A stretch of 64,000 bases of DNA, taken from positions 1 through 64,000 of the forward strand of contig NZ_LYBV02000039.1 of assembly GCF_001660705.2 (NCBI RefSeq), given 5' to 3'. A program made the translations under genes and the position numbers. This document shows, piece by piece, positions 1 through 64,000 of this stretch. The notes below the pieces were generated by a model, which saw only the letters and a list, made by a program, of their open reading frames with translations, made no database searches and was not told the DNA's origin. The stretch's first letter is position 1; each line of letters starts with the position of its first letter. The stretch comes from Saccharicrinis aurantiacus (GTDB lineage: Bacteria > Bacteroidota > Bacteroidia > Bacteroidales > Marinilabiliaceae).

Positions 1-111
1 AAAAAAGAACTGATAACTGAAGAAAACCTCCCCGACAGAACCTATTATTCTATACTTACTTTCTTCAGTCTAAAAAAAGAGAATTTAAAATATTCTATTT
101 CAAAACTGTAA
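1..111 (+). CDS. Possible C-terminal end of an unidentified gene cut by the window edge
   Basis: The first reading frame is open from base 1 and stops with TAA at 109-111, giving 36 residues that end in a Lys/Leu-rich tail. It has no start codon in the window, so if real it is the 3' end of a gene entering from the left. It would run opposite to all other genes of the adjacent mobile element. Nothing in the fragment identifies a family, and an open stretch this short occurs by chance in AT-rich DNA. Confidence 0.25.
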   Translation, partial: KKELITEENLPDRTYYSILTFFSLKKENLKYSISKL

Positions 112-243
112 TACAAGAAATTAGATCCGTATTAGCAAAATTAATACCAGATGAAAGGCTGATAGTTCCTCAGTGCCTTGTATGTTGAATAGTAGAACAT
201 GGATCAGCTTAATATAGATTATTACTATATGCCCTTGCCATTT

Positions 244-377
244 CCATAATACAATTAACAATAGAAGTTAGTACTAACCATACTATATTCATAGTAAATA
301 TAATATGGCTAATATTGCTAAGCCATATAGTATGGCAATACAACAATATATTCTCACTCCATACAACCCATACTACT
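244..377. repeat. Cluster of CCATACTA-type repeats downstream of the partition genes (candidate centromere)
   Basis: The gene-free stretch 112-372 holds several copies of a CCATACTA-like motif: CCATAATAC at 244, CCATACTAT at 279, the perfect palindrome GCCATATAGTATGGC at 322-336, and the tandem pair CCATACAAC/CCATACTAC at 359 and 369, the second running into the stop of the small gene at 373. A related CCATAGTAGTAT lies between the two partition genes near 632. Repeats beside a parA plus ribbon-helix-helix pair are typical of plasmid centromeres. That function is inferred. The region is otherwise AT-rich with no gene seen. Confidence 0.4.
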
Positions 378-633
378 TTTGTGAATATAGTTCCAAGGCA
401 TTATCTAAATCCTTAAACGACTTTATATACTCTTTACATGCCTGATTAATAACATCTCCTATTGGAATTCGATTGTAGTAACTAATTGCTTTTATAGCCT
501 GAAGTGTAGTTTCCTCAAAAAGATAAGTCGATTTAATCTTACTCGTACTCTTCTTAGTATCGATTACATTATCCTTACTTTCTTCTTGTGTAAAAATATC
601 ATTAAAGGTATTTGTAAATTTTTTCTTGGCCAT
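373..633 (-). CDS. Small ParG/RHH-like DNA-binding protein downstream of ParA
   Basis: 86 residues: a basic N-terminus (MAKKKF), a flexible Ser/Lys/Asp-rich first half, and a folded second half (residues about 36-80) that reads like a ribbon-helix-helix segment, with a short strand (TYLFEETTLQAI) followed by two helices. It sits 8 bp after parA on the same strand, the usual place for the centromere-binding partner of a Walker-type ParA. No name is assigned because the family match rests on size, layout and position rather than on a diagnostic motif. Together with the CCATACTA repeats downstream it would form a three-part partition module for the element. An orphan CopG-type repressor is the main alternative. 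Confidence 0.6.
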   Translation of the reverse strand: MAKKKFTNTFNDIFTQEESKDNVIDTKKSTSKIKSTYLFEETTLQAIKAISYYNRIPIGDVINQACKEYIKSFKDLDNALELYSQK

Positions 634-640
634 AGTAGTA

Positions 641-1387
641 TTATTTGGAATTAAAACGTGCTAGAAATTCGGAACAGAATTTCCCATAATCCAAAGCTCC
701 CAGCGAACCTGGAGAATATGAGAAAATATCTGATTGGCTTGCAGGCGCTTCAGCTATAGATATATTATCACGTATTTTAGTCTTAAAAACTAAATTCTTA
801 AAATTAGAGCTTGTGAAATCTGCTATATCTCTTGATAAAACAGTGTTCTTTTTAAACATGGTTAATAATATTCCTCCAACTTCTAAATTAGGATTTAGTC
901 GCTGTTTTGTTTTTGATATCACTGTTAGAAGATTCTTTAGTCCATGACTTGATAAAAAATGACTTTGAAGCGGTATGATAACATTATTTGAAGCTATTAA
1001 AGCGCTCATTGTTAAAGCCGATAATGAAGGTTGGCAGTCTATAAATACAAAATCGAATTTGTCTTCTAATTTCGCTATTAAAGAACGAAGAATATTCTCC
1101 TTACCGACCTCATTTAAATGCTCAAAAGAAGATAACTCCATAGAAGAAGGTGCAATAAATAAGTTCTGTTTTACTTCGATTATTGGCAGTTCTTTATCAT
1201 ATAATAGTGAATTGTAGACGTTATCACTACTATCACAACCACAAGACTGTGTCAAGTTAGCTTGAGGATCTACATCAATCATAAGAACACGCTTGTTTCT
1301 TCTAGCTATCCCTGCAGAAAGGTTATAAACAGTACTTGTTTTGCCAACTCCTCCTTTATTATTAACTATTGCATAAATATGTTTCAT
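641..1387 (-). CDS. parA: ParA/Soj-family partition ATPase of the mobile element
   Basis: Deviant Walker A motif NNKGGVGKTS near residue 9, the ParA motif VLMIDVDPQAN around residue 35 and FVFIDCQPS around residue 115 place this in the ParA/MinD ATPase superfamily. About 248 residues, so a short ParA without a long N-terminal DNA-binding domain. The frame extends upstream to 1432, but that extension overlaps the preceding gene and lacks homology to the family; the ATG at 1385-1387 gives the normal MKHIYAIVNNKGG start, so I use it. It is followed at 8 bp by the RHH-like gene and preceded at 7 bp by the membrane protein of the mobilization genes. Role: ATP-dependent segregation or positioning of the element when it is excised or replicating. 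It is too far from, and unlike, a chromosomal parAB operon to be the host ParA. Confidence 0.85.
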   Translation of the reverse strand: MKHIYAIVNNKGGVGKTSTVYNLSAGIARRNKRVLMIDVDPQANLTQSCGCDSSDNVYNSLLYDKELPIIEVKQNLFIAPSSMELSSFEHLNEVGKENILRSLIAKLEDKFDFVFIDCQPSLSALTMSALIASNNVIIPLQSHFLSSHGLKNLLTVISKTKQRLNPNLEVGGILLTMFKKNTVLSRDIADFTSSNFKNLVFKTKIRDNISIAEAPASQSDIFSYSPGSLGALDYGKFCSEFLARFNSK

Positions 1388-1394
1388 AATACTC

Positions 1395-1919
1395 TTAATT
1401 TTTATCTTTAGTATACTTGATCTTATACTCATTATATGAGCAGTTACTATATAAAGAATCTATATCTGAAACGACTTTCTGTATATTACTAGGTCCATGC
1501 ATCCTCAGTGATTCATATTTTATATAATTACCTCTCACCATATAGTACCTTACCGAATAATTGACCGTCAGGAACGCAAATATTATTGCAATAAACACAA
1601 TACCATACAGAGAGATGTTTCGTTTAACTTTCTCATATTGTGACTGATATTGATCTTCCTCCGGATATTTAACGGTACTTGATTGTCGTAGAGTTTGTTG
1701 ACTCATTATCCTCATAACATCAGAAACACATTCACTAAGTTTCTCTATAGCACTACCAATTGTATTAATAGCCTTGCTATGTTTCTTAATTAAACCATCA
1801 TTACATTGAGATTCTTGAAGCTCAATTTTTTCAAGAATTGTTTGCAATAACACCAACTGCATATCAGAACTTTGGTCGAATTCTTTTCTTTCGTTTTTTG
1901 TCGTTCTCATTTTCTTCAA
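1395..1919 (-). CDS. Membrane-anchored accessory protein of the mobilization region
   Basis: 174 residues. A basic N-terminus, then a predicted helical region (residues about 20-75) with regular hydrophobic spacing, then one strong transmembrane segment (about residues 104-127, ISLYGIVFIAIIFAFLTVNY) and a short tail. It overlaps the 3' end of the relaxase gene by 56 bp and is read in the same direction, so it is translated with it. A small single-span protein after the relaxase is common in Bacteroides-type mobilizable elements and could couple the relaxosome to the membrane or to a helper conjugation apparatus; this is inference. A second Met at residue 4 is an equally possible start. Confidence 0.6.
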   Translation of the reverse strand: MKKMRTTKNERKEFDQSSDMQLVLLQTILEKIELQESQCNDGLIKKHSKAINTIGSAIEKLSECVSDVMRIMSQQTLRQSSTVKYPEEDQYQSQYEKVKRNISLYGIVFIAIIFAFLTVNYSVRYYMVRGNYIKYESLRMHGPSNIQKVVSDIDSLYSNCSYNEYKIKYTKDKN

Positions 1920-2784
1920 TGTAATTACCTGTAGAGGAACCTATAGAGCCAATTACATTACTCATGGTATCTATCGGCATGTTTTTATCTACAGAAACGT
2001 GATTATTAATATAATTTTTAGTTGAGAGTTGTACTTTAGGTGAAATACTATGTCTATTATCAATTAAACGGTTCTCAATACTCTTATAGGACAGTTTTCT
2101 GTCTATTTCGGATCCTTTAAACGAATATCCATTGATATGAAACGATATGCCTTGAATTACACTCTGATCTCCTCTTTTGTATTTAAAAGCCATCTTAATA
2201 TTCTTTTTCTCCAAATTCGTACCAAGTTCACTAAAAGAATAACACCTATCTATTGAACTATTAATTAGTAAATAAGCCTTATATTTTGCAGCTTCTTTTT
2301 CGTTTAAAGCAGATAAATTCATTTTAGAAACATGTTTTCCTACAGCTGGTATAAGGTTATTTTCCAAGGTGACTTTTTGAGCTGCCTTTTTACCTCTCAA
2401 CCCAATCCAAGAATCATTAACCTTATTCCCTTGTAAATCAACCAAAGAACTCACTATGTGGAAGTGTGAATGTTTTTTATCATTGTGATGTACAAAACAA
2501 TAAGGAGAACTATCTAGGCCCAATTCATTAAGATACTGCCTGCCGTATTTAACCATATCCAAATTACTAGGCTGTTCTTCATGTGGAAATGATAAGATAG
2601 CATGTACAACATGCTTATTAAGTTCAGGCAGTAGTTCTCGGTTTGTATTGAAATCAGCAGCCATTAATTTATAGTCATAATTCCGAACTCCATTTGAATC
2701 AATAACTGTTGCTCTTTTTTCATCTTGTAATAGATATTTACAACAACCATAAGCATCACTGCCCATTACAATTTTGCTAATCAT
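1864..2784 (-). CDS. Relaxase/mobilization nuclease (MobB-type, MOBP-like)
   Basis: 306 residues. The N-terminal half carries the relaxase signature: a Tyr-containing start (GCCKYLLQDEKR, residues 13-24), HAILSFPHEE near residue 62, and the metal-binding HxxxxxHxH motif HHNDKKHSHFHIVSS near residue 100, as in the Relaxase/Mobilization nuclease family (Pfam PF03432). The C-terminal half is basic and of unclear role, ending in a Lys/Arg tail. Expected activity is site- and strand-specific nicking at oriT and covalent attachment to the 5' end. Its start overlaps the end of the MobC-like gene by 4 bp, typical of a coupled mobC-relaxase pair. No coupling protein or type IV secretion gene is visible, so the element is mobilizable rather than self-transmissible on present evidence. 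Confidence 0.85.
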   Translation of the reverse strand: MISKIVMGSDAYGCCKYLLQDEKRATVIDSNGVRNYDYKLMAADFNTNRELLPELNKHVVHAILSFPHEEQPSNLDMVKYGRQYLNELGLDSSPYCFVHHNDKKHSHFHIVSSLVDLQGNKVNDSWIGLRGKKAAQKVTLENNLIPAVGKHVSKMNLSALNEKEAAKYKAYLLINSSIDRCYSFSELGTNLEKKNIKMAFKYKRGDQSVIQGISFHINGYSFKGSEIDRKLSYKSIENRLIDNRHSISPKVQLSTKNYINNHVSVDKNMPIDTMSNVIGSIGSSTGNYIEENENDKKRKKRIRPKF

Positions 2785-3089
2785 ACCTTTATCTGTTTAA
2801 TTACAGAATCTAACTCTTGTAAAGATTTTAGAAGAATAACAGATATGGAAGCCATACCTTGAGTGTGACTATTTTTTGCTAACTGATTAATATTATTGCT
2901 CATTCCTGCTAACTTACGATATAGAGTAATTTCCTCGCTAGACATAGTTTCTTTAATCTGTTTATCAAGAGCTGAATTTCTAATAAAAGTTGAGATGGAA
3001 ATTCTGCATTTATCAGATTTATTTTTTACAACATCATACTCCTGTTGATTTAATCTTACAGTGATTTTTATACTACGTAGATTATTCAT
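2781..3089 (-). CDS. MobC-like relaxosome accessory protein (RHH)
   Basis: 102 residues. The N-terminus (IKITVRLNQQEYDVVKNKS) is a ribbon-helix-helix DNA-binding segment, and the C-terminal half has the pattern LAGMSNNINQLAKNSH that marks the bacterial mobilization protein MobC family (PF05713). Such proteins bind near oriT and help the relaxase open and nick the strand. It is the first gene of the mob unit, 4-bp-overlapping the relaxase, and the inverted-repeat structure at 3116-3183 lies just upstream, where an oriT is expected. Confidence 0.8.
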   Translation of the reverse strand: MNNLRSIKITVRLNQQEYDVVKNKSDKCRISISTFIRNSALDKQIKETMSSEEITLYRKLAGMSNNINQLAKNSHTQGMASISVILLKSLQELDSVIKQIKV

Positions 3090-3115
3090 TTTTTATATTT
3101 TTATGCGACTATCAG

Positions 3116-3183
3116 GAGCAAAAAACAAGCGTTGATAGAGTTTGAAAAAGTCGGGCATTGCCCTCTATCAACACCGCTTGCTC
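3116..3183. other. Long imperfect hairpin between primase and mobC genes: candidate oriT and/or terminator
   Basis: Arms 3116-3140 and 3163-3183 pair through GTTGATAGAG/CTCTATCAAC, AAGCG/CGCTT and GAGC/GCTC; inside the loop is a second small hairpin GGGCATTGCCC (3153-3163). It lies immediately upstream of the mobC-relaxase pair, the usual site of oriT in Bacteroides mobilizable elements. Read on the - strand the inner stem is followed by T6, so it could also end transcription of the primase-like gene at 3202. Both uses are inference from position and structure. Confidence 0.5.
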
Positions 3184-3201
3184 TAGAATTCCGTCAAACT
3201 A

Positions 3202-4050
3202 TTACTTATTGTTATTTAGATATGAATTGACATCTTTAAAATCAGCATAAAAGGATGATGCATCAATTGATTTCAAAGTGCTTTCTTTAATAGTATTACT
3301 AGCCCTATATCCAGACTCATCATTATCAAAGAAGGTTGTAATTAATTTATAATTGGTGGCAATTTTAATAGCCTCATTAAGCATAGAAATGGAGTTTAGT
3401 ATTATATAGTCGCGCTCATATTCCATAGCTGGGAAAAGTTGTATGAAGGATAAAAAATCAATAAACCCTTCAAATAAGAAACATTCATTTTTACCATTAT
3501 TAATTATTGAAATACCTTTTTTGCCTATACACCCTTTCCAAAATTTATTGCGAAGTTCATAACCGCCATAAACACTCTTAAATCCAATTGCGAAGTAGTT
3601 CTTATCATTCATTTTATAATATACTTCTTCACAATACCTTTTGCATAATAGTACTGATAATCCCCTTTTATGAGTAATGTAATTTAAGAGTGCTTTATTA
3701 TTTAGTTCTTTAACTTTATAAGTATGCTTTTCTTCAATTACATCTTTATTTACTGCCTGATGAAAAGAAAGAGAACTATTATTACGTGTTTCACTTAATA
3801 CTCTTAAAGCTTTCGATATCGTTGTTAAACTATGAAGTCTCATAACTAAATCTAGTATATTGCCTCCTTCTCCTAAACCATGATCAAACCAACAATTCTG
3901 TTTTATATCAACTTTGAAAGATGCTTTTGATTCATTCTGTCTAATCATACTAATAAACCAGTAGTTATGTTTATAGATTCTACAGGGCTCAAACCCTAAC
4001 TCCTTTAGGTATGATACAATTGGGATATTTTTTGCTTGATTACAATTCAT
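3202..4050 (-). CDS. CHC2/Toprim DNA primase-like protein
   Basis: 282 residues. The N-terminal 80 residues match the short zinc-finger/CHC2-like primase domain found in Bacteroidota mobile elements (YLKELGFEP, FDHGLGEGGNILDLVMRL), although here the zinc-binding Cys/His pattern is only partly evident (one Cys at residue 53). The C-terminal part is a Toprim fold: acidic FLFEGFIDFLSF near residue 193 and TTFFDNDESGYRAS near residue 240, the metal-binding Glu and DxD-like residues. Expected role is priming DNA synthesis of the element after transfer or during replication. It is downstream of the RepA-like gene, separated by the iteron-like array. A helicase domain is absent, so it is not a full DnaG. 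Confidence 0.75.
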   Translation of the reverse strand: MNCNQAKNIPIVSYLKELGFEPCRIYKHNYWFISMIRQNESKASFKVDIKQNCWFDHGLGEGGNILDLVMRLHSLTTISKALRVLSETRNNSSLSFHQAVNKDVIEEKHTYKVKELNNKALLNYITHKRGLSVLLCKRYCEEVYYKMNDKNYFAIGFKSVYGGYELRNKFWKGCIGKKGISIINNGKNECFLFEGFIDFLSFIQLFPAMEYERDYIILNSISMLNEAIKIATNYKLITTFFDNDESGYRASNTIKESTLKSIDASSFYADFKDVNSYLNNNK

Positions 4051-4080
4051 AATAATTTAGATTTAGCAGATTCTTACAAC

Positions 4081-4152
4081 GGAACAAATGAGGTGAATGG
4101 GACTAATAGGACAAATGAGTCAAACGGGACAAATAACGCAAGTGGAACAATA
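4081..4152. repeat. Tandem 9-bp iteron-like array between primase and RepA-like genes
   Basis: Reading in steps of nine from 4081 gives GGAACAAAT, GAGGTGAAT, GGGACTAAT, AGGACAAAT, GAGTCAAAC, GGGACAAAT, AACGCAAGT, GGAACAATA: about eight degenerate copies of GGGACAAAT, the better ones 9 or 18 bp apart. The array lies in the gap 4051-4198 just downstream of the RepA-like ATPase, where a plasmid-type origin with iterons would be expected. The position makes an element origin likely, but iteron spacing is usually nearer 20-22 bp, so it may instead bind another regulator. Confidence 0.5.
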
Positions 4153-4198
4153 TGGATGGAACAGAACAAGACTTCACGAATTCCAAAAAACAAACCTA

Positions 4199-5179
4199 TC
4201 ATTCTTTAAGCCACCGAGATATCGTACTCTTGGACTTCCCAAGAGTAGCGGCAATTTGTTCCATCGTATTACCAGAATCACGAAGACTCATTGCGATCTC
4301 TTTCTTTTCATCAGTATTTCTAAATACACCCTGACCTAAATGTTCAAGTTCATCTACGTTTTCTTCAATAACTTCAAACCACAAGGACTCTGGATTTAAA
4401 TGAAGTAGCTTTGCTCCAACTTGGTCTGCACAGTTTCGAGATTTAGACCTTTTTAAAATACGGTAAGACTCATTTTTTGTAGATTTTCTTAAGAAAAAAT
4501 CGCCATCAGCCAAATCTGACTTACTGCCTGCGCCCGATTGCAAGTCACTTTCTGTTGATAGTGCACGTGTATTTTTTCGTGTATGATCAACTAAAACAAT
4601 AGAACACTGAGATAAGCTTCTCAGGTTTAATAATTCTCTCATAGCTATAATGGCATCTCTATTTGAGTTGCCATCAGAATCACGAAATGCTAACTTAAAA
4701 TTATCTATTACAATAAGGACAGGCTTATGGGTATCCACAATCTCGCTTATTTCATGCAATTCTTCTTGGAGAGTATTTGTAGTTGTATATACCCTAGTTT
4801 GATATTTACTTTGGTTTAGCAACGTAGGTGGCGATTTGAAAAGATTATCTAACCTTCGCTTAAACATATCTTCGTCAAGCTCAAAATTAATCAATAAAGT
4901 ATTCCCATTTATCTCAATCTTCTCTCCGCAAAAAGAGCTCCATCCTGAGGAAACGGCTAAGCATATCTGCAGACTCAGGAGAGTCTTACCTGTACCACGT
5001 TCACTAGGGTTATGAACCAAAGAGTTTTCTAATATATAAGAACCCCAGATACATTTAAGCGGTTCTAATAAAGAACCTTCATCGGCTAATTCTTTCGCTG
5101 TTTTAAGTGAAGATGGATTGTAAACTTTAGAATTAAGAGATATAATTCTCCCATTCAAATTTTTTTGTAAATTTGTCAT
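4199..5179 (-). CDS. RepA-like AAA/RecA-type ATPase (helicase RepA family)
   Basis: 326 residues. Walker A-like SERGTGKTLLSLQICLA near residue 60, Walker B-like PVLIVIDNFKLAF around residue 155 with the following NSNRDAIIAMREL and VLVDHTRKN segments typical of the RSF1010 RepA/DnaB-like hexameric ATPases coded by mobilizable elements. The last 40 residues form a helix-turn-helix (MRDSG-type turn, TMEQIAATLGKSKSTISRWL), so the protein probably combines DNA unwinding with sequence-specific binding. The ATG at 5179 gives MTNLQKN. It is read in the same direction as the HTH gene upstream and the primase downstream. The iteron-like array lies just beyond its stop. Confidence 0.8.
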   Translation of the reverse strand: MTNLQKNLNGRIISLNSKVYNPSSLKTAKELADEGSLLEPLKCIWGSYILENSLVHNPSERGTGKTLLSLQICLAVSSGWSSFCGEKIEINGNTLLINFELDEDMFKRRLDNLFKSPPTLLNQSKYQTRVYTTTNTLQEELHEISEIVDTHKPVLIVIDNFKLAFRDSDGNSNRDAIIAMRELLNLRSLSQCSIVLVDHTRKNTRALSTESDLQSGAGSKSDLADGDFFLRKSTKNESYRILKRSKSRNCADQVGAKLLHLNPESLWFEVIEENVDELEHLGQGVFRNTDEKKEIAMSLRDSGNTMEQIAATLGKSKSTISRWLKE

Positions 5180-5233
5180 ATTAAGATTTATAATGAATTT
5201 AATTGATAGGAGCCGGAAGTGATGAGTCAGCTC

Positions 5234-5629
5234 CTATTTCTTTGAATATCGTTTTCTAGATTTTTTCATATTTGATAATGAAGATCTTTCATTAGTTAGC
5301 TTTGTCGATTCTTTTCTATTTGCTAAAACCCAATTTTCAAGCTCATTACGACTAAATAGCAGGCGGCCAGAATCATTCCACGAAGGTAATTCACCTTTAG
5401 AAGCTTTGATGTATACAGTTGAAACCGATCTTCCCAAGAGCTTAGCGGCATCCTTTACTTGAATAATATCACCTGTATTCTCCTTTGGTTCTTTTTTAGT
5501 ACGTTCAATTTCTTTACCTAAATCTGTTAGCTGGTTAATTAAATAATCAACCTTTTGATTTAATAATCCAAAATTGAGATTGTTAGCTTGTAATTCTGTT
5601 TGTTGAATCCTTTCAAGTTCTGTATCCAT
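5234..5629 (-). CDS. Excisionase-type helix-turn-helix protein
   Basis: 131 residues. An N-terminal helical stretch (residues 1-45) precedes a MerR-like winged HTH of the excisionase/DNA-binding family (PF12728 type): VKDAAKLLGRSVSTVYIKAS, then LPSWNDSGRLLFSRNELENW. The C-terminus is basic. In Bacteroidota integrative elements a protein of this type commonly precedes the repA-primase-mob genes and acts in excision or regulation. A promoter-like sequence (TATACTTG) is present upstream near 5690 on the - strand but deviates at one position from TAnnTTTG. Confidence 0.75.
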   Translation of the reverse strand: MDTELERIQQTELQANNLNFGLLNQKVDYLINQLTDLGKEIERTKKEPKENTGDIIQVKDAAKLLGRSVSTVYIKASKGELPSWNDSGRLLFSRNELENWVLANRKESTKLTNERSSLSNMKKSRKRYSKK

Positions 5630-5732
5630 ATGCAGAAGTTTTTAATTGCTTTTAGATTTTTATATTTCTACTGCAAGTATAATCAAAGTGGGTAGTGCTG
5701 ACACGAATTAAAATATTCTCATAAAAAAAAGA

Positions 5733-6647
5733 TTAAATAGAATTATAATTTGGCAAGTTTTTGAATAATGAAACTTCTTCTGAATTATTCAAATCATTGA
5801 TCGAATTAAGAGTGAAATCTGCAGGGGTTTTTAAATCGACATTAAAAGACTTTACGAGCAGGTTCATGTATAACTCACTTTTACGATCTTCAATAATAAT
5901 ATAGTTGAATTCCTTCAACTGATATAAAAAGGCTGCCAGATACACGTTCTTTTTCTTCCCTTTTGCATACTCCCAATATAAATTTTGTCCATCAATTCTT
6001 AAAAATCGTTTCTCCTTAAGATAATTCATTACCAAATCCCACGATTTACATCTATCTAATTTTTCAGAATTTGTCATCCATATATCAAATAACTCTTTCG
6101 GTACCTCTTTAGCTTTCGCTACAATCTCTTCTAATTTAATAACCTTAAGACGCTTCCTGAACAATTCAATTATAGCCTTAATATAATTTAATAAGACTCC
6201 ATCGAGCTTTGTGCTCTCTAAATAACAATCTTCAACTACCTTTTCTTGAATCTTGCTTTCAATAGTATAAATACTTAAATAAAGTTCTTTTCTATTATCA
6301 GGTTTTAATTGTTTTTCAAACCAATCATCAGAATTCTTCCTAATTCGTTCACATACGTAATTATGATTAAACTCTATCCTGTCACTTTGTGTTGGATATT
6401 TTTCAACAAAGTCATACTGAGACATAAGCATAGTCATATTTCTTGTTATATAATCAATGCCCCAATCATCAGGAACACATGGCTTTATAATAAACTGCAA
6501 AGTCTTTCCATAAGCAGCGAATAATTCTGCAGTATTATGCTTTACAAGTGATGGCTGTGTTCCTGCAACGATTTCATCTATTTGTTCCTGAGGTACGATA
6601 TCTATCAATCCACCTACTATTCCATTTGGAACGATTGTATATCCCAT
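5733..6647 (-). CDS. Hypothetical protein at the tRNA-proximal end of the element
   Basis: 304 residues, no family recognised with certainty. Cytosolic by composition: no signal peptide or membrane segment. The first 30 residues are Gly/Val/Ile-rich, the middle is helical and basic, and the last 100 residues contain a pattern (GKKKNVYLAAFLYQLKEF followed by LYMNLLVKSFNVDL) that resembles the C-terminal segment found in several Bacteroidota element regulators of the RteC kind; that resemblance is by eye only. It has its own promoter-like TACTTTTG upstream. It reads in the same direction as the other element genes, with 103 bp before the HTH gene. Confidence 0.65.
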   Translation of the reverse strand: MGYTIVPNGIVGGLIDIVPQEQIDEIVAGTQPSLVKHNTAELFAAYGKTLQFIIKPCVPDDWGIDYITRNMTMLMSQYDFVEKYPTQSDRIEFNHNYVCERIRKNSDDWFEKQLKPDNRKELYLSIYTIESKIQEKVVEDCYLESTKLDGVLLNYIKAIIELFRKRLKVIKLEEIVAKAKEVPKELFDIWMTNSEKLDRCKSWDLVMNYLKEKRFLRIDGQNLYWEYAKGKKKNVYLAAFLYQLKEFNYIIIEDRKSELYMNLLVKSFNVDLKTPADFTLNSINDLNNSEEVSLFKNLPNYNSI

Positions 6648-6675
6648 AATTAATTAGATTTATTGATTATTCAAA

Positions 6676-6683
6676 CAAAAGTA
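6676..6683 (-). promoter_or_regulatory. Bacteroidota -7 element TACTTTTG for the gene at 5733-6647
   Basis: On the - strand TACTTTTG matches TAnnTTTG exactly, 29 bp before the ATG. No clear -33 TTTG is seen. Two copies of ACACATTT lie further upstream (6689-6706). Confidence 0.45.
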
Positions 6684-6711
6684 CAAAATGTGTGGGGAAA
6701 TGTGTAGGAAA

Positions 6712-6749
6712 CAAAAAAGCCACTTACAAGAATAATCTCGTAAGTGGCT
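6712..6749 (-). terminator. Rho-independent terminator of the tRNA-Met gene
   Basis: Perfect 10-bp stem: arms AGCCACTTAC at 6718-6727 and GTAAGTGGCT at 6740-6749. On the - strand it is followed by T6. It begins 12 bp after the tRNA 3' end. Confidence 0.85.
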
Positions 6750-6760
6750 ATTAATCAACG

Positions 6761-6834
6761 TGGGCCCACCTGGGCTCGAACCAGGGACCACCTGATTATG
6801 AGTCAGGTGCTCTAACCAACTGAGCTATGAGCCC
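6761..6834 (-). tRNA. tRNA-Met (anticodon CAT)
   Basis: On the - strand the 74-nt gene folds as a standard cloverleaf: 7-bp acceptor GGGCTCA/TGGGCCC, D-arm GCTC...GAGC, anticodon stem CCTGA/TCAGG with loop CTCATAA (CAT), T-arm with GTTCGAG, discriminator A. CCA is not encoded. The loop matches elongator tRNA-Met, but a lysidine-modified tRNA-Ile2 also has CAT and cannot be fully excluded. The mobile element lies directly beyond its 3' end, the classic integration position. Confidence 0.9.
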
Positions 6835-6870
6835 GCAACCGATACAAAGTGTTTTTGTATATTGCGGTTG

Positions 6871-6901
6871 CAAAAATAGTAAGTATTCGCTAACTAACAA
6901 A
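6871..6901 (-). promoter_or_regulatory. Promoter of tRNA-Met: TTTG-N19-TATTTTTG
   Basis: On the - strand TTTG (6898-6901) and TATTTTTG (6871-6878) are separated by 19 bp, an exact fit to the Bacteroidota housekeeping promoter, 36 bp upstream of the tRNA. Confidence 0.75.
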
Positions 6902-6918
6902 TACATTGTAGAAAAATT

Positions 6919-7545
6919 ATGAGTAAATATTCTCACATTAAAAATTTAATCTTCGACCTAGGTAATGTCGTTGTCGATATTAACCTGGATATCACCACCA
7001 AACGATTTAAACATATGGGGTGGCAGGGTAAAGAAAATTTTTTAGATAAATACCAACAAGCCTCATTTTTCGGGGATTTTGAAAAAGGAAAGATTAATTC
7101 TGATGAATTTATTAATGAAATAAAGGGATTAACCACCAAAAATAATTCCTCAGAAGAAATTACAGATGCCTGGAATGCCTTAATTCTGGATTATAAACAA
7201 GAACGTATTGAATGTATTTTAAAACTTAAGGAGAGATACAATATATATCTACTGAGCAATACCAATCCTCTGCACATTAGCGCCTGCGAAAATTTAGTTC
7301 CTATAGCTGGTTCTCTCAATAATTTATTTGATAAGTTATATTATTCGCACAAAATGAAAATGCAGAAACCCAATGCTGAAATATATACCACCCTAATTAA
7401 AGATGCGAATATTTTAGCTGAAGAAACCTTGTTTTTAGACGATTCTGAACTCAATATCTCCTCAGCAAAAGAATTAGGTATTGATGGATGGCACATTGAT
7501 GATTCTGATGCTTGGGTAGCAAAGGCCACAAAACATCTATTATAA
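6919..7545 (+). CDS. HAD-family hydrolase (YihX-like phosphatase)
   Basis: 208 residues of the HAD superfamily subfamily IA. Motif I is LIFDLGNVVVDI (residues about 10-21, nucleophilic Asp13), motif II is LLSNTNPLH near residue 111, the conserved Lys is in HKMKMQKPN near residue 141 and motif III is LFLDDSELNI near residue 172. The cap region sits between motifs I and II. The nearest characterised relative in layout is YihX, a sugar-phosphate phosphatase; the substrate here cannot be read from sequence. The 3' end overlaps by a few bases the convergent TonB receptor gene. It is the first host gene after the tRNA. Confidence 0.85.
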   Translation: MSKYSHIKNLIFDLGNVVVDINLDITTKRFKHMGWQGKENFLDKYQQASFFGDFEKGKINSDEFINEIKGLTTKNNSSEEITDAWNALILDYKQERIECILKLKERYNIYLLSNTNPLHISACENLVPIAGSLNNLFDKLYYSHKMKMQKPNAEIYTTLIKDANILAEETLFLDDSELNISSAKELGIDGWHIDDSDAWVAKATKHLL

Positions 7546-10062
7546 TTGCATTTTTAAATAAAGCAATGGGGTAAAGGGTATTGATTCTGAATTTGTAAAT
7601 ATAGTACTCAATTGGTTGTAAGGTATTTTCTCAAAACTTGAATATTTGGTATTATCTGTATCAAATACGTTAAGTATTGAGAGACCTAACTCCGCATCTA
7701 GTTTTGAAATATTAAATTTATATATCAAGGATACATCAAATCTATTATATGGTGATTCTGTATACTCTGGATTGGAATAACTAGGATAAAATGGCAAACC
7801 ACTACCATAAACATAATTGCCTGATATATAAAAGTCACGTACACTAAATAGACCTGCTAATTTTAGTTCATGGCGCTGATCTTGTGGTGCTCTCAAGTAT
7901 TCATCATCCCTAAAATAGGAGAACAATTCTTCAGTTCTCCCTAATGAATAACTAGCCCAAATATTGTGCTTCTTAAATTCCTTCTTTACAAGAAAATCAA
8001 CCCCATAACTCCTGCTATTACCAATAAATTTTTGATCTAACCTCCTTGTTTTAACATAACGTGTTTGACCTTCATTTTTTTTGTAAAATGATTCCATACT
8101 AGCGGTAAATCCATCGTGAGAATATGTGATACCTGCTACGGTATGATTCGATAACATAAGGGGTATATTAGTATTATCCGCAATTACCCAAGAATATTTA
8201 TAACTCCCATTATCATCAACCACAGAACTTTTTACTAAAAACTGATGGTATTTACCTATGGCAAAGTTTACCTTTATTCTTGAATTAGCCTTGAAATGAA
8301 GGGATGCGCGTGGATCGCAATATATTTTATTAATACTAGAAGAATAATTAAAACGTAGTCCCGCCTTAAGTTTTATACGAGCACCTATCTTTATTTCATC
8401 CTGAATAAAACCATTAAACCGAAGATCTTGTTCCTCATATTGAAACAAATTATAGTTGAATGAATCTTCTTGTAAAACCACTCTATTTTCAATTAAAGAT
8501 AGTCCGGTTTGAATGTAATGCACATCATTTAATAAGAAATTATGGGTAAATCTTAATTCTAATTCTGATACTTTATCTTCGTTCGAATCATTTCTCCATG
8601 GGTTTGTTATATCACCTCTAGGTATATATACATCTCTTACTCTATCAACATCAGAATTAAGGCTAGAATAGCTTAGCTTAATATCTGATGAATTACCATT
8701 TTTCCATGTTTTTCCATAAAATATCGTTCCTCCATTCTGCTTATTATCTTCCTGATTATTCTCTTTTATTTGTGATTTCTCTCTTTCCTGATTTAAAGAA
8801 TAGGAGAAGTTATCTTTTGCTGTTAACAAACTCACAAAAAACAAATCTTTATTATCTCCCTGTAGGGTGTACTTTAAATTAATATCATAAAATTGATAAT
8901 CAGGCTGAACATAAAGTGGATAAACGTTATCAGGATTGTCATTAAAGCGCTCTACAAATCGTATACTATTAGCATCAATCAAGTTCTTATAAGATTGTCG
9001 ATAGGCAAGCATCAAGGATGATTTTTTTAAAATAGGAACCTCAACCATTGCATTAACCGTTTGATTGTTCACAAAAAGATTGGCTCCAGCCTTTTCTTGA
9101 TTCCCATTAGATCCTATAATATTTACAATGCCTCCACTCATATCGCCATGCTGAACATCATAACCTCCTTTCATTACTTCAATATTCTTAGCTAGGTATG
9201 GGTTTACAGTGCTAATATTATCGCTTACGGTACGTAGTCCCCAGATTGTAAATCCATCAAAAACAACACGACTGGTTCCCTCTGGACTCCCCCAAATTAT
9301 TAAATCATTTGATTGTTCTCCTGCCGCAAGTATACCAGGCTGTAATCGCAAAAGATTAAATACAGAATTATCGCCATTACCAGGTAAATATTTAGCTATA
9401 TAATGATTAAGTTTAGTTAAACCAGACTCTTCTCCAAGCTGATAACTTGTATTAACCTTACTTTGCTGTATGATAATTTCTTTTAGTCCAATACTAGCAG
9501 GAGTGAGGTATAAAAGATGTTTGGTATCAGAAGTAACTGTAGTATCAAGCGTATAACACCCCAGGTGAGACGCCAAAATATTAAAAACGCTATCCTCAGA
9601 TTCTGGAAACACAAAAACTCCCTTAACATCAGTAATGGTATTGTAGCCGTTTATCGAAACATGTGAAAAGGGGAGAGGATTGCCACTTCCTACTTCGAGT
9701 AATTGACCAGAACACGAGTAGGTTTTTTTTGGGGTTTTTACTTCAAAAGGGTATATAACAAAAACCTCCCCACTCTTTTTGTATTTGAGGGGAAGGTTTT
9801 CTATTAAACTAGAAACAAGTTGATCGCTTGAGTTAAACTCAGCATTTATAGTAATATCAAATTGAGATAGTAAGTGATCATCAAAAGAAAATTGCATTTG
9901 ATCACCTTCTCTTAATTCAATTAAAACTTGATTTAAGGGCTTCTTTTCACAATTAACAATGTATGATTGAGCAGAAGCATTACTACAGTACAAGGTTGAT
10001 AATAGTAAGGCAATAAAAATATATTTATTCAGGTATTTTTGTTTCAGTAATAACAAATCCAT
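7540..10062 (-). CDS. TonB-dependent receptor with STN signalling domain (FecA-type)
   Basis: 840 residues. Signal peptide (residues 1-32, ending ASAQ), then an STN domain (about 33-105, LNQVLIELREGDQMQFSFDD) that in FecA-like receptors contacts the FecR anti-sigma factor. A carboxypeptidase-like/CNA beta domain follows (about 115-195), then the plug (FNLLRLQPGI, VVFDGFTIWG, GGYDVQHGDMSGGIVNI) and a 22-strand-type barrel to the C-terminus. The substrate is unknown. It is the last gene of the lipoprotein-sigma-FecR-receptor series, its start overlapping the fecR-like gene by 38 bp. There is no SusD partner, so it is not a polysaccharide utilization locus of the usual type. Iron chelates, small glycans or peptides are possible ligands. 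Confidence 0.9.
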   Translation of the reverse strand: MDLLLLKQKYLNKYIFIALLLSTLYCSNASAQSYIVNCEKKPLNQVLIELREGDQMQFSFDDHLLSQFDITINAEFNSSDQLVSSLIENLPLKYKKSGEVFVIYPFEVKTPKKTYSCSGQLLEVGSGNPLPFSHVSINGYNTITDVKGVFVFPESEDSVFNILASHLGCYTLDTTVTSDTKHLLYLTPASIGLKEIIIQQSKVNTSYQLGEESGLTKLNHYIAKYLPGNGDNSVFNLLRLQPGILAAGEQSNDLIIWGSPEGTSRVVFDGFTIWGLRTVSDNISTVNPYLAKNIEVMKGGYDVQHGDMSGGIVNIIGSNGNQEKAGANLFVNNQTVNAMVEVPILKKSSLMLAYRQSYKNLIDANSIRFVERFNDNPDNVYPLYVQPDYQFYDINLKYTLQGDNKDLFFVSLLTAKDNFSYSLNQEREKSQIKENNQEDNKQNGGTIFYGKTWKNGNSSDIKLSYSSLNSDVDRVRDVYIPRGDITNPWRNDSNEDKVSELELRFTHNFLLNDVHYIQTGLSLIENRVVLQEDSFNYNLFQYEEQDLRFNGFIQDEIKIGARIKLKAGLRFNYSSSINKIYCDPRASLHFKANSRIKVNFAIGKYHQFLVKSSVVDDNGSYKYSWVIADNTNIPLMLSNHTVAGITYSHDGFTASMESFYKKNEGQTRYVKTRRLDQKFIGNSRSYGVDFLVKKEFKKHNIWASYSLGRTEELFSYFRDDEYLRAPQDQRHELKLAGLFSVRDFYISGNYVYGSGLPFYPSYSNPEYTESPYNRFDVSLIYKFNISKLDAELGLSILNVFDTDNTKYSSFEKIPYNQLSTIFTNSESIPFTPLLYLKMQL

Positions 10063-10924
10063 TTAGTGTTTTTTCAAAACTTAAACCAAGAGGCAAACAA
10101 ACCATTTTAACAACTTCTTCTACTGATCTGTTTCGCATAAAGTTACCACTATAAAGTTTATTTAGCTTAGCTTTTACAACAATTTTAGTATTGTACTGGC
10201 GTTCAATTTCTTCAAAAACATATTTTATTGGTGTACTTGTAAAAATGAACATATCGTTCATCCACATTATTTCATTATCAACACTCTTTAGTTTACGTAA
10301 GGCTATAGATCCATCAGTATTAATTTCAGCAGATTCGTTAGGTACAATATCTGTTACGTGTCCGTTGTAAACTGATACAACCCTAACTTTACCAGTGTAA
10401 CAGGTTACCTTATATTGCTCTGATCGGGCAAAAACGTTAAAGCTGGTTCCTAAAACAATGGTACGCCCACGGGATGATTCAACCGTGAAAGATTTCCCTT
10501 TCTTTACTTTAAAGAAAGCTTCTCCATCTAATTGTAATTTACGGTCTATTTTCCACCATAAAGGTTTATAAGAAATTTTTGATACTGCATTCAGCTCTAC
10601 TATTGAACCATCGGGCAAAGTTGCTGACATATGCTCAGAGGCCTTTGTAATTACCGATTTAGTATACAAATATGAAAAACTAGTAACTGATAGCAACATA
10701 ACAATTGCTGCAGCTGCACTAATTTTAATCCATGCTAGTTTTACAACTTTACCTTTTTTCTGTTCTTGTTCTTTATGAGGTGGATCTTCTTCAAGAGAAA
10801 GTACATCAGATAACTCACTCCATACCTCAGCCTCCGATTTCGAAAACGAAACCTCTATCTCAGGAAAAGCACTAATTCCTTCCTTAAGATTTTTTGAGTT
10901 ATTATGTGATTTATCTCTTTTCAT
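10025..10924 (-). CDS. FecR-family anti-sigma factor
   Basis: 299 residues. A cytoplasmic N-terminal part (1-62) with WSELSDVLSL, one transmembrane helix (about 64-86), and a periplasmic FecR domain (about 95-200: ATLPDGSIVELNAVSKISY, GEAFFKVKKGKSFTVES, VLGTSFNVFA) followed by a DUF4974-type C-terminal domain (IKYVFEEIERQYNTKIVV). It would hold the neighbouring ECF sigma factor inactive until the receptor's STN domain signals. Starts 4 bp inside the sigma gene and overlaps the receptor gene by 38 bp: a tightly coupled operon. Confidence 0.92.
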   Translation of the reverse strand: MKRDKSHNNSKNLKEGISAFPEIEVSFSKSEAEVWSELSDVLSLEEDPPHKEQEQKKGKVVKLAWIKISAAAAIVMLLSVTSFSYLYTKSVITKASEHMSATLPDGSIVELNAVSKISYKPLWWKIDRKLQLDGEAFFKVKKGKSFTVESSRGRTIVLGTSFNVFARSEQYKVTCYTGKVRVVSVYNGHVTDIVPNESAEINTDGSIALRKLKSVDNEIMWMNDMFIFTSTPIKYVFEEIERQYNTKIVVKAKLNKLYSGNFMRNRSVEEVVKMVCLPLGLSFEKTLNGFVITETKIPE

Positions 10925-11409
10925 GATGTTAATATTGCTTCTCTTAAAAACTGAAGGGCATTTTTCATCCGCTTCTCAACTGCTTTTACACTTAATTCTA
11001 AGCGTTCAGCTATTTCGTAATATTTTAGTTCTTCCATCCTGCTTAAAAGGAATACCTCTCGCTGCTTATCTGGAAGTTTTTCTAGAGCTGTTTCATATTT
11101 CTGATTTAACTCCTTATACTCAAGCACTTCTTCTGGTGATTGATAAGTATCTGGCGGAGGAGCTTTGGCAGCATAATTTGCCACTACCTTATCGTGCCTA
11201 TATTTACTAATAAAAATATCTGAGGCCATTTTATAAAGTAAACCTATAATTTCCTTTGGTTTACTGTTTGGCTTTTTTTCCCAAAGTTTTACAAAAACTG
11301 CTTGAGCGATATCAGTGGCTACGTCTTCAGAGGCACCTTTATAAAAGATATACCTACGTAATTCCGAAAAGTGCTCGTCAAATAATATTTTAAATTCGGC
11401 AGATGTCAA
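10921..11409 (-). CDS. ECF RNA polymerase sigma factor (Bacteroidota FecI-like)
   Basis: 162 residues with sigma region 2 (FDEHFSELRRYIFYKGASED, ATDIAQAVFVKLWEK) and region 4 (LEKLPDKQREVFLLSRMEEL, YYEIAERLELSVKAVEKRM). It lacks regions 1 and 3, as ECF sigmas do. It overlaps the FecR-like gene by 4 bp. Expected to transcribe its own operon and the receptor when the ligand is present. No autoregulatory promoter can be assigned by eye in the 99 bp between it and the lipoprotein gene. Confidence 0.93.
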   Translation of the reverse strand: MTSAEFKILFDEHFSELRRYIFYKGASEDVATDIAQAVFVKLWEKKPNSKPKEIIGLLYKMASDIFISKYRHDKVVANYAAKAPPPDTYQSPEEVLEYKELNQKYETALEKLPDKQREVFLLSRMEELKYYEIAERLELSVKAVEKRMKNALQFLREAILTS

Positions 11410-11462
11410 ATCAATTTCAACTTTATCTATTTAAAAATAATTTACGAACCCAAAATTAATTG

Positions 11463-11492
11463 AGTCCGTAAATTTAACCGTTTTCACGGACT
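11463..11492. other. Inverted repeat between the lipoprotein and sigma genes
   Basis: Arms AGTCCGT (11463-11469) and ACGGACT (11486-11492) with a 16-nt AT-rich loop containing further complementarity (AAATTTAACCGTTTT). No T-run follows on the - strand, so an RNA processing site, attenuator or operator is more likely than a simple terminator. It lies in the 99-bp gap upstream of the sigma gene. Confidence 0.4.
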
Positions 11493-11508
11493 TCTATGAT
11501 GATTTTTA

Positions 11509-12468
11509 CTATTCTTCGTTTTGAACTTCAGCTCGTTCTATTTTATCTCTTTTATGTTCTCCAATTGTAATTTCTTTCGATTCTTCTTCTGTAGTAACCA
11601 CAGCAATGTTATCACATTCTCCATCACCATAATTAATAGTTGCAAAAGTATTATCTCCTTTAGTAATATTAACCTCTCCACTCACAACAAATCTACAATC
11701 GCCTTTTTTAACTAAAGGTGTAGTAATATCTCTTCTGTAAGTATTACCATCTGAATCTTCACAATCAGCCCAACCTGTTATTTCCATAACATCATCCGAA
11801 TGATCCTCTGGAGTATCTAGACCTGTTGACCAAGTTCTTATTTTCTCGGCAGTACGGTTAATCGTTACACCTTCTGGTAATACAATCACTAAATCACTAA
11901 CTATATTAACTACTTTATCTTCCGTTTTACCCCCAGTAAAGCTTTTAACAGAGGTACCATTCATATTTACGTCGTCAACAGTAAAATTATTATAGGTAAT
12001 TGTTCTGGTTGAACCACCTATCACATCTTTATTAGATAATACAATCTCAACTTCTCCACTTATAATTCTGCCATCTGTAAGTTCCGTACTATCGCCATAA
12101 TCTAAAATTACCGTTCTTGGGAAACCTCCTTCTTCTGAACTAATAGTAATGTTAGGACATTCTCCTGAACGGTACCGACTCTCATGTTTTCTTCTATAAT
12201 CAACTTCTGTTGATTTTAACAACTCATTTGATGATGATTCAATCGTTAAAGATTCCATTGAAGATTCGCTTCCTGAAAATAACTCAACCTCATATTCAGC
12301 AGCTTCTACAGCATCATCAACTGAGGCCTCTGTGGTTGCAATAGATTCTGAAGTCAAGGTTATATCTTCAGAATTTGTAACTAACTCAGATGAAGAATCT
12401 ATCTTATCTTTATTACATGATAATAATGTTGTTAATGCTGCAACAGTTGCAATTAGTATCCTTTTCAT
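11509..12468 (-). CDS. Secreted lipoprotein upstream of the ECF sigma operon, unknown function
   Basis: 319 residues. A short lipoprotein signal with lipobox LLSC (Cys18), then a Ser/Glu-rich linker (about 19-95), then two beta-rich segments of similar build: each has an NITISS/VNITKG...YGDG pattern (CPNITISSEEGG...VILDYGDS and VVSGEVNITKG...INYGDGEC), with Cys residues in pairs. Proteins of this build recur in Bacteroidota as uncharacterised lipoproteins. It is transcribed toward the sigma-FecR-TonB receptor genes 100 bp away and could be part of the same signalling or uptake system, perhaps as a surface binding partner in place of a SusD. That role is inferred from position only. Confidence 0.75.
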   Translation of the reverse strand: MKRILIATVAALTTLLSCNKDKIDSSSELVTNSEDITLTSESIATTEASVDDAVEAAEYEVELFSGSESSMESLTIESSSNELLKSTEVDYRRKHESRYRSGECPNITISSEEGGFPRTVILDYGDSTELTDGRIISGEVEIVLSNKDVIGGSTRTITYNNFTVDDVNMNGTSVKSFTGGKTEDKVVNIVSDLVIVLPEGVTINRTAEKIRTWSTGLDTPEDHSDDVMEITGWADCEDSDGNTYRRDITTPLVKKGDCRFVVSGEVNITKGDNTFATINYGDGECDNIAVVTTEEESKEITIGEHKRDKIERAEVQNEE

Positions 12469-12821
12469 AATTCAAAATTTATAGTTTTTAACATGCCTAC
12501 AATAGAATACCGATTTAGCTGTTGTTTACCCTACTAATTTAATTAACTTTTTTGTAAATAATTTTATTTTTAAGACATAAACTATTAATTAATAGAAACA
12601 TAGGAATTCAAATATTTTCCCATAAACCGATAAATATAAGTGAATATTCTGCTGAACTATCAAATTTCCAAAATAGATATTGTTCGAAATACATTCGACG
12701 TTATTCCGATATTTGATCTATAAATTTCGGAAAAACATCGTTATAATATCTTTAAAAATTGATCAAAAGGAATAAAAATAGTTGGTAAGTAATTTAAAAT
12801 ATCGGCGATTGAGTTTGGTGC
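12469..12821. other. Gene-free stretch upstream of the lipoprotein
   Basis: About 350 AT-rich bases holding the upstream region of the lipoprotein operon. The one structure seen is an inverted repeat TTCCGA (12704-12709)/TCGGAA (12727-12732) with partly complementary loop; it may be a regulator site. No coding frame or exact TAnnTTTG promoter was identified. Confidence 0.4.
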
Positions 12822-12855
12822 AAAAAAAAAGAGACTCAAAATTAATTGAATCTCT
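12822..12855 (-). terminator. Terminator of the tRNA-Asn pair
   Basis: Arms 12830-12839 and 12846-12855 (AGAGACTCAA/TTGAATCTCT, one mismatch). On the - strand the hairpin is followed by T9. It starts a few bases after the second tRNA-Asn. Confidence 0.8.
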
Positions 12856-12862
12856 TTTTTTG

Positions 12863-12936
12863 CTCCCTCTCTAGGACTTGAACCTAGGACCCCCTGATTA
12901 ACAGTCAGGTGCTCTAACCAGCTGAGCTAAGAAGGA
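12863..12936 (-). tRNA. tRNA-Asn (anticodon GTT), distal copy
   Basis: 74 nt on the - strand; acceptor TCCTTCT/AGAGGGA (one G-T pair), D-arm GCTC...GAGC, anticodon loop CTGTTAA (GTT), T-arm CTAGG/CCTAG with TTCAAGT, discriminator G. CCA not encoded. Identical over the full gene to the copy 28 bp upstream. Confidence 0.93.
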
Positions 12937-12964
12937 ATGTTTCCTCTGGTATTTCCAATAAATG

Positions 12965-13038
12965 CTCCCTCTCTAGGACTTGAACCTAGGACCCCCTGAT
13001 TAACAGTCAGGTGCTCTAACCAGCTGAGCTAAGAAGGA
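12965..13038 (-). tRNA. tRNA-Asn (anticodon GTT), proximal copy
   Basis: Sequence identical to the copy at 12863-12936; the pair is separated by 28 bp and shares one promoter and one terminator, so it is a recent tandem duplication transcribed as one precursor. Confidence 0.93.
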
Positions 13039-13092
13039 GTATGAACATTTATATTACTCTCGTTTGAGCAATGCTTTTTTCTAAATGCGCAG

Positions 13093-13123
13093 CAAAAGTA
13101 ATAGCTTATTTGATATTATGCAA
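13093..13123 (-). promoter_or_regulatory. Promoter of the tRNA-Asn pair: TTG-N20-TACTTTTG
   Basis: On the - strand TTG (13121-13123) and TACTTTTG (13093-13100) are 20 bp apart, fitting the Bacteroidota promoter; 54 bp upstream of the proximal tRNA. Confidence 0.65.
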
Positions 13124-13131
13124 TATCTTTG
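13124..13131 (+). promoter_or_regulatory. -7 element TATCTTTG for the PfkB kinase gene
   Basis: Exact match to TAnnTTTG, 48 bp before the ATG at 13179, directly abutting the divergent tRNA promoter. Confidence 0.55.
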
Positions 13132-13178
13132 AGGAAAATTTTCAAAAAAAATATCAATAAAAATATAAACAACAGATT

Positions 13179-14159
13179 ATGAGCAAGATATTGGGAATGG
13201 GTAATGCATTGGTTGATATACTCACTCGAATGGAAAACGATGAAATTCTTGAAAACCTTGAATTTCCTAAAGGAAGTATGCAATTAGTGGATGCAGATAC
13301 GTCTGCAAAAATATTAGAACAAACTGCTAGTTTACCTAAAGAACAAGCTTCAGGTGGGTCGGCTGCCAACACCATACATGGATTATCAAACTTAGGTGTT
13401 AATACCGGATTTTTTGGTAAAATTGGTAAAGACGAAATGGGCGCCTTTTTTAAATCAGATATGAGTGCTAAAAATATTGAGCCTCTATTATTAGAAAGCG
13501 ACATGGACTCAGGTAAAGCGGTTGCCTTAATTAGTCCGGATAGCGAACGAACTTTTGCTACCTATTTAGGTGCTGCCTGCGAATTAGCAGCCGATGAAAT
13601 AACAGAGGACTTGTTTAAAGGCTACTCACACTTCCATATAGAGGGTTATTTGGTATACAACCAACCTTTGATAGAGAAAGCTCTTCAAATGGCTAAAGAG
13701 TCTCGTTTAATCGTTTCATTAGACTTGGCTAGTTTCAACGTTGTTGAAGATAACTTGGCATTTTTAAAAGATATGGTTGCCAAATATGTTGACATTTTAT
13801 TTGCCAACGAAGAAGAAGCCAAAGCATTTACGCAAAAAGAAAATCATGAGGCTGTTAACGCAATGGCTGAGGATTGTAATATTGCTATTTTAAAATTAGG
13901 AAAAGAGGGTTCTTTAATCCGCCAGTTTAACGAGACTGTACAAGTGGGTATTATTGATGCCAATAGCATTGACACAACGGGTGCAGGCGATTTATATGCA
14001 GCTGGTTTCTTATATGGCTTGGTTAACTATTTACCTTTGCAAAAGTGCGGAGAATTAGGTGCATTACTATCGGGTAAAGTTATTGAAGTAGTTGGACCAA
14101 AAATGGATGAAACACGTTGGAATACGATTAAAGCAGAGATGGATAAGATTTTGAACTAA
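13179..14159 (+). CDS. PfkB-family carbohydrate/adenosine kinase
   Basis: 326 residues. The N-terminal ribokinase pattern GMGNALVDIL, then PKEQASGGSAANTIHGLSNLG (PfkB signature 1, about residues 54-74), and C-terminal IDTTGAGDLYAAGFLYGL (signature 2, about residues 264-281, catalytic Asp in GAGD). The length and the GSMQLVD segment resemble bacterial adenosine-kinase-like PfkB proteins, which phosphorylate nucleosides or sugars with ATP; the substrate is not certain. Cytosolic. Stands alone between the tRNA-Asn genes and a convergent lipoprotein gene. Confidence 0.88.
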   Translation: MSKILGMGNALVDILTRMENDEILENLEFPKGSMQLVDADTSAKILEQTASLPKEQASGGSAANTIHGLSNLGVNTGFFGKIGKDEMGAFFKSDMSAKNIEPLLLESDMDSGKAVALISPDSERTFATYLGAACELAADEITEDLFKGYSHFHIEGYLVYNQPLIEKALQMAKESRLIVSLDLASFNVVEDNLAFLKDMVAKYVDILFANEEEAKAFTQKENHEAVNAMAEDCNIAILKLGKEGSLIRQFNETVQVGIIDANSIDTTGAGDLYAAGFLYGLVNYLPLQKCGELGALLSGKVIEVVGPKMDETRWNTIKAEMDKILN

Positions 14160-14203
14160 GATCGTAGATAATCGACTTTTAATTGATTTGTATACATAAC
14201 ACG

Positions 14204-14236
14204 AAAGGCTGCCCAATTTGAGCAGCCTTTTGTATT
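14204..14236. terminator. Hairpin terminator between the convergent kinase and lipoprotein genes
   Basis: Stem AAAGGCTGC (14204-14212)/GCAGCCTTT (14222-14230) with a 9-nt loop; the T-run is short on both strands, so efficiency is uncertain. It would serve both genes. Confidence 0.6.
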
Positions 14237-14258
14237 TATTACTTTTTATCAATATCAA

Positions 14259-16277
14259 CTATAGAGAAGCTGTTCTCCAAGTCCATGATGAAATATCAAT
14301 TGCATCAGAATCAGCTCCTGAATTGAAATCGAAGTTTTTTCCTTCACCATCTTTATCAGTTACGTCGGCTGCAGAACCATCAACAATAACATTAGTTGTT
14401 GCACCAGCATCTTTCATGTTTAATTCAATATCATATCCCTCAATATGTAATCCTGTGATAGTTGCACCAGATTCTTTTTTGAATTGTAAACCAGTTCCAC
14501 CAGTATTAGAGATTGCTGTAACATTAGTGAATGTAGGGTTTCCATTATCTTTATCACCTTCAAAAGCAGTAGAGAAACCTTCAATTGTGTGTGAGATATA
14601 AGTATTCTCAACAGCACCATTCCATCCTTCAGTCCAATCCACAGCATCATCCTCGTTATTTTCAAGGTAAATGTTTTTAACCATAGCAGAACCGCCAAAG
14701 AATTCAATACCATCATCAGCACCGTCGATAACAGCAATATTCTCTAATGTAGTACCTGAACCTACAGCATATAAAGAAACACCATTATATTGAGACTCTG
14801 AATTAATTGAAGCTCCCGTACCTTTTATTACTAAATAAGTGATAGAACCTGAATTATCATCAGCACTGTTTCCTCCATAGACAAAACCACCTACTTCAGC
14901 CACAGCATCAACACCCGCTGTAGTGCTTGCTTTACCACAAATTGTTAAACCACCCCAATCGCCAGGCTCTGCATTAGCAGAAGAAATTACAACTGGGTTA
15001 TCAGCAGTACCATTGATGTTAATTTTTCCACCCATTAATACAGCAATATAAACTGAAGTACCATCAGCTGCAGCTGTAATTTTTGTACCTGCGGGTATTG
15101 TTAATTCTGCACCTTCTTGTACAATGTAAGATCCGGTTAGTTTGTATTTAGTATCCGCATTTAAAGTAACCTTACCAACAACGTTACCCGTTAACTCAGC
15201 ACTAACACCAGCACTAACCCAAGTCCAATCAGAAATATCAACCATTTCAGAATCTTTACCTGAGTTCAATTCATATTTAGTTGCATTACCTTCAATATCT
15301 AATAAAGTAGCATCAGGATTAGCTCCATCAATAAATACATTACTTAGGCTACCTTCATCTTTCATATCAAGGTCAACTTCGTAACCAGAAAGGTAAAGAC
15401 CTGTGATTGTTGAACCCGACTCTTTTTTGAATTGTAGTGCAGTTCCACCAGTAGTAGAGATTGCTGTTAAATTGATAATTTTTGGATTATTGTTATCCTT
15501 ATCTGCCTCAACAACTGTTGAGAAATCAGCAATAGTATGTGATACATAAGCATTTGTAACCGTACCATTCCATCCTTCAGTCCAGTCAATAGCGTCATCC
15601 TCATTATTTTCTAAGAAAAGGTTAGTAACGCTTACTGATCCACCAAAGAACTCAACTCCATCATCAGAACCATTAATAACAGCTAAGTTTTCAACAGTAG
15701 TTCCTGAGCCTACAGCATAAAAAGAAACCCCATTATATTGTGATTCTGAGTTAATAGATGCTCCAGTACCTTTAATAACCAAATATCTGATTGACCCTGA
15801 ATTATCAGCATCATCGGCACCACCATAAATAAAACCACCTACTTCAGCAACTGCATCGGCACCAGCGGTTGTTTTAGCTAAACCACAAATGGTTAAACCT
15901 CCCCAATCTCCAGGGTTACCTTCAGCAGAAGTCATCACAACAGGGCTAGTTGACGAACCTTCAATATTAATTTTAGAACCCGTAAGAATACCAATATAAA
16001 CTTCGGTTCCACCGGCATCAGCAATAATCTCTGTTCCTGCAGGAATTGTAAGTGTTGCACCTTCTGTAACGGTAAACGATCCTGTTAATTTGTAAGACGT
16101 TGATGCTTCTAAAGAATAATCTTCAGTAAGCTTACCTTCCATTACTCCTTTTTTAAGATTTTCAAGAACTGTAGCGTTTTCGCCTTCTTCCTTTTCTTTA
16201 TCATCATCTTTACAACTTGTTAAGAATGGAACTGCTAATAGAGCAATAGCTAAAATTCTTAATGCTAACTTTTTCAT
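14259..16277 (-). CDS. Large lipoprotein with two tandem beta-helix-like repeats, partner of TonB receptor
   Basis: 672 residues. Signal peptide with lipobox FLTSC (Cys22) followed by an Asp/Glu/Lys-rich linker typical of surface-exported Bacteroidota lipoproteins (KDDDKEKEEGE). The rest is two copies of a module of about 310 residues (roughly 45-350 and 360-672). Each runs YKLTGS, LTIPAGT, NPGDWGGLTICG or EPGDWGGLTICG, VAEVGGF, YLVIKGTGASINSESQYNGV, DDGVEFFGG or DDGIEFFGG, NNEDDAIDWTEGW and GLQFKKESG or ALQFKKESG. The short repeating strands suggest a right-handed parallel beta-helix. It starts 35 bp after the TonB receptor gene on the same strand, so it is likely its surface substrate-binding or processing partner. 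The substrate is unknown. Confidence 0.85.
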   Translation of the reverse strand: MKKLALRILAIALLAVPFLTSCKDDDKEKEEGENATVLENLKKGVMEGKLTEDYSLEASTSYKLTGSFTVTEGATLTIPAGTEIIADAGGTEVYIGILTGSKINIEGSSTSPVVMTSAEGNPGDWGGLTICGLAKTTAGADAVAEVGGFIYGGADDADNSGSIRYLVIKGTGASINSESQYNGVSFYAVGSGTTVENLAVINGSDDGVEFFGGSVSVTNLFLENNEDDAIDWTEGWNGTVTNAYVSHTIADFSTVVEADKDNNNPKIINLTAISTTGGTALQFKKESGSTITGLYLSGYEVDLDMKDEGSLSNVFIDGANPDATLLDIEGNATKYELNSGKDSEMVDISDWTWVSAGVSAELTGNVVGKVTLNADTKYKLTGSYIVQEGAELTIPAGTKITAAADGTSVYIAVLMGGKININGTADNPVVISSANAEPGDWGGLTICGKASTTAGVDAVAEVGGFVYGGNSADDNSGSITYLVIKGTGASINSESQYNGVSLYAVGSGTTLENIAVIDGADDGIEFFGGSAMVKNIYLENNEDDAVDWTEGWNGAVENTYISHTIEGFSTAFEGDKDNGNPTFTNVTAISNTGGTGLQFKKESGATITGLHIEGYDIELNMKDAGATTNVIVDGSAADVTDKDGEGKNFDFNSGADSDAIDISSWTWRTASL

Positions 16278-16312
16278 TTTTTCTTCTGTTTAATTAAATA
16301 GATTAATCGGAT

Positions 16313-19063
16313 TTAATTCAAATCAATTCTTAAACCTAAGCTTAGGTTTACACCTTTCTTATATGATAAAACGGTCTCGTTAGACGCATCGTCATTCAAT
16401 GGTTCTATTAACTGAGTTTGTTTAATTGTTGGATTTAATAAGTTCTTTCCTGAGAATCGAAGCGATACTCTTTTTGATATTTTTTTACTTAAAACAAGAT
16501 CGAGCGTAACGAATCCTTTTTCTATAATTTCGTTATTAAAATAGAGGTCACTACCTGTAAAATCCTCCGGAGAACCGAGAGAAAATATCTTATCTGATGA
16601 GTAATTTCCACTAATTGTGGCCACAAATTCTTTAGGCTTGTGATTACTAAAACTTAAACTTCCGTTTAAAATAAGATCTGAGGCTCCTTGTAAATCGCTA
16701 GTTGTTTTACTATTGTATTGAAACTCTTCGAGCAAATCTTGTTCAAACCACATTTTAGTGGCATTAAATGTAAAATCTAAACCTGCTTTTCCTTCGGTTT
16801 CTGATTTTATAAGATCGAATCTGCCTTCAAGCTCTAAACCATATACATTTGCTTCTTCTCCGGTGTTTGCATAATAAAAGATACCTGACGAACCGCGAGT
16901 TTGCGTCATATTAATTGGATCGTTAATTAACTTGTAAAAAGCAGTTGCTGAAAGTAATTGTCCTCTGCTTGGAAACATTTCGTATTTTAAATCGAAGTTA
17001 TAGTTATCTGATTTCTGTAACTCAGGATTACCTCTGGTTACACGTCCTGTTGGTGAAACATATTCAAAAGGAGCAATCTCTTTAAACTCAGGAAGTGTAA
17101 TTGTTTTACTAGCCGCAAATCGTAATGCACTCTTATCGTTTAATGCATATTTAAGGTTAAGCGCTGGTAAAATATTATTATAGGTGTTTTTTACCGCACC
17201 AATACGTGTTTCACCCGTTTCTTTATTAATATAGTTGGCAACATCCCAACTAACATCTATTATATCAGCTTCATAGCGAGCACCAAGGTTAACGGATAAT
17301 TTATTAACATCATATGTAAAATTTAAAAAGCCTCCATAAACTAAAAGTTCAGCTTCATATAAATCAGGGTCTCTATCTTTCAATAATAAAGATCCATTAT
17401 CGTAAAGATCAGTATCCAATAAAACTTCATCCATATTATCAATGGATTCAAATTGAACTCCTTTACCTTTAACACCTACAAATAATGAATTAAAATCTCT
17501 GGTTTTATTTCTAAAATTAGCTCCAAAATCCAGCTTCATTAACTTATCTTCTTCGTCTACTAATTTTAATTCGTCATTAATATAGCCGTTCAGTTCGTTG
17601 TCTTTAATTCCTTGTGTTGATTTGCGTTGCTGAAAATCACCTACGTGAGCAAACTGAGAGTAGTCGTCGAAAATATTCACCTCATTACGAATACGGTTTG
17701 GTTCTTCAGCATCCACCATATTGTAACCAAAAGCCCATTTTACCTTATTTTTATCGCCTAAGGCATGTGATCCAAGTAATTGATTTACCACAATGTTTGA
17801 TTGCTTGAGGTTTTGATCTCGCACAAAAGCTTCTGTTTCTTTAGGGTCCTGATCATATACATAACCATTTTCATTTCTACCTTGCTCATAAAGCATATCT
17901 GTTGTTTTATGAACAAATAAACTATTATAGCTTAATGAATGATTCATGTTAAAATCATAAGTTAAACTAGCTAATGCAGTGGTATTATACTCTGTTTGAA
18001 ATTGCTCTACATCATCGAAAGCAGTATTTAATACATTAGAACGGTAGCTTTTAAATTCTCCGGTATAATAATCGGAAGAAGCAGATTGCGAAACCGTAGC
18101 AAAAATGGATAGCTTATTAATTTTACCACCACCAACTAAAGACATGCGATAGTTTACTGGCGTCTTTTTTACACTAGTATTCCAACTTTGTTGTGTAATG
18201 GCATCATTAGTAGAATAAGGTGCACTGTAGTAACCTAGTGTTTGATCGCCGTAGTTTTGAGTAGCTCTGAAATTACCAAATATTCCATCGTTAATAACAT
18301 TTGAATTAACACCACCACGAAGACCTAATGTGATTTTTGTTGCTGATGTTTTGGTATTAATATCAACAATTCCGGAAGTTTGATCGGCATAACCCCCAGG
18401 GCTATAAGTTTTACTAATTCCTACATTTTTTATGATGTTTGTTGAGAAGAGATTCAAATCGATATTCTTCTTTTCCACATCATCAGAAGGAACGGGTAAT
18501 CCGTTTAAGGTAGTAGTTAGGTAACGATCGCCTAAACCGCGGATATAAACGTCTCCTGAGCCTTCACTTTTAGTAACACCCGATATTTTTGATGTGGCAT
18601 CTGACGCATCAGAAACCCCTAAGGCCGACATCCTTTTTGCACCAATACTCTCTTTAATAATAGAAGCCTTTTGTTGCTCCATCATTAAGTAATTCTCTGA
18701 TTCTCTGTTTGCTTTGGCAACCACACTAACCTCTTGAATATCCATGGTAGCTTGCGAAAGCTTAATATCCAATACGGTTTCTTGATCGGCTGTGATTGTG
18801 ATGTTTTCGAATACCTGTGGATCATAAGAGATATATTGAACTCTTATTTTGTAGGTTCCTGCATCGATAGGTGGCATGGCATACTCACCCATGAAGTTTG
18901 TGATTGTTCCTATTGTTGTTCCATCAATAACAACTGCTGCACCAACTAATTCTTCCCCAGTATTAGCATCGGTGATTTTCCCCTTTAAAAAACCTTGTTG
19001 AGCAAAACCTGTTCCTATTCCCAAAATAGTTAACAGTACTGCAACAATTAAACTTTTTTTCAT
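16313..19063 (-). CDS. TonB-dependent receptor with N-terminal carboxypeptidase-like domain
   Basis: 916 residues. Signal peptide (1-21, GFAQ), a CarboxypepD_reg-like beta domain (about 24-108: GFLKGKITDANTGEELVGAAVVIDG kept here as its first part GKITDANTGEELVGAAV), the plug (about 110-260, VYIRGLGDRYLTTTLNGLPV) and a long beta-barrel ending in a terminal aromatic-poor strand LSLGLRIDLN. Unlike SusC proteins it lacks the usual length of about 1000 and a SusD gene. It is followed by the duplicated lipoprotein and preceded by a 41-42 bp repeat array and a PiT phosphate transporter gene. A role in uptake of a phosphorus compound is a possibility raised only by that neighbourhood. Confidence 0.9.
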   Translation of the reverse strand: MKKSLIVAVLLTILGIGTGFAQQGFLKGKITDANTGEELVGAAVVIDGTTIGTITNFMGEYAMPPIDAGTYKIRVQYISYDPQVFENITITADQETVLDIKLSQATMDIQEVSVVAKANRESENYLMMEQQKASIIKESIGAKRMSALGVSDASDATSKISGVTKSEGSGDVYIRGLGDRYLTTTLNGLPVPSDDVEKKNIDLNLFSTNIIKNVGISKTYSPGGYADQTSGIVDINTKTSATKITLGLRGGVNSNVINDGIFGNFRATQNYGDQTLGYYSAPYSTNDAITQQSWNTSVKKTPVNYRMSLVGGGKINKLSIFATVSQSASSDYYTGEFKSYRSNVLNTAFDDVEQFQTEYNTTALASLTYDFNMNHSLSYNSLFVHKTTDMLYEQGRNENGYVYDQDPKETEAFVRDQNLKQSNIVVNQLLGSHALGDKNKVKWAFGYNMVDAEEPNRIRNEVNIFDDYSQFAHVGDFQQRKSTQGIKDNELNGYINDELKLVDEEDKLMKLDFGANFRNKTRDFNSLFVGVKGKGVQFESIDNMDEVLLDTDLYDNGSLLLKDRDPDLYEAELLVYGGFLNFTYDVNKLSVNLGARYEADIIDVSWDVANYINKETGETRIGAVKNTYNNILPALNLKYALNDKSALRFAASKTITLPEFKEIAPFEYVSPTGRVTRGNPELQKSDNYNFDLKYEMFPSRGQLLSATAFYKLINDPINMTQTRGSSGIFYYANTGEEANVYGLELEGRFDLIKSETEGKAGLDFTFNATKMWFEQDLLEEFQYNSKTTSDLQGASDLILNGSLSFSNHKPKEFVATISGNYSSDKIFSLGSPEDFTGSDLYFNNEIIEKGFVTLDLVLSKKISKRVSLRFSGKNLLNPTIKQTQLIEPLNDDASNETVLSYKKGVNLSLGLRIDLN

Positions 19064-19160
19064 TCCAATAAGTGTTTTTAGTCATATTCAACTTCTTCAA
19101 TTGTTTTCCTTTCCTGTGTAAAAAGAAAAATGATAAGAATCAGTTGTTAATTAGTGGAAG

Positions 19161-19168
19161 CAAAAATA
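19161..19168 (-). promoter_or_regulatory. -7 element TATTTTTG for the TonB receptor
   Basis: Exact TAnnTTTG on the - strand, about 98 bp before the ATG at 19063; implies a leader of roughly 90 nt. Confidence 0.5.
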
Positions 19169-19484
19169 GAGTGCTATTACGGACTGTTAGCTAATTAAAT
19201 ATTAAGGGTGTGTGAATTATTGGTTAATCGAAATAAACTATTACATGCTATATATTAATTGGTTAGGGCTATTATTAGGTAAGTTATTAATGTTAAGAAT
19301 TCATTTAAGTAATATTGAATTAAATATTTGATAACATTAAGCCGTTTATCGAACTACTTCGGTACTCGATATCCTATTTATTTCAATTATAGGGATAGAA
19401 TTTATACTATTGATTTAGGTTGCAATATGTATTTGATATACAAATAACACAATAATATATTAAGGCCACTTTTCTATTGAGGTT
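19169..19484. other. Gene-free AT-rich stretch
   Basis: Between the receptor promoter and the repeat array. No coding frame, tRNA or strong hairpin seen; contains the palindrome-like segment TCGAACTACTTCGGTACTCGA near 19349, written here only by its ends TCGA/TCGA. Confidence 0.4.
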
Positions 19485-19735
19485 TACACAAAACTATATT
19501 TTGCAGGCGGAAAGAAGGGGAGGCCTACATAAAACTATATATGGCCATCCGGAAAGAATTTACTCTATAAACAGTTTTATATATGGCTGCAGGCAATCAT
19601 TTAGTGAATAAACAATACTATATATTGGTGTCTGGTAAAAATTAGAGCAATAAATAGAACTATATATGGCCTCTGAGGAGAATGTGGGCTATATATAAAA
19701 CCATATAAGGCCCAGGCAGTCCCCTAATAGTACTT
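19485..19735. repeat. Six-unit degenerate tandem repeat with 41-42 bp period
   Basis: The core CTATATATGG recurs at 19494 (as CTATATTTTG), 19535, 19577 (TTATATATGG), 19618 (CTATATATTGG), 19660 and 19701 (CCATATAAGG): intervals 41, 42, 41, 42, 41. Each core is preceded by an A-rich ATAAA segment and followed by a purine/GC-richer stretch (such as GCAGGC, CCGGAAAGAA, CTGGTAAAAA). Several units can fold with GGC/GCC ends. It fills most of the gap between the PiT gene stop and the TonB receptor. The intervening bases are themselves related, so it is a diverged minisatellite-like array and not a CRISPR. Period equals about four turns of B-DNA, so every core faces the same side. Confidence 0.8.
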
Positions 19736-19759
19736 AAATAAGTAAACTATTATAAAAAA

Positions 19760-22036
19760 CTACTTCTGGCTACTTTGATAAAAATCGCGGTGTGCTTTTA
19801 TTAGGTTGATTGTATACAATACCAGATTCTTGGTTTCAGCATAACACTCGAGCAATAAAATGCTACCTCGTGTTTTGCCATTACCATCCATAATACGCTT
19901 TATCTGCTTTTTACGTAAATCAATAATTAACTCACCTAAATATTGCTGACGCTGGATAATTTCGTCTATCGAATCAAAACGGTGTTCTTTTTCGATGTGA
20001 ACCAAGTAATTAAAAAAACCCGTAATTTCTTCGAGAAGTAATAATATATCTTCTTGTTGAGAATTTGATAAACCCTTATGATGGTTATCAACGTGAGAAA
20101 CTATTGGTTTTGTAAGATGCTTTAATACCGATACCAACTCACTAATATAATCCATTGCTTGCACAAAAAAGTGACTTGATTCAAAGTGTTCTTCTCCAAA
20201 AAACGAGAAGTTATTAAACAATTCCTTTTTAGTACTCTGCGATAGTTTGTCTAAATAATCTATTCTTTCAGTAGCTTCTTTTAATTGCTTTGAGTTTTCA
20301 TCAACAAAACCTTGAACCACAAGAATAAATATTTTTGAAGATTCTAAAAGTTGTTTTCTGATGCGCTCACTAGCCAAATCAACCAACTTTGATACATTTT
20401 TAATAAGCTGCTTTTCAGCTTCTACTTTTAATAAATGCTTTTCTTTTTCTGCTTTTCTATGGCTTTTAGTAGTGCGATAAAGTACGTAGCCCACCGCAAC
20501 TAATAAAGGGAATAAGGCATATAGTTTTCCCCACCACAAAATTAATACAATTAAAAACGATGCTATAAAGGCAATTAAGGCTGTTAAAAACCAACCGCCT
20601 AAAACCGATAACACACCCGAAATACGATACACAGCACTATCGCGCCCCCAAGCCTGATCAGATAATGAAGTACCCATAGCTACCATAAATACTACAAAAG
20701 TGGTTGATAATGGAAAACGAAAGTAAGTACCAATACCTATAAAAATACTTGCTACAACTAAATTTACACTGGCTCTAATTGTATCAAAATAAACTATGTC
20801 GTTATTATCACTAATATCCTCCTCAAATTCATCGCGCTTAAACTGCTTACTAATAACGTTGGCTACCTTAACAGGAATAACGGCCTTCACCTTTTCGTAA
20901 AAAATAAAGTAATTACGCACAATGGCCCTTGAAGTATGCGATGGCTCAAAGGGTTCATAACCCGAGTCTTGTCGGCCCAAATAAACTTCGGTTTCAGTAA
21001 CAGAACGCGCCTTACGAGATACAAACAAAGTAATCATCATAACTAGTCCCGATCCTAAGAAAATAAACGGATACCAATTTTTATGAAAAAGTGACTGATT
21101 AAGATAACCCGAACCCCAAATATTCATTGAAAATAAAGCCGGATCAGTAATGTCGGATTCAGCAAAAGCCATAAGCCCTTCGATACCCGATAAAGGAACT
21201 CCGATAAAGTTAACCAAATCGTTGGCAGCAAAGGATAATGCCAATGCGAACGTGCCAAAGAAAACTACTATTTTAGGAATATCAGCATTGAATACAAAAG
21301 AAAGTACTAAGAAGATAAGGAATGATATTGCATAAATAATACCTAAAGCTAATACTAGGTTTTGGTTGATTATCATCTCTAAATCGCCATAAAAGATATC
21401 GGCAAATGCACCTTCCTTTTTTATTACCATAAAAAGAATGGCTGTAATGGCAAGTGCTCCCACTAGGGAAAATAAAAACTTAAAACGTTTTTTGTATCGA
21501 AACGAGAATATTAACCGGGCTATAAACTGAAATATTGCCCCTGATAAGAATGCAAATACAATTGAAAATAAAATACCACCTACAATAATAAATACACTGT
21601 GGGTGTTTATTAAATCGCTTATTACTAAATTGTTCGGATTATCTCCGCTAATTACAATTAAGCCAATGGCTAAAGCTCCGCCCAGTAACTCAAAAATAAT
21701 GGCCACTGTGGTGGATGTGGGAAAACCGAATGTATTGTATACATCTACCAAAATGATATCCACTATCATTACGGCAAGAAATAGTATAATTAATTCAGTT
21801 AAATAAAAGTTTTGTGGATAAAACACGCCCTTTCGAGCTACTTCCATCATGCCTCCTGAGAGTAGGCATCCTGCTATAATACCTATACCAGCAACCAAAT
21901 ATATTACTTTCCTTTTAGCTACTTTTGATCCAATAGCTGCACTTAAAAAGTTAACAGCATCGTTCGAAAGGCCTACTATCAGGTCGATAAAGCCAAGTAA
22001 TACTAAAATAAATACGATTAAATAAATTTGGTCCAT
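19760..22036 (-). CDS. PiT-family inorganic phosphate transporter with PhoU-like C-terminal domain
   Basis: About 758 residues. The N-terminal part is a PHO-4/PiT transporter with signature segments GLSNDAVNFLSAAIGSKVA (residues about 22-40) and AANDLVNFIG near residue 275, and multiple transmembrane helices. The C-terminal 230 residues are soluble and helical (from about 530), a PhoU-like domain typical of Bacteroidota PiT proteins. Start: the frame continues to a TTG at 22060, but that codon lies inside the TATATTTG promoter element, so the ATG at 22034-22036 (MDQIYLIVF) is the start. Imports phosphate (or metal-phosphate) with a cation gradient. The PhoR/PhoB-like pair lies 5 kb away. Confidence 0.92.
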   Translation of the reverse strand: MDQIYLIVFILVLLGFIDLIVGLSNDAVNFLSAAIGSKVAKRKVIYLVAGIGIIAGCLLSGGMMEVARKGVFYPQNFYLTELIILFLAVMIVDIILVDVYNTFGFPTSTTVAIIFELLGGALAIGLIVISGDNPNNLVISDLINTHSVFIIVGGILFSIVFAFLSGAIFQFIARLIFSFRYKKRFKFLFSLVGALAITAILFMVIKKEGAFADIFYGDLEMIINQNLVLALGIIYAISFLIFLVLSFVFNADIPKIVVFFGTFALALSFAANDLVNFIGVPLSGIEGLMAFAESDITDPALFSMNIWGSGYLNQSLFHKNWYPFIFLGSGLVMMITLFVSRKARSVTETEVYLGRQDSGYEPFEPSHTSRAIVRNYFIFYEKVKAVIPVKVANVISKQFKRDEFEEDISDNNDIVYFDTIRASVNLVVASIFIGIGTYFRFPLSTTFVVFMVAMGTSLSDQAWGRDSAVYRISGVLSVLGGWFLTALIAFIASFLIVLILWWGKLYALFPLLVAVGYVLYRTTKSHRKAEKEKHLLKVEAEKQLIKNVSKLVDLASERIRKQLLESSKIFILVVQGFVDENSKQLKEATERIDYLDKLSQSTKKELFNNFSFFGEEHFESSHFFVQAMDYISELVSVLKHLTKPIVSHVDNHHKGLSNSQQEDILLLLEEITGFFNYLVHIEKEHRFDSIDEIIQRQQYLGELIIDLRKKQIKRIMDGNGKTRGSILLLECYAETKNLVLYTINLIKAHRDFYQSSQK

Positions 22037-22057
22037 GTATGCGCAAAAATTAGAGTG

Positions 22058-22065
22058 CAAATATA
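22058..22065 (-). promoter_or_regulatory. -7 element TATATTTG of the PiT gene
   Basis: Exact TAnnTTTG on the - strand 21 bp before the ATG at 22036; predicts a very short leader and excludes the longer TTG start. Confidence 0.6.
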
Positions 22066-22148
22066 TAAGGATTCCTCATAAAACTCGATTTGTAATATGA
22101 ACTGTATATTAAATATTAGACTATTAAGTTGACTTAAAAAGTTTTGAG

Positions 22149-22910
22149 TTATTTTACCTTATCTAAATCTAGAATTTTACATGCCGCATAAGCTGCACCA
22201 TAACCATTATCAATATTCACAACCGTAATGCCATTTGCACAAGATGTTAACATGCCCAATAAAGCACTCACCCCATTAAAATTAGCCCCATAACCAACAC
22301 TTGTGGGTACTGCAATTAATGGCACATCAACTAATCCTCCCATTACGCTTGCCAATGCACCTTCCATACCTGCCACAACAATAATAACCTTTGCTTTTCT
22401 TATCCTGTCTAACTGAGCAAAAAGACGATGGATTCCGGCCACCCCAACATCGCTAATAATATTGGCAGCATGCCCTAACATTTGAGCCGTTATATGCGCC
22501 TCTTCAGCAACAGCTAAATCACTGGTTCCGGCAGTTACAATAAGTATTTCATTTTCATTTAATGGCTTCGAAAGGGAAAACTTATAGGTAAAACACTTTG
22601 ATAAGGAATGGTATTCTGATTTCGGAAATTGCGATTTTAATGCACTCCCTTTTTCAGCACTAATACGGGTTGCCAATAAATTAACTTGATGTTCTTCCAT
22701 TTTAGCAACAATATCTATCAGCTGTTCTATGGTTTTATTCTCTCCAAAAACAACCTCAGGATAACCATTGCGTAGTTCCCTATGAAAATCAAGTTTCGTA
22801 TGGTTAATATCCTCAAAAGGAAGGGTTTTTAAAGCTTCTAAAACCTCATTTAAGGGTAACTCATTATTTTTAAACTGCTGTAGCAAGTTTGTTAAATGTG
22901 CTTGATTCAT
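22149..22910 (-). CDS. larB: LarB: nickel-pincer cofactor biosynthesis carboxylase/hydrolase
   Basis: 253 residues. The N-terminal 90 residues are the LarB-specific domain. The C-terminal half is an AIR-carboxylase (PurE-like) fold with ILIVTAGTSDLAVAEEA, ISDVGVAGIHRL, VVAGMEGALASVMGGL and AVPTSVGYG, all characteristic of LarB. LarB carboxylates the pyridinium ring of nicotinic acid adenine dinucleotide and hydrolyses the phosphoanhydride, the first step toward the Ni-pincer nucleotide of lactate racemase-type enzymes. It follows larC (84-bp gap) on the same strand. larE (sulfur insertion) and larA are not in the window. Confidence 0.95.
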   Translation of the reverse strand: MNQAHLTNLLQQFKNNELPLNEVLEALKTLPFEDINHTKLDFHRELRNGYPEVVFGENKTIEQLIDIVAKMEEHQVNLLATRISAEKGSALKSQFPKSEYHSLSKCFTYKFSLSKPLNENEILIVTAGTSDLAVAEEAHITAQMLGHAANIISDVGVAGIHRLFAQLDRIRKAKVIIVVAGMEGALASVMGGLVDVPLIAVPTSVGYGANFNGVSALLGMLTSCANGITVVNIDNGYGAAYAACKILDLDKVK

Positions 22911-22994
22911 AAGTATTTTTTAAAGACGGAGTTTACAAAAGGGTTTTCATATTTAAGCTACTTAAAACAATTAGTCTAAATCTAACTTATATTA

Positions 22995-24254
22995 TCATTT
23001 GATGATGTTTTTGGTATTTGTGCGTAAAACTGAAATTGAAAGATTATTTGCCTTCGCAAGCTTTTCTAAATCATCAAATTCAATTTTAATTCTTTTTTCT
23101 CCACTCGGAAGCGTGCTTTCCTTGTATCTAACCTCACCATAAGGTGTTTCTTTTGTTTTAGAAACCCGGGGTAATTCTATTTTATCTATAGGGTATTTTC
23201 TTAGTCCGATTGTTGTGGTATGTTCAAAAATAGTATTGGCAATTACTTCTGCATCTTGCGCTAAGCAAAGTACTGATAGTTTAGTTGCAGCCCTTCCTTT
23301 TTTCATAACAATAGGAGATAAATAAGCATCTCGTGCACCCGATTTTAATAATAGATCTGGTACTATCGCTAAATCTTCGGCCGACATATCATCAATGTTA
23401 CATTCAATCATGAGTGACTTACTCTGGTTTATTTCAGCAGATCGCTTACTTTCATAAACCCTCAAAACATTAGGTATTTCAACAGTTCTGTGTCCTATAC
23501 CATATGCTGTTCTGATAATTTCCATTTCTGGATGAGCAATCCATTCATTTGTTAGCACCTTTAAAATGGCGGCACCCGTTGGCGTGGTCATTTCCTTATC
23601 CACAGCACCCGAACTGCATTTTACACCTCTAAATATTTCTACTGTAGCAGGAGCTGGCACAGGCATTTTACCATGATCGCATTTTACAAAACCGCCACCC
23701 AATTCCGGAACTGTTGATGTAACATGCGTAATATTAAGATGGTGGTAACAAATGGCTGCTCCAACAATATCAACTATCGAATCGGTAGCACCAACCTCAT
23801 GAAAATGCACATCGTGTGGTGGCTTATTATGTACCTTACCTTCGGCAACGGCAACTTCCCAAAATATATTTTTAGCTATCGTTTTAATTTGTTCGTGTAG
23901 CGTAGAAGCATTAATTAGCTTTTCAATATCGGCATAATTACGCGAATGTGAATGGTGATGGTGGTGATGATCATGCGAATGTTCATGGTGATGATGCTCT
24001 TCATCATGAGAATGATGATGGCTATGTTCACCCGATTGATGCGAGTGTGCTTGATTTTTTAAAAGAACATTTACCTGAGTTCCGTTAATACCACTTTTTT
24101 GAGCGGGATATACCTGAAGTTCAAATTCATCATCCACACCTAGTTTTGAAAGCTCTTTCTTTAATAGTTCCAAATCCATCCCTAAATCTAGCATTGCTGC
24201 CAAATTCATATCTCCACTAATTCCTGCAAAGCAGTTGTATGTAATTTCCATCAA
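22995..24254 (-). CDS. larC: LarC: nickel insertion enzyme, with His-rich insert
   Basis: 419 residues. It begins ITYNCFAGISGDMNLAAMLDLG, the LarC/DUF111 signature, then a region extremely rich in His (about residues 69-107, over twenty His with Asp/Glu/Ser), then PPHDVHFHEVGATDSIVDIVG, GGGFVKCDHGKMPVPAPAT and TTPTGAAIL, and the C-terminal LarC2 part (TIGLRKYPIDKIELPR). The enzyme inserts Ni into the pincer nucleotide in a CTP-dependent step; the His-rich loop probably binds or stores Ni. The LarC1 and LarC2 parts form one continuous frame, whereas some species need a programmed frameshift. First gene of the larC-larB pair and 45 bp downstream of the Fe-S gene, suggesting co-transcription with the Fe-S/DUF362 genes. 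Confidence 0.95.
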   Translation of the reverse strand: MMEITYNCFAGISGDMNLAAMLDLGMDLELLKKELSKLGVDDEFELQVYPAQKSGINGTQVNVLLKNQAHSHQSGEHSHHHSHDEEHHHHEHSHDHHHHHHSHSRNYADIEKLINASTLHEQIKTIAKNIFWEVAVAEGKVHNKPPHDVHFHEVGATDSIVDIVGAAICYHHLNITHVTSTVPELGGGFVKCDHGKMPVPAPATVEIFRGVKCSSGAVDKEMTTPTGAAILKVLTNEWIAHPEMEIIRTAYGIGHRTVEIPNVLRVYESKRSAEINQSKSLMIECNIDDMSAEDLAIVPDLLLKSGARDAYLSPIVMKKGRAATKLSVLCLAQDAEVIANTIFEHTTTIGLRKYPIDKIELPRVSKTKETPYGEVRYKESTLPSGEKRIKIEFDDLEKLAKANNLSISVLRTNTKNIIK

Positions 24255-24299
24255 ATATATATTTCAATCTATTAGAAACAGATCAAATTGGCCTTCAAT

Positions 24300-24968
24300 T
24301 TAAAAACCAAAACCATCAATTTCAACTTCTTCTTGTACTTCTACCTTTGGTTTATCTGCCTCAATATGTACTTCGTTTCTTGCAATAAATATGGCTCTTT
24401 TATTTGTAGGACATATTGACTCACAGCCACCACATCCAATACACATCTCTGGATTAACCACTTTCGGCTTTGTTAAACCATTCTTCCAAGGAACCATCTT
24501 TAAAGCTGCCGTAGGACAATGCTCTGCACAGGCACCACAATCTTCGTTATCAGTAATTAAAACACACTCCTCTAAAATTAGTTGTACTTCGCCAATTTGA
24601 GTTACCTTTTTTTCATCTAAACTTAGCTTTACAAGAGCATCATTCGGACAAACATCGATACAGGTTTTGCACTCATATTCACAAAACTGTTCTACATCAA
24701 ACTTCAATATGGGTTGCATCATTCCTGTTAAACCGTTCTCAAACAGAGATGCCTTAAGCACCCCAGTTGGACAATGGTTAACACACAATTGACATGCGGT
24801 GCATTTGCTTTTAAATCTTTCTAAAGAAACTGCACCTGGAGGTAAAGGGTATAATTTTGTTTTATTTTCAACATTTGAAGCTAGTAAAGAATTGGAAGCC
24901 ACTCCAGCACCCAAAGCTGCCATCGATATTTTAAAAAAAGCACGACGGTTATTTTTTGAATCAATCAT
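24300..24968 (-). CDS. Tat-exported four-cluster ferredoxin (NapG-like)
   Basis: About 222 residues. Twin-arginine signal KNNRRAFFKISMAALGAG, then four Cys groups: CTACQLCVNHCP, CEYECKTCIDVCP, CGACAEHCP (with an upstream Cys) and CIGCGGCESICP, consistent with four [4Fe-4S] clusters as in periplasmic NapG/MauM ferredoxins. The frame opens at a GTG at 24977; the ATG at 24966-24968 overlaps the preceding gene's stop in the coupled ATGATTGA arrangement and is preferred. It would pass electrons between the membrane NapH-like protein and a periplasmic partner, perhaps the DUF362 protein. No nitrate reductase gene is nearby. Confidence 0.85.
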   Translation of the reverse strand: MIDSKNNRRAFFKISMAALGAGVASNSLLASNVENKTKLYPLPPGAVSLERFKSKCTACQLCVNHCPTGVLKASLFENGLTGMMQPILKFDVEQFCEYECKTCIDVCPNDALVKLSLDEKKVTQIGEVQLILEECVLITDNEDCGACAEHCPTAALKMVPWKNGLTKPKVVNPEMCIGCGGCESICPTNKRAIFIARNEVHIEADKPKVEVQEEVEIDGFGF

Positions 24969-25824
24969 TAGTAGCACGTTTTTTAATTACACTTAAGCTT
25001 AAAGCATCTTTTTTACAAGAATCAATACAATTGAAACACGAAACACATCTACTGTGATCAACTTTGTAATCATTTAAATGGTCGATAACATTACTTTTGC
25101 AAGTACGAGCACACGCCTTACAATCCACACATTTATCATTATTAATAGTTATCCTAAAAAGTGAAAGCCTTGAAGCCAAACCTAAGGCTGTACCAACCGG
25201 ACAAAGTGTATTACACCAAAGTCTGTTGTACTTTATATCTAAATAAACTATGGTTCCGATGGTAAGAATAACCGTGGATAAAACCGCAAAAGTAGGAAGG
25301 TGATATTCTTTAAAATTAAATGTGTAATTTCCTGCAGCATTTCCAACACTTGCAAAAATATTATTCACAAATGTGATGATTGGCGTTAATATGGCTGCGC
25401 TAAACCTTCCGAAAATAGAATACGGATCGAGTAATAATACCAAATAAGTACTGCCAAATAAAAGAAACAAGGCTGTTAAAAGTAAAATACTATAGCGTAA
25501 TACATTATTAGCTTGCGCATAGTGTGGTTTTGCTCGTTTTATTTTACGCTTCTTTTTAATCCACTTGGATAAACGCATCACCAAATCCTGAAAAATACCC
25601 AAAGGACAAATGGCAGAACAATAAACACGTCCAATAATAAAAGTAAGTGCGATTAAGGCAATAACTGTTACAAAAGAAGCAGAGAGAATTGCAGGTATTA
25701 ATTGAATTTCGACTAATATTTTTGGATTTAACCATTCAGGTAAAAATCCACTTATTCCGCAAATGTATAATGTGGACAGTACAAATACTATTGCAGCAAT
25801 AATTTGTCTTATTTTTTGCATCAT
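24961..25824 (-). CDS. Membrane 4Fe-4S protein (NapH/RnfD-maturation-like polyferredoxin)
   Basis: 287 residues with about five transmembrane helices. Two CxxxCP motifs face the membrane edge (CSAICPLGIFQDL near 75 and CNTLCPVGTALG near 208), characteristic of the NapH/CcoG-type 4Fe-4S binding domain (PF12801), and two C-terminal ferredoxin clusters (CVDCKACARTCK, CVSCFNCIDSCK). It likely takes electrons from quinol or cytosolic donors and hands them to the exported ferredoxin encoded immediately downstream (8-bp overlap). Confidence 0.87.
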   Translation of the reverse strand: MMQKIRQIIAAIVFVLSTLYICGISGFLPEWLNPKILVEIQLIPAILSASFVTVIALIALTFIIGRVYCSAICPLGIFQDLVMRLSKWIKKKRKIKRAKPHYAQANNVLRYSILLLTALFLLFGSTYLVLLLDPYSIFGRFSAAILTPIITFVNNIFASVGNAAGNYTFNFKEYHLPTFAVLSTVILTIGTIVYLDIKYNRLWCNTLCPVGTALGLASRLSLFRITINNDKCVDCKACARTCKSNVIDHLNDYKVDHSRCVSCFNCIDSCKKDALSLSVIKKRATND

Positions 25825-25855
25825 AAAGTTCTAATATTTAATGTGGATTTGAGAC

Positions 25856-26791
25856 TTACAGTTTCACTCTTTTTACATTAACCGAACTTAAATCTTGCGT
25901 TCCTAATTGATGCTTCTCAGCCAAAGAAATGTGTTTTACATCCTCTAAACGCATGTCTTTAATTTGCCCAAAGAACTTAACCGCTGCCGTATCAACAGCC
26001 ACAGGATCTGCAGAAGCGAATAGTGCTTTTGTAACTAATGTATCTTCAACACCTTTGCCTTGAGGTCCATTTTGAGTCATGGCTCTATAAGCATCAATAA
26101 TATTTAAAATTGGCTTCTTTTCGTAAGTTGCTAAATCGGCAATACATTGCTGTAAACCATCCTTATGGAAAACTTTTCTATCCCAGATAATACCCATAGA
26201 ATTTTTCATAGACAGCGACATTTTGGCGCCACCATGATGTTTTAATACGGGCACATTAATCCATGCATCACAATTAATAATAGCTTCATGAATTTTTGTT
26301 GATTTTATAGAAACCCCTTTGGGAAGATCTACCTCTTTATAATACTTCTCGTTATTACCCGGAACCATTTTACCACCATTGGCTTCGGTAGCTTCTTTAA
26401 TTCCACTTTTTTCGTAACAGGAGTTCCACTCATTACAAGTATGATCAAAAACTAAAACTTCACTTGCTCCGGCATCTTTACAAAGTTTCACTAAAGCACC
26501 TACAACTTCAGGATTAGTGTTAGCAGCCATTTCGGGTTCTTTTGCCCAACCTATATTTGGCTTAATAACTATTTTCTGTCCAACTTTTACAAATTTGGTA
26601 ATACCACCTAATTCTTCAATAGCTTTTGTAAGCATAACAGAAGGTGAATCTCCCATTACAGCAACTAACTCTCCACTTTTTTCAACACTTGTATTGGCTG
26701 CATTTGCTTCGTTACCACCTATTATCTGAGGTGCAATTGTTGAAACAGCCGCTGCTGTGGCACCTTTTTTAAGAAAATTTCTTCTGTCCAT
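25856..26791 (-). CDS. Tat-exported DUF362 protein
   Basis: 311 residues. N-terminal twin-arginine signal MDRRNFLKKGATAAAVS, then the DUF362 domain (PF04015): IVIKPNIGWAKEPEM near residue 71, GASEVLVFDHTCNEW around 110, INVPVLKHHGGAKMSLSMKN near 183 and MGIIWDRKVFH. DUF362 proteins are often fused to or encoded beside ferredoxins; their reaction is not established. Here it leads the gene order DUF362, NapH-like, NapG-like, larC, larB, all on the - strand with gaps of 31 bp, overlap, 31 bp (or 45) and 84 bp, so one operon is likely. A redox enzyme of the periplasm is a reasonable inference. Confidence 0.85.
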   Translation of the reverse strand: MDRRNFLKKGATAAAVSTIAPQIIGGNEANAANTSVEKSGELVAVMGDSPSVMLTKAIEELGGITKFVKVGQKIVIKPNIGWAKEPEMAANTNPEVVGALVKLCKDAGASEVLVFDHTCNEWNSCYEKSGIKEATEANGGKMVPGNNEKYYKEVDLPKGVSIKSTKIHEAIINCDAWINVPVLKHHGGAKMSLSMKNSMGIIWDRKVFHKDGLQQCIADLATYEKKPILNIIDAYRAMTQNGPQGKGVEDTLVTKALFASADPVAVDTAAVKFFGQIKDMRLEDVKHISLAEKHQLGTQDLSSVNVKRVKL

Positions 26792-26881
26792 TGTGTAGTT
26801 TATTTAATTTGTGTGTAGCCTTCACGTTTTCCTGGGTAAAATACAAGAAGGCCAATTACTGTAATGTGTATTAATCATTAT

Positions 26882-27070
26882 CTACTGCTCAGCATTTTTT
26901 CTTTTTCTCATTACAAAAAAAGTAGCAACTCCAATAACAACGGGAACAGCAATCCATAATAAATGGAGAGAAAATTCATTACTATTCATTTCTGAATGAT
27001 TATGCCCTGCATGAGCAAAAACAGCAGCTGAAAGCGCTAAAAACATTGTTGATAAGCTAATCTTCTTCAT
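26882..27070 (-). CDS. Small membrane protein with signal peptide
   Basis: 62 residues. An N-terminal signal sequence (residues 1-20, AVFAHAGHNHS) gives a short extracytoplasmic loop with three His (HAGHNH), followed by one transmembrane helix (about 34-54) and a Lys/Arg tail. The GHNH loop suggests possible metal contact. It is on the same strand as, and 90 bp upstream of, the DUF362 gene, so it may be the first gene of that operon. No family name is assigned. Confidence 0.6.
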   Translation of the reverse strand: MKKISLSTMFLALSAAVFAHAGHNHSEMNSNEFSLHLLWIAVPVVIGVATFFVMRKRKNAEQ

Positions 27071-27393
27071 CTTATTAATTATTAAAATTATTATTGTTTA
27101 AAACTTACATCTCCTTTATTTAAGCTAAATTATAAGAATATAAACCCATTTACATTCTTGAGAACAACATCTATACCGAAAACAATTTGGCAAGTAATTT
27201 GCAACAAATTCAATGGAATTATCAACTTAAAATAAAATATATTTCTAATATAAAATAAGTCTAAGTAAATTGTAACTATTCTTATTAATATATTCTTATT
27301 TCATTTTCAATTAACATTAAATCTATTTCTAATTTATACATTTGCTTGTTCATAAGGTATACTACAAAACACACACTATTACCTATTTAAAAT
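27071..27393. other. Divergent intergenic region with -7 element for the histidine kinase
   Basis: 323 AT-rich bases between the divergently read small membrane protein and histidine kinase genes. TACATTTG at 27337-27344 on the + strand matches TAnnTTTG and lies 49 bp before the kinase start. No exact match was found by eye for the leftward operon, and no other structure was seen. Confidence 0.5.
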
Positions 27394-28425
27394 ATGCGAA
27401 ATATTACATTAAAAAGAGTAACTACTATAACTACTTTTGTTTACTCAACCATAACAATTCTCTTTTTCTTAATTAATTATTTCTCAAGCAACATTGTGAT
27501 TTCCTTATTGATATCTACTCCTATTTCAATTGGTATTTTTGCAATTTACACACACTTTTCCATAAAGAGTTATATAAATACCAAAATTAAACCCATTTAT
27601 AAAACCATACACAACTTTAATGCTGGTACTCCTGATTTTCAGCACCTATCCAACAGTGAACCCTTAAAAACAGTATCGCTCGAAGTGGCAGATTGGATAC
27701 AAGGTAAAACCAAAGAAATACAAGAATTAAAGCAAACCGAAAAATATAGAAAAGAGTTTTTAGGTAATGTATCACACGAATTAAAAACACCAATATTTAA
27801 TATACAAGGTTATATTTTAACCTTAATGGATGGAGGCATTGACGATCCGAATATCAATATGCTGTACTTAAATAGAACAGAAAAAAGTATTGATAGAATG
27901 ATCAGTATAATTGAAGATCTTGAAGCCATATCTAAACTAGAAGCAGGTGAGTTAGAAATTAAAAAAGAAACCTTTAACTTATTTCAGCTCATTGAAGATG
28001 TATATGATATGCAAGATATTCGAGCTAAGGATAGAGATATTACTTTAAAACTAAACAAAGCAGGCCAAAAGCAATTATTAGTAAATGCAGACAAACAGCG
28101 AATTTTTCAGGTAGTAAGTAATCTAGTTCTTAACTCTATAAATTACGGTAAAACAGGAGGAAAAACCAGCATTAACTTCTACGATATGGATAATAGATAC
28201 CTTATTGAAGTAAAAGATAATGGTACCGGTATAAAAGAAGCTGATTTGCCACGAGTTTTTGAACGTTTTTACAGAGCTGATAAAAGCAGATCGCGTCAGC
28301 AAGGTGGCACTGGTTTAGGTTTAGCAATTGTAAAACACATTATAGAAGCACACAATCAAACAATTAATGTTACAAGTACGTTTGGTAAAGGAACAAGCTT
28401 TACTGTAACCCTTGAAAAAGGTTAA
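27394..28425 (+). CDS. Sensor histidine kinase (PhoR-like)
   Basis: 343 residues. Two N-terminal transmembrane helices (about 10-30 and 35-52) with almost no periplasmic loop, a linker, then HisKA with phosphoacceptor in FLGNVSHELKTPIFNI (His at about residue 126) and HATPase with N-box VVSNLVLNSINYG, G1 VKDNGTGI, F-box VFERFYRADKSRS and G2 QGGTGLGLAIVK. A tiny sensor loop is typical of PhoR-type kinases that sense through a transporter complex. The response regulator gene follows after 113 bp. The phosphate link is inferred from domain layout and the nearby PiT gene. Confidence 0.9.
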   Translation: MRNITLKRVTTITTFVYSTITILFFLINYFSSNIVISLLISTPISIGIFAIYTHFSIKSYINTKIKPIYKTIHNFNAGTPDFQHLSNSEPLKTVSLEVADWIQGKTKEIQELKQTEKYRKEFLGNVSHELKTPIFNIQGYILTLMDGGIDDPNINMLYLNRTEKSIDRMISIIEDLEAISKLEAGELEIKKETFNLFQLIEDVYDMQDIRAKDRDITLKLNKAGQKQLLVNADKQRIFQVVSNLVLNSINYGKTGGKTSINFYDMDNRYLIEVKDNGTGIKEADLPRVFERFYRADKSRSRQQGGTGLGLAIVKHIIEAHNQTINVTSTFGKGTSFTVTLEKG

Positions 28426-28538
28426 GTAAGGATACTAAAAACTTTAATTAACGATAATTTCACGTTATAATAAAGGTATCGAAATGTAATATAAATTGTT
28501 TTATGTAATTTCATGCCGATAAATAATGCGCCAAAAAT

Positions 28539-29240
28539 ATGATGGAAGCGAATAGTTATAAGATTTTACTGGTTGATGACGAGCCAGATATATTAGAGTT
28601 TGTAAGTTACAACCTAAAAAAAGAAGGTTACCACGTTCTTACCTCAGAAAATGGAAGTGCTGCCATTGAAGTAGCCAAGAAAGAACTACCTCACTTAATT
28701 ATTTTAGATGTTATGATGCCTGAAATGGACGGCATTGAAACTTGTGAAGAAATTAAAAGGATTCCATCTTTAAAAAACGCCATTATTGCATTTTTAACAG
28801 CAAGAAATGAAGATTATTCGCAAATTGCTGGCTTCGAAGCTGGTGCTGATGATTACATTTCAAAACCTATAAAACCAAAGGTATTGATATCAAGAGTTAA
28901 AGCTCTTTTAAAAAGATATCAACCTGAAAGTTCTTCAAATGATAATGTTCAAAGCAGCATTATTGAAATAGGAGATTTAACTATCGACAGAGAAAAGTAT
29001 GTTATCATTAATAAAGGCGAAGAACTTGTACTTCCTAAAAAAGAGTTTGAGTTATTGATGCTTTTAGCTTCTAAGCCTGATAAAGTGTTTACACGAGATG
29101 AAATATATAATTCGGTATGGGGCGATAGTATTATTGTAGGTGATAGAACTATTGATGTGCATATTAGAAAAGTTAGAGAAAAAATTGGCCAAAACCATAT
29201 CAAAACCATTAAAGGGGTAGGATATAAGTTCGTTGAATAA
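28539..29240 (+). CDS. OmpR/PhoB-family response regulator
   Basis: 233 residues. Receiver domain with acidic pocket DDEPD (residues 11-15), phosphoacceptor in ILDVMMPEMDG (Asp54-56 region), conserved Thr/Lys in FLTARNED and DDYISKPIKP, then a winged-helix OmpR domain (KKEFELLMLLASKP, VFTRDEIYNSVWG, RTIDVHIRKVREKIG, IKGVGYKFV). Partner of the kinase encoded just upstream. Expected targets are phosphate genes if the PhoB assignment is right. A rho-independent terminator follows the gene. Confidence 0.92.
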   Translation: MMEANSYKILLVDDEPDILEFVSYNLKKEGYHVLTSENGSAAIEVAKKELPHLIILDVMMPEMDGIETCEEIKRIPSLKNAIIAFLTARNEDYSQIAGFEAGADDYISKPIKPKVLISRVKALLKRYQPESSSNDNVQSSIIEIGDLTIDREKYVIINKGEELVLPKKEFELLMLLASKPDKVFTRDEIYNSVWGDSIIVGDRTIDVHIRKVREKIGQNHIKTIKGVGYKFVE

Positions 29241-29265
29241 AATAAACAATTCATAAAATAAAATT

Positions 29266-29295
29266 AGCATTCTTGTATTAGAATGCTTTTTTTTG
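29266..29295 (+). terminator. Terminator after the response regulator gene
   Basis: Stem AGCATTCT/AGAATGCT (29266-29273, 29280-29287) with 6-nt loop followed by T8. Confidence 0.85.
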
Positions 29296-29371
29296 CTGAA
29301 TAAGTAAAAAAAAATCCATTATTATATTAAATAATTTATATTTTTAGGCGATTCACTAATTTTACAGACTC

Positions 29372-29794
29372 ATGAATAAAATCCTGCTCCTATCAATAGC
29401 CCTTGTTTTAATTATCACTTCATGTGGAGAGAGTGAAAAAGAAGCTAAGAAACAAGTTAAAAAAGAAGTAGTTAAAAAGCCAGTTGTTGTTAAAGATACA
29501 ATCCCAGAAGAACCTATTGAGGAACCTGTTTATGAGGAGCCAAAACCAGTAGAACCTAATAAATACTTTTTAATTATTGGTTCTTTTGAGAAAGAAAGTA
29601 ATGCTTATAAATTGCGTGACGAGTTAACTGAACAAGGTTTTGACTCTGAGGTAATAGTAAGACACTCCCGAGAAAATCAAGAGTTCTATAAAGTATCGTA
29701 TAAAGGTTTTAGTGATAGAGATGAAGCTTTTAATGAACTATCAATGGAAAGAAAATTACCAAATAATCAAGATGTTTGGTTACTTATAAAATAG
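29372..29794 (+). CDS. SPOR-domain lipoprotein
   Basis: 140 residues. Lipobox IITSC (Cys18), a Lys/Glu/Pro/Val-rich linker (about 20-62), then a SPOR domain (about 65-138: KYFLIIGSFEKESNAYKL, LTEQGFDSEVI, FYKVSYKGFSDRDEA) that binds denuded peptidoglycan glycans at division sites. Single-gene unit bounded by terminators on both sides. Confidence 0.88.
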   Translation: MNKILLLSIALVLIITSCGESEKEAKKQVKKEVVKKPVVVKDTIPEEPIEEPVYEEPKPVEPNKYFLIIGSFEKESNAYKLRDELTEQGFDSEVIVRHSRENQEFYKVSYKGFSDRDEAFNELSMERKLPNNQDVWLLIK

Positions 29795-29812
29795 GATAAA
29801 GAAATACTAGGG

Positions 29813-29845
29813 GCCTGTTAGATTAATTTCTAACAGGCTTTTTTT
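29813..29845 (+). terminator. Terminator after the SPOR lipoprotein gene
   Basis: Perfect 10-bp stem GCCTGTTAGA/TCTAACAGGC with 6-nt loop, followed by T7. Confidence 0.9.
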
Positions 29846-29920
29846 ATTATAATAAACACAAACTAGGCTTAATTATTGTTGCAATAAAAAATTCACAAAA
29901 AAAATAAAGAACTTATTACA

Positions 29921-30616
29921 ATGAAGAACTACAAACTGCAACTGTCGTTAAGTTTTATAATGTTGTCTATAACAACATCTGTATTAGCCCAAGGTAATGA
30001 TAAGTTAGGATCTTGGTATGTTTATAATGGCTTCTTCAATTTTAGCCCCAAAACTGAATTATTTGTTGAAGGTCAATGGCGAACCTACGAACCGATATCA
30101 AACAATCAAAACGTTTTCTTTAGACCATTCTTTAGTTATAATATTCACCCAAGTTTTCAAGTTGGACTTGGTCAGGAATACCATATGAGTTATAACTACA
30201 CCGAAAACAAGGAAGATAAAACAAAGAATGAAGAGTTTAGAACAACACTTCAGGCAATTGCCAAACATAAGGTTGGAAGAGTAAACTTTCAACATAGATA
30301 CAGATATGAATTTAGGTTTTTAGAAAACACAAACGAACAACGCGCAAGGTATCGTCTGCAACTTGGGATACCATTAAATGCCAAAGAAATGGGGAAAGGC
30401 GTATTTTTTACAACCATTGGTAACGAAATACTTCTAAATACTAAACCAAGCTTAAACCTAAGCCAAAATAGAACCTATGCAATGTTGGGCTACCAAATAA
30501 CCGAAAGTACCCATTTACAAGGAGGCTATATGAGAATCAATTATTCAGATGCCACTTCTCATAATCGTTTACAGTTTTTTATAACACAAAAATTAAACTT
30601 CTTCGATAATAACTAA
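29921..30616 (+). CDS. DUF2490-family outer-membrane protein
   Basis: 231 residues. Signal peptide (1-24, VLAQ), then a beta-rich protein with alternating aromatic strands (LGSWYVYNGFF, KTELFVEGQWRTYEP, GLGQEYHMSYNY, VNFQHRYRYEFRF) and a terminal strand LQFFITQKLNFF, matching the DUF2490 family of small predicted outer-membrane barrels. Function unknown. Stands alone between the SPOR gene and the acyl ligase. Confidence 0.8.
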   Translation: MKNYKLQLSLSFIMLSITTSVLAQGNDKLGSWYVYNGFFNFSPKTELFVEGQWRTYEPISNNQNVFFRPFFSYNIHPSFQVGLGQEYHMSYNYTENKEDKTKNEEFRTTLQAIAKHKVGRVNFQHRYRYEFRFLENTNEQRARYRLQLGIPLNAKEMGKGVFFTTIGNEILLNTKPSLNLSQNRTYAMLGYQITESTHLQGGYMRINYSDATSHNRLQFFITQKLNFFDNN

Positions 30617-30801
30617 TCCAATAGCATAAGTAGCTCCGTAAAACTTAATTATAATTCTGATGGCAAGATTATTGCCTATTGAATAAGGTAATAATTATTA
30701 CATGCGATATTTAACATGTTTTTTAAATATTACAATACCTAAATTTGTTTTAACCACTAACCGTAATTAATTTTTGGTAAAAAGTACTAGCATATCATAT
30801 T

Positions 30802-32442
30802 ATGGATAATAATGGATTTATTGGAATGGTGGAGAAAGCCCTAAAAAGCTTTAATAACCAAAAAGCATTCGCTGATTTTGATGGCGATTCTTTTACATAC
30901 AATGATGCAGCTAAACGCATAAATAGCTTGCACAAAATGTATAATAACTGTGGTATTAAAAAGGGCGATAAAATTGCTCTTATTGGTAGAAACCTCAGTA
31001 ACTATACCATTAGCTATTTATCTGTGGTAACCTATGGTGCTGTTGTAGTTCCAATTTTGCCTGACTTTGGAAGTAGTGAAATACACCACATTGTAAACCA
31101 TTCTGAATCTAAATTACTATTCTCTACAGAAGTTATTTTTAATAAGATTGATGAAGCAAAAATGCCAAATTTAAAAGGCATTATTAGTATTGATAAGTTT
31201 GTTGCATTGGCAAATGGCTGTGATGACATTAGTGCTAATTCAATTCTATTGGAAAAACTAATGCAAGAACCTTTTGAAATAAAGGACCTCAAATTTGATG
31301 AAATAGGAGAGGAAGAGTTGATGGTTCTTTCATATACCTCAGGTACTTCAGGCTTTTCAAAAGGAGTTATGATACCACACAGAAGTATTTGGTCTAATGT
31401 TAAATTCGCTCAAGATAAATTTGATTTAACATCAGGAGAACGAATTGTTTCGTTTCTACCTCTTGCCCATGCTTATGGTTGTTTGTTTGAATTTTTGTGG
31501 CCATTTACTGTTGGTTGCGAAATAACTCTATTAAGTAGAGTACCATCACCTAAAATTATTACAGAAGCATTTCAAAAGATAAAGCCACATTTAATATTGG
31601 CTGTTCCATTAATTCTAGAAAAGATATTTAAAAAACGAATTCAGCCAGCTTTAGAGAAAGGAGCAGCAAAAACACTAGTTAAAGTGCCTCTGTTAAATCA
31701 GGTAGTATTCTCTAAAGTTAAAAACCAATTAGTTGATGTTTTTGGTGGAGAGTTTAGAGAAATAATAATTGGTGGGGCAGCACTAAATAAGGATGTTGAA
31801 GATTTCTTAAGAAAAATAGGCTTTCCGTTTACTATTGGATATGGAATGACTGAATGTGGTCCGCTAATTAGTTACGAGCCATATAAAACAGCTAAACCTC
31901 GCTCAGCAGGTCGCTTAGTTGATAGGATGGAAGTTCGTATTGACTCAAAAGATCCTTATAATGAAGTTGGTGAAATTTTAGTGAAGGGCGATAATAATAT
32001 GCTTGGTTACTTTAAAAATAGCGAAGCCACAGCACAAACAATAGATGCTGAAGGCTGGATACATACAGGAGATTTAGGTGTTATTGATGCTGAAAACTTC
32101 ATATTTATAAAAGGCCGCAGTAAAAATATGATTTTAAGTGGATCAGGCCAGAACATCTATCCTGAAGAGATTGAAACCAAACTATGCAGTATGGATTACG
32201 TTCAGGAATGTTTAGTTAGAGATATGGGCGATGGCAAATTAGAAGCTTTAGTATACCCCGATTTTGAATTAGCTGATGCCGAAAATATTCAGGAAAAGGA
32301 ATTATCAGTAATAATAGCTGATTTAAAAAATAAAGCTAATGCTGAATTACCTGCCTATATGAACCTATCTAAGGTAACTGAAGTTCCAGAAGAGTTTGAT
32401 AAAACCCCAAAAAAGAGTATCAAAAGATACAAATACATATAA
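30802..32442 (+). CDS. AMP-dependent synthetase/ligase (long-chain acyl-CoA ligase type)
   Basis: 546 residues of the ANL superfamily. The AMP-binding P-loop is LSYTSGTSGFSKGVM (about 178-192), followed by YGMTECGPLISYEP near residue 350, GWIHTGDLGVID near 424 and the C-terminal hinge FIKGRSKNMILSGSGQNIYPEEIE near 434 with the catalytic Lys in the final segment TPKKSIKRYK. Activates a carboxylic acid as acyl-AMP then probably acyl-CoA. The acid, likely a fatty acid, cannot be read from sequence. A hairpin terminator follows at 32511. Confidence 0.9.
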   Translation: MDNNGFIGMVEKALKSFNNQKAFADFDGDSFTYNDAAKRINSLHKMYNNCGIKKGDKIALIGRNLSNYTISYLSVVTYGAVVVPILPDFGSSEIHHIVNHSESKLLFSTEVIFNKIDEAKMPNLKGIISIDKFVALANGCDDISANSILLEKLMQEPFEIKDLKFDEIGEEELMVLSYTSGTSGFSKGVMIPHRSIWSNVKFAQDKFDLTSGERIVSFLPLAHAYGCLFEFLWPFTVGCEITLLSRVPSPKIITEAFQKIKPHLILAVPLILEKIFKKRIQPALEKGAAKTLVKVPLLNQVVFSKVKNQLVDVFGGEFREIIIGGAALNKDVEDFLRKIGFPFTIGYGMTECGPLISYEPYKTAKPRSAGRLVDRMEVRIDSKDPYNEVGEILVKGDNNMLGYFKNSEATAQTIDAEGWIHTGDLGVIDAENFIFIKGRSKNMILSGSGQNIYPEEIETKLCSMDYVQECLVRDMGDGKLEALVYPDFELADAENIQEKELSVIIADLKNKANAELPAYMNLSKVTEVPEEFDKTPKKSIKRYKYI

Positions 32443-32484
32443 ACATCAGTAATTACGCGTAACATTAACATCGTTTAACTTTTG

Positions 32485-32519
32485 TTTGTACTAGTTCACT
32501 ATACTTTAAGCTACATTTG
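32485..32519 (+). promoter_or_regulatory. Possible promoter TTTG-N23-TACATTTG for a short transcript
   Basis: TTTG at 32485-32488 and TACATTTG at 32512-32519; the latter overlaps the terminator hairpin of the acyl ligase. It would start a transcript of roughly 85 nt ending at the hairpin at 32577-32608. The 23-bp spacing is at the upper limit, and the overlap with a terminator stem may explain the match. Confidence 0.3.
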
Positions 32520-32536
32520 TAATGTAGATTTTTTTT
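32511..32536 (+). terminator. Terminator after the acyl ligase gene
   Basis: Stem CTACATT/AATGTAG around a 3-nt loop (32511-32527), followed by ATTTTTTTT. Confidence 0.75.
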
Positions 32537-32576
32537 CATAGATTTAGATTTGGTTAACAAAGCTGATTTTAAGGGT

Positions 32577-32608
32577 AAAGGATAGATGTTTTCATCTATC
32601 CTTTTTTT
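32577..32608 (+). terminator. Second strong terminator in the gap before the metal ABC operon
   Basis: Stem AAAGGATAGATG/CATCTATCCTTT with TTTT loop and T7 run. It is 135 bp after the acyl ligase stop and 41 bp beyond the first terminator, so it may back up the first or end a short RNA. Confidence 0.85.
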
Positions 32609-32693
32609 ATGCCCCATGGCCATCTTCTTATTATTCCCTCCCGCTTAAATAGGTTTTAAATAATAAACACCCGCTCTTTAGTTATTTTTCTGC

Positions 32694-32723
32694 TTATAGC
32701 TATAAAATTAAAAAGTACATTTG
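32694..32723 (+). promoter_or_regulatory. Promoter and palindromic operator of the metal ABC operon
   Basis: TACATTTG at 32716-32723 fits TAnnTTTG, 29 bp before the ATG. Just upstream, in the spacer, is the perfect palindrome TTATAGCTATAA (32694-32705), well placed for a metal-responsive repressor (Fur/Zur/MntR class). The regulator identity is inference. Confidence 0.5.
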
Positions 32724-32751
32724 CAGCTATACATTTATAGATTTTATTAAA

Positions 32752-33645
32752 ATGAACTGCACAAATAAATATTTCTCAATATTAAGTATTGTATTAGTAC
32801 TTCTAGCCATTACACAAACATCATGTACTGAAAGTAAAACTGATAAAACTGAAATTACAGTCAGTATTCTACCTCAAAAATATATTGTTAACCAATTGCT
32901 CGGAGATTCTATTAAGGTAAATGTAATGGTATTACCTGGCAATAGTCCGGCTACATATTCACCCACTCCTTCCCAAATTAAAAACCTACACAGTTCAAAA
33001 CTTTATTTACGTATCGGACATATTGGTTTTGAGCAAAACTGGATGGATAAAATAGCATCTATAGATAGTGATATTATAATTGCTGATGTTTCTGAAGGTG
33101 TTCAATTAATAAAAGGCGAAGCTGTGGTTCATGGAGATCATGTACACGAAGGAGGTATTGACCCGCATATTTGGACATCGCCCAGAACGATGATGACTGT
33201 AATTACAAATACTAAAGATGCATTACTTAAGCATTTTCCAGAACACAGTGCGTTAATAGAAAAAAACTATCCAACACTCTTAGAAAAAGTAAAAGCATTA
33301 GATCTAAAATTTACAGAAAGTTTTAAACCACATGAGGGAAGCAAATTTTTAATTTTTCATCCTGCATATACCTATCTTGCACAAGATTATAATTTAGAGC
33401 AAATTTCTATTGAAAATGATGGAAAAGAGCCAAGTGTAAAGTGGTTACAAACTATAATTGAAAAAGCCAAAGCAAATAATATAAATGCAATTTTTATCCA
33501 ACAGGAATTTGATTCAAGAAATGCAGAATTAGTTGCTAAAGAATTGGATATTGATATTATAAGTGTTAACCCATTAGCGGAGGATTGGATTACTGAAATA
33601 AACAATACTCTCAATACACTTGTTAACTCCTTTCAACAAGATTAA
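32752..33645 (+). CDS. Metal ABC transporter substrate-binding lipoprotein (ZnuA/TroA family)
   Basis: 297 residues. Lipobox TQTSC (Cys25), then the cluster A-I binding-protein fold: VSILPQKYIVNQLLG, VLPGNSPATYSPTPSQ (about 63-78), RIGHIGFEQNW, a short His loop with GIDPHIWTSP near 137, FLIFHPAYTYLAQDY near 202, and IFIQQEFDSR near 246. In typical ZnuA proteins the SPxxY motif carries a His ligand (PHxY); here it is Ala (SPATY), so the site must use other ligands. Zn or Mn is likely. First gene of a three-gene importer operon with 2-bp gaps. Confidence 0.88.
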   Translation: MNCTNKYFSILSIVLVLLAITQTSCTESKTDKTEITVSILPQKYIVNQLLGDSIKVNVMVLPGNSPATYSPTPSQIKNLHSSKLYLRIGHIGFEQNWMDKIASIDSDIIIADVSEGVQLIKGEAVVHGDHVHEGGIDPHIWTSPRTMMTVITNTKDALLKHFPEHSALIEKNYPTLLEKVKALDLKFTESFKPHEGSKFLIFHPAYTYLAQDYNLEQISIENDGKEPSVKWLQTIIEKAKANNINAIFIQQEFDSRNAELVAKELDIDIISVNPLAEDWITEINNTLNTLVNSFQQD

Positions 33646-33647
33646 TA

Positions 33648-34391
33648 ATGGACAGTTTAATTTCATTACATAATGTATCTGCTGGTTATGAACCGAACCA
33701 AGCTGTTTTGCGAAATATCAATTTAGATATTAAGCAGAATGACTTTATTGGTATAATTGGTCCAAATGGGGGAGGGAAGTCCACTCTTTTAAAAGTTATA
33801 CTAGGGCTATTACCTATTCAGAAAGGAAAACTTAATTACGCCTGGAAAAATAACAAGCACTACATTGGTTATCTTCCGCAAAGCAATGAAATAGATACAA
33901 AATTCCCCATCAAGGTAAGCGAAGTTGTTTTATCTGGTATTATGGGTAGTAAAAGTTATTTTGGAAAATACTCTAAATCCGACAAAAATAAGGCTAACGA
34001 GTTATTAGATAAATTAGGGTTAACGGAATATAAAAATAACACAATTGGAGAGTTATCGGGTGGGCAAAGACAACGAGCTTTCCTAGGGAGAGCTATTATT
34101 AATAAGCCGTCTGTTTTAATTTTAGATGAACCTAATACCTATGTAGATAAGCATTTTGAAGGGGAATTATACAACATGCTAAGTGAGCTAAATAAAGAAA
34201 TGGCCATATTGTTAGTTTCGCACGATATTGGAACTATATCACCTATAATAAAAACGATAGCTTGTGTTAATGAAGAACTTCATTATCATAACAGTAATAA
34301 AATTTCAGAAAAAGTACTTTCAACCTATAAGTGCCCTATTGAATTAGTTGCACACGGACACGTTCCGCATAGGGTACTAAACCAACATTAA
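33648..34391 (+). CDS. Metal ABC transporter ATP-binding protein
   Basis: 247 residues. Walker A GPNGGGKSTLLK (about 38-49), signature GELSGGQRQRAFLGRA near 132, Walker B SVLILDEPNTYVD near 155 and the switch His in VSHDIG. Family of ZnuC/TroB-type ATPases. Starts 2 bp after the binding protein and ends 1 bp before the permease gene. Confidence 0.93.
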   Translation: MDSLISLHNVSAGYEPNQAVLRNINLDIKQNDFIGIIGPNGGGKSTLLKVILGLLPIQKGKLNYAWKNNKHYIGYLPQSNEIDTKFPIKVSEVVLSGIMGSKSYFGKYSKSDKNKANELLDKLGLTEYKNNTIGELSGGQRQRAFLGRAIINKPSVLILDEPNTYVDKHFEGELYNMLSELNKEMAILLVSHDIGTISPIIKTIACVNEELHYHNSNKISEKVLSTYKCPIELVAHGHVPHRVLNQH

Positions 34392-34392
34392 A

Positions 34393-35220
34393 ATGTTAGA
34401 ATTCTTCGAATTATTTCAATACAAATTTTTCACAAATGCGCTTTTGGCGGGTTTATTAACAAGCATTTTAGCTGGTATTATTGGCACCTATATAGTATCG
34501 CGCAGAATTGTTTTTATTAGTGGAGGAATTACCCATGCTTCATTTGGAGGCATTGGAATTGCTTATTTTCTGGGCCTTAATCCGTTTTTAGGGGCTGCTG
34601 TATTTGCAGTTTTCTCTGCTTTAGGTATTGAGTGGTCGGCGCAAAAAGCAAAAGTAAGAGAGGATAGTGCCATTGCTATTCTCTGGTCATTAGGAATGGC
34701 CATAGGTATCATTTTTGTTTTTATGACACCTGGCTATACACCAAACCTAATGGGTTTTCTTTTCGGAAATATACTAACAGTTACTACTACAGATATAATT
34801 GTTACGGCCATATTTGCGTTAATTATTATTGCCGCCAACATTCTTTTTTTTCGACCTATTTTGTACACTGCCTTTGATGAGAACTATGCATCTACCACAG
34901 GTTTAAATGTTAAACTCATCAAGTATAGCATGGCAGTTGCTGTTGCATTGGCAATTGTATTAAGCATACGAATTGCTGGTATTATACTAGTATTATCCTT
35001 ATTTACTATACCACAAGCAGCTTCAATGCTGATAACTAAAGATTATAAAAAAATAATATTTTGGTCTATCCTTTTTGGTTTTATAGGAATAATTGCCGGA
35101 TTAAGTGCTTCTTATTTTATGGATATCCCATCGGGTGCAACCATAATATTTGCATTAATAAGCATATGGATAATGATTAGAGCTGTAATTTTTATAAAAG
35201 ATAAACTGAATTTAAAGTAG
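34393..35220 (+). CDS. Metal ABC transporter permease (ZnuB/TroC family)
   Basis: 275 residues with about eight transmembrane helices; conserved ABC-3 segments LLTSILAGIIGTYIVSRR, FISGGITHASFGGIGIA, FSALGIEW and IPSGATIIF. Completes the Zn/Mn-type importer. Its last codons overlap the convergent ispD gene by 9 bp. Confidence 0.92.
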   Translation: MLEFFELFQYKFFTNALLAGLLTSILAGIIGTYIVSRRIVFISGGITHASFGGIGIAYFLGLNPFLGAAVFAVFSALGIEWSAQKAKVREDSAIAILWSLGMAIGIIFVFMTPGYTPNLMGFLFGNILTVTTTDIIVTAIFALIIIAANILFFRPILYTAFDENYASTTGLNVKLIKYSMAVAVALAIVLSIRIAGIILVLSLFTIPQAASMLITKDYKKIIFWSILFGFIGIIAGLSASYFMDIPSGATIIFALISIWIMIRAVIFIKDKLNLK

Positions 35221-35871
35221 GCATTCTCCAATCTTTAAATCCATTGGTGTGGTTACTTTTATATTTTCTCTATTACCATCAACCAAATGGATTTGTTTTC
35301 CGAGCTTTTCAACAACACTAGCATCATCTGTAAATAATTCACTAAAACCTTGTTTATAGGCTTCTTGTAGTATTTCTGAAGTAAAAACCTGGGGGGTTTG
35401 TACCATCTTATAAACCGATCTATCAACAGCAACACTGGTACTATTTTGAATTTCTCTTATGGATTCAATGGCATCAGTAACTGGTATGGCATTGCCATTA
35501 ATTTCTGCCGCAGCATAACATCGCTCCAGAGTACCTGAACTAACAAGAGGACGAACTCCATCGTGGACTCCAACAAGGCAAGGTTCACTTATTTCCTTTA
35601 AACCATTTTGTACACTATGGAATCTAGTATTTCCTCCTTCAGTAATCGTGTGCTCAATTTTAAAAGAGTGATCAATACACAACTGTTGCCAATAACTCAC
35701 TTGAGTGGATGGAAGCACTAAAACAACCTTAATTTCATCATCAAAATTGTGAAAAGCACGGATAGTATGCATCAAAATCGGTTCGCCTTTCAATAACAAA
35801 AATTGTTTTGGTATATCACTTTTCATTCGCGATCCGCTACCCCCTGCAACAATAATAACAGCTTTTCTCAT
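35212..35871 (-). CDS. ispD: 2-C-methyl-D-erythritol 4-phosphate cytidylyltransferase
   Basis: About 219 residues. N-terminal nucleotide-binding loop IIVAGGSGSRMKSDIPKQF, HDGVRPLVS near residue 100, IPVTDAIESI near 127 and QTPQVFTSEIL near 160 are the IspD/TarI signatures. It makes CDP-methylerythritol from CTP in the non-mevalonate isoprenoid pathway. The frame continues to 35898, but the ATG at 35869-35871 (MRKAVIIVAGG) gives the standard family N-terminus. TarI (ribitol-phosphate) is an alternative, less likely here. Confidence 0.9.
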   Translation of the reverse strand: MRKAVIIVAGGSGSRMKSDIPKQFLLLKGEPILMHTIRAFHNFDDEIKVVLVLPSTQVSYWQQLCIDHSFKIEHTITEGGNTRFHSVQNGLKEISEPCLVGVHDGVRPLVSSGTLERCYAAAEINGNAIPVTDAIESIREIQNSTSVAVDRSVYKMVQTPQVFTSEILQEAYKQGFSELFTDDASVVEKLGKQIHLVDGNRENIKVTTPMDLKIGECLL

Positions 35872-36007
35872 ACTTTTAATTTGATGATTCAGCATCAAAA
35901 TTAATCAAAAGTTAGGCATCCAGATTAAAGCAGTGTGTAAATATTTATCTAATGATTTTTTAGTATTCTATTTGTACCTTGAAATCCTAAATAAAAATAT
36001 AGAAAAT

Positions 36008-36667
36008 ATGCTACCAGAAGGAATATTTGATTTTTTAGTGCAGTTAAGTATTAATAACAATAAAGAATGGTTTCATAACAATAAGCCTTTCTACCAAAAA
36101 GCTAAAACAGATTTTGAAACTTATGTGGATGAATTAATTGGCTTAACTAACAATATTGATAAAAGGATAGGTCATCCTAAAGCAAAAGACTGTACGTTTA
36201 GAATTTTTAGAGATGTAAGATTCTCGAATAATAAACTACCTTATAAAAATAACTTTGGAGCCCATATTAACCGCGATGGACGCAAGAGTATATATGGAGG
36301 ATATTATTTGCATATTGAGCCTGATAATAGCTTTATAGGCGGTGGCATCCATGTTCCGCAACCTAACGAATTAAAGAAAATACGTTCCTTCATTTTAGAG
36401 AATCCCGAGGAGTATAGAAGCATTATTAACGATAAAACATTTAATACAATGTTTCCTGAAATGTATGGAGATAAATTAAAAACTGCTCCTAAAGGATTTG
36501 ATAAGAATGATGAAAATATTGCTTTAATCAGAAATAAATCATACACTGTTATAACTCAATTAAGTGATGATGAAGTCCAATCATCTGAATTAAATACAAT
36601 AATTGAAAACACTTTTAAAACTATAAAACCACTGAATGACTTTTTAAATGAAGCTCTAGAAAACTAA
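36008..36667 (+). CDS. DUF2461 (TIGR02453-type) protein
   Basis: 219 residues. Matches the DUF2461 layout: FLVQLSINNNKEWFHNNKPF at the start, IDKRIGHPKAKDCTFRIFRD and PYKNNFGAHINRDGRKS around 75, GGYYLHIEPDNSFIGGGIH near 97 and LKTAPKGFDKNDENIALIR near 157. Cytosolic; function unknown. The frame extends 25 codons upstream to 35933 but that extension is Leu/Tyr-rich and unlike the family; the ATG at 36008 is used. Confidence 0.88.
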   Translation: MLPEGIFDFLVQLSINNNKEWFHNNKPFYQKAKTDFETYVDELIGLTNNIDKRIGHPKAKDCTFRIFRDVRFSNNKLPYKNNFGAHINRDGRKSIYGGYYLHIEPDNSFIGGGIHVPQPNELKKIRSFILENPEEYRSIINDKTFNTMFPEMYGDKLKTAPKGFDKNDENIALIRNKSYTVITQLSDDEVQSSELNTIIENTFKTIKPLNDFLNEALEN

Positions 36668-36678
36668 TAATTAGTGCA

Positions 36679-36716
36679 TAAAAAAAGGGATTTCAACCGT
36701 TGTTGAATCCCTTTCT
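36679..36716. terminator. Bidirectional terminator between DUF2461 and the CDF operon
   Basis: Arms AAGGGATTTCAAC (36685-36697) and GTTGAATCCCTT (36702-36713), one bulge. T7 follows on the - strand and CTTTT on the + strand. Confidence 0.8.
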
Positions 36717-36718
36717 TT

Positions 36719-36842
36719 TAACCTAAACCCTAATCTATGAAAAAAAACTTCTTATGTCTGTTTTATGCGGATTTCATAAAATTGGAATGCCTTAGAGACA
36801 TTCCAATTTATAACCTAAACCCTAACCTAATCTATGAAAAAC
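36719..36842 (+). repeat. Two copies of a TAACCTAAACCCTAA...TCTATGAAAAA leader-like repeat around a perfect hairpin
   Basis: Copy 1 (36719-36744) and copy 2 (36811-36842) are the same except for a 6-base CCTAAC-type insertion in copy 2. Each ends in ATGAAAAA, as at the start of many secreted-protein genes in this phylum, but no signal-peptide gene follows: copy 1 opens a 57-codon frame without homology by eye, copy 2 only 18 codons. Between them is an 11-bp perfect hairpin AAATTGGAATG/CATTCCAATTT (36779-36789, 36799-36809). Remnants of deleted genes, or a structured RNA, are both possible. Confidence 0.6.
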
Positions 36843-36919
36843 TCTCTTGCTCTTCGAATAGGAATAAAACAAACTGCGTGCCAAAAATAACATCTGACCA
36901 ATATTTAGGGTAAATATTT

Positions 36920-37777
36920 TTACTTTTCTAAGGAATCTATATGAATAGTAACTCCAATATTATGCTCATCGCGGATCAATTTTTGATAATCCATTGCAAC
37001 TTTACTAGCTTCGTTTAACGACATATCCCCGGGTAAATATATATGGAAAGTTAGCTCAGCATGGTTTCCATATTGATGTAATAAGAAGTGATGTGCTTCG
37101 AGCGGATATTCAAAATTAGACTTCCCTATTTGAAGGATACTTTCTTTTAGGTCGTCATCAATTTTTTCTCCTAAAAATAAAGAGAATGCCTCCTTGAGTA
37201 TAGAGTAGGTAGTATAAAATATTAATGCTGAAACAATTAACCCCAACACACCATCCATCCACCAAAAGTATTTACCTAAAAATAAACCCACCAATATTAT
37301 TAAACTGGATAATGCATCACTGCGATGGTGCCATCCATCAGCGACCAAAGATTTTGAGTTTATTTTTTTTCCAAAAATGATAGAATACTGAGCCATTATT
37401 TCTTTTACAACTAATGAAATAACTGTAACTATAATTGCCCACATCCCATACTGAGATTCTTGATGATCGCGAAGCTTAATAAAGGATTCGTATGTGAAAT
37501 TAACCCCAACAAGAGCCAATAAAAAACCAACAAATATTGTTGATACTAATTCTGCTCGTCCATGACCAAAAGGGTGTTCTTCATCTGCCGGTTTATCAGA
37601 TATTTTTATACCTATTAATACTGCAAAAGAAGAAACTGAATCAGTTAGAGTATGCCAAGCATCAGCTATTAATGCTACCGAGTTGTATAACAAACCCACC
37701 CAAAGTTTAATAGCAAATAGTACAATATTAAGTACTATTGATAACCAAGATATTATAACACCAATGTTTCGTTTCAT
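36920..37777 (-). CDS. CDF-family cation diffusion facilitator (divalent metal exporter)
   Basis: 285 residues. Six transmembrane helices; the metal sites are DAWHTLTDS in helix 2 (about 39-47) and DGWHHRSDAL in helix 5 (about 145-154), the HxxxD pairs of the ZitB/FieF group. The cytoplasmic C-terminal domain has the usual His (ALEAHHFLLHQYGNHAEL-type segment, shown by HHFLLHQYGNH). Exports Zn, Fe or Mn against protons. Last gene of hemW-rhodanese-CDF on the - strand, 11 bp after the rhodanese gene. Confidence 0.92.
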   Translation of the reverse strand: MKRNIGVIISWLSIVLNIVLFAIKLWVGLLYNSVALIADAWHTLTDSVSSFAVLIGIKISDKPADEEHPFGHGRAELVSTIFVGFLLALVGVNFTYESFIKLRDHQESQYGMWAIIVTVISLVVKEIMAQYSIIFGKKINSKSLVADGWHHRSDALSSLIILVGLFLGKYFWWMDGVLGLIVSALIFYTTYSILKEAFSLFLGEKIDDDLKESILQIGKSNFEYPLEAHHFLLHQYGNHAELTFHIYLPGDMSLNEASKVAMDYQKLIRDEHNIGVTIHIDSLEK

Positions 37778-37788
37778 CCAATTATTAT

Positions 37789-38175
37789 TTACTCCTTAAT
37801 GAAAGGGTATGTTTTTGTATCCCAATTTTTAACACCTCCGCTTAACTGATAAACTGTTTGATATCCTTGTTTCAATATCCATTCACCAGCCTGTTTTGAA
37901 CGTTTTCCAACTTCACAATAAATAAAGATTGGCGTATCCTTAGAGGTTTTATCTAATATAGGTTTTAATATTTCTTTTTTACCACCGTAAACCGCTTTAT
38001 TAAGATGTCCCTTTTTGTAATATTTTGATTCCCTAATATCAACAATTAAAACATTTTCTGCCTTTTGTGACAACTCATAAAACTGCTTACAATTAATAGA
38101 ACATACCTCTTTAACTTGAGCTTTTAAAGTAGAATGGACAATAAACAGTATACAAACAATAATCAAATTCTTCAT
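37789..38175 (-). CDS. Exported rhodanese-like sulfurtransferase
   Basis: 128 residues. Signal peptide (1-19, LKAQ), then a single rhodanese domain with VLIVDIRESKYYKKGHL and active-site loop IYCEVGKRSKQA (catalytic Cys about residue 88) and GYQTVYQLSGGVKNW. Periplasmic sulfur or redox role; acceptor unknown. 3 bp after hemW, 11 bp before the CDF gene. Confidence 0.88.
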   Translation of the reverse strand: MKNLIIVCILFIVHSTLKAQVKEVCSINCKQFYELSQKAENVLIVDIRESKYYKKGHLNKAVYGGKKEILKPILDKTSKDTPIFIYCEVGKRSKQAGEWILKQGYQTVYQLSGGVKNWDTKTYPFIKE

Positions 38176-38178
38176 AAA

Positions 38179-39306
38179 CTACACCATAAAAAAATCACTA
38201 ATAATTTTGTCTGTCAAAAACTTACTATCGCGTTTAACACTAACAAAACCATTATCAATTATTAATTTACTGTTATCTAAATAATCTTGTAATACAGTAT
38301 TAAAATGAGATAAAAATGTACTCTCGAATTTACTCTTTAACACATCTAAACTTAAACCTTTTTTCGTTCGTAAACTGAGCATTATAGTTTCATTATAGCT
38401 ATCTATTAAACTTAATGATTCAGAATCGAAATACGCTTGGTTTGTGCTTATACCATCAACATACTTATCTAAATTAGAATAGTTCCATCGCCTTATGGTA
38501 CCATCAAAGGAGTGTGCTGACGGTCCGAAACCAAAGTACTTATTACCATTCCAGTAATTAGAATTGTGATTAGATTCGTAATCAGGCAAGCTAAAATTAG
38601 AAATTTCATAATCATTAAACCCACCTTTTGCTAGACCTTCAACAAGTGCATCATATTGTTTCACACTTTCGGAATCATTAATCTCTAATATTTCCTTTTT
38701 TTGCAATCGTTTATAAAAAGGAGTATCAGGCTCAAAGGTAAGGTGATAAGCTGAAATATGCTGAACTCCTAAACTTAAAGCTTCATTAATTGAAGAATTC
38801 CACTCTTCTGAGGTCATTCCTGGTATTCCATAAATTAAATCTATACTTAAATTATTAATACCTGCTTCCCTAATATTATTTACAGCCTCTACCGCCTGAC
38901 TTTTGTTATGCCTGCGATTCATAAACTTTAATATTCTATTATTAAAACTTTGAACCCCCATGCTAATTCTATTGACACCAAAGGCTTTTAAACCCTTTAT
39001 ATAATCAACAGTAACATCATCCGGATTTACTTCAACAGTAATCTCTTTTGTTAATGATATATCGAAAGTTTTATTAATAACGTCGAAAATAGATTTAAAA
39101 TCACTTAATGACAATAAACTAGGTGTTCCTCCACCAAAATAAATAGTAGCTACTTTTCGTGTATTAAATTCATCAGCTCGTAATTCTATTTCTTTGATAA
39201 GTGCATTTAAATAGTCACTTTTGTTAGTTAAACGAATAATGCTGTAAAAATCGCAATAACCACACTTTTTTGAGCAAAACGGAACATGTATATATATACC
39301 AATCAT
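38179..39306 (-). CDS. hemW: HemW-type radical SAM protein (heme chaperone)
   Basis: 375 residues. Radical SAM Cys motif PFCSKKCGYCDFYS (Cys in CxxxCxxC, about 9-17), IYFGGGTPSLLS near 55, EVNPDDVT near 94, GVNRISMGVQSFN near 112 and SIDLIYGIPGMT near 156; C-terminal HemN_C domain. HemW inserts or carries heme and was long called a coproporphyrinogen oxidase homologue. Starts the hemW-rhodanese-CDF operon. A near-perfect parS site lies 25 bp upstream of its start. Confidence 0.9.
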   Translation of the reverse strand: MIGIYIHVPFCSKKCGYCDFYSIIRLTNKSDYLNALIKEIELRADEFNTRKVATIYFGGGTPSLLSLSDFKSIFDVINKTFDISLTKEITVEVNPDDVTVDYIKGLKAFGVNRISMGVQSFNNRILKFMNRRHNKSQAVEAVNNIREAGINNLSIDLIYGIPGMTSEEWNSSINEALSLGVQHISAYHLTFEPDTPFYKRLQKKEILEINDSESVKQYDALVEGLAKGGFNDYEISNFSLPDYESNHNSNYWNGNKYFGFGPSAHSFDGTIRRWNYSNLDKYVDGISTNQAYFDSESLSLIDSYNETIMLSLRTKKGLSLDVLKSKFESTFLSHFNTVLQDYLDNSKLIIDNGFVSVKRDSKFLTDKIISDFFMV

Positions 39307-39330
39307 TGGAACTAATTTTGTTTTAGTTAA

Positions 39331-39346
39331 CGTTTCACGTGAAACA
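39331..39346. other. Chromosomal parS site (CGTTTCACGTGAAACA)
   Basis: 15 of 16 bases match the widely conserved ParB-binding site TGTTTCACGTGAAACA, with a perfect 14-bp palindrome GTTTCACGTGAAAC. It is intergenic between hemW and the VanZ gene, so not explained by coding. About 3 kb left of the proposed origin. Confidence 0.85.
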
Positions 39347-39413
39347 ATAGTTTATAATAAAATAGAGAGGTTATTAACAGCTTATCAACTTTTAAAACTT
39401 TTACGATAATACA

Positions 39414-39821
39414 ATGCGCCTATTAAAATCTTATATACGAACCATACTGGTAATAATATCTATATCGATACTAAGCCTTATGAATGTTGGTAAAGTAGTA
39501 CCAAACGATATTAATTTTTTCAAACACATTGATAAGTTAGTCCACTTTTGTATGTATTTTGGGTTAAGCTTCGTATTTCTACTTGAGAACCATGCTCATA
39601 AAATACACATTAAAAAAAGATGGATTGTTTTAGATACCATTGCGATTGGTATAATAATGGAGTTTTTACAACTGTATTTAACAAGCACTCGAAACGGAAA
39701 CATTTACGATGCTATTTTTAATTTTTTAGGTGTATGTTTTGGCACTGGCTTATTTTTAATACTTAAAAACAAGCCAACTGTATACAAGTTATTTCTGATA
39801 AAAGTAGATTATAATAAATAA
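39414..39821 (+). CDS. VanZ-family membrane protein
   Basis: 135 residues, four predicted transmembrane helices (about 10-28, 41-58, 71-90, 101-121). The VanZ pattern is visible in DKLVHFCMYFGLSFVF, GIIMEFLQLYLTSTRNGNIYDA (shown to IIMEFLQLYL and NIYDAIFNFLG). Function in most bacteria is unknown, with the glycopeptide-resistance name inherited. Convergent with, and overlapping by 13 bp, the Rrf2 gene. Confidence 0.85.
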   Translation: MRLLKSYIRTILVIISISILSLMNVGKVVPNDINFFKHIDKLVHFCMYFGLSFVFLLENHAHKIHIKKRWIVLDTIAIGIIMEFLQLYLTSTRNGNIYDAIFNFLGVCFGTGLFLILKNKPTVYKLFLIKVDYNK

Positions 39822-40252
39822 TAATCTTCCTTCTCACCAACCTTATTCACAATATTGGCAAAAGTTTCATTTTTAAATAAATTATAAAGTTGTTTTCTAA
39901 TATCGCTAAACTGATCGTGAACAGAACACGGTTTACTATTTGAATCTGCAGCTTTACAACTATTCATACCTATTAAACAGGTTTCAAATATATCCATTCC
40001 ATCAATTATTTTAACAATATCTAATAGTGTTAATTCCTCAGGATCAACGGCTAATGAAAAACCACCATGGGGGCCTTTATTGGAAGATAATATTTTTTGC
40101 TTAGCCAAGGTTTGAAGTATTTTACCTAAAAAGGGGGTAGGAATTTCTAAATCAGAAGAGATTTGTTTTATGCCAATTTTCTTTCCTTCTTCTTGATGGA
40201 TAGCTAAATAAATTACTGATCGAACAGCATATTTACACGTATTTGATAACAT
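39809..40252 (-). CDS. Rrf2-family transcriptional regulator with Fe-S cysteines
   Basis: 147 residues. Winged-helix N-terminus (NTCKYAVRSVIYLAIHQ, IGIKQISSDLEIPTPFLGKI, SNKGPHGGFSLA) and three Cys, Cys92, Cys98 and Cys108 (CLIGMNSC...PC), the usual ligands of an Fe-S cluster in IscR/NsrR-type proteins. It probably senses cluster state, NO or redox. It lies 119 bp downstream of the LutB-type gene on the same strand and may be co-transcribed with it. Confidence 0.9.
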   Translation of the reverse strand: MLSNTCKYAVRSVIYLAIHQEEGKKIGIKQISSDLEIPTPFLGKILQTLAKQKILSSNKGPHGGFSLAVDPEELTLLDIVKIIDGMDIFETCLIGMNSCKAADSNSKPCSVHDQFSDIRKQLYNLFKNETFANIVNKVGEKEDYYLL

Positions 40253-40371
40253 ATTATCTTAAAGTTTTAAAAGTACAATTTTCTATATTGGTTTATCAAG
40301 ATTTCAACTTATAAACAATATATAAAGATTTTGAAATGCTAAAATACACAAATATAGAATAAGTACTTATT

Positions 40372-41748
40372 TTACTTTCTTTTTTTTGACCATTGTTTAC
40401 TAAAGGATTCTTTAGCAATACCATCTAATTTTCTTTTGTCTCCTATCAGCTTGGATTGTACCATTGTTAATCCAGCATTTTTTAGTGAACCTGGGAGAAA
40501 ATCCATTAATGCCCTAGATTGAAATACAGAGGAAGTGAAGTTTGTTGACATCTTTTCAACAAAGGATACATTACCTCTCTCAACTGAATCCTTTCTATTG
40601 TGTAATAGCAATTTAGGAAGTGGTATTTTAACCGGACAAACCTCTTCACAGCGTCCGCATAAACTACAAGCAAAGCTTAAATGTTTATAACTTCCGAAAT
40701 GTTTAAAATGTGGTGTAATAACACTACCAATTGGTCCGCTATAGGTAGCATCATAAGTATAACCACCAATATTTTTATAAATAGGACAAGCATTTAAACA
40801 AGCTCCACATCGAATACACGATAGAGATTCTGCTTGTGTTGGCTGACTATAGAGTTCAGATCGGCCATTATCTAATAAAATGATAATCATTTTCTCAGGA
40901 CCATCTATTTCACCGTCCTTTTTTGCACTCGTATAAATAGTATTATAAACCGTCATTTGCTGACCGGTACCATGCGCTGATAATAAAGGCCAAAAGGTAC
41001 CTAAGTCTTTATATGAAGGTATAATTTTCTCTATACCCGCAATTACAATATGTGTTTTAGGAAATGATGCAGACATAATTGCGTTACCCTCATTTTCGGT
41101 AACTGCAATACCACCAATATCCGCTAGTAAAAAATTAGCACCCGTTACACCTATATCAGCATTTATAAAATCATCACGAAGCTTTTCTCTTACAAAATTA
41201 GTTAGGTACTCTGGTGATCCATCTATATCTGTACCAAAGTGTACATGAAACAAATCGGCAATATCTTGCTTTGATTTATGCATTGCTGGTGTAACAATAT
41301 GATATGGTTTTTCACCAGCAACCTGAACAATATATTCACCTAAATCAGTTTCAACCGACTTAACACCAATAGCCTCTGCTCCTTCGTTAAATTCAATTTC
41401 CTCAGTGGTCATTGATTTACTTTTAACAACAAGCTTGGCTTTTTCTGTTTTTAAAATATCTTGAATATAACCAATAGCTTCCTCTGAATCTTGCGCCCAT
41501 AAAACCTCGTTATTGTTAGCAATTGCTTTTTCTTCAAACTGCAACAAGTAAGTGTGTAAGTTTTTCAGAACCTCTCTTTTTTGAGCAGCAGCACGATTTC
41601 TTGCGATATTAATATCTGCATAACGCAGCTCTCCTTTTTCAACAGCTGCATTATAGCGCGATATATTAAATTTTATTTTATCGCGATGCTTTATATCAAA
41701 AGCGATATCCTCAGATTTTTTTTGAAATTTTTTTGATTCTAAACTCAC
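40372..41748 (-). CDS. lutB: LutB/LldF-type iron-sulfur lactate-utilization protein
   Basis: 458 residues. N-terminal LUD domain (about 60-290, with GVTGANFLLADIGGIAV) and two C-terminal [4Fe-4S] groups CIRCGACLNACPIYK (about 307-321) and CSLCGRCEEVCPVKIPLP (about 357-374). In lutABC operons this subunit works with LutA and LutC to oxidise L-lactate. Neither lutA nor lutC is next to it, so the substrate in this organism is not certain. The Rrf2 regulator gene follows it. Confidence 0.85.
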   Translation of the reverse strand: MSLESKKFQKKSEDIAFDIKHRDKIKFNISRYNAAVEKGELRYADINIARNRAAAQKREVLKNLHTYLLQFEEKAIANNNEVLWAQDSEEAIGYIQDILKTEKAKLVVKSKSMTTEEIEFNEGAEAIGVKSVETDLGEYIVQVAGEKPYHIVTPAMHKSKQDIADLFHVHFGTDIDGSPEYLTNFVREKLRDDFINADIGVTGANFLLADIGGIAVTENEGNAIMSASFPKTHIVIAGIEKIIPSYKDLGTFWPLLSAHGTGQQMTVYNTIYTSAKKDGEIDGPEKMIIILLDNGRSELYSQPTQAESLSCIRCGACLNACPIYKNIGGYTYDATYSGPIGSVITPHFKHFGSYKHLSFACSLCGRCEEVCPVKIPLPKLLLHNRKDSVERGNVSFVEKMSTNFTSSVFQSRALMDFLPGSLKNAGLTMVQSKLIGDKRKLDGIAKESFSKQWSKKRK

Positions 41749-41825
41749 TATTGGTATTCTTTTAAGATATTAACAGTTTTAATAAATTGTTAATTCATTG
41801 TTATACTAATACTTAATGATGTGTA

Positions 41826-42263
41826 TTAACAAGGAATCTTATTTATACGGTTTTGATGTCTGCCACCCTCAAATTCTGTAGTAATAAAGGCTTCAATAAT
41901 CTCTTTAGCCTCCTCTACTGAAATAAAACGAGCTGGTAACGAACAAACATTAGCATTATTATGAGATCGAGCTAACTCTGATATTTCTTTATTCCAACAT
42001 AAAGCAGCTCTAATTCCTTGATGCTTATTAGCTGTCATATTAATACCATTTCCGCTTCCACAAACTGAAATACCCAAATCGGCAACGCCACTCTCAACAG
42101 AATTAGCCATAGGATGTGCATAATCAGCATAATCAGTACTCTCTGTAGAATTAGTACCAAAGTCAGCAACAACAATACCTTTAGCGCTAATAAATTCTTT
42201 CAACTCCTCCTTTAATTCGTAACCTGCATGATCGGCAGCAAAAGCAATTTTAGTAATTTTCAT
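41826..42263 (-). CDS. rpiB: Ribose-5-phosphate isomerase B
   Basis: About 145 residues. AFAADHAGYELKEEL, VADFGTNSTESTDYADYAHP, ADLGISVCGSGNGINMTANK, IRAALCWNKEISELARSHNN and NVCSLPARFIS are RpiB signatures, including the active-site Cys in VCGSG. Interconverts ribose 5-phosphate and ribulose 5-phosphate. The frame runs back to 42296, but the ATG at 42261-42263 (MKITKIAFAADHAG) is the family start and lies 11 bp after the promoter element. Last leftward gene before the proposed origin. Confidence 0.95.
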   Translation of the reverse strand: MKITKIAFAADHAGYELKEELKEFISAKGIVVADFGTNSTESTDYADYAHPMANSVESGVADLGISVCGSGNGINMTANKHQGIRAALCWNKEISELARSHNNANVCSLPARFISVEEAKEIIEAFITTEFEGGRHQNRINKIPC

Positions 42264-42273
42264 TTTTTTGTTG

Positions 42274-42281
42274 CAAAGATA
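42274..42281 (-). promoter_or_regulatory. -7 element TATCTTTG of rpiB
   Basis: Exact TAnnTTTG on the - strand, 11 bp before the ATG, implying a nearly leaderless transcript and excluding the longer start. Confidence 0.6.
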
Positions 42282-42299
42282 GAAAATGTACTGCATATA

Positions 42300-43166
42300 A
42301 GTTGCTAATAAGCTACTTTATACACATTAGTTTATAAACGGATAATGCACTTATATGCAGTAATGTGATAACTATTTAAACAACATACTACACATCTTTT
42401 CAACATATGAAATGACAATTATGACCGGTAATTTACTAGTCAACAATTCATTACTGTGAATAACGTGTGGATTCATGTTAACAATATGTGAATTGTAAAT
42501 TAAAAGAATATAAAAGTTTTTCTTGGAGTTTTGTAATTTTTAAATAAGCCTATGAGAGTTATTAAATGTCAAGTAAATTTTATAATAGTTTACTACTAAT
42601 TTCTAACAGTGTTTAAACACCAAAATTGGGAGTTAATAAGGTAATGTTATTAGATATTGTTAGTTTAAACAGTATGTTAATTAACTATTAAATATCACTA
42701 TTATACAATAGGTTAGCATTTAAAATTACTGTTAATTAAGTTTTAATTGATAGAATGTAAATGTTCATTGCAATTTAAAGCAACTAAAATCTCAATTATT
42801 TATAAACCGAATTAACAGCCTATTATCATTATCATTTTTCTTTTTAAAATTCTATCAGTTTATATTAATCTATTGTGTGAAAGAAAAGTTTAGTAACCAA
42901 TTGTTACGTTTTTTAATTTAAACAGGGTTTCATTTTATTCTAGAGAGATTGACTTTGATATTCGTTTCTAATCTATTTTAAAGCTAGTTTTAGTTAGTTA
43001 ATTACATAAAATAAGGAATAACTCATGATTCTTTTTTAATGTCTAAAAATAACTTGTATTTCGATTTTCAAGGATACGTGTTTCTTCTAGTTTACTACTT
43101 ACTTCACCTTTTAGATGATTCAACACTATTTTATAAAATTAAGTACTGTTGAATCAATATTCTTAT
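42300..43166. other. Candidate chromosomal replication origin (oriC)
   Basis: The longest gene-free stretch in the window. It contains exact DnaA boxes (TTATNCACA): TTATACACA at 42318-42326 on + and TTATTCACA at 42455-42463 on -, plus two-mismatch relatives at 42466-42474 (GAATCCACA) and 42487-42495 (CAATTCACA), all on -. TTTAAACA occurs at 42375, 42612, 42664 and 42917, the second inside the palindrome GTGTTTAAACAC. A 120-bp very AT-rich tract follows. Genes to the left read left and those to the right read right. parS sites flank at 3 kb and 11 kb. dnaA is not adjacent, which is usual in parts of this phylum. Function is inferred. Confidence 0.65.
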
Positions 43167-43193
43167 TAAATTTGCATTCTTTTATAAGTAGTA
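43093..43193. repeat. Nested inverted repeats upstream of nadA
   Basis: Outer arms TACTACTTA (43093-43101)/TAAGTAGTA (43185-43193) and inner perfect arms TGATTCAACA (43116-43125)/TGTTGAATCA (43147-43156). The inner right arm ends 10 bp before the promoter element TAAATTTG at 43167. They could be a regulator site for nadA or part of the origin. Confidence 0.6.
43167..43174 (+). promoter_or_regulatory. -7 element TAAATTTG, probable nadA promoter
   Basis: Exact TAnnTTTG, 190 bp before the nadA ATG, with GTTG 15-18 bp further upstream. It implies a leader of about 180 nt that contains the hairpin pair ATTTCAAA/TTTGAAAT (about 43255 and 43287). Confidence 0.45.
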
Positions 43194-43363
43194 AGTGTTG
43201 CTATTTATTATGATGATAATAAGTGTTTTAGTTGTTATTTCATATTTGACTCGAATTTCAAATACAAGTAATTTTTTATTGAAAGTTTGAAATACATCTC
43301 ATCAACAGTCTATTGTCGTTTTAATTTTAGATATTAAATATCTTTTATACATTCTTTATTATA

Positions 43364-44359
43364 ATGGAGTTAAAGGAAAATTGGTTGAAGCAAGGATATG
43401 TAGATGAGTCTATATCAAATATTGATAATTTAGAAGAGTCATTTGCAAAATTGAAAAAAGAGAAGAATGCTGTTTTAATGGCTCATTTTTATCAAGATGA
43501 TTTAATTCAGGATATCGCAGATTTTGTTGGAGATAGTTTGGCCTTGGCTCAATTTGCTGCTAAAACAGATGCAGATATTATTATGGTAGCTGGTGTCCAC
43601 TTCATGGGGGAAACCGCTAAAATTCTTTCGCCAAAGAAAACAGTTCTTGTTCCTGATTTAAATGCCGGATGTAGTTTAGCAGATAGTTGTCCTCCCGATG
43701 AATTTGAGAAATTTATCAATCAGTATCCAGATCATAAAGTAGTTACTTATGTAAATACATCTGCTGAAATTAAAGCATTATCTGATATTGTGGTTACTTC
43801 TACAAATGCTAAAGCCATAGTAGATAGTTTCCCTGCTGATGAAAAGTTAATTTTTGGACCTGATCGTAACCTGGGTAATTACATAAACGGTATTACAGGA
43901 AGAGAAATGATCCTATGGGATGGAGCCTGTCATGTTCATGAGAAGTTTTCACTCGAGAAAATTTTAGAACTAAAGAAGGAAAATCCAGATGCTGAAATTT
44001 TAACGCACCCTGAATGTAAAAAGCCATTATTAATGGTTTCAGACCACGTTGGTTCAACAGCTTCATTATTAAATTATAGTCAATCTAGTAGCTCAAATAA
44101 ATTTATTGTTGCTACTGAGGCAGGTATTTTGCATCAAATGCAATTAAAAAGCCCTGATAAAGTTTTTATACCTGCACCTCCTAATGATAGTACTTGTGCA
44201 TGTAATGAGTGTGAGTTTATGCGTTTAAATACCATGCAAAAAATTTATAATGCATTAAAATATTCTTGGCCAACTGTTGAAGTTGAAGAGGATGTAAGAG
44301 TTAAAGCTGTTAAGCCAATTGAGCGTATGCTCGATATCTCAGCAAAATTAGAGCTATAA
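43364..44359 (+). CDS. nadA: Quinolinate synthase
   Basis: 331 residues. MAHFYQDDLIQDIADFVGDS (substrate His/Gln), MGETAKIL, and the three Fe-S Cys in NAGCSLADSC (about Cys109), ILTHPECKKP and CACNECEFM (with Cys near 288). Condenses iminoaspartate with dihydroxyacetone phosphate to make quinolinate for NAD. First rightward gene after the proposed origin. nadB and nadC are not adjacent. Confidence 0.95.
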   Translation: MELKENWLKQGYVDESISNIDNLEESFAKLKKEKNAVLMAHFYQDDLIQDIADFVGDSLALAQFAAKTDADIIMVAGVHFMGETAKILSPKKTVLVPDLNAGCSLADSCPPDEFEKFINQYPDHKVVTYVNTSAEIKALSDIVVTSTNAKAIVDSFPADEKLIFGPDRNLGNYINGITGREMILWDGACHVHEKFSLEKILELKKENPDAEILTHPECKKPLLMVSDHVGSTASLLNYSQSSSSNKFIVATEAGILHQMQLKSPDKVFIPAPPNDSTCACNECEFMRLNTMQKIYNALKYSWPTVEVEEDVRVKAVKPIERMLDISAKLEL

Positions 44360-44445
44360 TACACTATTTTTTTGACCAACAGTTCTCGTTTTTGTTATAA
44401 TTTTTATTTTTTTGTTGAGTATTTATCATATTCTAATTATTAATT

Positions 44446-44826
44446 ATGTCAAAGACTGTGTTTGTTTTATTAGTTGAGGATAATCCTCTCAACCAAAAAC
44501 TGATTTTTGTTAATTTAACAAGGTTGGGTTATAAAATAGATATTGTTTCTAACGGAGAGGAGGCTTTTCAAAAGGTTAAATCAACTAGGTATGACTTGGT
44601 AATTATGGATTTAATGATGCCAGTTATGGATGGATTAGAATCCTCTAAATTAATTAGAGAATATGAAAGTTCATTCGAGTATTCAACACCTATTATTGGT
44701 TTAACTGCAAATACCTTTGATTCTGATAGAGAAAGATGTATTGAGGCTGGTATGAATGAATATATGACAAAGCCTTTTAGTCTTGAATTATTTCTTAATA
44801 AAATAAAAAAACTCGGAATTGTTTAA
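44446..44826 (+). CDS. Single-domain response regulator
   Basis: 126 residues, receiver domain only: LVEDNPLNQKL (acidic pair), VIMDLMMPVMDG (phosphoacceptor Asp about 57), IIGLTANTFDSD and MNEYMTKPF. No output domain, so it acts through protein contacts or in a phosphorelay, as CheY-like receivers of hybrid-kinase systems do. No kinase is adjacent; 14 bp before ruvB. Confidence 0.9.
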   Translation: MSKTVFVLLVEDNPLNQKLIFVNLTRLGYKIDIVSNGEEAFQKVKSTRYDLVIMDLMMPVMDGLESSKLIREYESSFEYSTPIIGLTANTFDSDRERCIEAGMNEYMTKPFSLELFLNKIKKLGIV

Positions 44827-44840
44827 ATTAGATTTTCTTA

Positions 44841-45866
44841 ATGGATGATAACTTTGATATTCGCGAAGAAGGATATAGATCAGCTGAACATGACGTAGAA
44901 AATAAGTTACGTCCTCTTCGTTTCGAAGATTTTAAAGGTCAACCTAAAATTGTTGAAAATTTAAAAATATTTGTTCAAGCGGCAACCATGAGAGGTGAAG
45001 CTCTTGATCATGTTCTTTTGCATGGACCTCCAGGTCTTGGAAAAACAACACTCTCAAATATTATAGCCAATGAATTGGATGCGGGTTTTAAAATTACCAG
45101 TGGTCCTGTTCTTGATAAACCAGGCGATTTAGCAGGGATATTAACAAACCTTGAGCCTAATGATGTGTTATTTATCGATGAAATTCATCGCTTAAGTCCT
45201 ATTGTAGAAGAGTACCTTTATTCCGCAATGGAAGATTTTAGAATTGATATTGTTATAGATAAAGGTCCAGGAGCTCGAAGTATTCAAATTGATCTGAATC
45301 CGTTTACCTTAGTTGGTGCAACCACACGCAGTGGTTTATTAACTAGTCCGCTTAGAGCAAGGTTTGGTATTAACTCACATCTTGAATATTACGATAATAG
45401 TATTTTGTCGGGTATTATAAATAGATCATCGAATATTCTAAATACAGAAATTAGTAAAGATGCTTGTTTAGAAATTTCACGAAGGAGCAGGGGCACACCC
45501 CGTATTGCAAATGCTTTATTGCGTAGGGTTAGGGATTTTGCTCAAGTAAAAGGAAATGGATCCATTGATTTAAATATTGCTCAATATGCTTTAGAAGCTT
45601 TAAATATTGATCAGCATGGTTTAGATGAAATGGATCATAAAATTTTGTTAACTCTAATCGATAAGTTTCAAGGAGGACCTGTCGGTTTAACTACTATTGG
45701 TACAGCCATTGGCGAAGATAGTGGAACCATCGAAGAAGTTTATGAACCTTTCCTTATTAAAGAAGGATTTATAAAACGAACTCCTCGTGGTAGGATGGTA
45801 ACTCCACTTGCATATGATCATTTGGGTAGGAACAATAGTAACCAAGAGCAATTCTCACTTTTTTAA
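44841..45866 (+). CDS. ruvB: Holliday junction DNA helicase RuvB
   Basis: 341 residues. [20 protein letters not shown], Walker [20 protein letters not shown] (about 60), Walker [11 protein letters not shown] (about 108), sensor 1 [18 protein letters not shown] and the C-terminal winged helix with [16 protein letters not shown]. Drives branch migration with RuvA in recombinational repair. Full length for the family. Followed after 9 bp by the flippase gene. Confidence 0.97.
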
Positions 45867-45875
45867 TACTTCATT

Positions 45876-47366
45876 TTGGGAAAGTTTAAATCTTTAGCTA
45901 GCGAAACTGTTATTTACGGAGGTGGGACTATTTTGGTTCGTCTTTTAAACTGGCTTTTAATGCCTTACTATATCCGTACAATGGATTTATTCCAATACGG
46001 ACTAGTAACGAATATTTATAGTTATATCGCCATATTTTTAGTGATTTTAACTTATGGTTTCGAAACTACTTTTTTTAGATTTGCTAAAAAAGACGATTTT
46101 AAAACCGTATTCACAACAGCCTTCATAAGTATCTGCTCTAGTTCTATTTTATTTCTATTACTTCTTTATCCAATCTCGGATAATATTGCTAATAGTAACT
46201 ATACTGATCTTATTAAAGTTGCAGCTTTACTAGTTGCTATCGATGCCGTTAGTGCGTTAATTTTTGCTAAGCTAAGATTTGACAATAGAAGTATAAAATT
46301 CGCACTTTTAAAACTCATTAATGTTCTTGTTATTATTGGACTAAATATTTTCTTTTTAAGGATATGCCCTATAATTGTTGAGAATTATTCTGCAGATTCT
46401 ATCCTTTACAAGTTTGTTCATATTGTTTACTCGCCTGGTAGAGAAGCTTATTTCGTTTTAATATCCAATTTATTGGCTTCAATTGTAGTTCTTCTTTTTT
46501 TAGTAAAAACTGCTATTAGCTCCATTGGCAAGTTTGACTTTACTCTATTAATTAGGATGTATAAATACTCTTTACCGATATTAATTGTTGGAATTACAGG
46601 TATGATAAATCAAAATATAGATAAAATTCTTCTTCCTAAATTAATAGGTGGAGATGAAGGTATTAAGCAATTGGCGATCTATGGTGCAAATTTTAAAATT
46701 GGTGTATTGATGGCCATGTTTACCCAATCTTTCCGTATGGCTTTTGAGCCTTTTTTCTTTAAGCATCATCGCGAATCTAACGACAATTCGATTTATAATA
46801 ATATACTTACTTACTTCACTATTTTTGGTTTCTTTATATTTCTTGGAGTTTGTTACTTTTTAGATGTTATCAACCTCTTTTTAACAAGCGACTATTTAGA
46901 AGGAAACGTTATCATTCCTATTGTTTTACTTGCACAGTTACTTAGCGGCGTTTACTTCACTTTATCTGTCTGGTATAAGGTTTCTGATAATACTAAATAC
47001 GGCGCCGTAATGGGTATCGTCGGATGTATTGTTACAGTATTATTAAATTTTGTTCTTGTTCCCATGTTTGGATATATAGGTGCAGCAATTAGTAGTTTAG
47101 TTGGTTATGCTATAATGGTGCTGCAATCCATATATTATTCGAATAAAATATATCCTATCTATTATAATTGGAAAAAGATAAGTTCGTATGGTTTATTAAC
47201 TATTAGCTTATACCTTATCACATATATTTTCAATACATTTTTCTCAAATACGTTTGATACACTTTTAAACTATATATTTAGATACAGTTTAAGTATAGGA
47301 TTATTAATTGTATTTTTACTGATTGTGTATAAAAACGAATTCAAGAATTTAAAGAAAGCAATATAA
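45876..47366 (+). CDS. Polysaccharide/lipid flippase (MATE-Wzx superfamily)
   Basis: 496 residues, about fourteen predicted transmembrane helices from [20 protein letters not shown] at the start. The PSE/Wzx pattern and an internal [16 protein letters not shown] segment fit the oligosaccharide flippase family. The only start close to ruvB is TTG at 45876-45878 (codons for [10 protein letters not shown] follow), 9 bp after ruvB; the next Met is much further in, so TTG is chosen. The stop overlaps the dut start by one base. Cargo could be peptidoglycan or O-antigen-type lipid-linked sugars. Confidence 0.88.
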
Positions 47367-47806
47367 TGGCAGTTAAAATTAATATAATCAATAAGAGTAC
47401 AAATAGCATCCCTGAATATGCTACGCCGCACTCTGCAGGTGTAGATTTAAGGGCTTTCATTACTGAAGATATTACTATAAACCCACTTGAAAGAGTTATC
47501 ATCCCAACGGGTTTATTTATTGAACTTCCTGAAGGGTACGAAGCTCAAATTAGGCCTCGAAGTGGATTAGCAGCCAAGTTTGGTATTACTGTTTTAAACA
47601 CCCCTGGAACAATAGATGCTGATTATAGAGGAGAAATAAAAGTAATACTCGTAAACTTATCCAATGAAGCATTTGTTGTTAAAAACAGTGAGCGTATCTG
47701 TCAAATGGTTATTAAGGAATATGTCCATGCACAATTTGATGTAGTTGACGAACTGAATGACTCAGTACGTGGAGAAGGTGGTTTTGGACATACAGGTAAA
47801 AATTAA
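47366..47806 (+). CDS. dut: Deoxyuridine 5'-triphosphate nucleotidohydrolase
   Basis: 146 residues. Five dUTPase motifs visible: [45 protein letters not shown] and [11 protein letters not shown]. Hydrolyses dUTP to dUMP and pyrophosphate. Starts at the stop of the flippase gene (TAATG). Confidence 0.96.
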
Positions 47807-47813
47807 AATTTCT

Positions 47814-49562
47814 ATGGTTAAATATATTTATTTAGGTTTCGTATTACTTTTCCTTGCTTCATGTGGAAGTGTTAAAAATACAAGTAGTTCCGATTCTAAT
47901 AAGGGGGTTAAAACTCATACATCTCTTAATTCTTCAGAAAAGAGAAAGTTTGATTATTTCTTTTACGAAGCTCAACGTTTAAAATTACATGGTGATTTAA
48001 ATAAATCGAAATTGTATTACGTTGAATGCCTGAAGATTGACCCTAATAGTAGTGTATGTTATTACGAGTTGGCTAATATAGAAATTGGCGTTAAAAATTA
48101 TACCGGAGCTCAAGATTTACTTGTTAAAGCTTCTAATCTCGATTCTAGCAATAAATACTACCAACGTTTACTCGGTGATATCTATCAGCAGAATGGTCAA
48201 ATTAGTAGTGCTATCACTACTTATCAGAATTTGAGTAATAAGTACCCTGATAATATCGAATACTTGTATGTTTTGTCTCAACTTTATACATCCAATAAAC
48301 AGTTTGAGGAAGCTATTTCGTCGCTAGATTTATTAGAAAATCAGTTAGGACTAAACGAGATGGTTTCTCTTGAAAAAGAAAAATTGTATCTCGAATTAGG
48401 TAAGAATAATTCTGCTTATAAAGAAGTTAATGCCTTAATTAAAGATAATCCTTATGAACCACGTTATTATGGTTTCTTAGGTGATGTTTATCTTTATACT
48501 AAAGATCTTGATAAGGCTGAATCTGCTTACATGAAAATATTAGAGCTTGATTCTACTAATGGTTTAGGCTACTTTTCACTTGCTAATATTGAGCTACAAA
48601 GAAAGGATACAGTAAAGTTCTTCTCCTATTTTCAAAACGGATTAAAAGATACTGACTTAAATATAGAGGTTAAGTTTCAACGTATGTTACCTTTCCTAAT
48701 GTCTGATGAGTTTAAAAATTACTCTGATACGACTCAAATCACTAGTCTTTTTGAAATATTAACCGAGGTTCACTCAAATGATGCGCGTAGCTTTTATTAT
48801 AAGGCTAACTATGTGCAAAAGTCAGGAGATAAACACAAAGCGTTATCGCTATATAAACAGGGTTTAGAAATTGAACCTGAAAATGCTGCTGTTTGGCAGG
48901 ATCTTTTATATTTGGAAATTGAGCTTCAAGAAATTGATTTATTATATAGTGATTCTAAAGAAGCATTATTGATTTATCCTGATGAAGCTGTTTTTTGTTT
49001 CTTCCATGGTATTTCTTGCATGCAGCTTGAAAAATGGGAAGAAGCAAAATTAATTCTTATTCAAGGAGAAAAGAATGCTGATTCCAATATGAAACTTAAA
49101 GGTCAAATATATGCTAGTCTTGGTGATGTATACTATAGCTTAAAAGATACTGAGTCTGCTTTTAAGGCCTATGACCAAGCGCTTTTAATTGATGAACACA
49201 ATATTATTGTTTTAAATAACTATAGTTATTATTTATCATTAGAAAATAAAGACCTTGATAAAGCTGAAAAAATGGTTGCCAAATCTGTTGAATTGGAACC
49301 AGGTAATAGTACTTATCTTGATACTTATGCTTGGGTTTTATTTAAAAGAAGCCGTTTTTTTGAGGCAAAATATATTATTGAACGTGCTATTGATAATGGT
49401 GGAGATACTAGTGATGTGATTGTTGAGCATTACGGTGATATACTTTTTAAAAATGGGGATATTCTTGGTGCAGTTGAGCAGTGGAAGAAATCATTGGATA
49501 TGGGGAATAAATCAGAAACATTATTAAAAAAGATTGAAAGTGAATCATATATTGAGAATTAG
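47814..49562 (+). CDS. TPR-repeat lipoprotein
   Basis: About 582 residues. The ATG at 47814 gives a lipoprotein signal MVKYIYLGFVLLFLASC (Cys17); the longer frame back to 47757 overlaps dut and is rejected. The rest is a solenoid of about fifteen tetratricopeptide repeats, such as LKIDPNSSVCYYELANIEIG, YMKILELDSTNGLGYFSLAN and AYDQALLIDEHNIIVLNNYS. Such outer-membrane TPR proteins assemble envelope machines. It overlaps the DUF4292 gene by 29 bp, and this gene set recurs in Bacteroidota. Confidence 0.88.
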   Translation: MVKYIYLGFVLLFLASCGSVKNTSSSDSNKGVKTHTSLNSSEKRKFDYFFYEAQRLKLHGDLNKSKLYYVECLKIDPNSSVCYYELANIEIGVKNYTGAQDLLVKASNLDSSNKYYQRLLGDIYQQNGQISSAITTYQNLSNKYPDNIEYLYVLSQLYTSNKQFEEAISSLDLLENQLGLNEMVSLEKEKLYLELGKNNSAYKEVNALIKDNPYEPRYYGFLGDVYLYTKDLDKAESAYMKILELDSTNGLGYFSLANIELQRKDTVKFFSYFQNGLKDTDLNIEVKFQRMLPFLMSDEFKNYSDTTQITSLFEILTEVHSNDARSFYYKANYVQKSGDKHKALSLYKQGLEIEPENAAVWQDLLYLEIELQEIDLLYSDSKEALLIYPDEAVFCFFHGISCMQLEKWEEAKLILIQGEKNADSNMKLKGQIYASLGDVYYSLKDTESAFKAYDQALLIDEHNIIVLNNYSYYLSLENKDLDKAEKMVAKSVELEPGNSTYLDTYAWVLFKRSRFFEAKYIIERAIDNGGDTSDVIVEHYGDILFKNGDILGAVEQWKKSLDMGNKSETLLKKIESESYIEN

Positions 49563-50379
49563 TTTTGTAGTTACTATACTAGTTTTCATTACTAGTTGTA
49601 AGACCACACGTACTCTTAATGAAGGTACGGTTTCTAATATAACAGACTCCAAATTAAGAAATTCTATCCTTGAAAATCAACTTGATTTTAAAAAACTGTA
49701 TTCTAAAAAGCTAAATATTAGCTTTAACGATGGTAAAACAAAAAAGAGCTTCAAAGGTAGTTACGTGATACAAAAGGATTCTGCTATTATTGTTTCAATT
49801 ATGGCTGTAATGGGAATTGAGGTTGTTAGGGCTCAATTCTTACCTAATAGTATTATTATTTTGGATAAGCATAATAAAAAGGTATTTCATACTGAATATG
49901 ATTTTTTTGCTAATAAATATAATCTTGATATTAATTTCGATATTCTTCAATCCATCCTAGCAAATATGGCGTTTACATATCCTCCATCAGATGAACCTAT
50001 ATCTGATGTTTTAAAGCGTTATAAGCATGGAATTCGAAATAATCAATATACTTTCGGTGTTATTAAGGAAAGGCGTTTTAATCGGCTTGTAAAGCGCCAG
50101 AATAGTGATTTATTAATTCATGATATGCTAATTCTTCCGGAATTATATAGAATAAGTAATCACTTTATTAAAGATTTTTCAAGTAATAGAACAACAGAAA
50201 TTACTTACTCAGAATTTACTAAATTTAACAATCTTGTTTTTCCTAAACTTATCAATGTTGATGTTATTGATGGAATAAATCATTTCAAATTGTCTTTGAC
50301 TACCAATAATCTTGAAGTAAATGATGGAGGTAGCCTACATTTTAAAATCCCATCTAGTTATGAAGTTACGAATATGTAG
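49534..50379 (+). CDS. DUF4292 lipoprotein
   Basis: 281 residues. Short lipoprotein signal with ILVFITSC (Cys22); LNISFNDGKTKKSFKGSYVI, DSAIIVSIMAVMGIEVVRAQ (shown as IMAVMGIEVVRAQFLP) and the LKINVDVIDG-like C-terminal strands match DUF4292 (PF14125), a LolA/LppX-like fold in Bacteroidota. No ATG is available: both candidate starts are TTG (49534 or 49552). The gene overlaps the TPR gene by 29 bp. Role in lipid or lipoprotein handling at the outer membrane is inferred from fold. Confidence 0.85.
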   Translation: MKVNHILRISFVVTILVFITSCKTTRTLNEGTVSNITDSKLRNSILENQLDFKKLYSKKLNISFNDGKTKKSFKGSYVIQKDSAIIVSIMAVMGIEVVRAQFLPNSIIILDKHNKKVFHTEYDFFANKYNLDINFDILQSILANMAFTYPPSDEPISDVLKRYKHGIRNNQYTFGVIKERRFNRLVKRQNSDLLIHDMLILPELYRISNHFIKDFSSNRTTEITYSEFTKFNNLVFPKLINVDVIDGINHFKLSLTTNNLEVNDGGSLHFKIPSSYEVTNM

Positions 50380-51529
50380 TTTTATTTTACTTTATTTTTC
50401 TTTTGTGCATATAAGTGCGCAATCTGATGATATTGGGAAATTAAAATCAGAACATGCAAAATATATTTCTGAAATTAATAGGGCAAATAAACTACTTGTA
50501 TCAAAAAAGAAATCTAAGAATAATACTTTAAATCAACTAGAGTTATTAAACTCCAAATTGAGTATTCAAAATCAGCTACTTTTATCCTACAAAGAAGAAA
50601 TTAGTCTTTTAAATGATGAAGTAAATAGAAATCTTCTATTATTAAATGATTTAAATGATGACATTAAATCGTTAAAAAAGAATTATTCTAATTTGATTAT
50701 CGAAGCTAATAAATTTAGTACTTCTAATTATAATGAGTTTATGCTATTATTTAGCAGTTCTTCCTTTTCTGAAGCGTATCGTAGGTTTCAATTATTGCGT
50801 CAATATAGTAGTTATCGCAAAAAGCAAGGAATAGTTTTGAACGAGAGCATTATAAAGCACGATAGTATTTTACAAGTACAAGAAAATATTCTTAATTCGA
50901 AACAATCTGTTTACGATAGTTTATTTAATCAATCACGTAATATCGAAAAATCTATATCATCAAAAAAGCTTATGATAGCTAAATTAAATACTGATGAAAG
51001 ATGGTTGAAACAAAATATTAAGAATAACACTAAAAAAAGTAAAAGCCTACAAAAAGAAATTGAGAAATTAATTTCACGTGAAGCAAATAAATCCGCAACA
51101 TTTGACCCTAGTGATTTTTATAAATTTAAAGGAAAATTGCCATGGCCTGTTAGTAATGGAATAGTAACTAGTTATTTTGGTGAACATAATCATCCGAGTT
51201 TAAAGGGCGTAAAAGTGAAGAATAATGGTATAGATATCACTACGACCAAGGATAATGATGTTAAATCTATATTTGATGGTAAGGTTAGCCGTGTAATTGC
51301 CATTCCTGGCTACAATAAGGCTGTTATTGTTCGTCATGGTAAATATTTAACAGTTTATGCAAACCTCAAGGACGTAAGCGTTAAAAACGGGCAAATATTA
51401 GCTAAAAATCAAAAAATTGGAAGAATTTTTACTTCTAGTACAGATAATAATGCTATTTTGCATTTTGAGGTTTGGGAGGGAAGTAAAAAAATTAATCCTC
51501 TCATTTGGTTGGGAAAAAGTATTAACTAA
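50360..51529 (+). CDS. EnvC-like murein hydrolase activator with degenerate LytM domain
   Basis: About 389 residues. Signal peptide (1-20, HISAQ), long coiled coil (about 25-250) and a C-terminal LytM/M23 domain (about 270-385). The catalytic residues of active M23 peptidases are changed: the first His motif reads KNNGIDITT instead of HxGxD, YANL replaces YAHL, and ILHFEV has only one His of HLH. This resembles EnvC, which activates amidases instead of cutting. The ATG at 50360 gives MKLRICSF; the frame back to 50321 lies inside DUF4292. Confidence 0.88.
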   Translation: MKLRICSFILLYFSFVHISAQSDDIGKLKSEHAKYISEINRANKLLVSKKKSKNNTLNQLELLNSKLSIQNQLLLSYKEEISLLNDEVNRNLLLLNDLNDDIKSLKKNYSNLIIEANKFSTSNYNEFMLLFSSSSFSEAYRRFQLLRQYSSYRKKQGIVLNESIIKHDSILQVQENILNSKQSVYDSLFNQSRNIEKSISSKKLMIAKLNTDERWLKQNIKNNTKKSKSLQKEIEKLISREANKSATFDPSDFYKFKGKLPWPVSNGIVTSYFGEHNHPSLKGVKVKNNGIDITTTKDNDVKSIFDGKVSRVIAIPGYNKAVIVRHGKYLTVYANLKDVSVKNGQILAKNQKIGRIFTSSTDNNAILHFEVWEGSKKINPLIWLGKSIN

Positions 51530-51626
51530 TGTTACTTGAATGTTATTTTATCAATATAAAGTAACCATTTGTTTAATTTTTAGTATAATTATTAAATTTG
51601 AACAGATTTTGTAATTAAGATAAATT

Positions 51627-52028
51627 ATGGTGGAAAAAATTGTTATCAATTCCGACATACAAAACATTAATACTGTCGAAAAACTTATCGATGATATTTC
51701 TGTTAAATTCGATTTACATGCTGATGTTTATGGTAAATTATCTTTAGCCGTAGTGGAAGGGGTTAATAATGCTATAGTACATGGTAATAAATTGAACCAT
51801 GATTTATTAGTATCTGTATCCTATCAATTAACTGAAACTAAACTTATTTTTTCAATAGAAGATTCTGGCTCTGGTTTCGATTTTACTACTATTCCCGATC
51901 CAACTTTACCAGAAAATATTGAAAAGTCTCACGGACGTGGAATTTTTTTAATGAAACATCTTAGTGATGAGCTAGATTTTGAAAATGAAGGTCGTTTAGT
52001 TAAGCTTACTTTTAATCTACATGATTAA
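51627..52028 (+). CDS. RsbW-type anti-sigma/anti-sigma-antagonist kinase-like ATPase
   Basis: 133 residues, GHKL-fold ATPase of the HATPase_c_2 type: KLSLAVVEGVNNAIVHGN (N-box, about 39-56), IFSIEDSGSGFDF (G1, about 76-88) and HGRGIFLMKHL (G2, about 108). No sigma factor or STAS partner gene is near. Overlaps ybeY by 8 bp, a conserved pairing in the phylum; that implies a role in translation or stress control, not proven. Confidence 0.85.
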   Translation: MVEKIVINSDIQNINTVEKLIDDISVKFDLHADVYGKLSLAVVEGVNNAIVHGNKLNHDLLVSVSYQLTETKLIFSIEDSGSGFDFTTIPDPTLPENIEKSHGRGIFLMKHLSDELDFENEGRLVKLTFNLHD

Positions 52029-52443
52029 TTTCTATTTTGAAGATATTGATGAAATTACACTTTCTAATAGTGTTTTAAGTAGTTGGATATCAAAAGTTAT
52101 TGATACTAATGATAAATCAATAGGGGATATTTCTTATATATTTTGCTCTGATAAGTATATTCTTCAAGTTAATAAAGATTATCTTGATCACGATTATTAC
52201 ACTGACATTATAACGTTCAACTATAATGAAGGCTCAATCATATCAGGCGATCTTTTTATTAGTTTAGATACTGTTAAAAGTAACTCTCAACTATTTAATA
52301 CTTCTTTTACTAAAGAGCTCAATAGAGTAATTATCCATGGTATTCTTCACTTAATTGGTTATGATGATCAATCTGATGAAGATCAACTGGAAATGACTAA
52401 ACAAGAGAACTTGTCCTTAGAATTATTAAAAACAATTTCCTAA
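52021..52443 (+). CDS. ybeY: Endoribonuclease YbeY (rRNA maturation)
   Basis: 140 residues. Metal motif VIIHGILHLIGYDDQSDED: the first two His of HxxxHxxxxxH are present (HGILH) but the third is Asp in GYDDQ, a substitution known in Bacteroidota YbeY, which often have Lys/Asp there. VNKDYLDHDYYTDIITF is the preceding conserved segment. Processes 16S rRNA 3' end and takes part in ribosome quality control. Overlaps the RsbW-like gene by 8 bp. Confidence 0.92.
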   Translation: MINFYFEDIDEITLSNSVLSSWISKVIDTNDKSIGDISYIFCSDKYILQVNKDYLDHDYYTDIITFNYNEGSIISGDLFISLDTVKSNSQLFNTSFTKELNRVIIHGILHLIGYDDQSDEDQLEMTKQENLSLELLKTIS

Positions 52444-52484
52444 ATTTTCTGTTCCATAATAGGATGTAAGAAACTGAATACTTG

Positions 52485-52492
52485 TATCTTTG
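52485..52492 (+). promoter_or_regulatory. -7 element TATCTTTG of mnmG
   Basis: Exact TAnnTTTG, 18 bp before the mnmG ATG at 52510. Confidence 0.6.
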
Positions 52493-52509
52493 CAAATTAT
52501 TTTTTTGCT

Positions 52510-54387
52510 ATGGATTTTAATTATGATATAATTGTAGTTGGTGGGGGGCATGCTGGATGTGAAGCAGCAGCTGCTGCTGCTAAATTAGGTTCGCGTACTT
52601 TATTAATTACGATGGATCTAAATAAAATTGCTCAAATGAGCTGTAATCCCGCTATTGGCGGTATTGCAAAGGGTCAAATTGTTCGTGAAATTGATGCTCT
52701 AGGTGGCTATACTGGTATTGTTACCGATAGGTCTTCTATTCAGTTTAAAATGCTCAATAGAAGTAAAGGACCAGCAATGTGGAGTCCTAGGGCTCAGTGT
52801 GATAGGATGGTTTTTTCTTCTAATTGGAGAAGTATACTAGAACAAACTGATAATTTATACTTTTGGCAAGATACTGTTGTAGATATTAATTTTAATGATA
52901 ATAAAGTAAGCTCTGTTCTTACGAAAATGGGAGTAGAGTTCTCTTGTAAATCTCTAATTCTTACGAATGGAACTTTCCTTGATGGATTAATGCATATAGG
53001 TAAAGTTCAGATGGAAGGCGGTCGTATTAGTGAGCCAAGTTCTTACGGACTTTCTAAAAAGCTTGCTGATTTTGGTTTTACTACCGGACGCATGAAAACA
53101 GGAACACCCGTTCGTATAGATGGCAGAACTATTGATTACTCTAAATGTATTGAGCAACCAGGCGAAGAAACATTCTATAAATTCTCCTATTTACCAAATG
53201 AAGTTAGCCCGCTTCAACAAAAAAGTTGTTGGTTAACCTATACTAATTCTAATGTACATGATACTTTACGTAGTGATCTTGATAGTTCTCCTATGTATGA
53301 TGGTACTATCGAAAGCATAGGTCCGAGATATTGCCCTAGTATAGAAACAAAAATTGTAACCTTTGCTGAAAAAGATAAACATCAATTACATTTGGAACCA
53401 GAGGGGGAGACCACAATTGAATATTATTTAAATGGTTTTAGTAGTTCATTACCTTGGCAAACTCAGATACAAGCATTAAAAGATATTCCTGGATTAGAGA
53501 ATGCATCTATTTTTAGACCTGGCTATGCTATAGAATATGATTATTTTCCTCCAACACAGCTTTATCATACCTTACAAACCAAATTGGTTGATAATATGTA
53601 TTTTGCTGGCCAAATTAATGGAACTACTGGATATGAAGAAGCCGCTTCTCAAGGTTTAATGGCCGGTATAAATGCCCATCAGAAAATTAATAATTTAGAG
53701 AAGTTTACACTCGGTAGGGATGAAGCTTATATTGGTGTTTTAATTGACGACCTAGTTACTAAAGGTGTTGATGAACCTTATAGAATGTTTACATCGCGTG
53801 CGGAATATAGAATATTATTGCGTCAAGATGATGCTGACTTTAGATTAACTCCTAAATCTCATAAGATTGGTCTTGCAACAGATTCGCGTCTTGAATTATT
53901 AAACGCCAAGATTGAACAACGCGATTCAGTAATCAAGTTCCTTGAGGATTTTAGTATTAAGCCAAAATTTATAAATGAATTTCTTCAAACTAAAAACACT
54001 TCCGTTTTAAAACAAACAGTTAAATTGAAAGATATTTTAACTCGTCCTCAAATTTCTATTTTTGAACTTGCAAAAACTATTGAGCCTTTTAATAAATTTC
54101 TAGATTCAATTGATAAGGAGAGATATGATGAAATTCTTGATGCTGCAGAAATACTTATAAAGTACTCGGGCTATATTTCAAGAGAAAAGTTGATGGCTGA
54201 AAAATTAACACGTTTAGAAAATCTTAAAATACAAGGTCGGTTTAATTATAGCGAACTTAATTCATTATCTACTGAAGCACGACAAAAACTCGCTAAATTA
54301 AATCCTGAAACAATTGGTCAAGCCAGTAGAATATCTGGTGTTAGTCCGAGTGATATAAATGTATTATTGGTATTAATGGGACGTTAA
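52510..54387 (+). CDS. mnmG: tRNA uridine-5-carboxymethylaminomethyl modification enzyme MnmG (GidA)
   Basis: 625 residues. FAD-binding [87 protein letters not shown] and the C-terminal GidA_assoc segment. With MnmE it makes cmnm5U at the wobble base. mnmG is often near the replication origin in bacteria; here it is 10 kb right of the proposed oriC and immediately followed by a parS site. Confidence 0.97.
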
Positions 54388-54403
54388 TGTTCCACGTGGA
54401 ACT
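54388..54403. other. Chromosomal parS site (TGTTCCACGTGGAACT)
   Basis: 14 of 16 bases match TGTTTCACGTGAAACA counting the compensating T-to-C/A-to-G pair, and the site is a perfect 14-bp palindrome, a common parS variant. It lies in the 22-bp gap between mnmG and ade, so not explained by coding. Confidence 0.8.
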
Positions 54404-54409
54404 TAAATT

Positions 54410-56032
54410 ATGATTTACGAAGGTAATATTGTTGATGTTATTAATTCTCGAATTTTTAAGGGAAGGATAGAAGTCAAAGATGGATTAGTTTTTAAGGTTG
54501 AGGAACGCGATACGGTTTCTGATAACTATATTTTACCAGGACTAGTTGATTCTCATGTTCATATTGAGAGTTCAATGTTAACGCCTAGTCAGTTTTCTAA
54601 ACTGGTTGTTCCACGTGGAACGGTGGCTGTAGTTACCGACCCTCATGAAATAGCTAATGTGTTGGGTATTGAGGGGGTTGATTATATGATTAAGGATGCA
54701 GAACAAACACCCTTAAAATGCTTCTTTGGTGCCCCATCGTGTGTGCCAGCAACTCCTTTTGAGTCGAGTGGGGCCGTTTTGAATAGTGATGATATACAGA
54801 AGCTATTAGAAAGGGATGATATTTGGTTTCTGTCAGAAATGATGAATTTTCCAGGGGTAATAAATCAAGACGAAGAAGTACTTAGTAAAATTAAAGCTGC
54901 CCATAGAAGTGGGAAGAAAATTGATGGTCATGCACCAGGAATAGTTGGGGAAGGTTTGCGTAAATACGCGCAAGCAGGCATCAGTTCTGATCACGAATGT
55001 GTATCAACAGAAGAAGCTATTGAAAAAATAAATAGAGGTATTACCGTTCAAATAAGAGAGGGTAGTGCTGCAAAAAACTTCGATATTTTAGCTGATTTAT
55101 TTCGAACTCATCCTGATGAAGTAATGCTTTGTACTGATGATAGTCATCCTGATGAGATTATAAATAAAGGTCATATAGATAAAATTATAAAGAAGGGTAT
55201 TGCACAAGGTTATGATATTATGTCGCTATTAAGAGCCGCAACATTAAAACCAATTCAACATTATAATTTACCTGTTGGTTTGTTAAGGAAGGGGGATGCC
55301 GCAGATTTTATTATTATAGATAACTTGACTGATTTTAATATTCTAGAAACATATATAAACGGAACGTGTGTTTATAATAATACTTTAAAGTTTGAGGTTG
55401 AAAAATCTACACCTATTAATAATTTTAATATTAGTTCGCTTTCAGAATGTGATATAAAAATTGAAAACCAAATAGGGAAGAAGGTTAGGGTTATTGTTCC
55501 AGTAGATGGTGATTTGTTAACTGATGAGTATTTGTGGGAAACCAATTCTGAAGATGAATATTTGCAACCTTTAGTGGGAGATGACATATTAAAGATTGTT
55601 GTTGTTAATCGTTATAAGTCTGAAAAACCAATTGTTGGATTCATTAAAAATATTGGAATTAAAGCAGGTGCTTTTGCTTGTAGTGTAGCTCACGATAGTC
55701 ATAACTTGATTGCGGTTGGAGTGGATGATCAATCAATAGTTGAAGCATTAAATGCTATTATTGAAGAGAAAGGTGGAATTTCTGTAAAAGACGATTCGGG
55801 GGTAGATATACTCCCTCTAGAGGTGGCTGGTTTAATGACTGCATCCGATGGAGTAGAGGTAGCTCGAAAGTATGAGCAGTTAAATACGAAGGTTCAAAAG
55901 TTAGGATCTCCTTTAAAAGCTCCTTTTATGACTGTTTCATTTATGTCCTTATTAGTTATCCCATCTCTTAAAATAGGAGATAAAGGTTTATTCGATGTAA
56001 ATAGATTCTCGTTTACTAGTTTATTTGTTTAA
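54410..56032 (+). CDS. ade: Adenine deaminase
   Basis: 540 residues. Amidohydrolase metal motif LPGLVDSHVHIESSMLTP (about 43-60), VVPRGTVAVVTDPHEIANV, KIDGHAPGI, GISSDHECVST, CTDDSHPDE and C-terminal SVAHDSHNLIAVG. Hydrolyses adenine to hypoxanthine and ammonia. The stop overlaps the uvrC start (TAATG), so both are co-translated. The VVPRGT codons contain the third parS-like palindrome. Confidence 0.95.
   Translation: MIYEGNIVDVINSRIFKGRIEVKDGLVFKVEERDTVSDNYILPGLVDSHVHIESSMLTPSQFSKLVVPRGTVAVVTDPHEIANVLGIEGVDYMIKDAEQTPLKCFFGAPSCVPATPFESSGAVLNSDDIQKLLERDDIWFLSEMMNFPGVINQDEEVLSKIKAAHRSGKKIDGHAPGIVGEGLRKYAQAGISSDHECVSTEEAIEKINRGITVQIREGSAAKNFDILADLFRTHPDEVMLCTDDSHPDEIINKGHIDKIIKKGIAQGYDIMSLLRAATLKPIQHYNLPVGLLRKGDAADFIIIDNLTDFNILETYINGTCVYNNTLKFEVEKSTPINNFNISSLSECDIKIENQIGKKVRVIVPVDGDLLTDEYLWETNSEDEYLQPLVGDDILKIVVVNRYKSEKPIVGFIKNIGIKAGAFACSVAHDSHNLIAVGVDDQSIVEALNAIIEEKGGISVKDDSGVDILPLEVAGLMTASDGVEVARKYEQLNTKVQKLGSPLKAPFMTVSFMSLLVIPSLKIGDKGLFDVNRFSFTSLFV
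54607..54622. other. Second parS-like palindrome, inside ade (TGTTCCACGTGGAACG)
   Basis: Same 14-bp palindrome GTTCCACGTGGAAC as the site 219 bp upstream. It encodes part of VVPRGT, a segment conserved in adenine deaminase, so protein coding alone could produce it; the pair spacing nevertheless looks like a parS doublet. Confidence 0.6.
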
Positions 56033-57849
56033 TGGATAAAAGTATCAATCCTAAGATTGACTTCTTAAAGCAAAAGATAGCTGTATTACCATCAGACCCG
56101 GGAGTATACCAATACTTTAATTCTGATGGTAAAATCATTTATGTTGGCAAAGCTAAAAATCTTAAAAAGCGCGTTTCCTCTTACTTTGTTCGTAGGCCAG
56201 AGAATGGTAAAACAGCTATTTTAGTTCGTAATATTGCCAATATAGAACATATTGTAGTAGGTAGTGAAGAGGATGCCTTACTACTCGAAAATAACTTAAT
56301 AAAGAAATATCAGCCTCGTTATAATGTGCTGCTGAAGGATGATAAATCATATCCTTGGATAGTTATAAAGAATGAAAACTTTCCACGCGTATTCTCTACT
56401 CGCAATGTAATTAAGGATGGTAGTTTATATTTTGGTCCTTACACTTCCACAACTATGGTTAGGACATTACTTGATTTGTTCAAATCACTCTATCCTTTAC
56501 GAAATTGTAAGCTAAATCTTTCTCCAAATAAAATTGCAGAGGGTAAATATAAGGTCTGTTTGGAGTATCATCTAGGTAACTGCAAGGGGCCATGTATAGG
56601 TGAGTATGATGAAGAGTCATATCGCAAAAACATTGATGCTATTAAGAATATTCTTAGGGGTAATATTGGTTCTGTTATAAAATATCTGAAGGAATTGATG
56701 ATGGCTTATGCTGCTGATTTTAAGTTTGAAGATGCTGAAGAAATAAAGCAAAAGATTAATCAGCTTAGTTCTTATCAAAGTAAATCAACTGTTGTTAGTT
56801 CTAATATTACTAACATTGATGTTTATTCAATCATTCATGATGAAGAATCTGCCTATATTAATTTTTTAAAGGTGGTAAATGGAGCCATTATTCAAGCACA
56901 TACAATTGAACTTAAAAAGCGCCTTAACGAATCCAAAGAGCAGTTGTTATCAATAGCAATTACAGAAATTAGGGAGCGATTACATAGTACATCTCGAGAG
57001 GTAATTGTAAATGTAAAGCCCGATACTGATTTTAAAAACATTAAGTTCAGCATTCCCCAAAAGGGTGATAAACGAAATTTGTTAGAATTATCTGAGCGCA
57101 ATGTTAAGTATTATAGACTCGAAAAGTTAAAGCAGCAATCTATACGAAAGAAAGAAACTCGAGAAGAGCGATTAATGAACACAATGCAGAAAGATCTTCG
57201 TTTGCCTTATTTGCCAAAGCATATTGAATGTTTTGATAATTCAAATATTCAAGGTGCGTTTCCTGTTGCTGCTTGTGTTGTTTTTAAGAATGGTAAACCT
57301 AGTAAGAAAGATTACCGTCATTTTAATATTAAAACAGTTGTAGGTCCTGATGATTTTGCATCGATGGAGGAGATATTAAAACGACGTTATTCACGATTAC
57401 TTGCAGAAAACGAATCTTTACCGCAGCTAATAATTATTGATGGAGGAAAAGGGCAATTGGGAGCTGCCATGAAATCGTTAAGAGAAATAGGTGTGACAGA
57501 TCAGGTTTCTGTTATAGGAATAGCAAAACGACTAGAAGAAATATTTTTTCCAGGTGACCCTATTCCTTTATATCTTGATAAAAATTCAGAGTCATTAAAA
57601 GTTATTCAGCACGCTCGAAACGAAGCGCACAGATTTGGAATAACTTTTCATCGTAATCAGCGTTCTAAGAATTTTGTATCGTCGGAATTAGATGAGATAA
57701 AAGGAATTGGGGATAAGACAAAAGAGAAGCTGTTATCTACTTTTAAATCGGTAGATCAGCTAAAGAAGCAGGATTTAGATAGTATAAAACTTGTGATAGG
57801 TTTATCAAAAGCAACACTTGTTTATAACTATTTTAAGACTAAAAAATAG
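56032..57849 (+). CDS. uvrC: UvrABC system subunit C
   Basis: 605 residues. GIY-YIG domain (LPSDPGVYQYF, IIYVGKAKNLKKRVSSYF at about 17-55), Cys-rich CLEYHLGNCKGPC, UVR motif near 210, RNase H-like C-nuclease with ECFDNSNIQGAFPVA, LIIIDGGKGQLGAA and HRFGITFHRNQR, and C-terminal helix-hairpin-helix (ELDEIKGIGDKTKEKLL). Makes both incisions in nucleotide excision repair. The 3' end overlaps the convergent lplA gene by 11 bp. Confidence 0.96.
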   Translation: MDKSINPKIDFLKQKIAVLPSDPGVYQYFNSDGKIIYVGKAKNLKKRVSSYFVRRPENGKTAILVRNIANIEHIVVGSEEDALLLENNLIKKYQPRYNVLLKDDKSYPWIVIKNENFPRVFSTRNVIKDGSLYFGPYTSTTMVRTLLDLFKSLYPLRNCKLNLSPNKIAEGKYKVCLEYHLGNCKGPCIGEYDEESYRKNIDAIKNILRGNIGSVIKYLKELMMAYAADFKFEDAEEIKQKINQLSSYQSKSTVVSSNITNIDVYSIIHDEESAYINFLKVVNGAIIQAHTIELKKRLNESKEQLLSIAITEIRERLHSTSREVIVNVKPDTDFKNIKFSIPQKGDKRNLLELSERNVKYYRLEKLKQQSIRKKETREERLMNTMQKDLRLPYLPKHIECFDNSNIQGAFPVAACVVFKNGKPSKKDYRHFNIKTVVGPDDFASMEEILKRRYSRLLAENESLPQLIIIDGGKGQLGAAMKSLREIGVTDQVSVIGIAKRLEEIFFPGDPIPLYLDKNSESLKVIQHARNEAHRFGITFHRNQRSKNFVSSELDEIKGIGDKTKEKLLSTFKSVDQLKKQDLDSIKLVIGLSKATLVYNYFKTKK

Positions 57850-58813
57850 CCTCAATAATTTGTTCTGATGATAAGTCTTTACTCTCATCATTTAAGTTGT
57901 TTAACGCCTTGTATAGAAGTTCTGGATGGTGTTTAGTATTTTGAAGTGTAGTTTCAATAGCTTCAATCATTTTCTGATCCTTAGAGTTACCTTTAAGTTT
58001 AGCATCTGTAATTATTCCTTTATTCACTTTCATGCTAATTTCAAATCGTTTTCCGTTATTACCTTTAATACGTTTTTTAAGTTCGAATTTTGGACCATAA
58101 GCAAAGTTCCAATCCCAAGTATTGTACTTATCGTTTGACAGGGTATTGATGATATCACCCTCTTCATTATTTAATGTTTTATATTCTGCACTGTAATTTT
58201 CACTAATGAATTTAGCCAATCCTTTTACGAACTCATCAACCGTTAATTCATCCTTCAGATGACTTTTTATGTTGGTAACTTTACTTCTAACCGATTTTAC
58301 TGCTTTATCTTTGAATTTAAGAGGATCATTTTTTAAGCTATTTGTAAGTGCAGAAAGTTCACTTTCGAAGAGTAGTGTACCGTGATGCATAACTCTACTT
58401 TTAAAAACATGACACGCATTACCGCTTATTTTCGACCCTTCAATTAATATATCATTTCGCCCTCCAAGATGAGCATTTATATTTATCGACTTTAAAAAGT
58501 CAACCATAGGTTGGGTGTGTTTTTTAAAATTAATCAATTCGCGTTTTGCTCCGGTTGTAATAAAGCAGAAATTAATATTGCCCTTATCATGAAAAACTGT
58601 ACCTCCACCAGATAGTCTCCTTACAACTGGAATATTATTTTGAATTACATAATTATAATTAATTTCAGAAAGTGTATTTTGATGTTTTCCCACAACTATA
58701 CTTTTTGAATTAATATATAGGAAGAATATATCTTCAGAACAATTTTTCAAAAGGTACTCTTCGGTGGCAATATTATAATAAGGATCGTCAGTTTTACTGA
58801 GTATGATTTTCAT
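57839..58813 (-). CDS. lplA: Lipoate-protein ligase A
   Basis: 324 residues. LplA signatures NIATEEYLLKN, VGKHQNTLSEINY, VRRLSGGGTVFHDKGNINF (about 63-81), GRNDILIEGSKISGNACHV and MHHGTLLF. The C-terminal domain (about 245-324) is present, so it is a full-length ligase using lipoyl-AMP. Attaches lipoate to dehydrogenase E2 and GcvH proteins. The one leftward gene of the right arm of the window. Confidence 0.92.
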   Translation of the reverse strand: MKIILSKTDDPYYNIATEEYLLKNCSEDIFFLYINSKSIVVGKHQNTLSEINYNYVIQNNIPVVRRLSGGGTVFHDKGNINFCFITTGAKRELINFKKHTQPMVDFLKSININAHLGGRNDILIEGSKISGNACHVFKSRVMHHGTLLFESELSALTNSLKNDPLKFKDKAVKSVRSKVTNIKSHLKDELTVDEFVKGLAKFISENYSAEYKTLNNEEGDIINTLSNDKYNTWDWNFAYGPKFELKKRIKGNNGKRFEISMKVNKGIITDAKLKGNSKDQKMIEAIETTLQNTKHHPELLYKALNNLNDESKDLSSEQIIEAIF

Positions 58814-59091
58814 ATTGTAAGCTAATTGTACGTGTTAAAATAAATATTGAATTCTAAAGCCCTTAAATCTAAATAATTAAGATTGATAAGTTGATTTAAG
58901 TTACTGTTGTTTAGTTGATTATATTTATTATTTTTTTGTAATATTAATGAACATTTATTTTCATAAAATAGATTCTAAAAAGCATTCTTTTGAGAATATA
59001 AGTATAAATGTAACTAATTTGTTTATTCGGGGTAAACTTTTAATCTATTTGAATAGTTTTACCAAAAATGGATTAAAGATTAAAAATTGAA

Positions 59092-59544
59092 ATGAGATTA
59101 ATTATTCAGCGTGTAAGTAAAGCCTCGGTAACAATTAATAAAATTGTTAAATCATCGATTTCTGATGGTTTATTGATTCTACTGGGAATTGGCAATGACG
59201 ATTCGAATGAAGATATTAATTGGCTCGCCAACAAAGTTTCGAATATTCGAATTTTTGACGATGAAGATGGAATTATGAATAAATCGATTTTAGAGACCGA
59301 AGGTGATATTATTGTTGTTAGTCAATTCACCTTAATGGCAAAAACTAAAAAGGGAAATAGGCCGTCATATATTAACGCCGCTTCTCCCGAAATATCCATT
59401 CCATTATATGAACAATTCGTTAATCATTTGAGTACTTTAATAGGTAAGCAAGTATATACCGGAGAATTCGGAGCAGATATGGACGTTAATTTAAATAATG
59501 ATGGACCTGTAACTATTATTATTGATAGTAAAAATAGAGAGTAA
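59092..59544 (+). CDS. dtd: D-aminoacyl-tRNA deacylase
   Basis: 150 residues. MRLIIQRVSKASVTI start, ISDGLLILLGI, VSQFTLMAKTKKGNRPSY (SQxT motif) and the C-terminal GADMDVNLNNDGPVTIII (NxGP motif). Removes D-amino acids from tRNA. The 278-bp divergent gap to lplA shows no structure beyond AT-richness. Confidence 0.95.
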   Translation: MRLIIQRVSKASVTINKIVKSSISDGLLILLGIGNDDSNEDINWLANKVSNIRIFDDEDGIMNKSILETEGDIIVVSQFTLMAKTKKGNRPSYINAASPEISIPLYEQFVNHLSTLIGKQVYTGEFGADMDVNLNNDGPVTIIIDSKNRE

Positions 59545-59579
59545 CTCAATAAAAGCGTATTTTTTTCGTTACGATTTCA

Positions 59580-60752
59580 ATGAATAAACCCGAGATAAGT
59601 ATAATTATAGTTGGATATAATGCTGCAGCATTCTTAAAGTTAACCTTGTTTGCAGTTAAAAAATCAATTGAAAATTTAAAAGCAGAGGTTATTTTCATTG
59701 ATAATTCTAACAATCCTGAGTTGGTCTCTTTGGTAACAACCAATTTTCCTTTTGTACATGTGATAGGTAATAATGTGAATTTAGGGTTTGGAGGTGCAAA
59801 TAACCTTGGATTACGCTATTGTAAATCAGATTTGGCACTTCTCTTGAATCCTGACACTATAATTACAGAAAGTGCTTTAAATCGTGTCATCCAATATTAT
59901 AGAAATAATAGTACGATTGGAGGAATTGGCCTTAGAATGATTAATGGGACAGGTTCCTTTTTACGTGAATCAAAACGTGGATTCCCCGATATTTTCACCT
60001 CTTTCTGTAAGTTCAGTGGTTTGGCTAAGTTCTTTCCAAATAACACTAATTTTACTAGGTATTATGCGGGGCATATAGATGAGTTTGATATTCATAAAAC
60101 CGATATACTTGCGGGAGCCTTTATGACTCTACCACGATTAAAAAGTGGGGACTTCTTATTATTTGATACTTCTTTTTTTATGTATGGAGAGGATGTTGAC
60201 TTGTCCTACAGATTACAGCAGAACTTTGGAGAAAATATATACATAGGTGATGAATCAATAATTCATTTTAAAGGGAAAAGTACTGAGGCATCTACACATA
60301 TTATTTATCATTTTTTCCACTCTATGTGGATATTTTACAAACTTCATATTAAACCTCAAAAGAATATTGTTACCAATGCTACTGTTTATTTAGGGATTAA
60401 AGGTTTATCCTATTTTCAGATGTTTCGATCGAAATATTTAGATCTTTTTAGTAGAAATAAAACTATTAATGGAACAGAATTCGATATAAGACTTATTTCA
60501 AATAATCATTCTGTAAAAAAGTATCTAAGTAACTTGCCAATGTCTAGAAATATAAATATCAGTACTTCGCTCAAAATCGATTCTGAACAACTCATTATAT
60601 TTGATTTGAACTTTATTAATCAAGAGTCGGTTATTTCTTTTATGCAGGATAATTGTGGTAAATATAAATTTGGTTTTTTAACCCATGATTATTCCAACCT
60701 TATAATGAGTGAAAGTTCTTTTGATAAGGGGCAAGTATATGCTTTAAAATAA
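59580..60752 (+). CDS. Family 2 glycosyltransferase
   Basis: 390 residues. N-terminal GT-A domain: ISIIIVGYNAAAFLKLTLF, EVIFIDNSNN, NVNLGFGGANNLGLRY, ALLLNPDTII (DxD-like) and FLREsKRGF, FFMYGEDVDLSYRL near 205. The last 130 residues are an unusual non-catalytic tail. The rhamnosyltransferase-like layout suggests cell-wall or O-antigen sugars, but donor and acceptor are unknown. It starts 35 bp after dtd. Confidence 0.88.
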   Translation: MNKPEISIIIVGYNAAAFLKLTLFAVKKSIENLKAEVIFIDNSNNPELVSLVTTNFPFVHVIGNNVNLGFGGANNLGLRYCKSDLALLLNPDTIITESALNRVIQYYRNNSTIGGIGLRMINGTGSFLRESKRGFPDIFTSFCKFSGLAKFFPNNTNFTRYYAGHIDEFDIHKTDILAGAFMTLPRLKSGDFLLFDTSFFMYGEDVDLSYRLQQNFGENIYIGDESIIHFKGKSTEASTHIIYHFFHSMWIFYKLHIKPQKNIVTNATVYLGIKGLSYFQMFRSKYLDLFSRNKTINGTEFDIRLISNNHSVKKYLSNLPMSRNINISTSLKIDSEQLIIFDLNFINQESVISFMQDNCGKYKFGFLTHDYSNLIMSESSFDKGQVYALK

Positions 60753-60770
60753 TTAACTTAAGTATTTAAT

Positions 60771-61091
60771 ATGACAATAGAAGAAGCTCAAAAACAAGTA
60801 GATAATTGGATTAATACTATTGGTGTAAGATACTTTAACGAGTTAACTAATATGGCTATTTTAACCGAAGAAGTCGGTGAATTGGCCCGAGTTATTTCTC
60901 GACAGTATGGTGAGCAAAGTATTAAAAAAGGTGAAGAATTAAACCTTGCTGATGAAATGGCAGATGTTTTGTGGGTGTTACTTTGCTTGGCTAATCAAAC
61001 TGGTGTTGATTTAACAAAAGCTTTAGAGGATAATATAAAGAAGAAAACCTTAAGAGATAAGGATAGACATAAGAATAACGAAAAATTATAA
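60771..61091 (+). CDS. MazG-like nucleotide pyrophosphohydrolase
   Basis: 106 residues. The all-alpha NTP pyrophosphatase motifs LTEEVGELARVIS (about 28-40) and LADEMADVLWVLLCLA (about 63-78) bind Mg. Short single-domain form of the MazG/iMazG group. Probably house-cleaning of a non-canonical (d)NTP. 18 bp after the glycosyltransferase gene and 9 bp before deoC. Confidence 0.88.
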   Translation: MTIEEAQKQVDNWINTIGVRYFNELTNMAILTEEVGELARVISRQYGEQSIKKGEELNLADEMADVLWVLLCLANQTGVDLTKALEDNIKKKTLRDKDRHKNNEKL

Positions 61092-61100
61092 TAGAATAAG

Positions 61101-61991
61101 ATGGAAGAAATATTTGAAAAATACCCTTATCAATTAAACGATGAATTGATTAAAGCTGAAATTGAAAATATTATATCATCAAATATAGACCTGAATAAGG
61201 ATGTAGATGCTTTAAAAACTATTTTTAGCTGCATTGATTTAACAACATTAAGTCCTACAGATTCAGTTAAATCAGTAACTGCCTTTGTTGAGAAAGTAAA
61301 TCAGTTTTCTAAGGAATATGCAGAAATGCCAAATGTTGCAGCTATTTGTGTATTTCCTAATTATGCGGATACTGTAAAAACAGTTTTAAAAGTAGAAGGA
61401 GTTAATAGGGCAGTTGTATCTGCCGGTTTTCCTAACTCACAGGCCTTACAATCAATTAAGGTTACTGAGACTTCATTAGCAATTGATGGAGGCGCTAACG
61501 AAATAGATGTGGTAATTTCTATAGGAGAATTCTTCGAAGGTAATTATAAGCACGTTTTTGATGAGTTAGTGAAGCTAAAAGAAGCATGTGGCGATGTTCA
61601 TTTAAAAGTTATTTTGGAAACAGGTTTATTAAATGATCCTGAATTAATTTGGAAAGCTTCGATGCTTGCAATGGAAGCCGGTGCCGATTTTATAAAAACT
61701 AGTACAGGTAAAGTTGACCCAGCAGCAACTCACGAAGCGGCTTACGTAATGAGTAAGGCAATTAAAGAATATACAGCGCAGTCGGGTAGAGTAGTAGGTT
61801 TAAAGCCGGCTGGAGGCATCTCAACAACGAGTAATGCTGTTGCATATTATTCAATTGTTAAAGAAGTACTAGGTACAATGTGGTTAAATAATACTTGGTT
61901 CCGTATTGGAGCAAGCAGACTAGCAAATGAATTGCTAAATGATATTTTAAAATTAAATGGAGAGGCTAAAGAAACAGTGAAGTTCTTTTAA
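61101..61991 (+). CDS. deoC: Deoxyribose-phosphate aldolase
   Basis: 296 residues. CIDLTTLSPTDSVKSV, AICVFPNYADTV, EIDVVISIGEFFEG, LKVILETGLL with the Schiff-base Lys region and ADFIKTSTGKVDPAATHE (second catalytic Lys, about 205) are DeoC class I signatures; GLKPAGGIST follows. The N-terminal 50 residues make it longer than the E. coli enzyme (259), as in other Bacteroidota. Cleaves deoxyribose 5-phosphate. A rho-independent terminator follows. Confidence 0.95.
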   Translation: MEEIFEKYPYQLNDELIKAEIENIISSNIDLNKDVDALKTIFSCIDLTTLSPTDSVKSVTAFVEKVNQFSKEYAEMPNVAAICVFPNYADTVKTVLKVEGVNRAVVSAGFPNSQALQSIKVTETSLAIDGGANEIDVVISIGEFFEGNYKHVFDELVKLKEACGDVHLKVILETGLLNDPELIWKASMLAMEAGADFIKTSTGKVDPAATHEAAYVMSKAIKEYTAQSGRVVGLKPAGGISTTSNAVAYYSIVKEVLGTMWLNNTWFRIGASRLANELLNDILKLNGEAKETVKFF

Positions 61992-62011
61992 TTTCTATAA
62001 AACTTTAAATT

Positions 62012-62044
62012 AAAACCAGTATCCGATTGATGCTGGTTTTTTTG
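62012..62044 (+). terminator. Terminator after deoC
   Basis: Stem AACCAGTATC/GATGCTGGTT (one mismatch) with a 5-nt loop, followed by T7. Confidence 0.85.
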
Positions 62045-62248
62045 TGCTCAATACTTTCTCCAGTATTATATTTTTGAATTCCGTCATAAGCAATAAAACA
62101 AGCCCTTCTTGTTATGATTGATAGTATTGTTATAGTGAGTTGAGCAGGTTTAACCATACTCTATTATATTTTTTATAAGTTTGAAGTAAATATTAGCCGT
62201 AATTGCGCTATCAGTGCGTAATTTGGTGTTTGTTTCTAATTAAAGTAA

Positions 62249-63736
62249 ATGAGTAATACCTTTAAACAGTTTAAGCTTACCGTAATTCAAAGTTTTTTTT
62301 ACAGCTTAGGGAATTTTGCTGGAAAGTTCTCAGGAATTATCCTGCTTCCTATTTATTCATTTTATTTACCTATTGAAGAATTTGGCTTGTATGCCCTTTT
62401 TGAAGCAATATTTCAAGTGTTTCAAGTATTTTCAGGACTAGGTATTAAACTGGGACTTTCAAGGTGGTATTGGGATCAGAAAGAGGAACAGGATCGTAAG
62501 AGTTTATTTTTTACAACTTTTGTGTTTAATTCAATCGTATGCATACTATTAAGTATTATCATCTATTTTTCATTTAACCTTCTAAGTGATTATTACTTCA
62601 AGTCTCCAATAAACTCTTCACTTGCCTTACTATTTGTTGTTGGTAATTTAATTCGATTATTTACTGAGGTCCCAATGCTACTGCTTCGCATCCAACATAA
62701 GGCGAAACGACATTCGGTTCTTCAAGTTATTCAGTTACTCAGTTTTGTTGCGTTTGTAGCTGTATTTCTAGCTATTTTTGATTTAGGCTTATATGGGATA
62801 TTCTGGGCTACAATTTTTTCATTTCTAATCCAAACCTTACTATTACTTCCTGATATCTTTAGAAATATATTTTTTAAAATAGAATGGAAGAAAACTATAG
62901 AAATGCTTCGTTATGGATTCCCTGTTGCATTAGGAAATATGGTGAATGTAGCTTTTGCTTTTACTGATAAATATTTCATCAATATATTTTCAAACTTAAA
63001 ACAAGTCGGAACCTTTACCTTATCTCATAAAATATCCAATGTAGTTAACTTGTTGGTCGTAAATAGTTTTATTAGTGCTTATATGCACTCGTATTTTAAA
63101 ACTGTGGATTCTTCGGATAGTGATTCCTTTTTTTCTCGATCATTCACCTATTTTTATTTGGTTATTTCTTTTTTTAGCCTGCTAATTATTTTGTTTATCG
63201 ATGAGTTGGTACTAGTTCTTACGGCAAATAATGAACAGTATGGAGGCTCAAGTGCTATAATCCCTGTGCTTACAATAGGTTTAATTTTTGGAGGAGTTCG
63301 GCAAATGCTCTTATTGCCTATTAATAAGGTTAAGAAGACGAAAGTTATTGGTATTGTTTCAGTTGTAGCTGGAGCTATTAATGTATTGCTTAATTATTTA
63401 CTTATTCCTGAATGGAAAGCTTTAGGAGCGGCATATGCTACTGGAATAGTGCAGTTATTGTCGGCTTTAACCTTATTGTATTTTACACTCAAGTATGTGA
63501 AAATGAAATTTGAGTGGCTGAGGTTATTACTATTAACAATAGCCTTTGTTTTTTGCGTATCACTAGGCTATTTGATACAGGTAGATTCAATTATCATTTC
63601 AATACTGATTAAAGTATCTATTGTGGCTTTATGGATGGGTTTATTGCTTGTAAGTAGGTTTTTATTGCCTGAAGAGCTTTTACGAATAAAACAGTTTTGG
63701 GCAAAATGGAGTAAGAAACTACCTTTCCTAAGTTAA
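62249..63736 (+). CDS. Oligosaccharide flippase (Wzx-like)
   Basis: 495 residues, about twelve to fourteen transmembrane helices; LYGIFWATIFSFLIQTLLLL and an internal FTDKYFINIFSNLKQVGTF segment fit the polysaccharide biosynthesis/MATE flippase family. Distinct from the flippase at 45.9 kb. It faces the partial glycosyltransferase beyond it, marking the start of a surface-polysaccharide cluster that continues past the window. The 256 bp before it hold the deoC terminator and nothing else recognised. Confidence 0.88.
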   Translation: MSNTFKQFKLTVIQSFFYSLGNFAGKFSGIILLPIYSFYLPIEEFGLYALFEAIFQVFQVFSGLGIKLGLSRWYWDQKEEQDRKSLFFTTFVFNSIVCILLSIIIYFSFNLLSDYYFKSPINSSLALLFVVGNLIRLFTEVPMLLLRIQHKAKRHSVLQVIQLLSFVAFVAVFLAIFDLGLYGIFWATIFSFLIQTLLLLPDIFRNIFFKIEWKKTIEMLRYGFPVALGNMVNVAFAFTDKYFINIFSNLKQVGTFTLSHKISNVVNLLVVNSFISAYMHSYFKTVDSSDSDSFFSRSFTYFYLVISFFSLLIILFIDELVLVLTANNEQYGGSSAIIPVLTIGLIFGGVRQMLLLPINKVKKTKVIGIVSVVAGAINVLLNYLLIPEWKALGAAYATGIVQLLSALTLLYFTLKYVKMKFEWLRLLLLTIAFVFCVSLGYLIQVDSIIISILIKVSIVALWMGLLLVSRFLLPEELLRIKQFWAKWSKKLPFLS

Positions 63737-64000
63737 GGTATATTTGGCTAGTTTTATTTTAAACCAATTAATTAGTTTCCTCTGTAGAGAAGTGTCATAA
63801 AATCGTTTAAAACGTGACTGAATAATAGGGTTAGATAAATTATCAGGGCAAAAATTATAATTTAATTCAGATACATTTTCAAGTTCTGAATTATATCTGC
63901 TAGTTTTTTTCATGTGAGTGCCTGATCCATCAATTCCAATATTGTTTACCAATGATTTAGATGGATAAACGCTTGGCTTTTGAGCTTTAAATCCACCGTA
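63728..64000 (-). CDS. C-terminal end of a glycosyltransferase (cut by the window edge)
   Basis: Open without interruption from base 64000 to the TAA at 63728, so the 91 codons are the end of a gene extending to the right. The segment KSLVNNIGIDGSGTHMKKTS is the pattern seen near the C-terminus of Bacteroidota family 2 glycosyltransferases (SLVxNIGxDGSGTH), followed by a basic tail. The last 9 bp overlap the convergent flippase gene. Donor and acceptor sugars cannot be judged. Confidence 0.75.
   Translation of the reverse strand, partial: YGGFKAQKPSVYPSKSLVNNIGIDGSGTHMKKTSRYNSELENVSELNYNFCPDNLSNPIIQSRFKRFYDTSLQRKLINWFKIKLAKYTLT

Follow-up and report, generated by a model that had tools for sequence, protein, structure and literature searches.

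In Saccharicrinis aurantiacus, rpiB and nadA are separated by a gap of 1,067 bp (positions 42297..43363, no strand assigned) that is, judging from sequence comparison, almost certainly the replication origin, oriC, of the chromosome. The window analysed here is the first 64,000 bp of contig C33, which measures 124,897 bp and is one of the 69 contigs of a 5.88-Mb draft genome. Strand composition, the clustering of parS sites, the conservation of a core and the way in which this core tracks the skew turn place the origin in the gap, which had been proposed as oriC in a first-pass annotation of this DNA. On the left the gap is bounded by rpiB on the minus strand (41826..42296; Pfam LacAB_rpiB, 8.4e-57) and on the right by nadA on the plus strand (43364..44359; Pfam NadA, 6.7e-118). 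Eight proteins were named by Pfam and a TrmH-like and an RNase R-like gene by eye; the other gene names are those of the first-pass annotation, which had also given the sequence and coordinates of 42300-43363 correctly. It had called the region the longest gene-free stretch, and the gap is indeed the longest between open reading frames of at least 90 aa in the 64-kb window; no open reading frame of more than 37 aa lies inside it. Its statement that the genes read away from the gap on both sides holds nearby but not at 27-36 kb, where plus-strand genes are found on the left. At 27394-36667 an island of mostly plus-strand genes with mostly positive GC skew is embedded in the left arm, which has negative skew. 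The named loci closest in NadA are those of Saccharicrinis, Plebeiobacterium and Carboxylicivirga, the group to which the organism belongs. The order rpiB-gap-nadA recurs in 21 of 80 named nadA loci. To the left of the gap, these 21 loci carry hemW, rrf2, in most of them the open reading frame at 39,414 and in some of them lutB; to the right they carry a response regulator, ruvB and, where the locus reaches that far, mnmG.

Cumulated over bases 1 to 124,000 of the 124,897-bp contig, G-C reaches its minimum at 42,454, one base from a DnaA-box-like site at 42,455. Because the 69 contigs of the S. aurantiacus genome are not ordered, its whole-chromosome skew was inferred from relatives, for which we used a near-complete congener with a 5.93-Mb contig (G003). 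It was sampled at 40 places, each 20 kb long, of which 39 were set at equal intervals between base 1 and 5.65 Mb. The skew is negative in 20/20 stretches between 1.63 and 4.44 Mb; in the other half, which runs from 4.445 Mb past the contig end and on to 1.50 Mb, it is positive in 18/20, the two exceptions being at 0 and 4.74 Mb. The only sustained turn from negative to positive coincides with the orthologous rpiB-nadA gap (4,444,373-4,444,883, minimum at 4,444,398), and the opposite sustained turn lies between 1.50 and 1.59 Mb. In another relative, G015, the minimum at 2,108,493 is again within the orthologous gap (2,108,484-2,109,081), with the expected sign in 10/10 samples up to the locus and in 6/6 after it. 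The skew check proposed in the first-pass annotation thus returned a minimum in the gap on the contig itself and in the orthologous gaps of both relatives.

The dnaA gene of S. aurantiacus lies on another contig, C9, and that of G003 at 1.78 Mb (C3:1782634-1784064, L244), 2.66 Mb from the origin, so that an oriC adjacent to dnaA is found in neither genome and the earlier suggestion of an oriC away from dnaA is borne out. According to PMC4755523, such a distance is common in Bacteroidetes. An origin elsewhere, for instance at dnaA on C9, would require the skew turn in the gap to be a local effect of gene direction. Gene direction does turn at the gap, and the skew has another local change of sign at 27-36 kb. 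However, dnaA of G003 is located near the opposite skew turn, 90-93% of the way to it from the origin, no sustained sign turn was found at dnaA in the stretches read of G003 or of C9 (10 x 20 kb of 218.5 kb), and the contig of dnaA is devoid of exact parS cores. We therefore regard an origin outside the gap as extremely improbable. A simple dif-like pattern had no match in the terminus stretches read of G003 or in the C9 stretches. In G015, a draft rated 99% complete, family and protein searches returned no DnaA, likely due to an assembly gap. Ten short, weak matches to the AAA region of DnaA, in open frames of 215-254 aa, were seen on contigs C3 and C4 of G003; they perhaps represent the ATPase of an insertion sequence present in many copies.

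All three exact 14-bp parS cores of the 5.88-Mb genome lie near the gap, within 12.2 kb, in line with the earlier remark that parS sites flank it. They are GTTTCACGTGAAAC at 39332..39345, the single exact one in the genome, and GTTCCACGTGGAAC at 54389..54402 and at 54608..54621, the only two exact ones (no strand assigned to any of them); we take both sequences to be forms of parS. With up to two mismatches to the parS 16-mer, four further places on other contigs were matched, and a reversed control pattern matched three. In all nine genomes of the genus that were searched, the present one included, GTTTCACGTGAAAC is found at most 4.2 kb from nadA and GTTCCACGTGGAAC occurs at two sites; this pair is on the contig of nadA, about 10 kb beyond the gene, in 8/9 genomes and on another contig in G005. 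One extra GTTTCACGTGAAAC lies 0.21 Mb away in G003.

With the entire gap as query, BLAST recovered no more than 8 of 41 genomes, and a profile was therefore used instead. This sequence-only model, R1, has 231 positions and was built from 22 aligned rpiB-nadA gaps, including that of the window. Its match at 42634..42852 on the plus strand (E 5.3e-21), which we call the oriC core or copy A, is the single significant one in the genome, the next best having an E value of 0.03. A genus HMM trained with the window left out gives 199.5 bits over 42373-42869. The first-pass annotation had stressed two exact boxes; the best-conserved part of the gap is instead this core, and conservation in relatives, which it had proposed as a check, was confirmed for it. 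At E<=1e-4, R1 has a match in 26 of the 41 genomes and in 74/80 named nadA loci. Six nadA-bearing relatives have no match at this threshold (G012, G025, G033, G034, G036 and G037); in a smaller search, a weak one (E 1.4e-4) lies upstream of nadA in G034, at a distance of 149 bp. All 11 further genomes that were searched whole, none in the training set and one of them G009 again, have a match, with best E values of at most 7.4e-9. Among 119 genomes of the class, 29, including that of S. aurantiacus, have one match each at E<=1e-4 and 90 have none. Exceptions to one match per genome, beside the weak second copy in S. aurantiacus, are G007 and G044, where a second match is adjacent. Two adjacent R1 matches were also seen upstream of nadA at two Parabacteroides loci (L074, 9467-9984; L088, 9487-9986) and are possibly further tandem origin copies.

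The skew turn accompanies the core in most of these loci. Where nadA loci extend at least 4 kb to both sides (61 of the 77 with a match), the skew minimum is at the element in 40/61 and off it in 21/61, and the skew is negative to the left and positive to the right in 50/61 and not so in 11/61. Of the 28 other matches in the class, 20 loci were read, 18 of them from other orders. Their skew is negative to the left and positive to the right of the element in 17/20, three right-hand values rounding to +0.00, and shows no sign turn in 3/20; the minimum is at most 1.5 kb from the element in 14/20.

The position of the core suggests an alternative: the conserved block might serve nadA as a promoter or 5′ leader, for instance through a regulator or riboswitch site, instead of being an origin. 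All 26 matches in the 41 genomes are just upstream of nadA in the same reading direction, at a distance of at most 60 bp in 25/26 (511 bp in the window of S. aurantiacus). Rfam returned no family that reaches its gathering score at the block. Of the 20 class loci, which were found with R1 alone, 17 have rpiB beside the element and 13 have nadA, but in 7/20 the stretch read has rpiB without any match to nadA. Two genomes in which block and nadA are uncoupled largely refute a nadA control region. In Phocaeicola vulgatus a gene for 772 aa (L069, 7575-9893) is inserted between the element and nadA. Over 20 stretches of this genome the skew is negative in 8/8 before the locus, positive in 9/9 after it and then negative in 3/3; the turn from negative to positive, at 1,539,822, falls within the element (1,539,631-1,539,827) and 2.6 kb from nadA, and dnaA, with which the record begins, lies 1.54 Mb from the origin. 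The element of Parabacteroides sp. PF5-9 is located between the TrmH-like and the RNase R-like gene, and the 16 kb read contain no match to nadA; the skew minimum falls 83 bp from the end of the element, and no comparable skew turn was found at the nadA locus. Since in both genomes the skew turn is found at the element and not at nadA, the element follows the origin, and a role in nadA control is very unlikely.

The gap to the left of the core contains the two boxes named in the first-pass annotation, TTATACACA (42318..42326, plus strand) and TTATTCACA (42455..42463, minus strand). Both fit TTATNCACA, but each is one mismatch away from TTATCCACA; the second aligns with boxes of relatives, whereas the first has no aligned box in alignment A1. 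Together with the box-like sites GAATCCACA (42466-42474), TTGTTAACA (42476-42484) and CAATTCACA (42487-42495), all on the minus strand, TTATTCACA forms a left cluster at 42455..42495, where relatives of the genus show TGTGnATAA..TGTTnATAA..TGTGAA in alignments A1 and A2. Neither alignment was used for counts; rows L013, L018 and L019 of A2 are reverse-stranded and row L004 of A1 contains rpiB sequence. A perfect 14-nt inverted repeat (42289-42302/42349-42362) has no aligned counterpart in A1.

Over 54 loci, the consensus of the core reads TT.TTAA.TTTG ... TaT.AACa...TGTtaAtA ... TGTT.Ataa ... ttTat.AAC..tat.AACAg.cTATtAT.At. Its first block, conserved as TTATTAAATTTG in the alignment of relatives, has the form TTATTAGATATTG in the window (42647..42659, plus strand). 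It is followed by an inverted pair of box-like sites, GTTTAAACA (plus) and TAATTAACA (minus), at 42663..42683 (consensus TaT.AACa...TGTtaAtA), by another box-like TAATTAACA at 42730..42738 on the minus strand (column consensus TGTT.Ataa), and by a rightward tandem of box-like sites, TTTATAAAC-CG-AATTAACAG, at 42799..42818 on the plus strand (consensus ttTat.AAC..tat.AACAg). The adjoining segment, 42819..42870 on the plus strand, consists of a short C-rich joint, the DnaA-trio-like CTATTATCATTATCATT (consensus cTATtAT.At) and AT-rich DNA, and we propose it as the putative site of first unwinding. A box with one mismatch to TTATNAACA at 42800 is followed after a spacer of 13 by 8 loosely defined triplets; the pattern sought, a DnaA box no more than 16 bp from three or more DnaA-trios, is no commoner here than expected by chance, 35 to 107 of 200 shuffles equalling it in four settings.

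Two boxes of the form TTATNCACA, the only ones in the gap, occurred within a stretch of 1,067 bp in 15 of 2,000 dinucleotide shuffles, and 15 sites with at most one mismatch to TTATN[AC]ACA were reached in 16 of 500 shuffles. The four TTTAAACA motifs of the first-pass annotation are present on the plus strand of the gap and were matched by 0 of 2,000 dinucleotide shuffles. Across the 64-kb window there is no clear excess of boxes with at most one mismatch (30 against 21.8 expected, 6 of 100 shuffles having as many) or of TTTAAACA (14 against 13.3 expected). TTTAAACA was dropped as an origin element, since only some of the relatives carry it at the recurrent position, about -235 to -262 relative to nadA. 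Fitting motifs de novo with expectation-maximisation converged on AT-rich palindromes, and the result was set aside. Across 23 origin sequences, TTATNAACA has 32 copies in 19 sequences (shuffle mean 3.9, maximum 11, n=200) and TTATNCACA has 12 copies in 10 sequences (shuffle mean 1.15, maximum 5), to which the window contributes 0 TTATNAACA and 1 TTATNCACA. To judge by these counts, the main box of the relatives is TTATNAACA and not TTATCCACA, a new finding. The core of S. aurantiacus is atypical, with no exact TTATNAACA and two TNATNAACA. Domain IV of DnaA usually carries the motif DHTT, which contacts box bases. In S. aurantiacus, G003 and P. vulgatus it reads DHATVLHAC (3/3).

The gap in S. 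aurantiacus is about twice as long as usual, probably because it contains a degenerate second copy of the origin. Gap length is 402-682 bp in 18 of 20 measurable genomes and exceeds this range only in S. aurantiacus (1,067 bp) and G007 (1,338 bp). The putative second copy, copy B, spans 43001..43362 on the plus strand and retains TTATTAAATTTG (43163-43174) and the box TCATCAACA (43299-43307), both on the plus strand. The genus HMM, made from nine genus sequences, two of them the copies of G007 and the window excluded, was run on the plus strand; copy B is its second-best match in the 64-kb window, colinear with HMM positions 158-522, at 60.3 bits, compared with 34.3 bits at the next place and with a best score of 46.5 bits among 500 shuffles of the right segment, none of which scored as high. 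The left and right halves of the gap align colinearly over about 430 bp with a score that 6 of 1,000 shuffles attain. In pairwise comparison copy B reaches z values of 3.0-5.1 with six of the nine genus sequences but only 0.8-1.9 with the other three. An unrelated AT-rich spacer at 43,001-43,362 would account for these low values, for the score of only -2.7 bits given by R1, for a resemblance to the tested non-congeneric origins that exceeds that of shuffles little or not at all (z -1.4 to 2.1) and for the very long branch of copy B in the tree. The HMM score, the six genus sequences and the colinear halves argue against such a spacer, and we consider it rather unlikely. A mobile element as the source of 42,850-43,350 was not supported, the segment having no second copy in the genome and a best other match of 23 bp (E 0.009). 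The right half of the gap, and with it the extra length, is thus probably a decayed tandem copy of the origin.

A better preserved case is found in G007, where two well-kept tandem origin copies, aligned over about 455 bp and scoring 93 and 81 bits, lie between rpiB and nadA (C219:321923-322985, L230); the stretch between them possibly contains the remnant of a gene. In the tree this pair of copies clusters together (99/99), which indicates a separate duplication in G007. Shared ancestry of the duplications in S. aurantiacus and G007 is accordingly unsupported, and the place of copy B in the tree is unsure.

We propose that DnaA, the product of a distant gene, would bind the leftward box cluster at 42455-42495 and, within the core (42663-42818), the TNATNAACA-like boxes that are arranged in pairs and in tandem. 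It would then oligomerise and open the AT-rich stretch around 42819-42870; the helicase would be loaded there, and two forks would depart in opposite directions. ParB bound to the three flanking parS sites may subsequently segregate the origin region. We infer these roles, including which boxes matter and the side of unwinding, from the arrangement of the sites; copy B may be inactive or auxiliary.

More broadly, we speculate that Bacteroidia keep one ancestral origin with a fixed core some 200 bp in length and boxes of the TTATNAACA/TNATNAACA type, read by a DnaA with DHAT in place of the usual DHTT, while the flanking genes change. The whole origin would have been duplicated in tandem in S. 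aurantiacus, with the copy on the nadA side decaying, and since both G007 copies look intact, some chromosomes might have two adjacent origins. This scenario as a whole is tentative, and we hold it to be slightly less probable than its negation. Origins of Bacteroidota are mostly placed by skew and boxes of the E. coli type, and few canonical boxes are present here. A core model that usually marks one site per genome where it matches would help in placing origins in draft genomes, would improve growth-rate estimates from read depth and would make the DnaA box code of Bacteroidota directly testable. The tandem copies would represent natural cases of origin duplication.

The oriC described here belongs to a known kind; its interesting features are the widely shared core, the variant boxes and the tandem copies. 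The titles and abstract beginnings among the literature matches listed, a set with subscription papers and DoriC records outside it, gave no account of the core or of the rpiB-nadA setting, and we do not claim priority. The E. coli oriC combines a box array with an AT-rich unwinding side. The gap resembles it in both respects, and mnmG (gidA) is about 10 kb away; it differs in having few TTATNCACA boxes and in the presence of parS sites. Like the basal unwinding system of Bacillus subtilis (PMC8287927, PMC6669920), the core has tandem boxes, a short joint, a triplet repeat and AT-rich DNA on the expected side; in contrast to that system, its boxes are TNATNAACA-like, its triplets fit 3'-GAT-5' only partly, the pattern as a whole is no commoner than in shuffles and it is not beside dnaA. 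With predicted Bacteroidota origins of the DoriC/Ori-Finder type, such as that of Prevotella intermedia OMA14 (PMC4755523), it has in common the skew turn, the box cluster and the distance from dnaA. Compared with predictions of this type, the present analysis describes in addition a conserved core, its flanks and a probable second copy.
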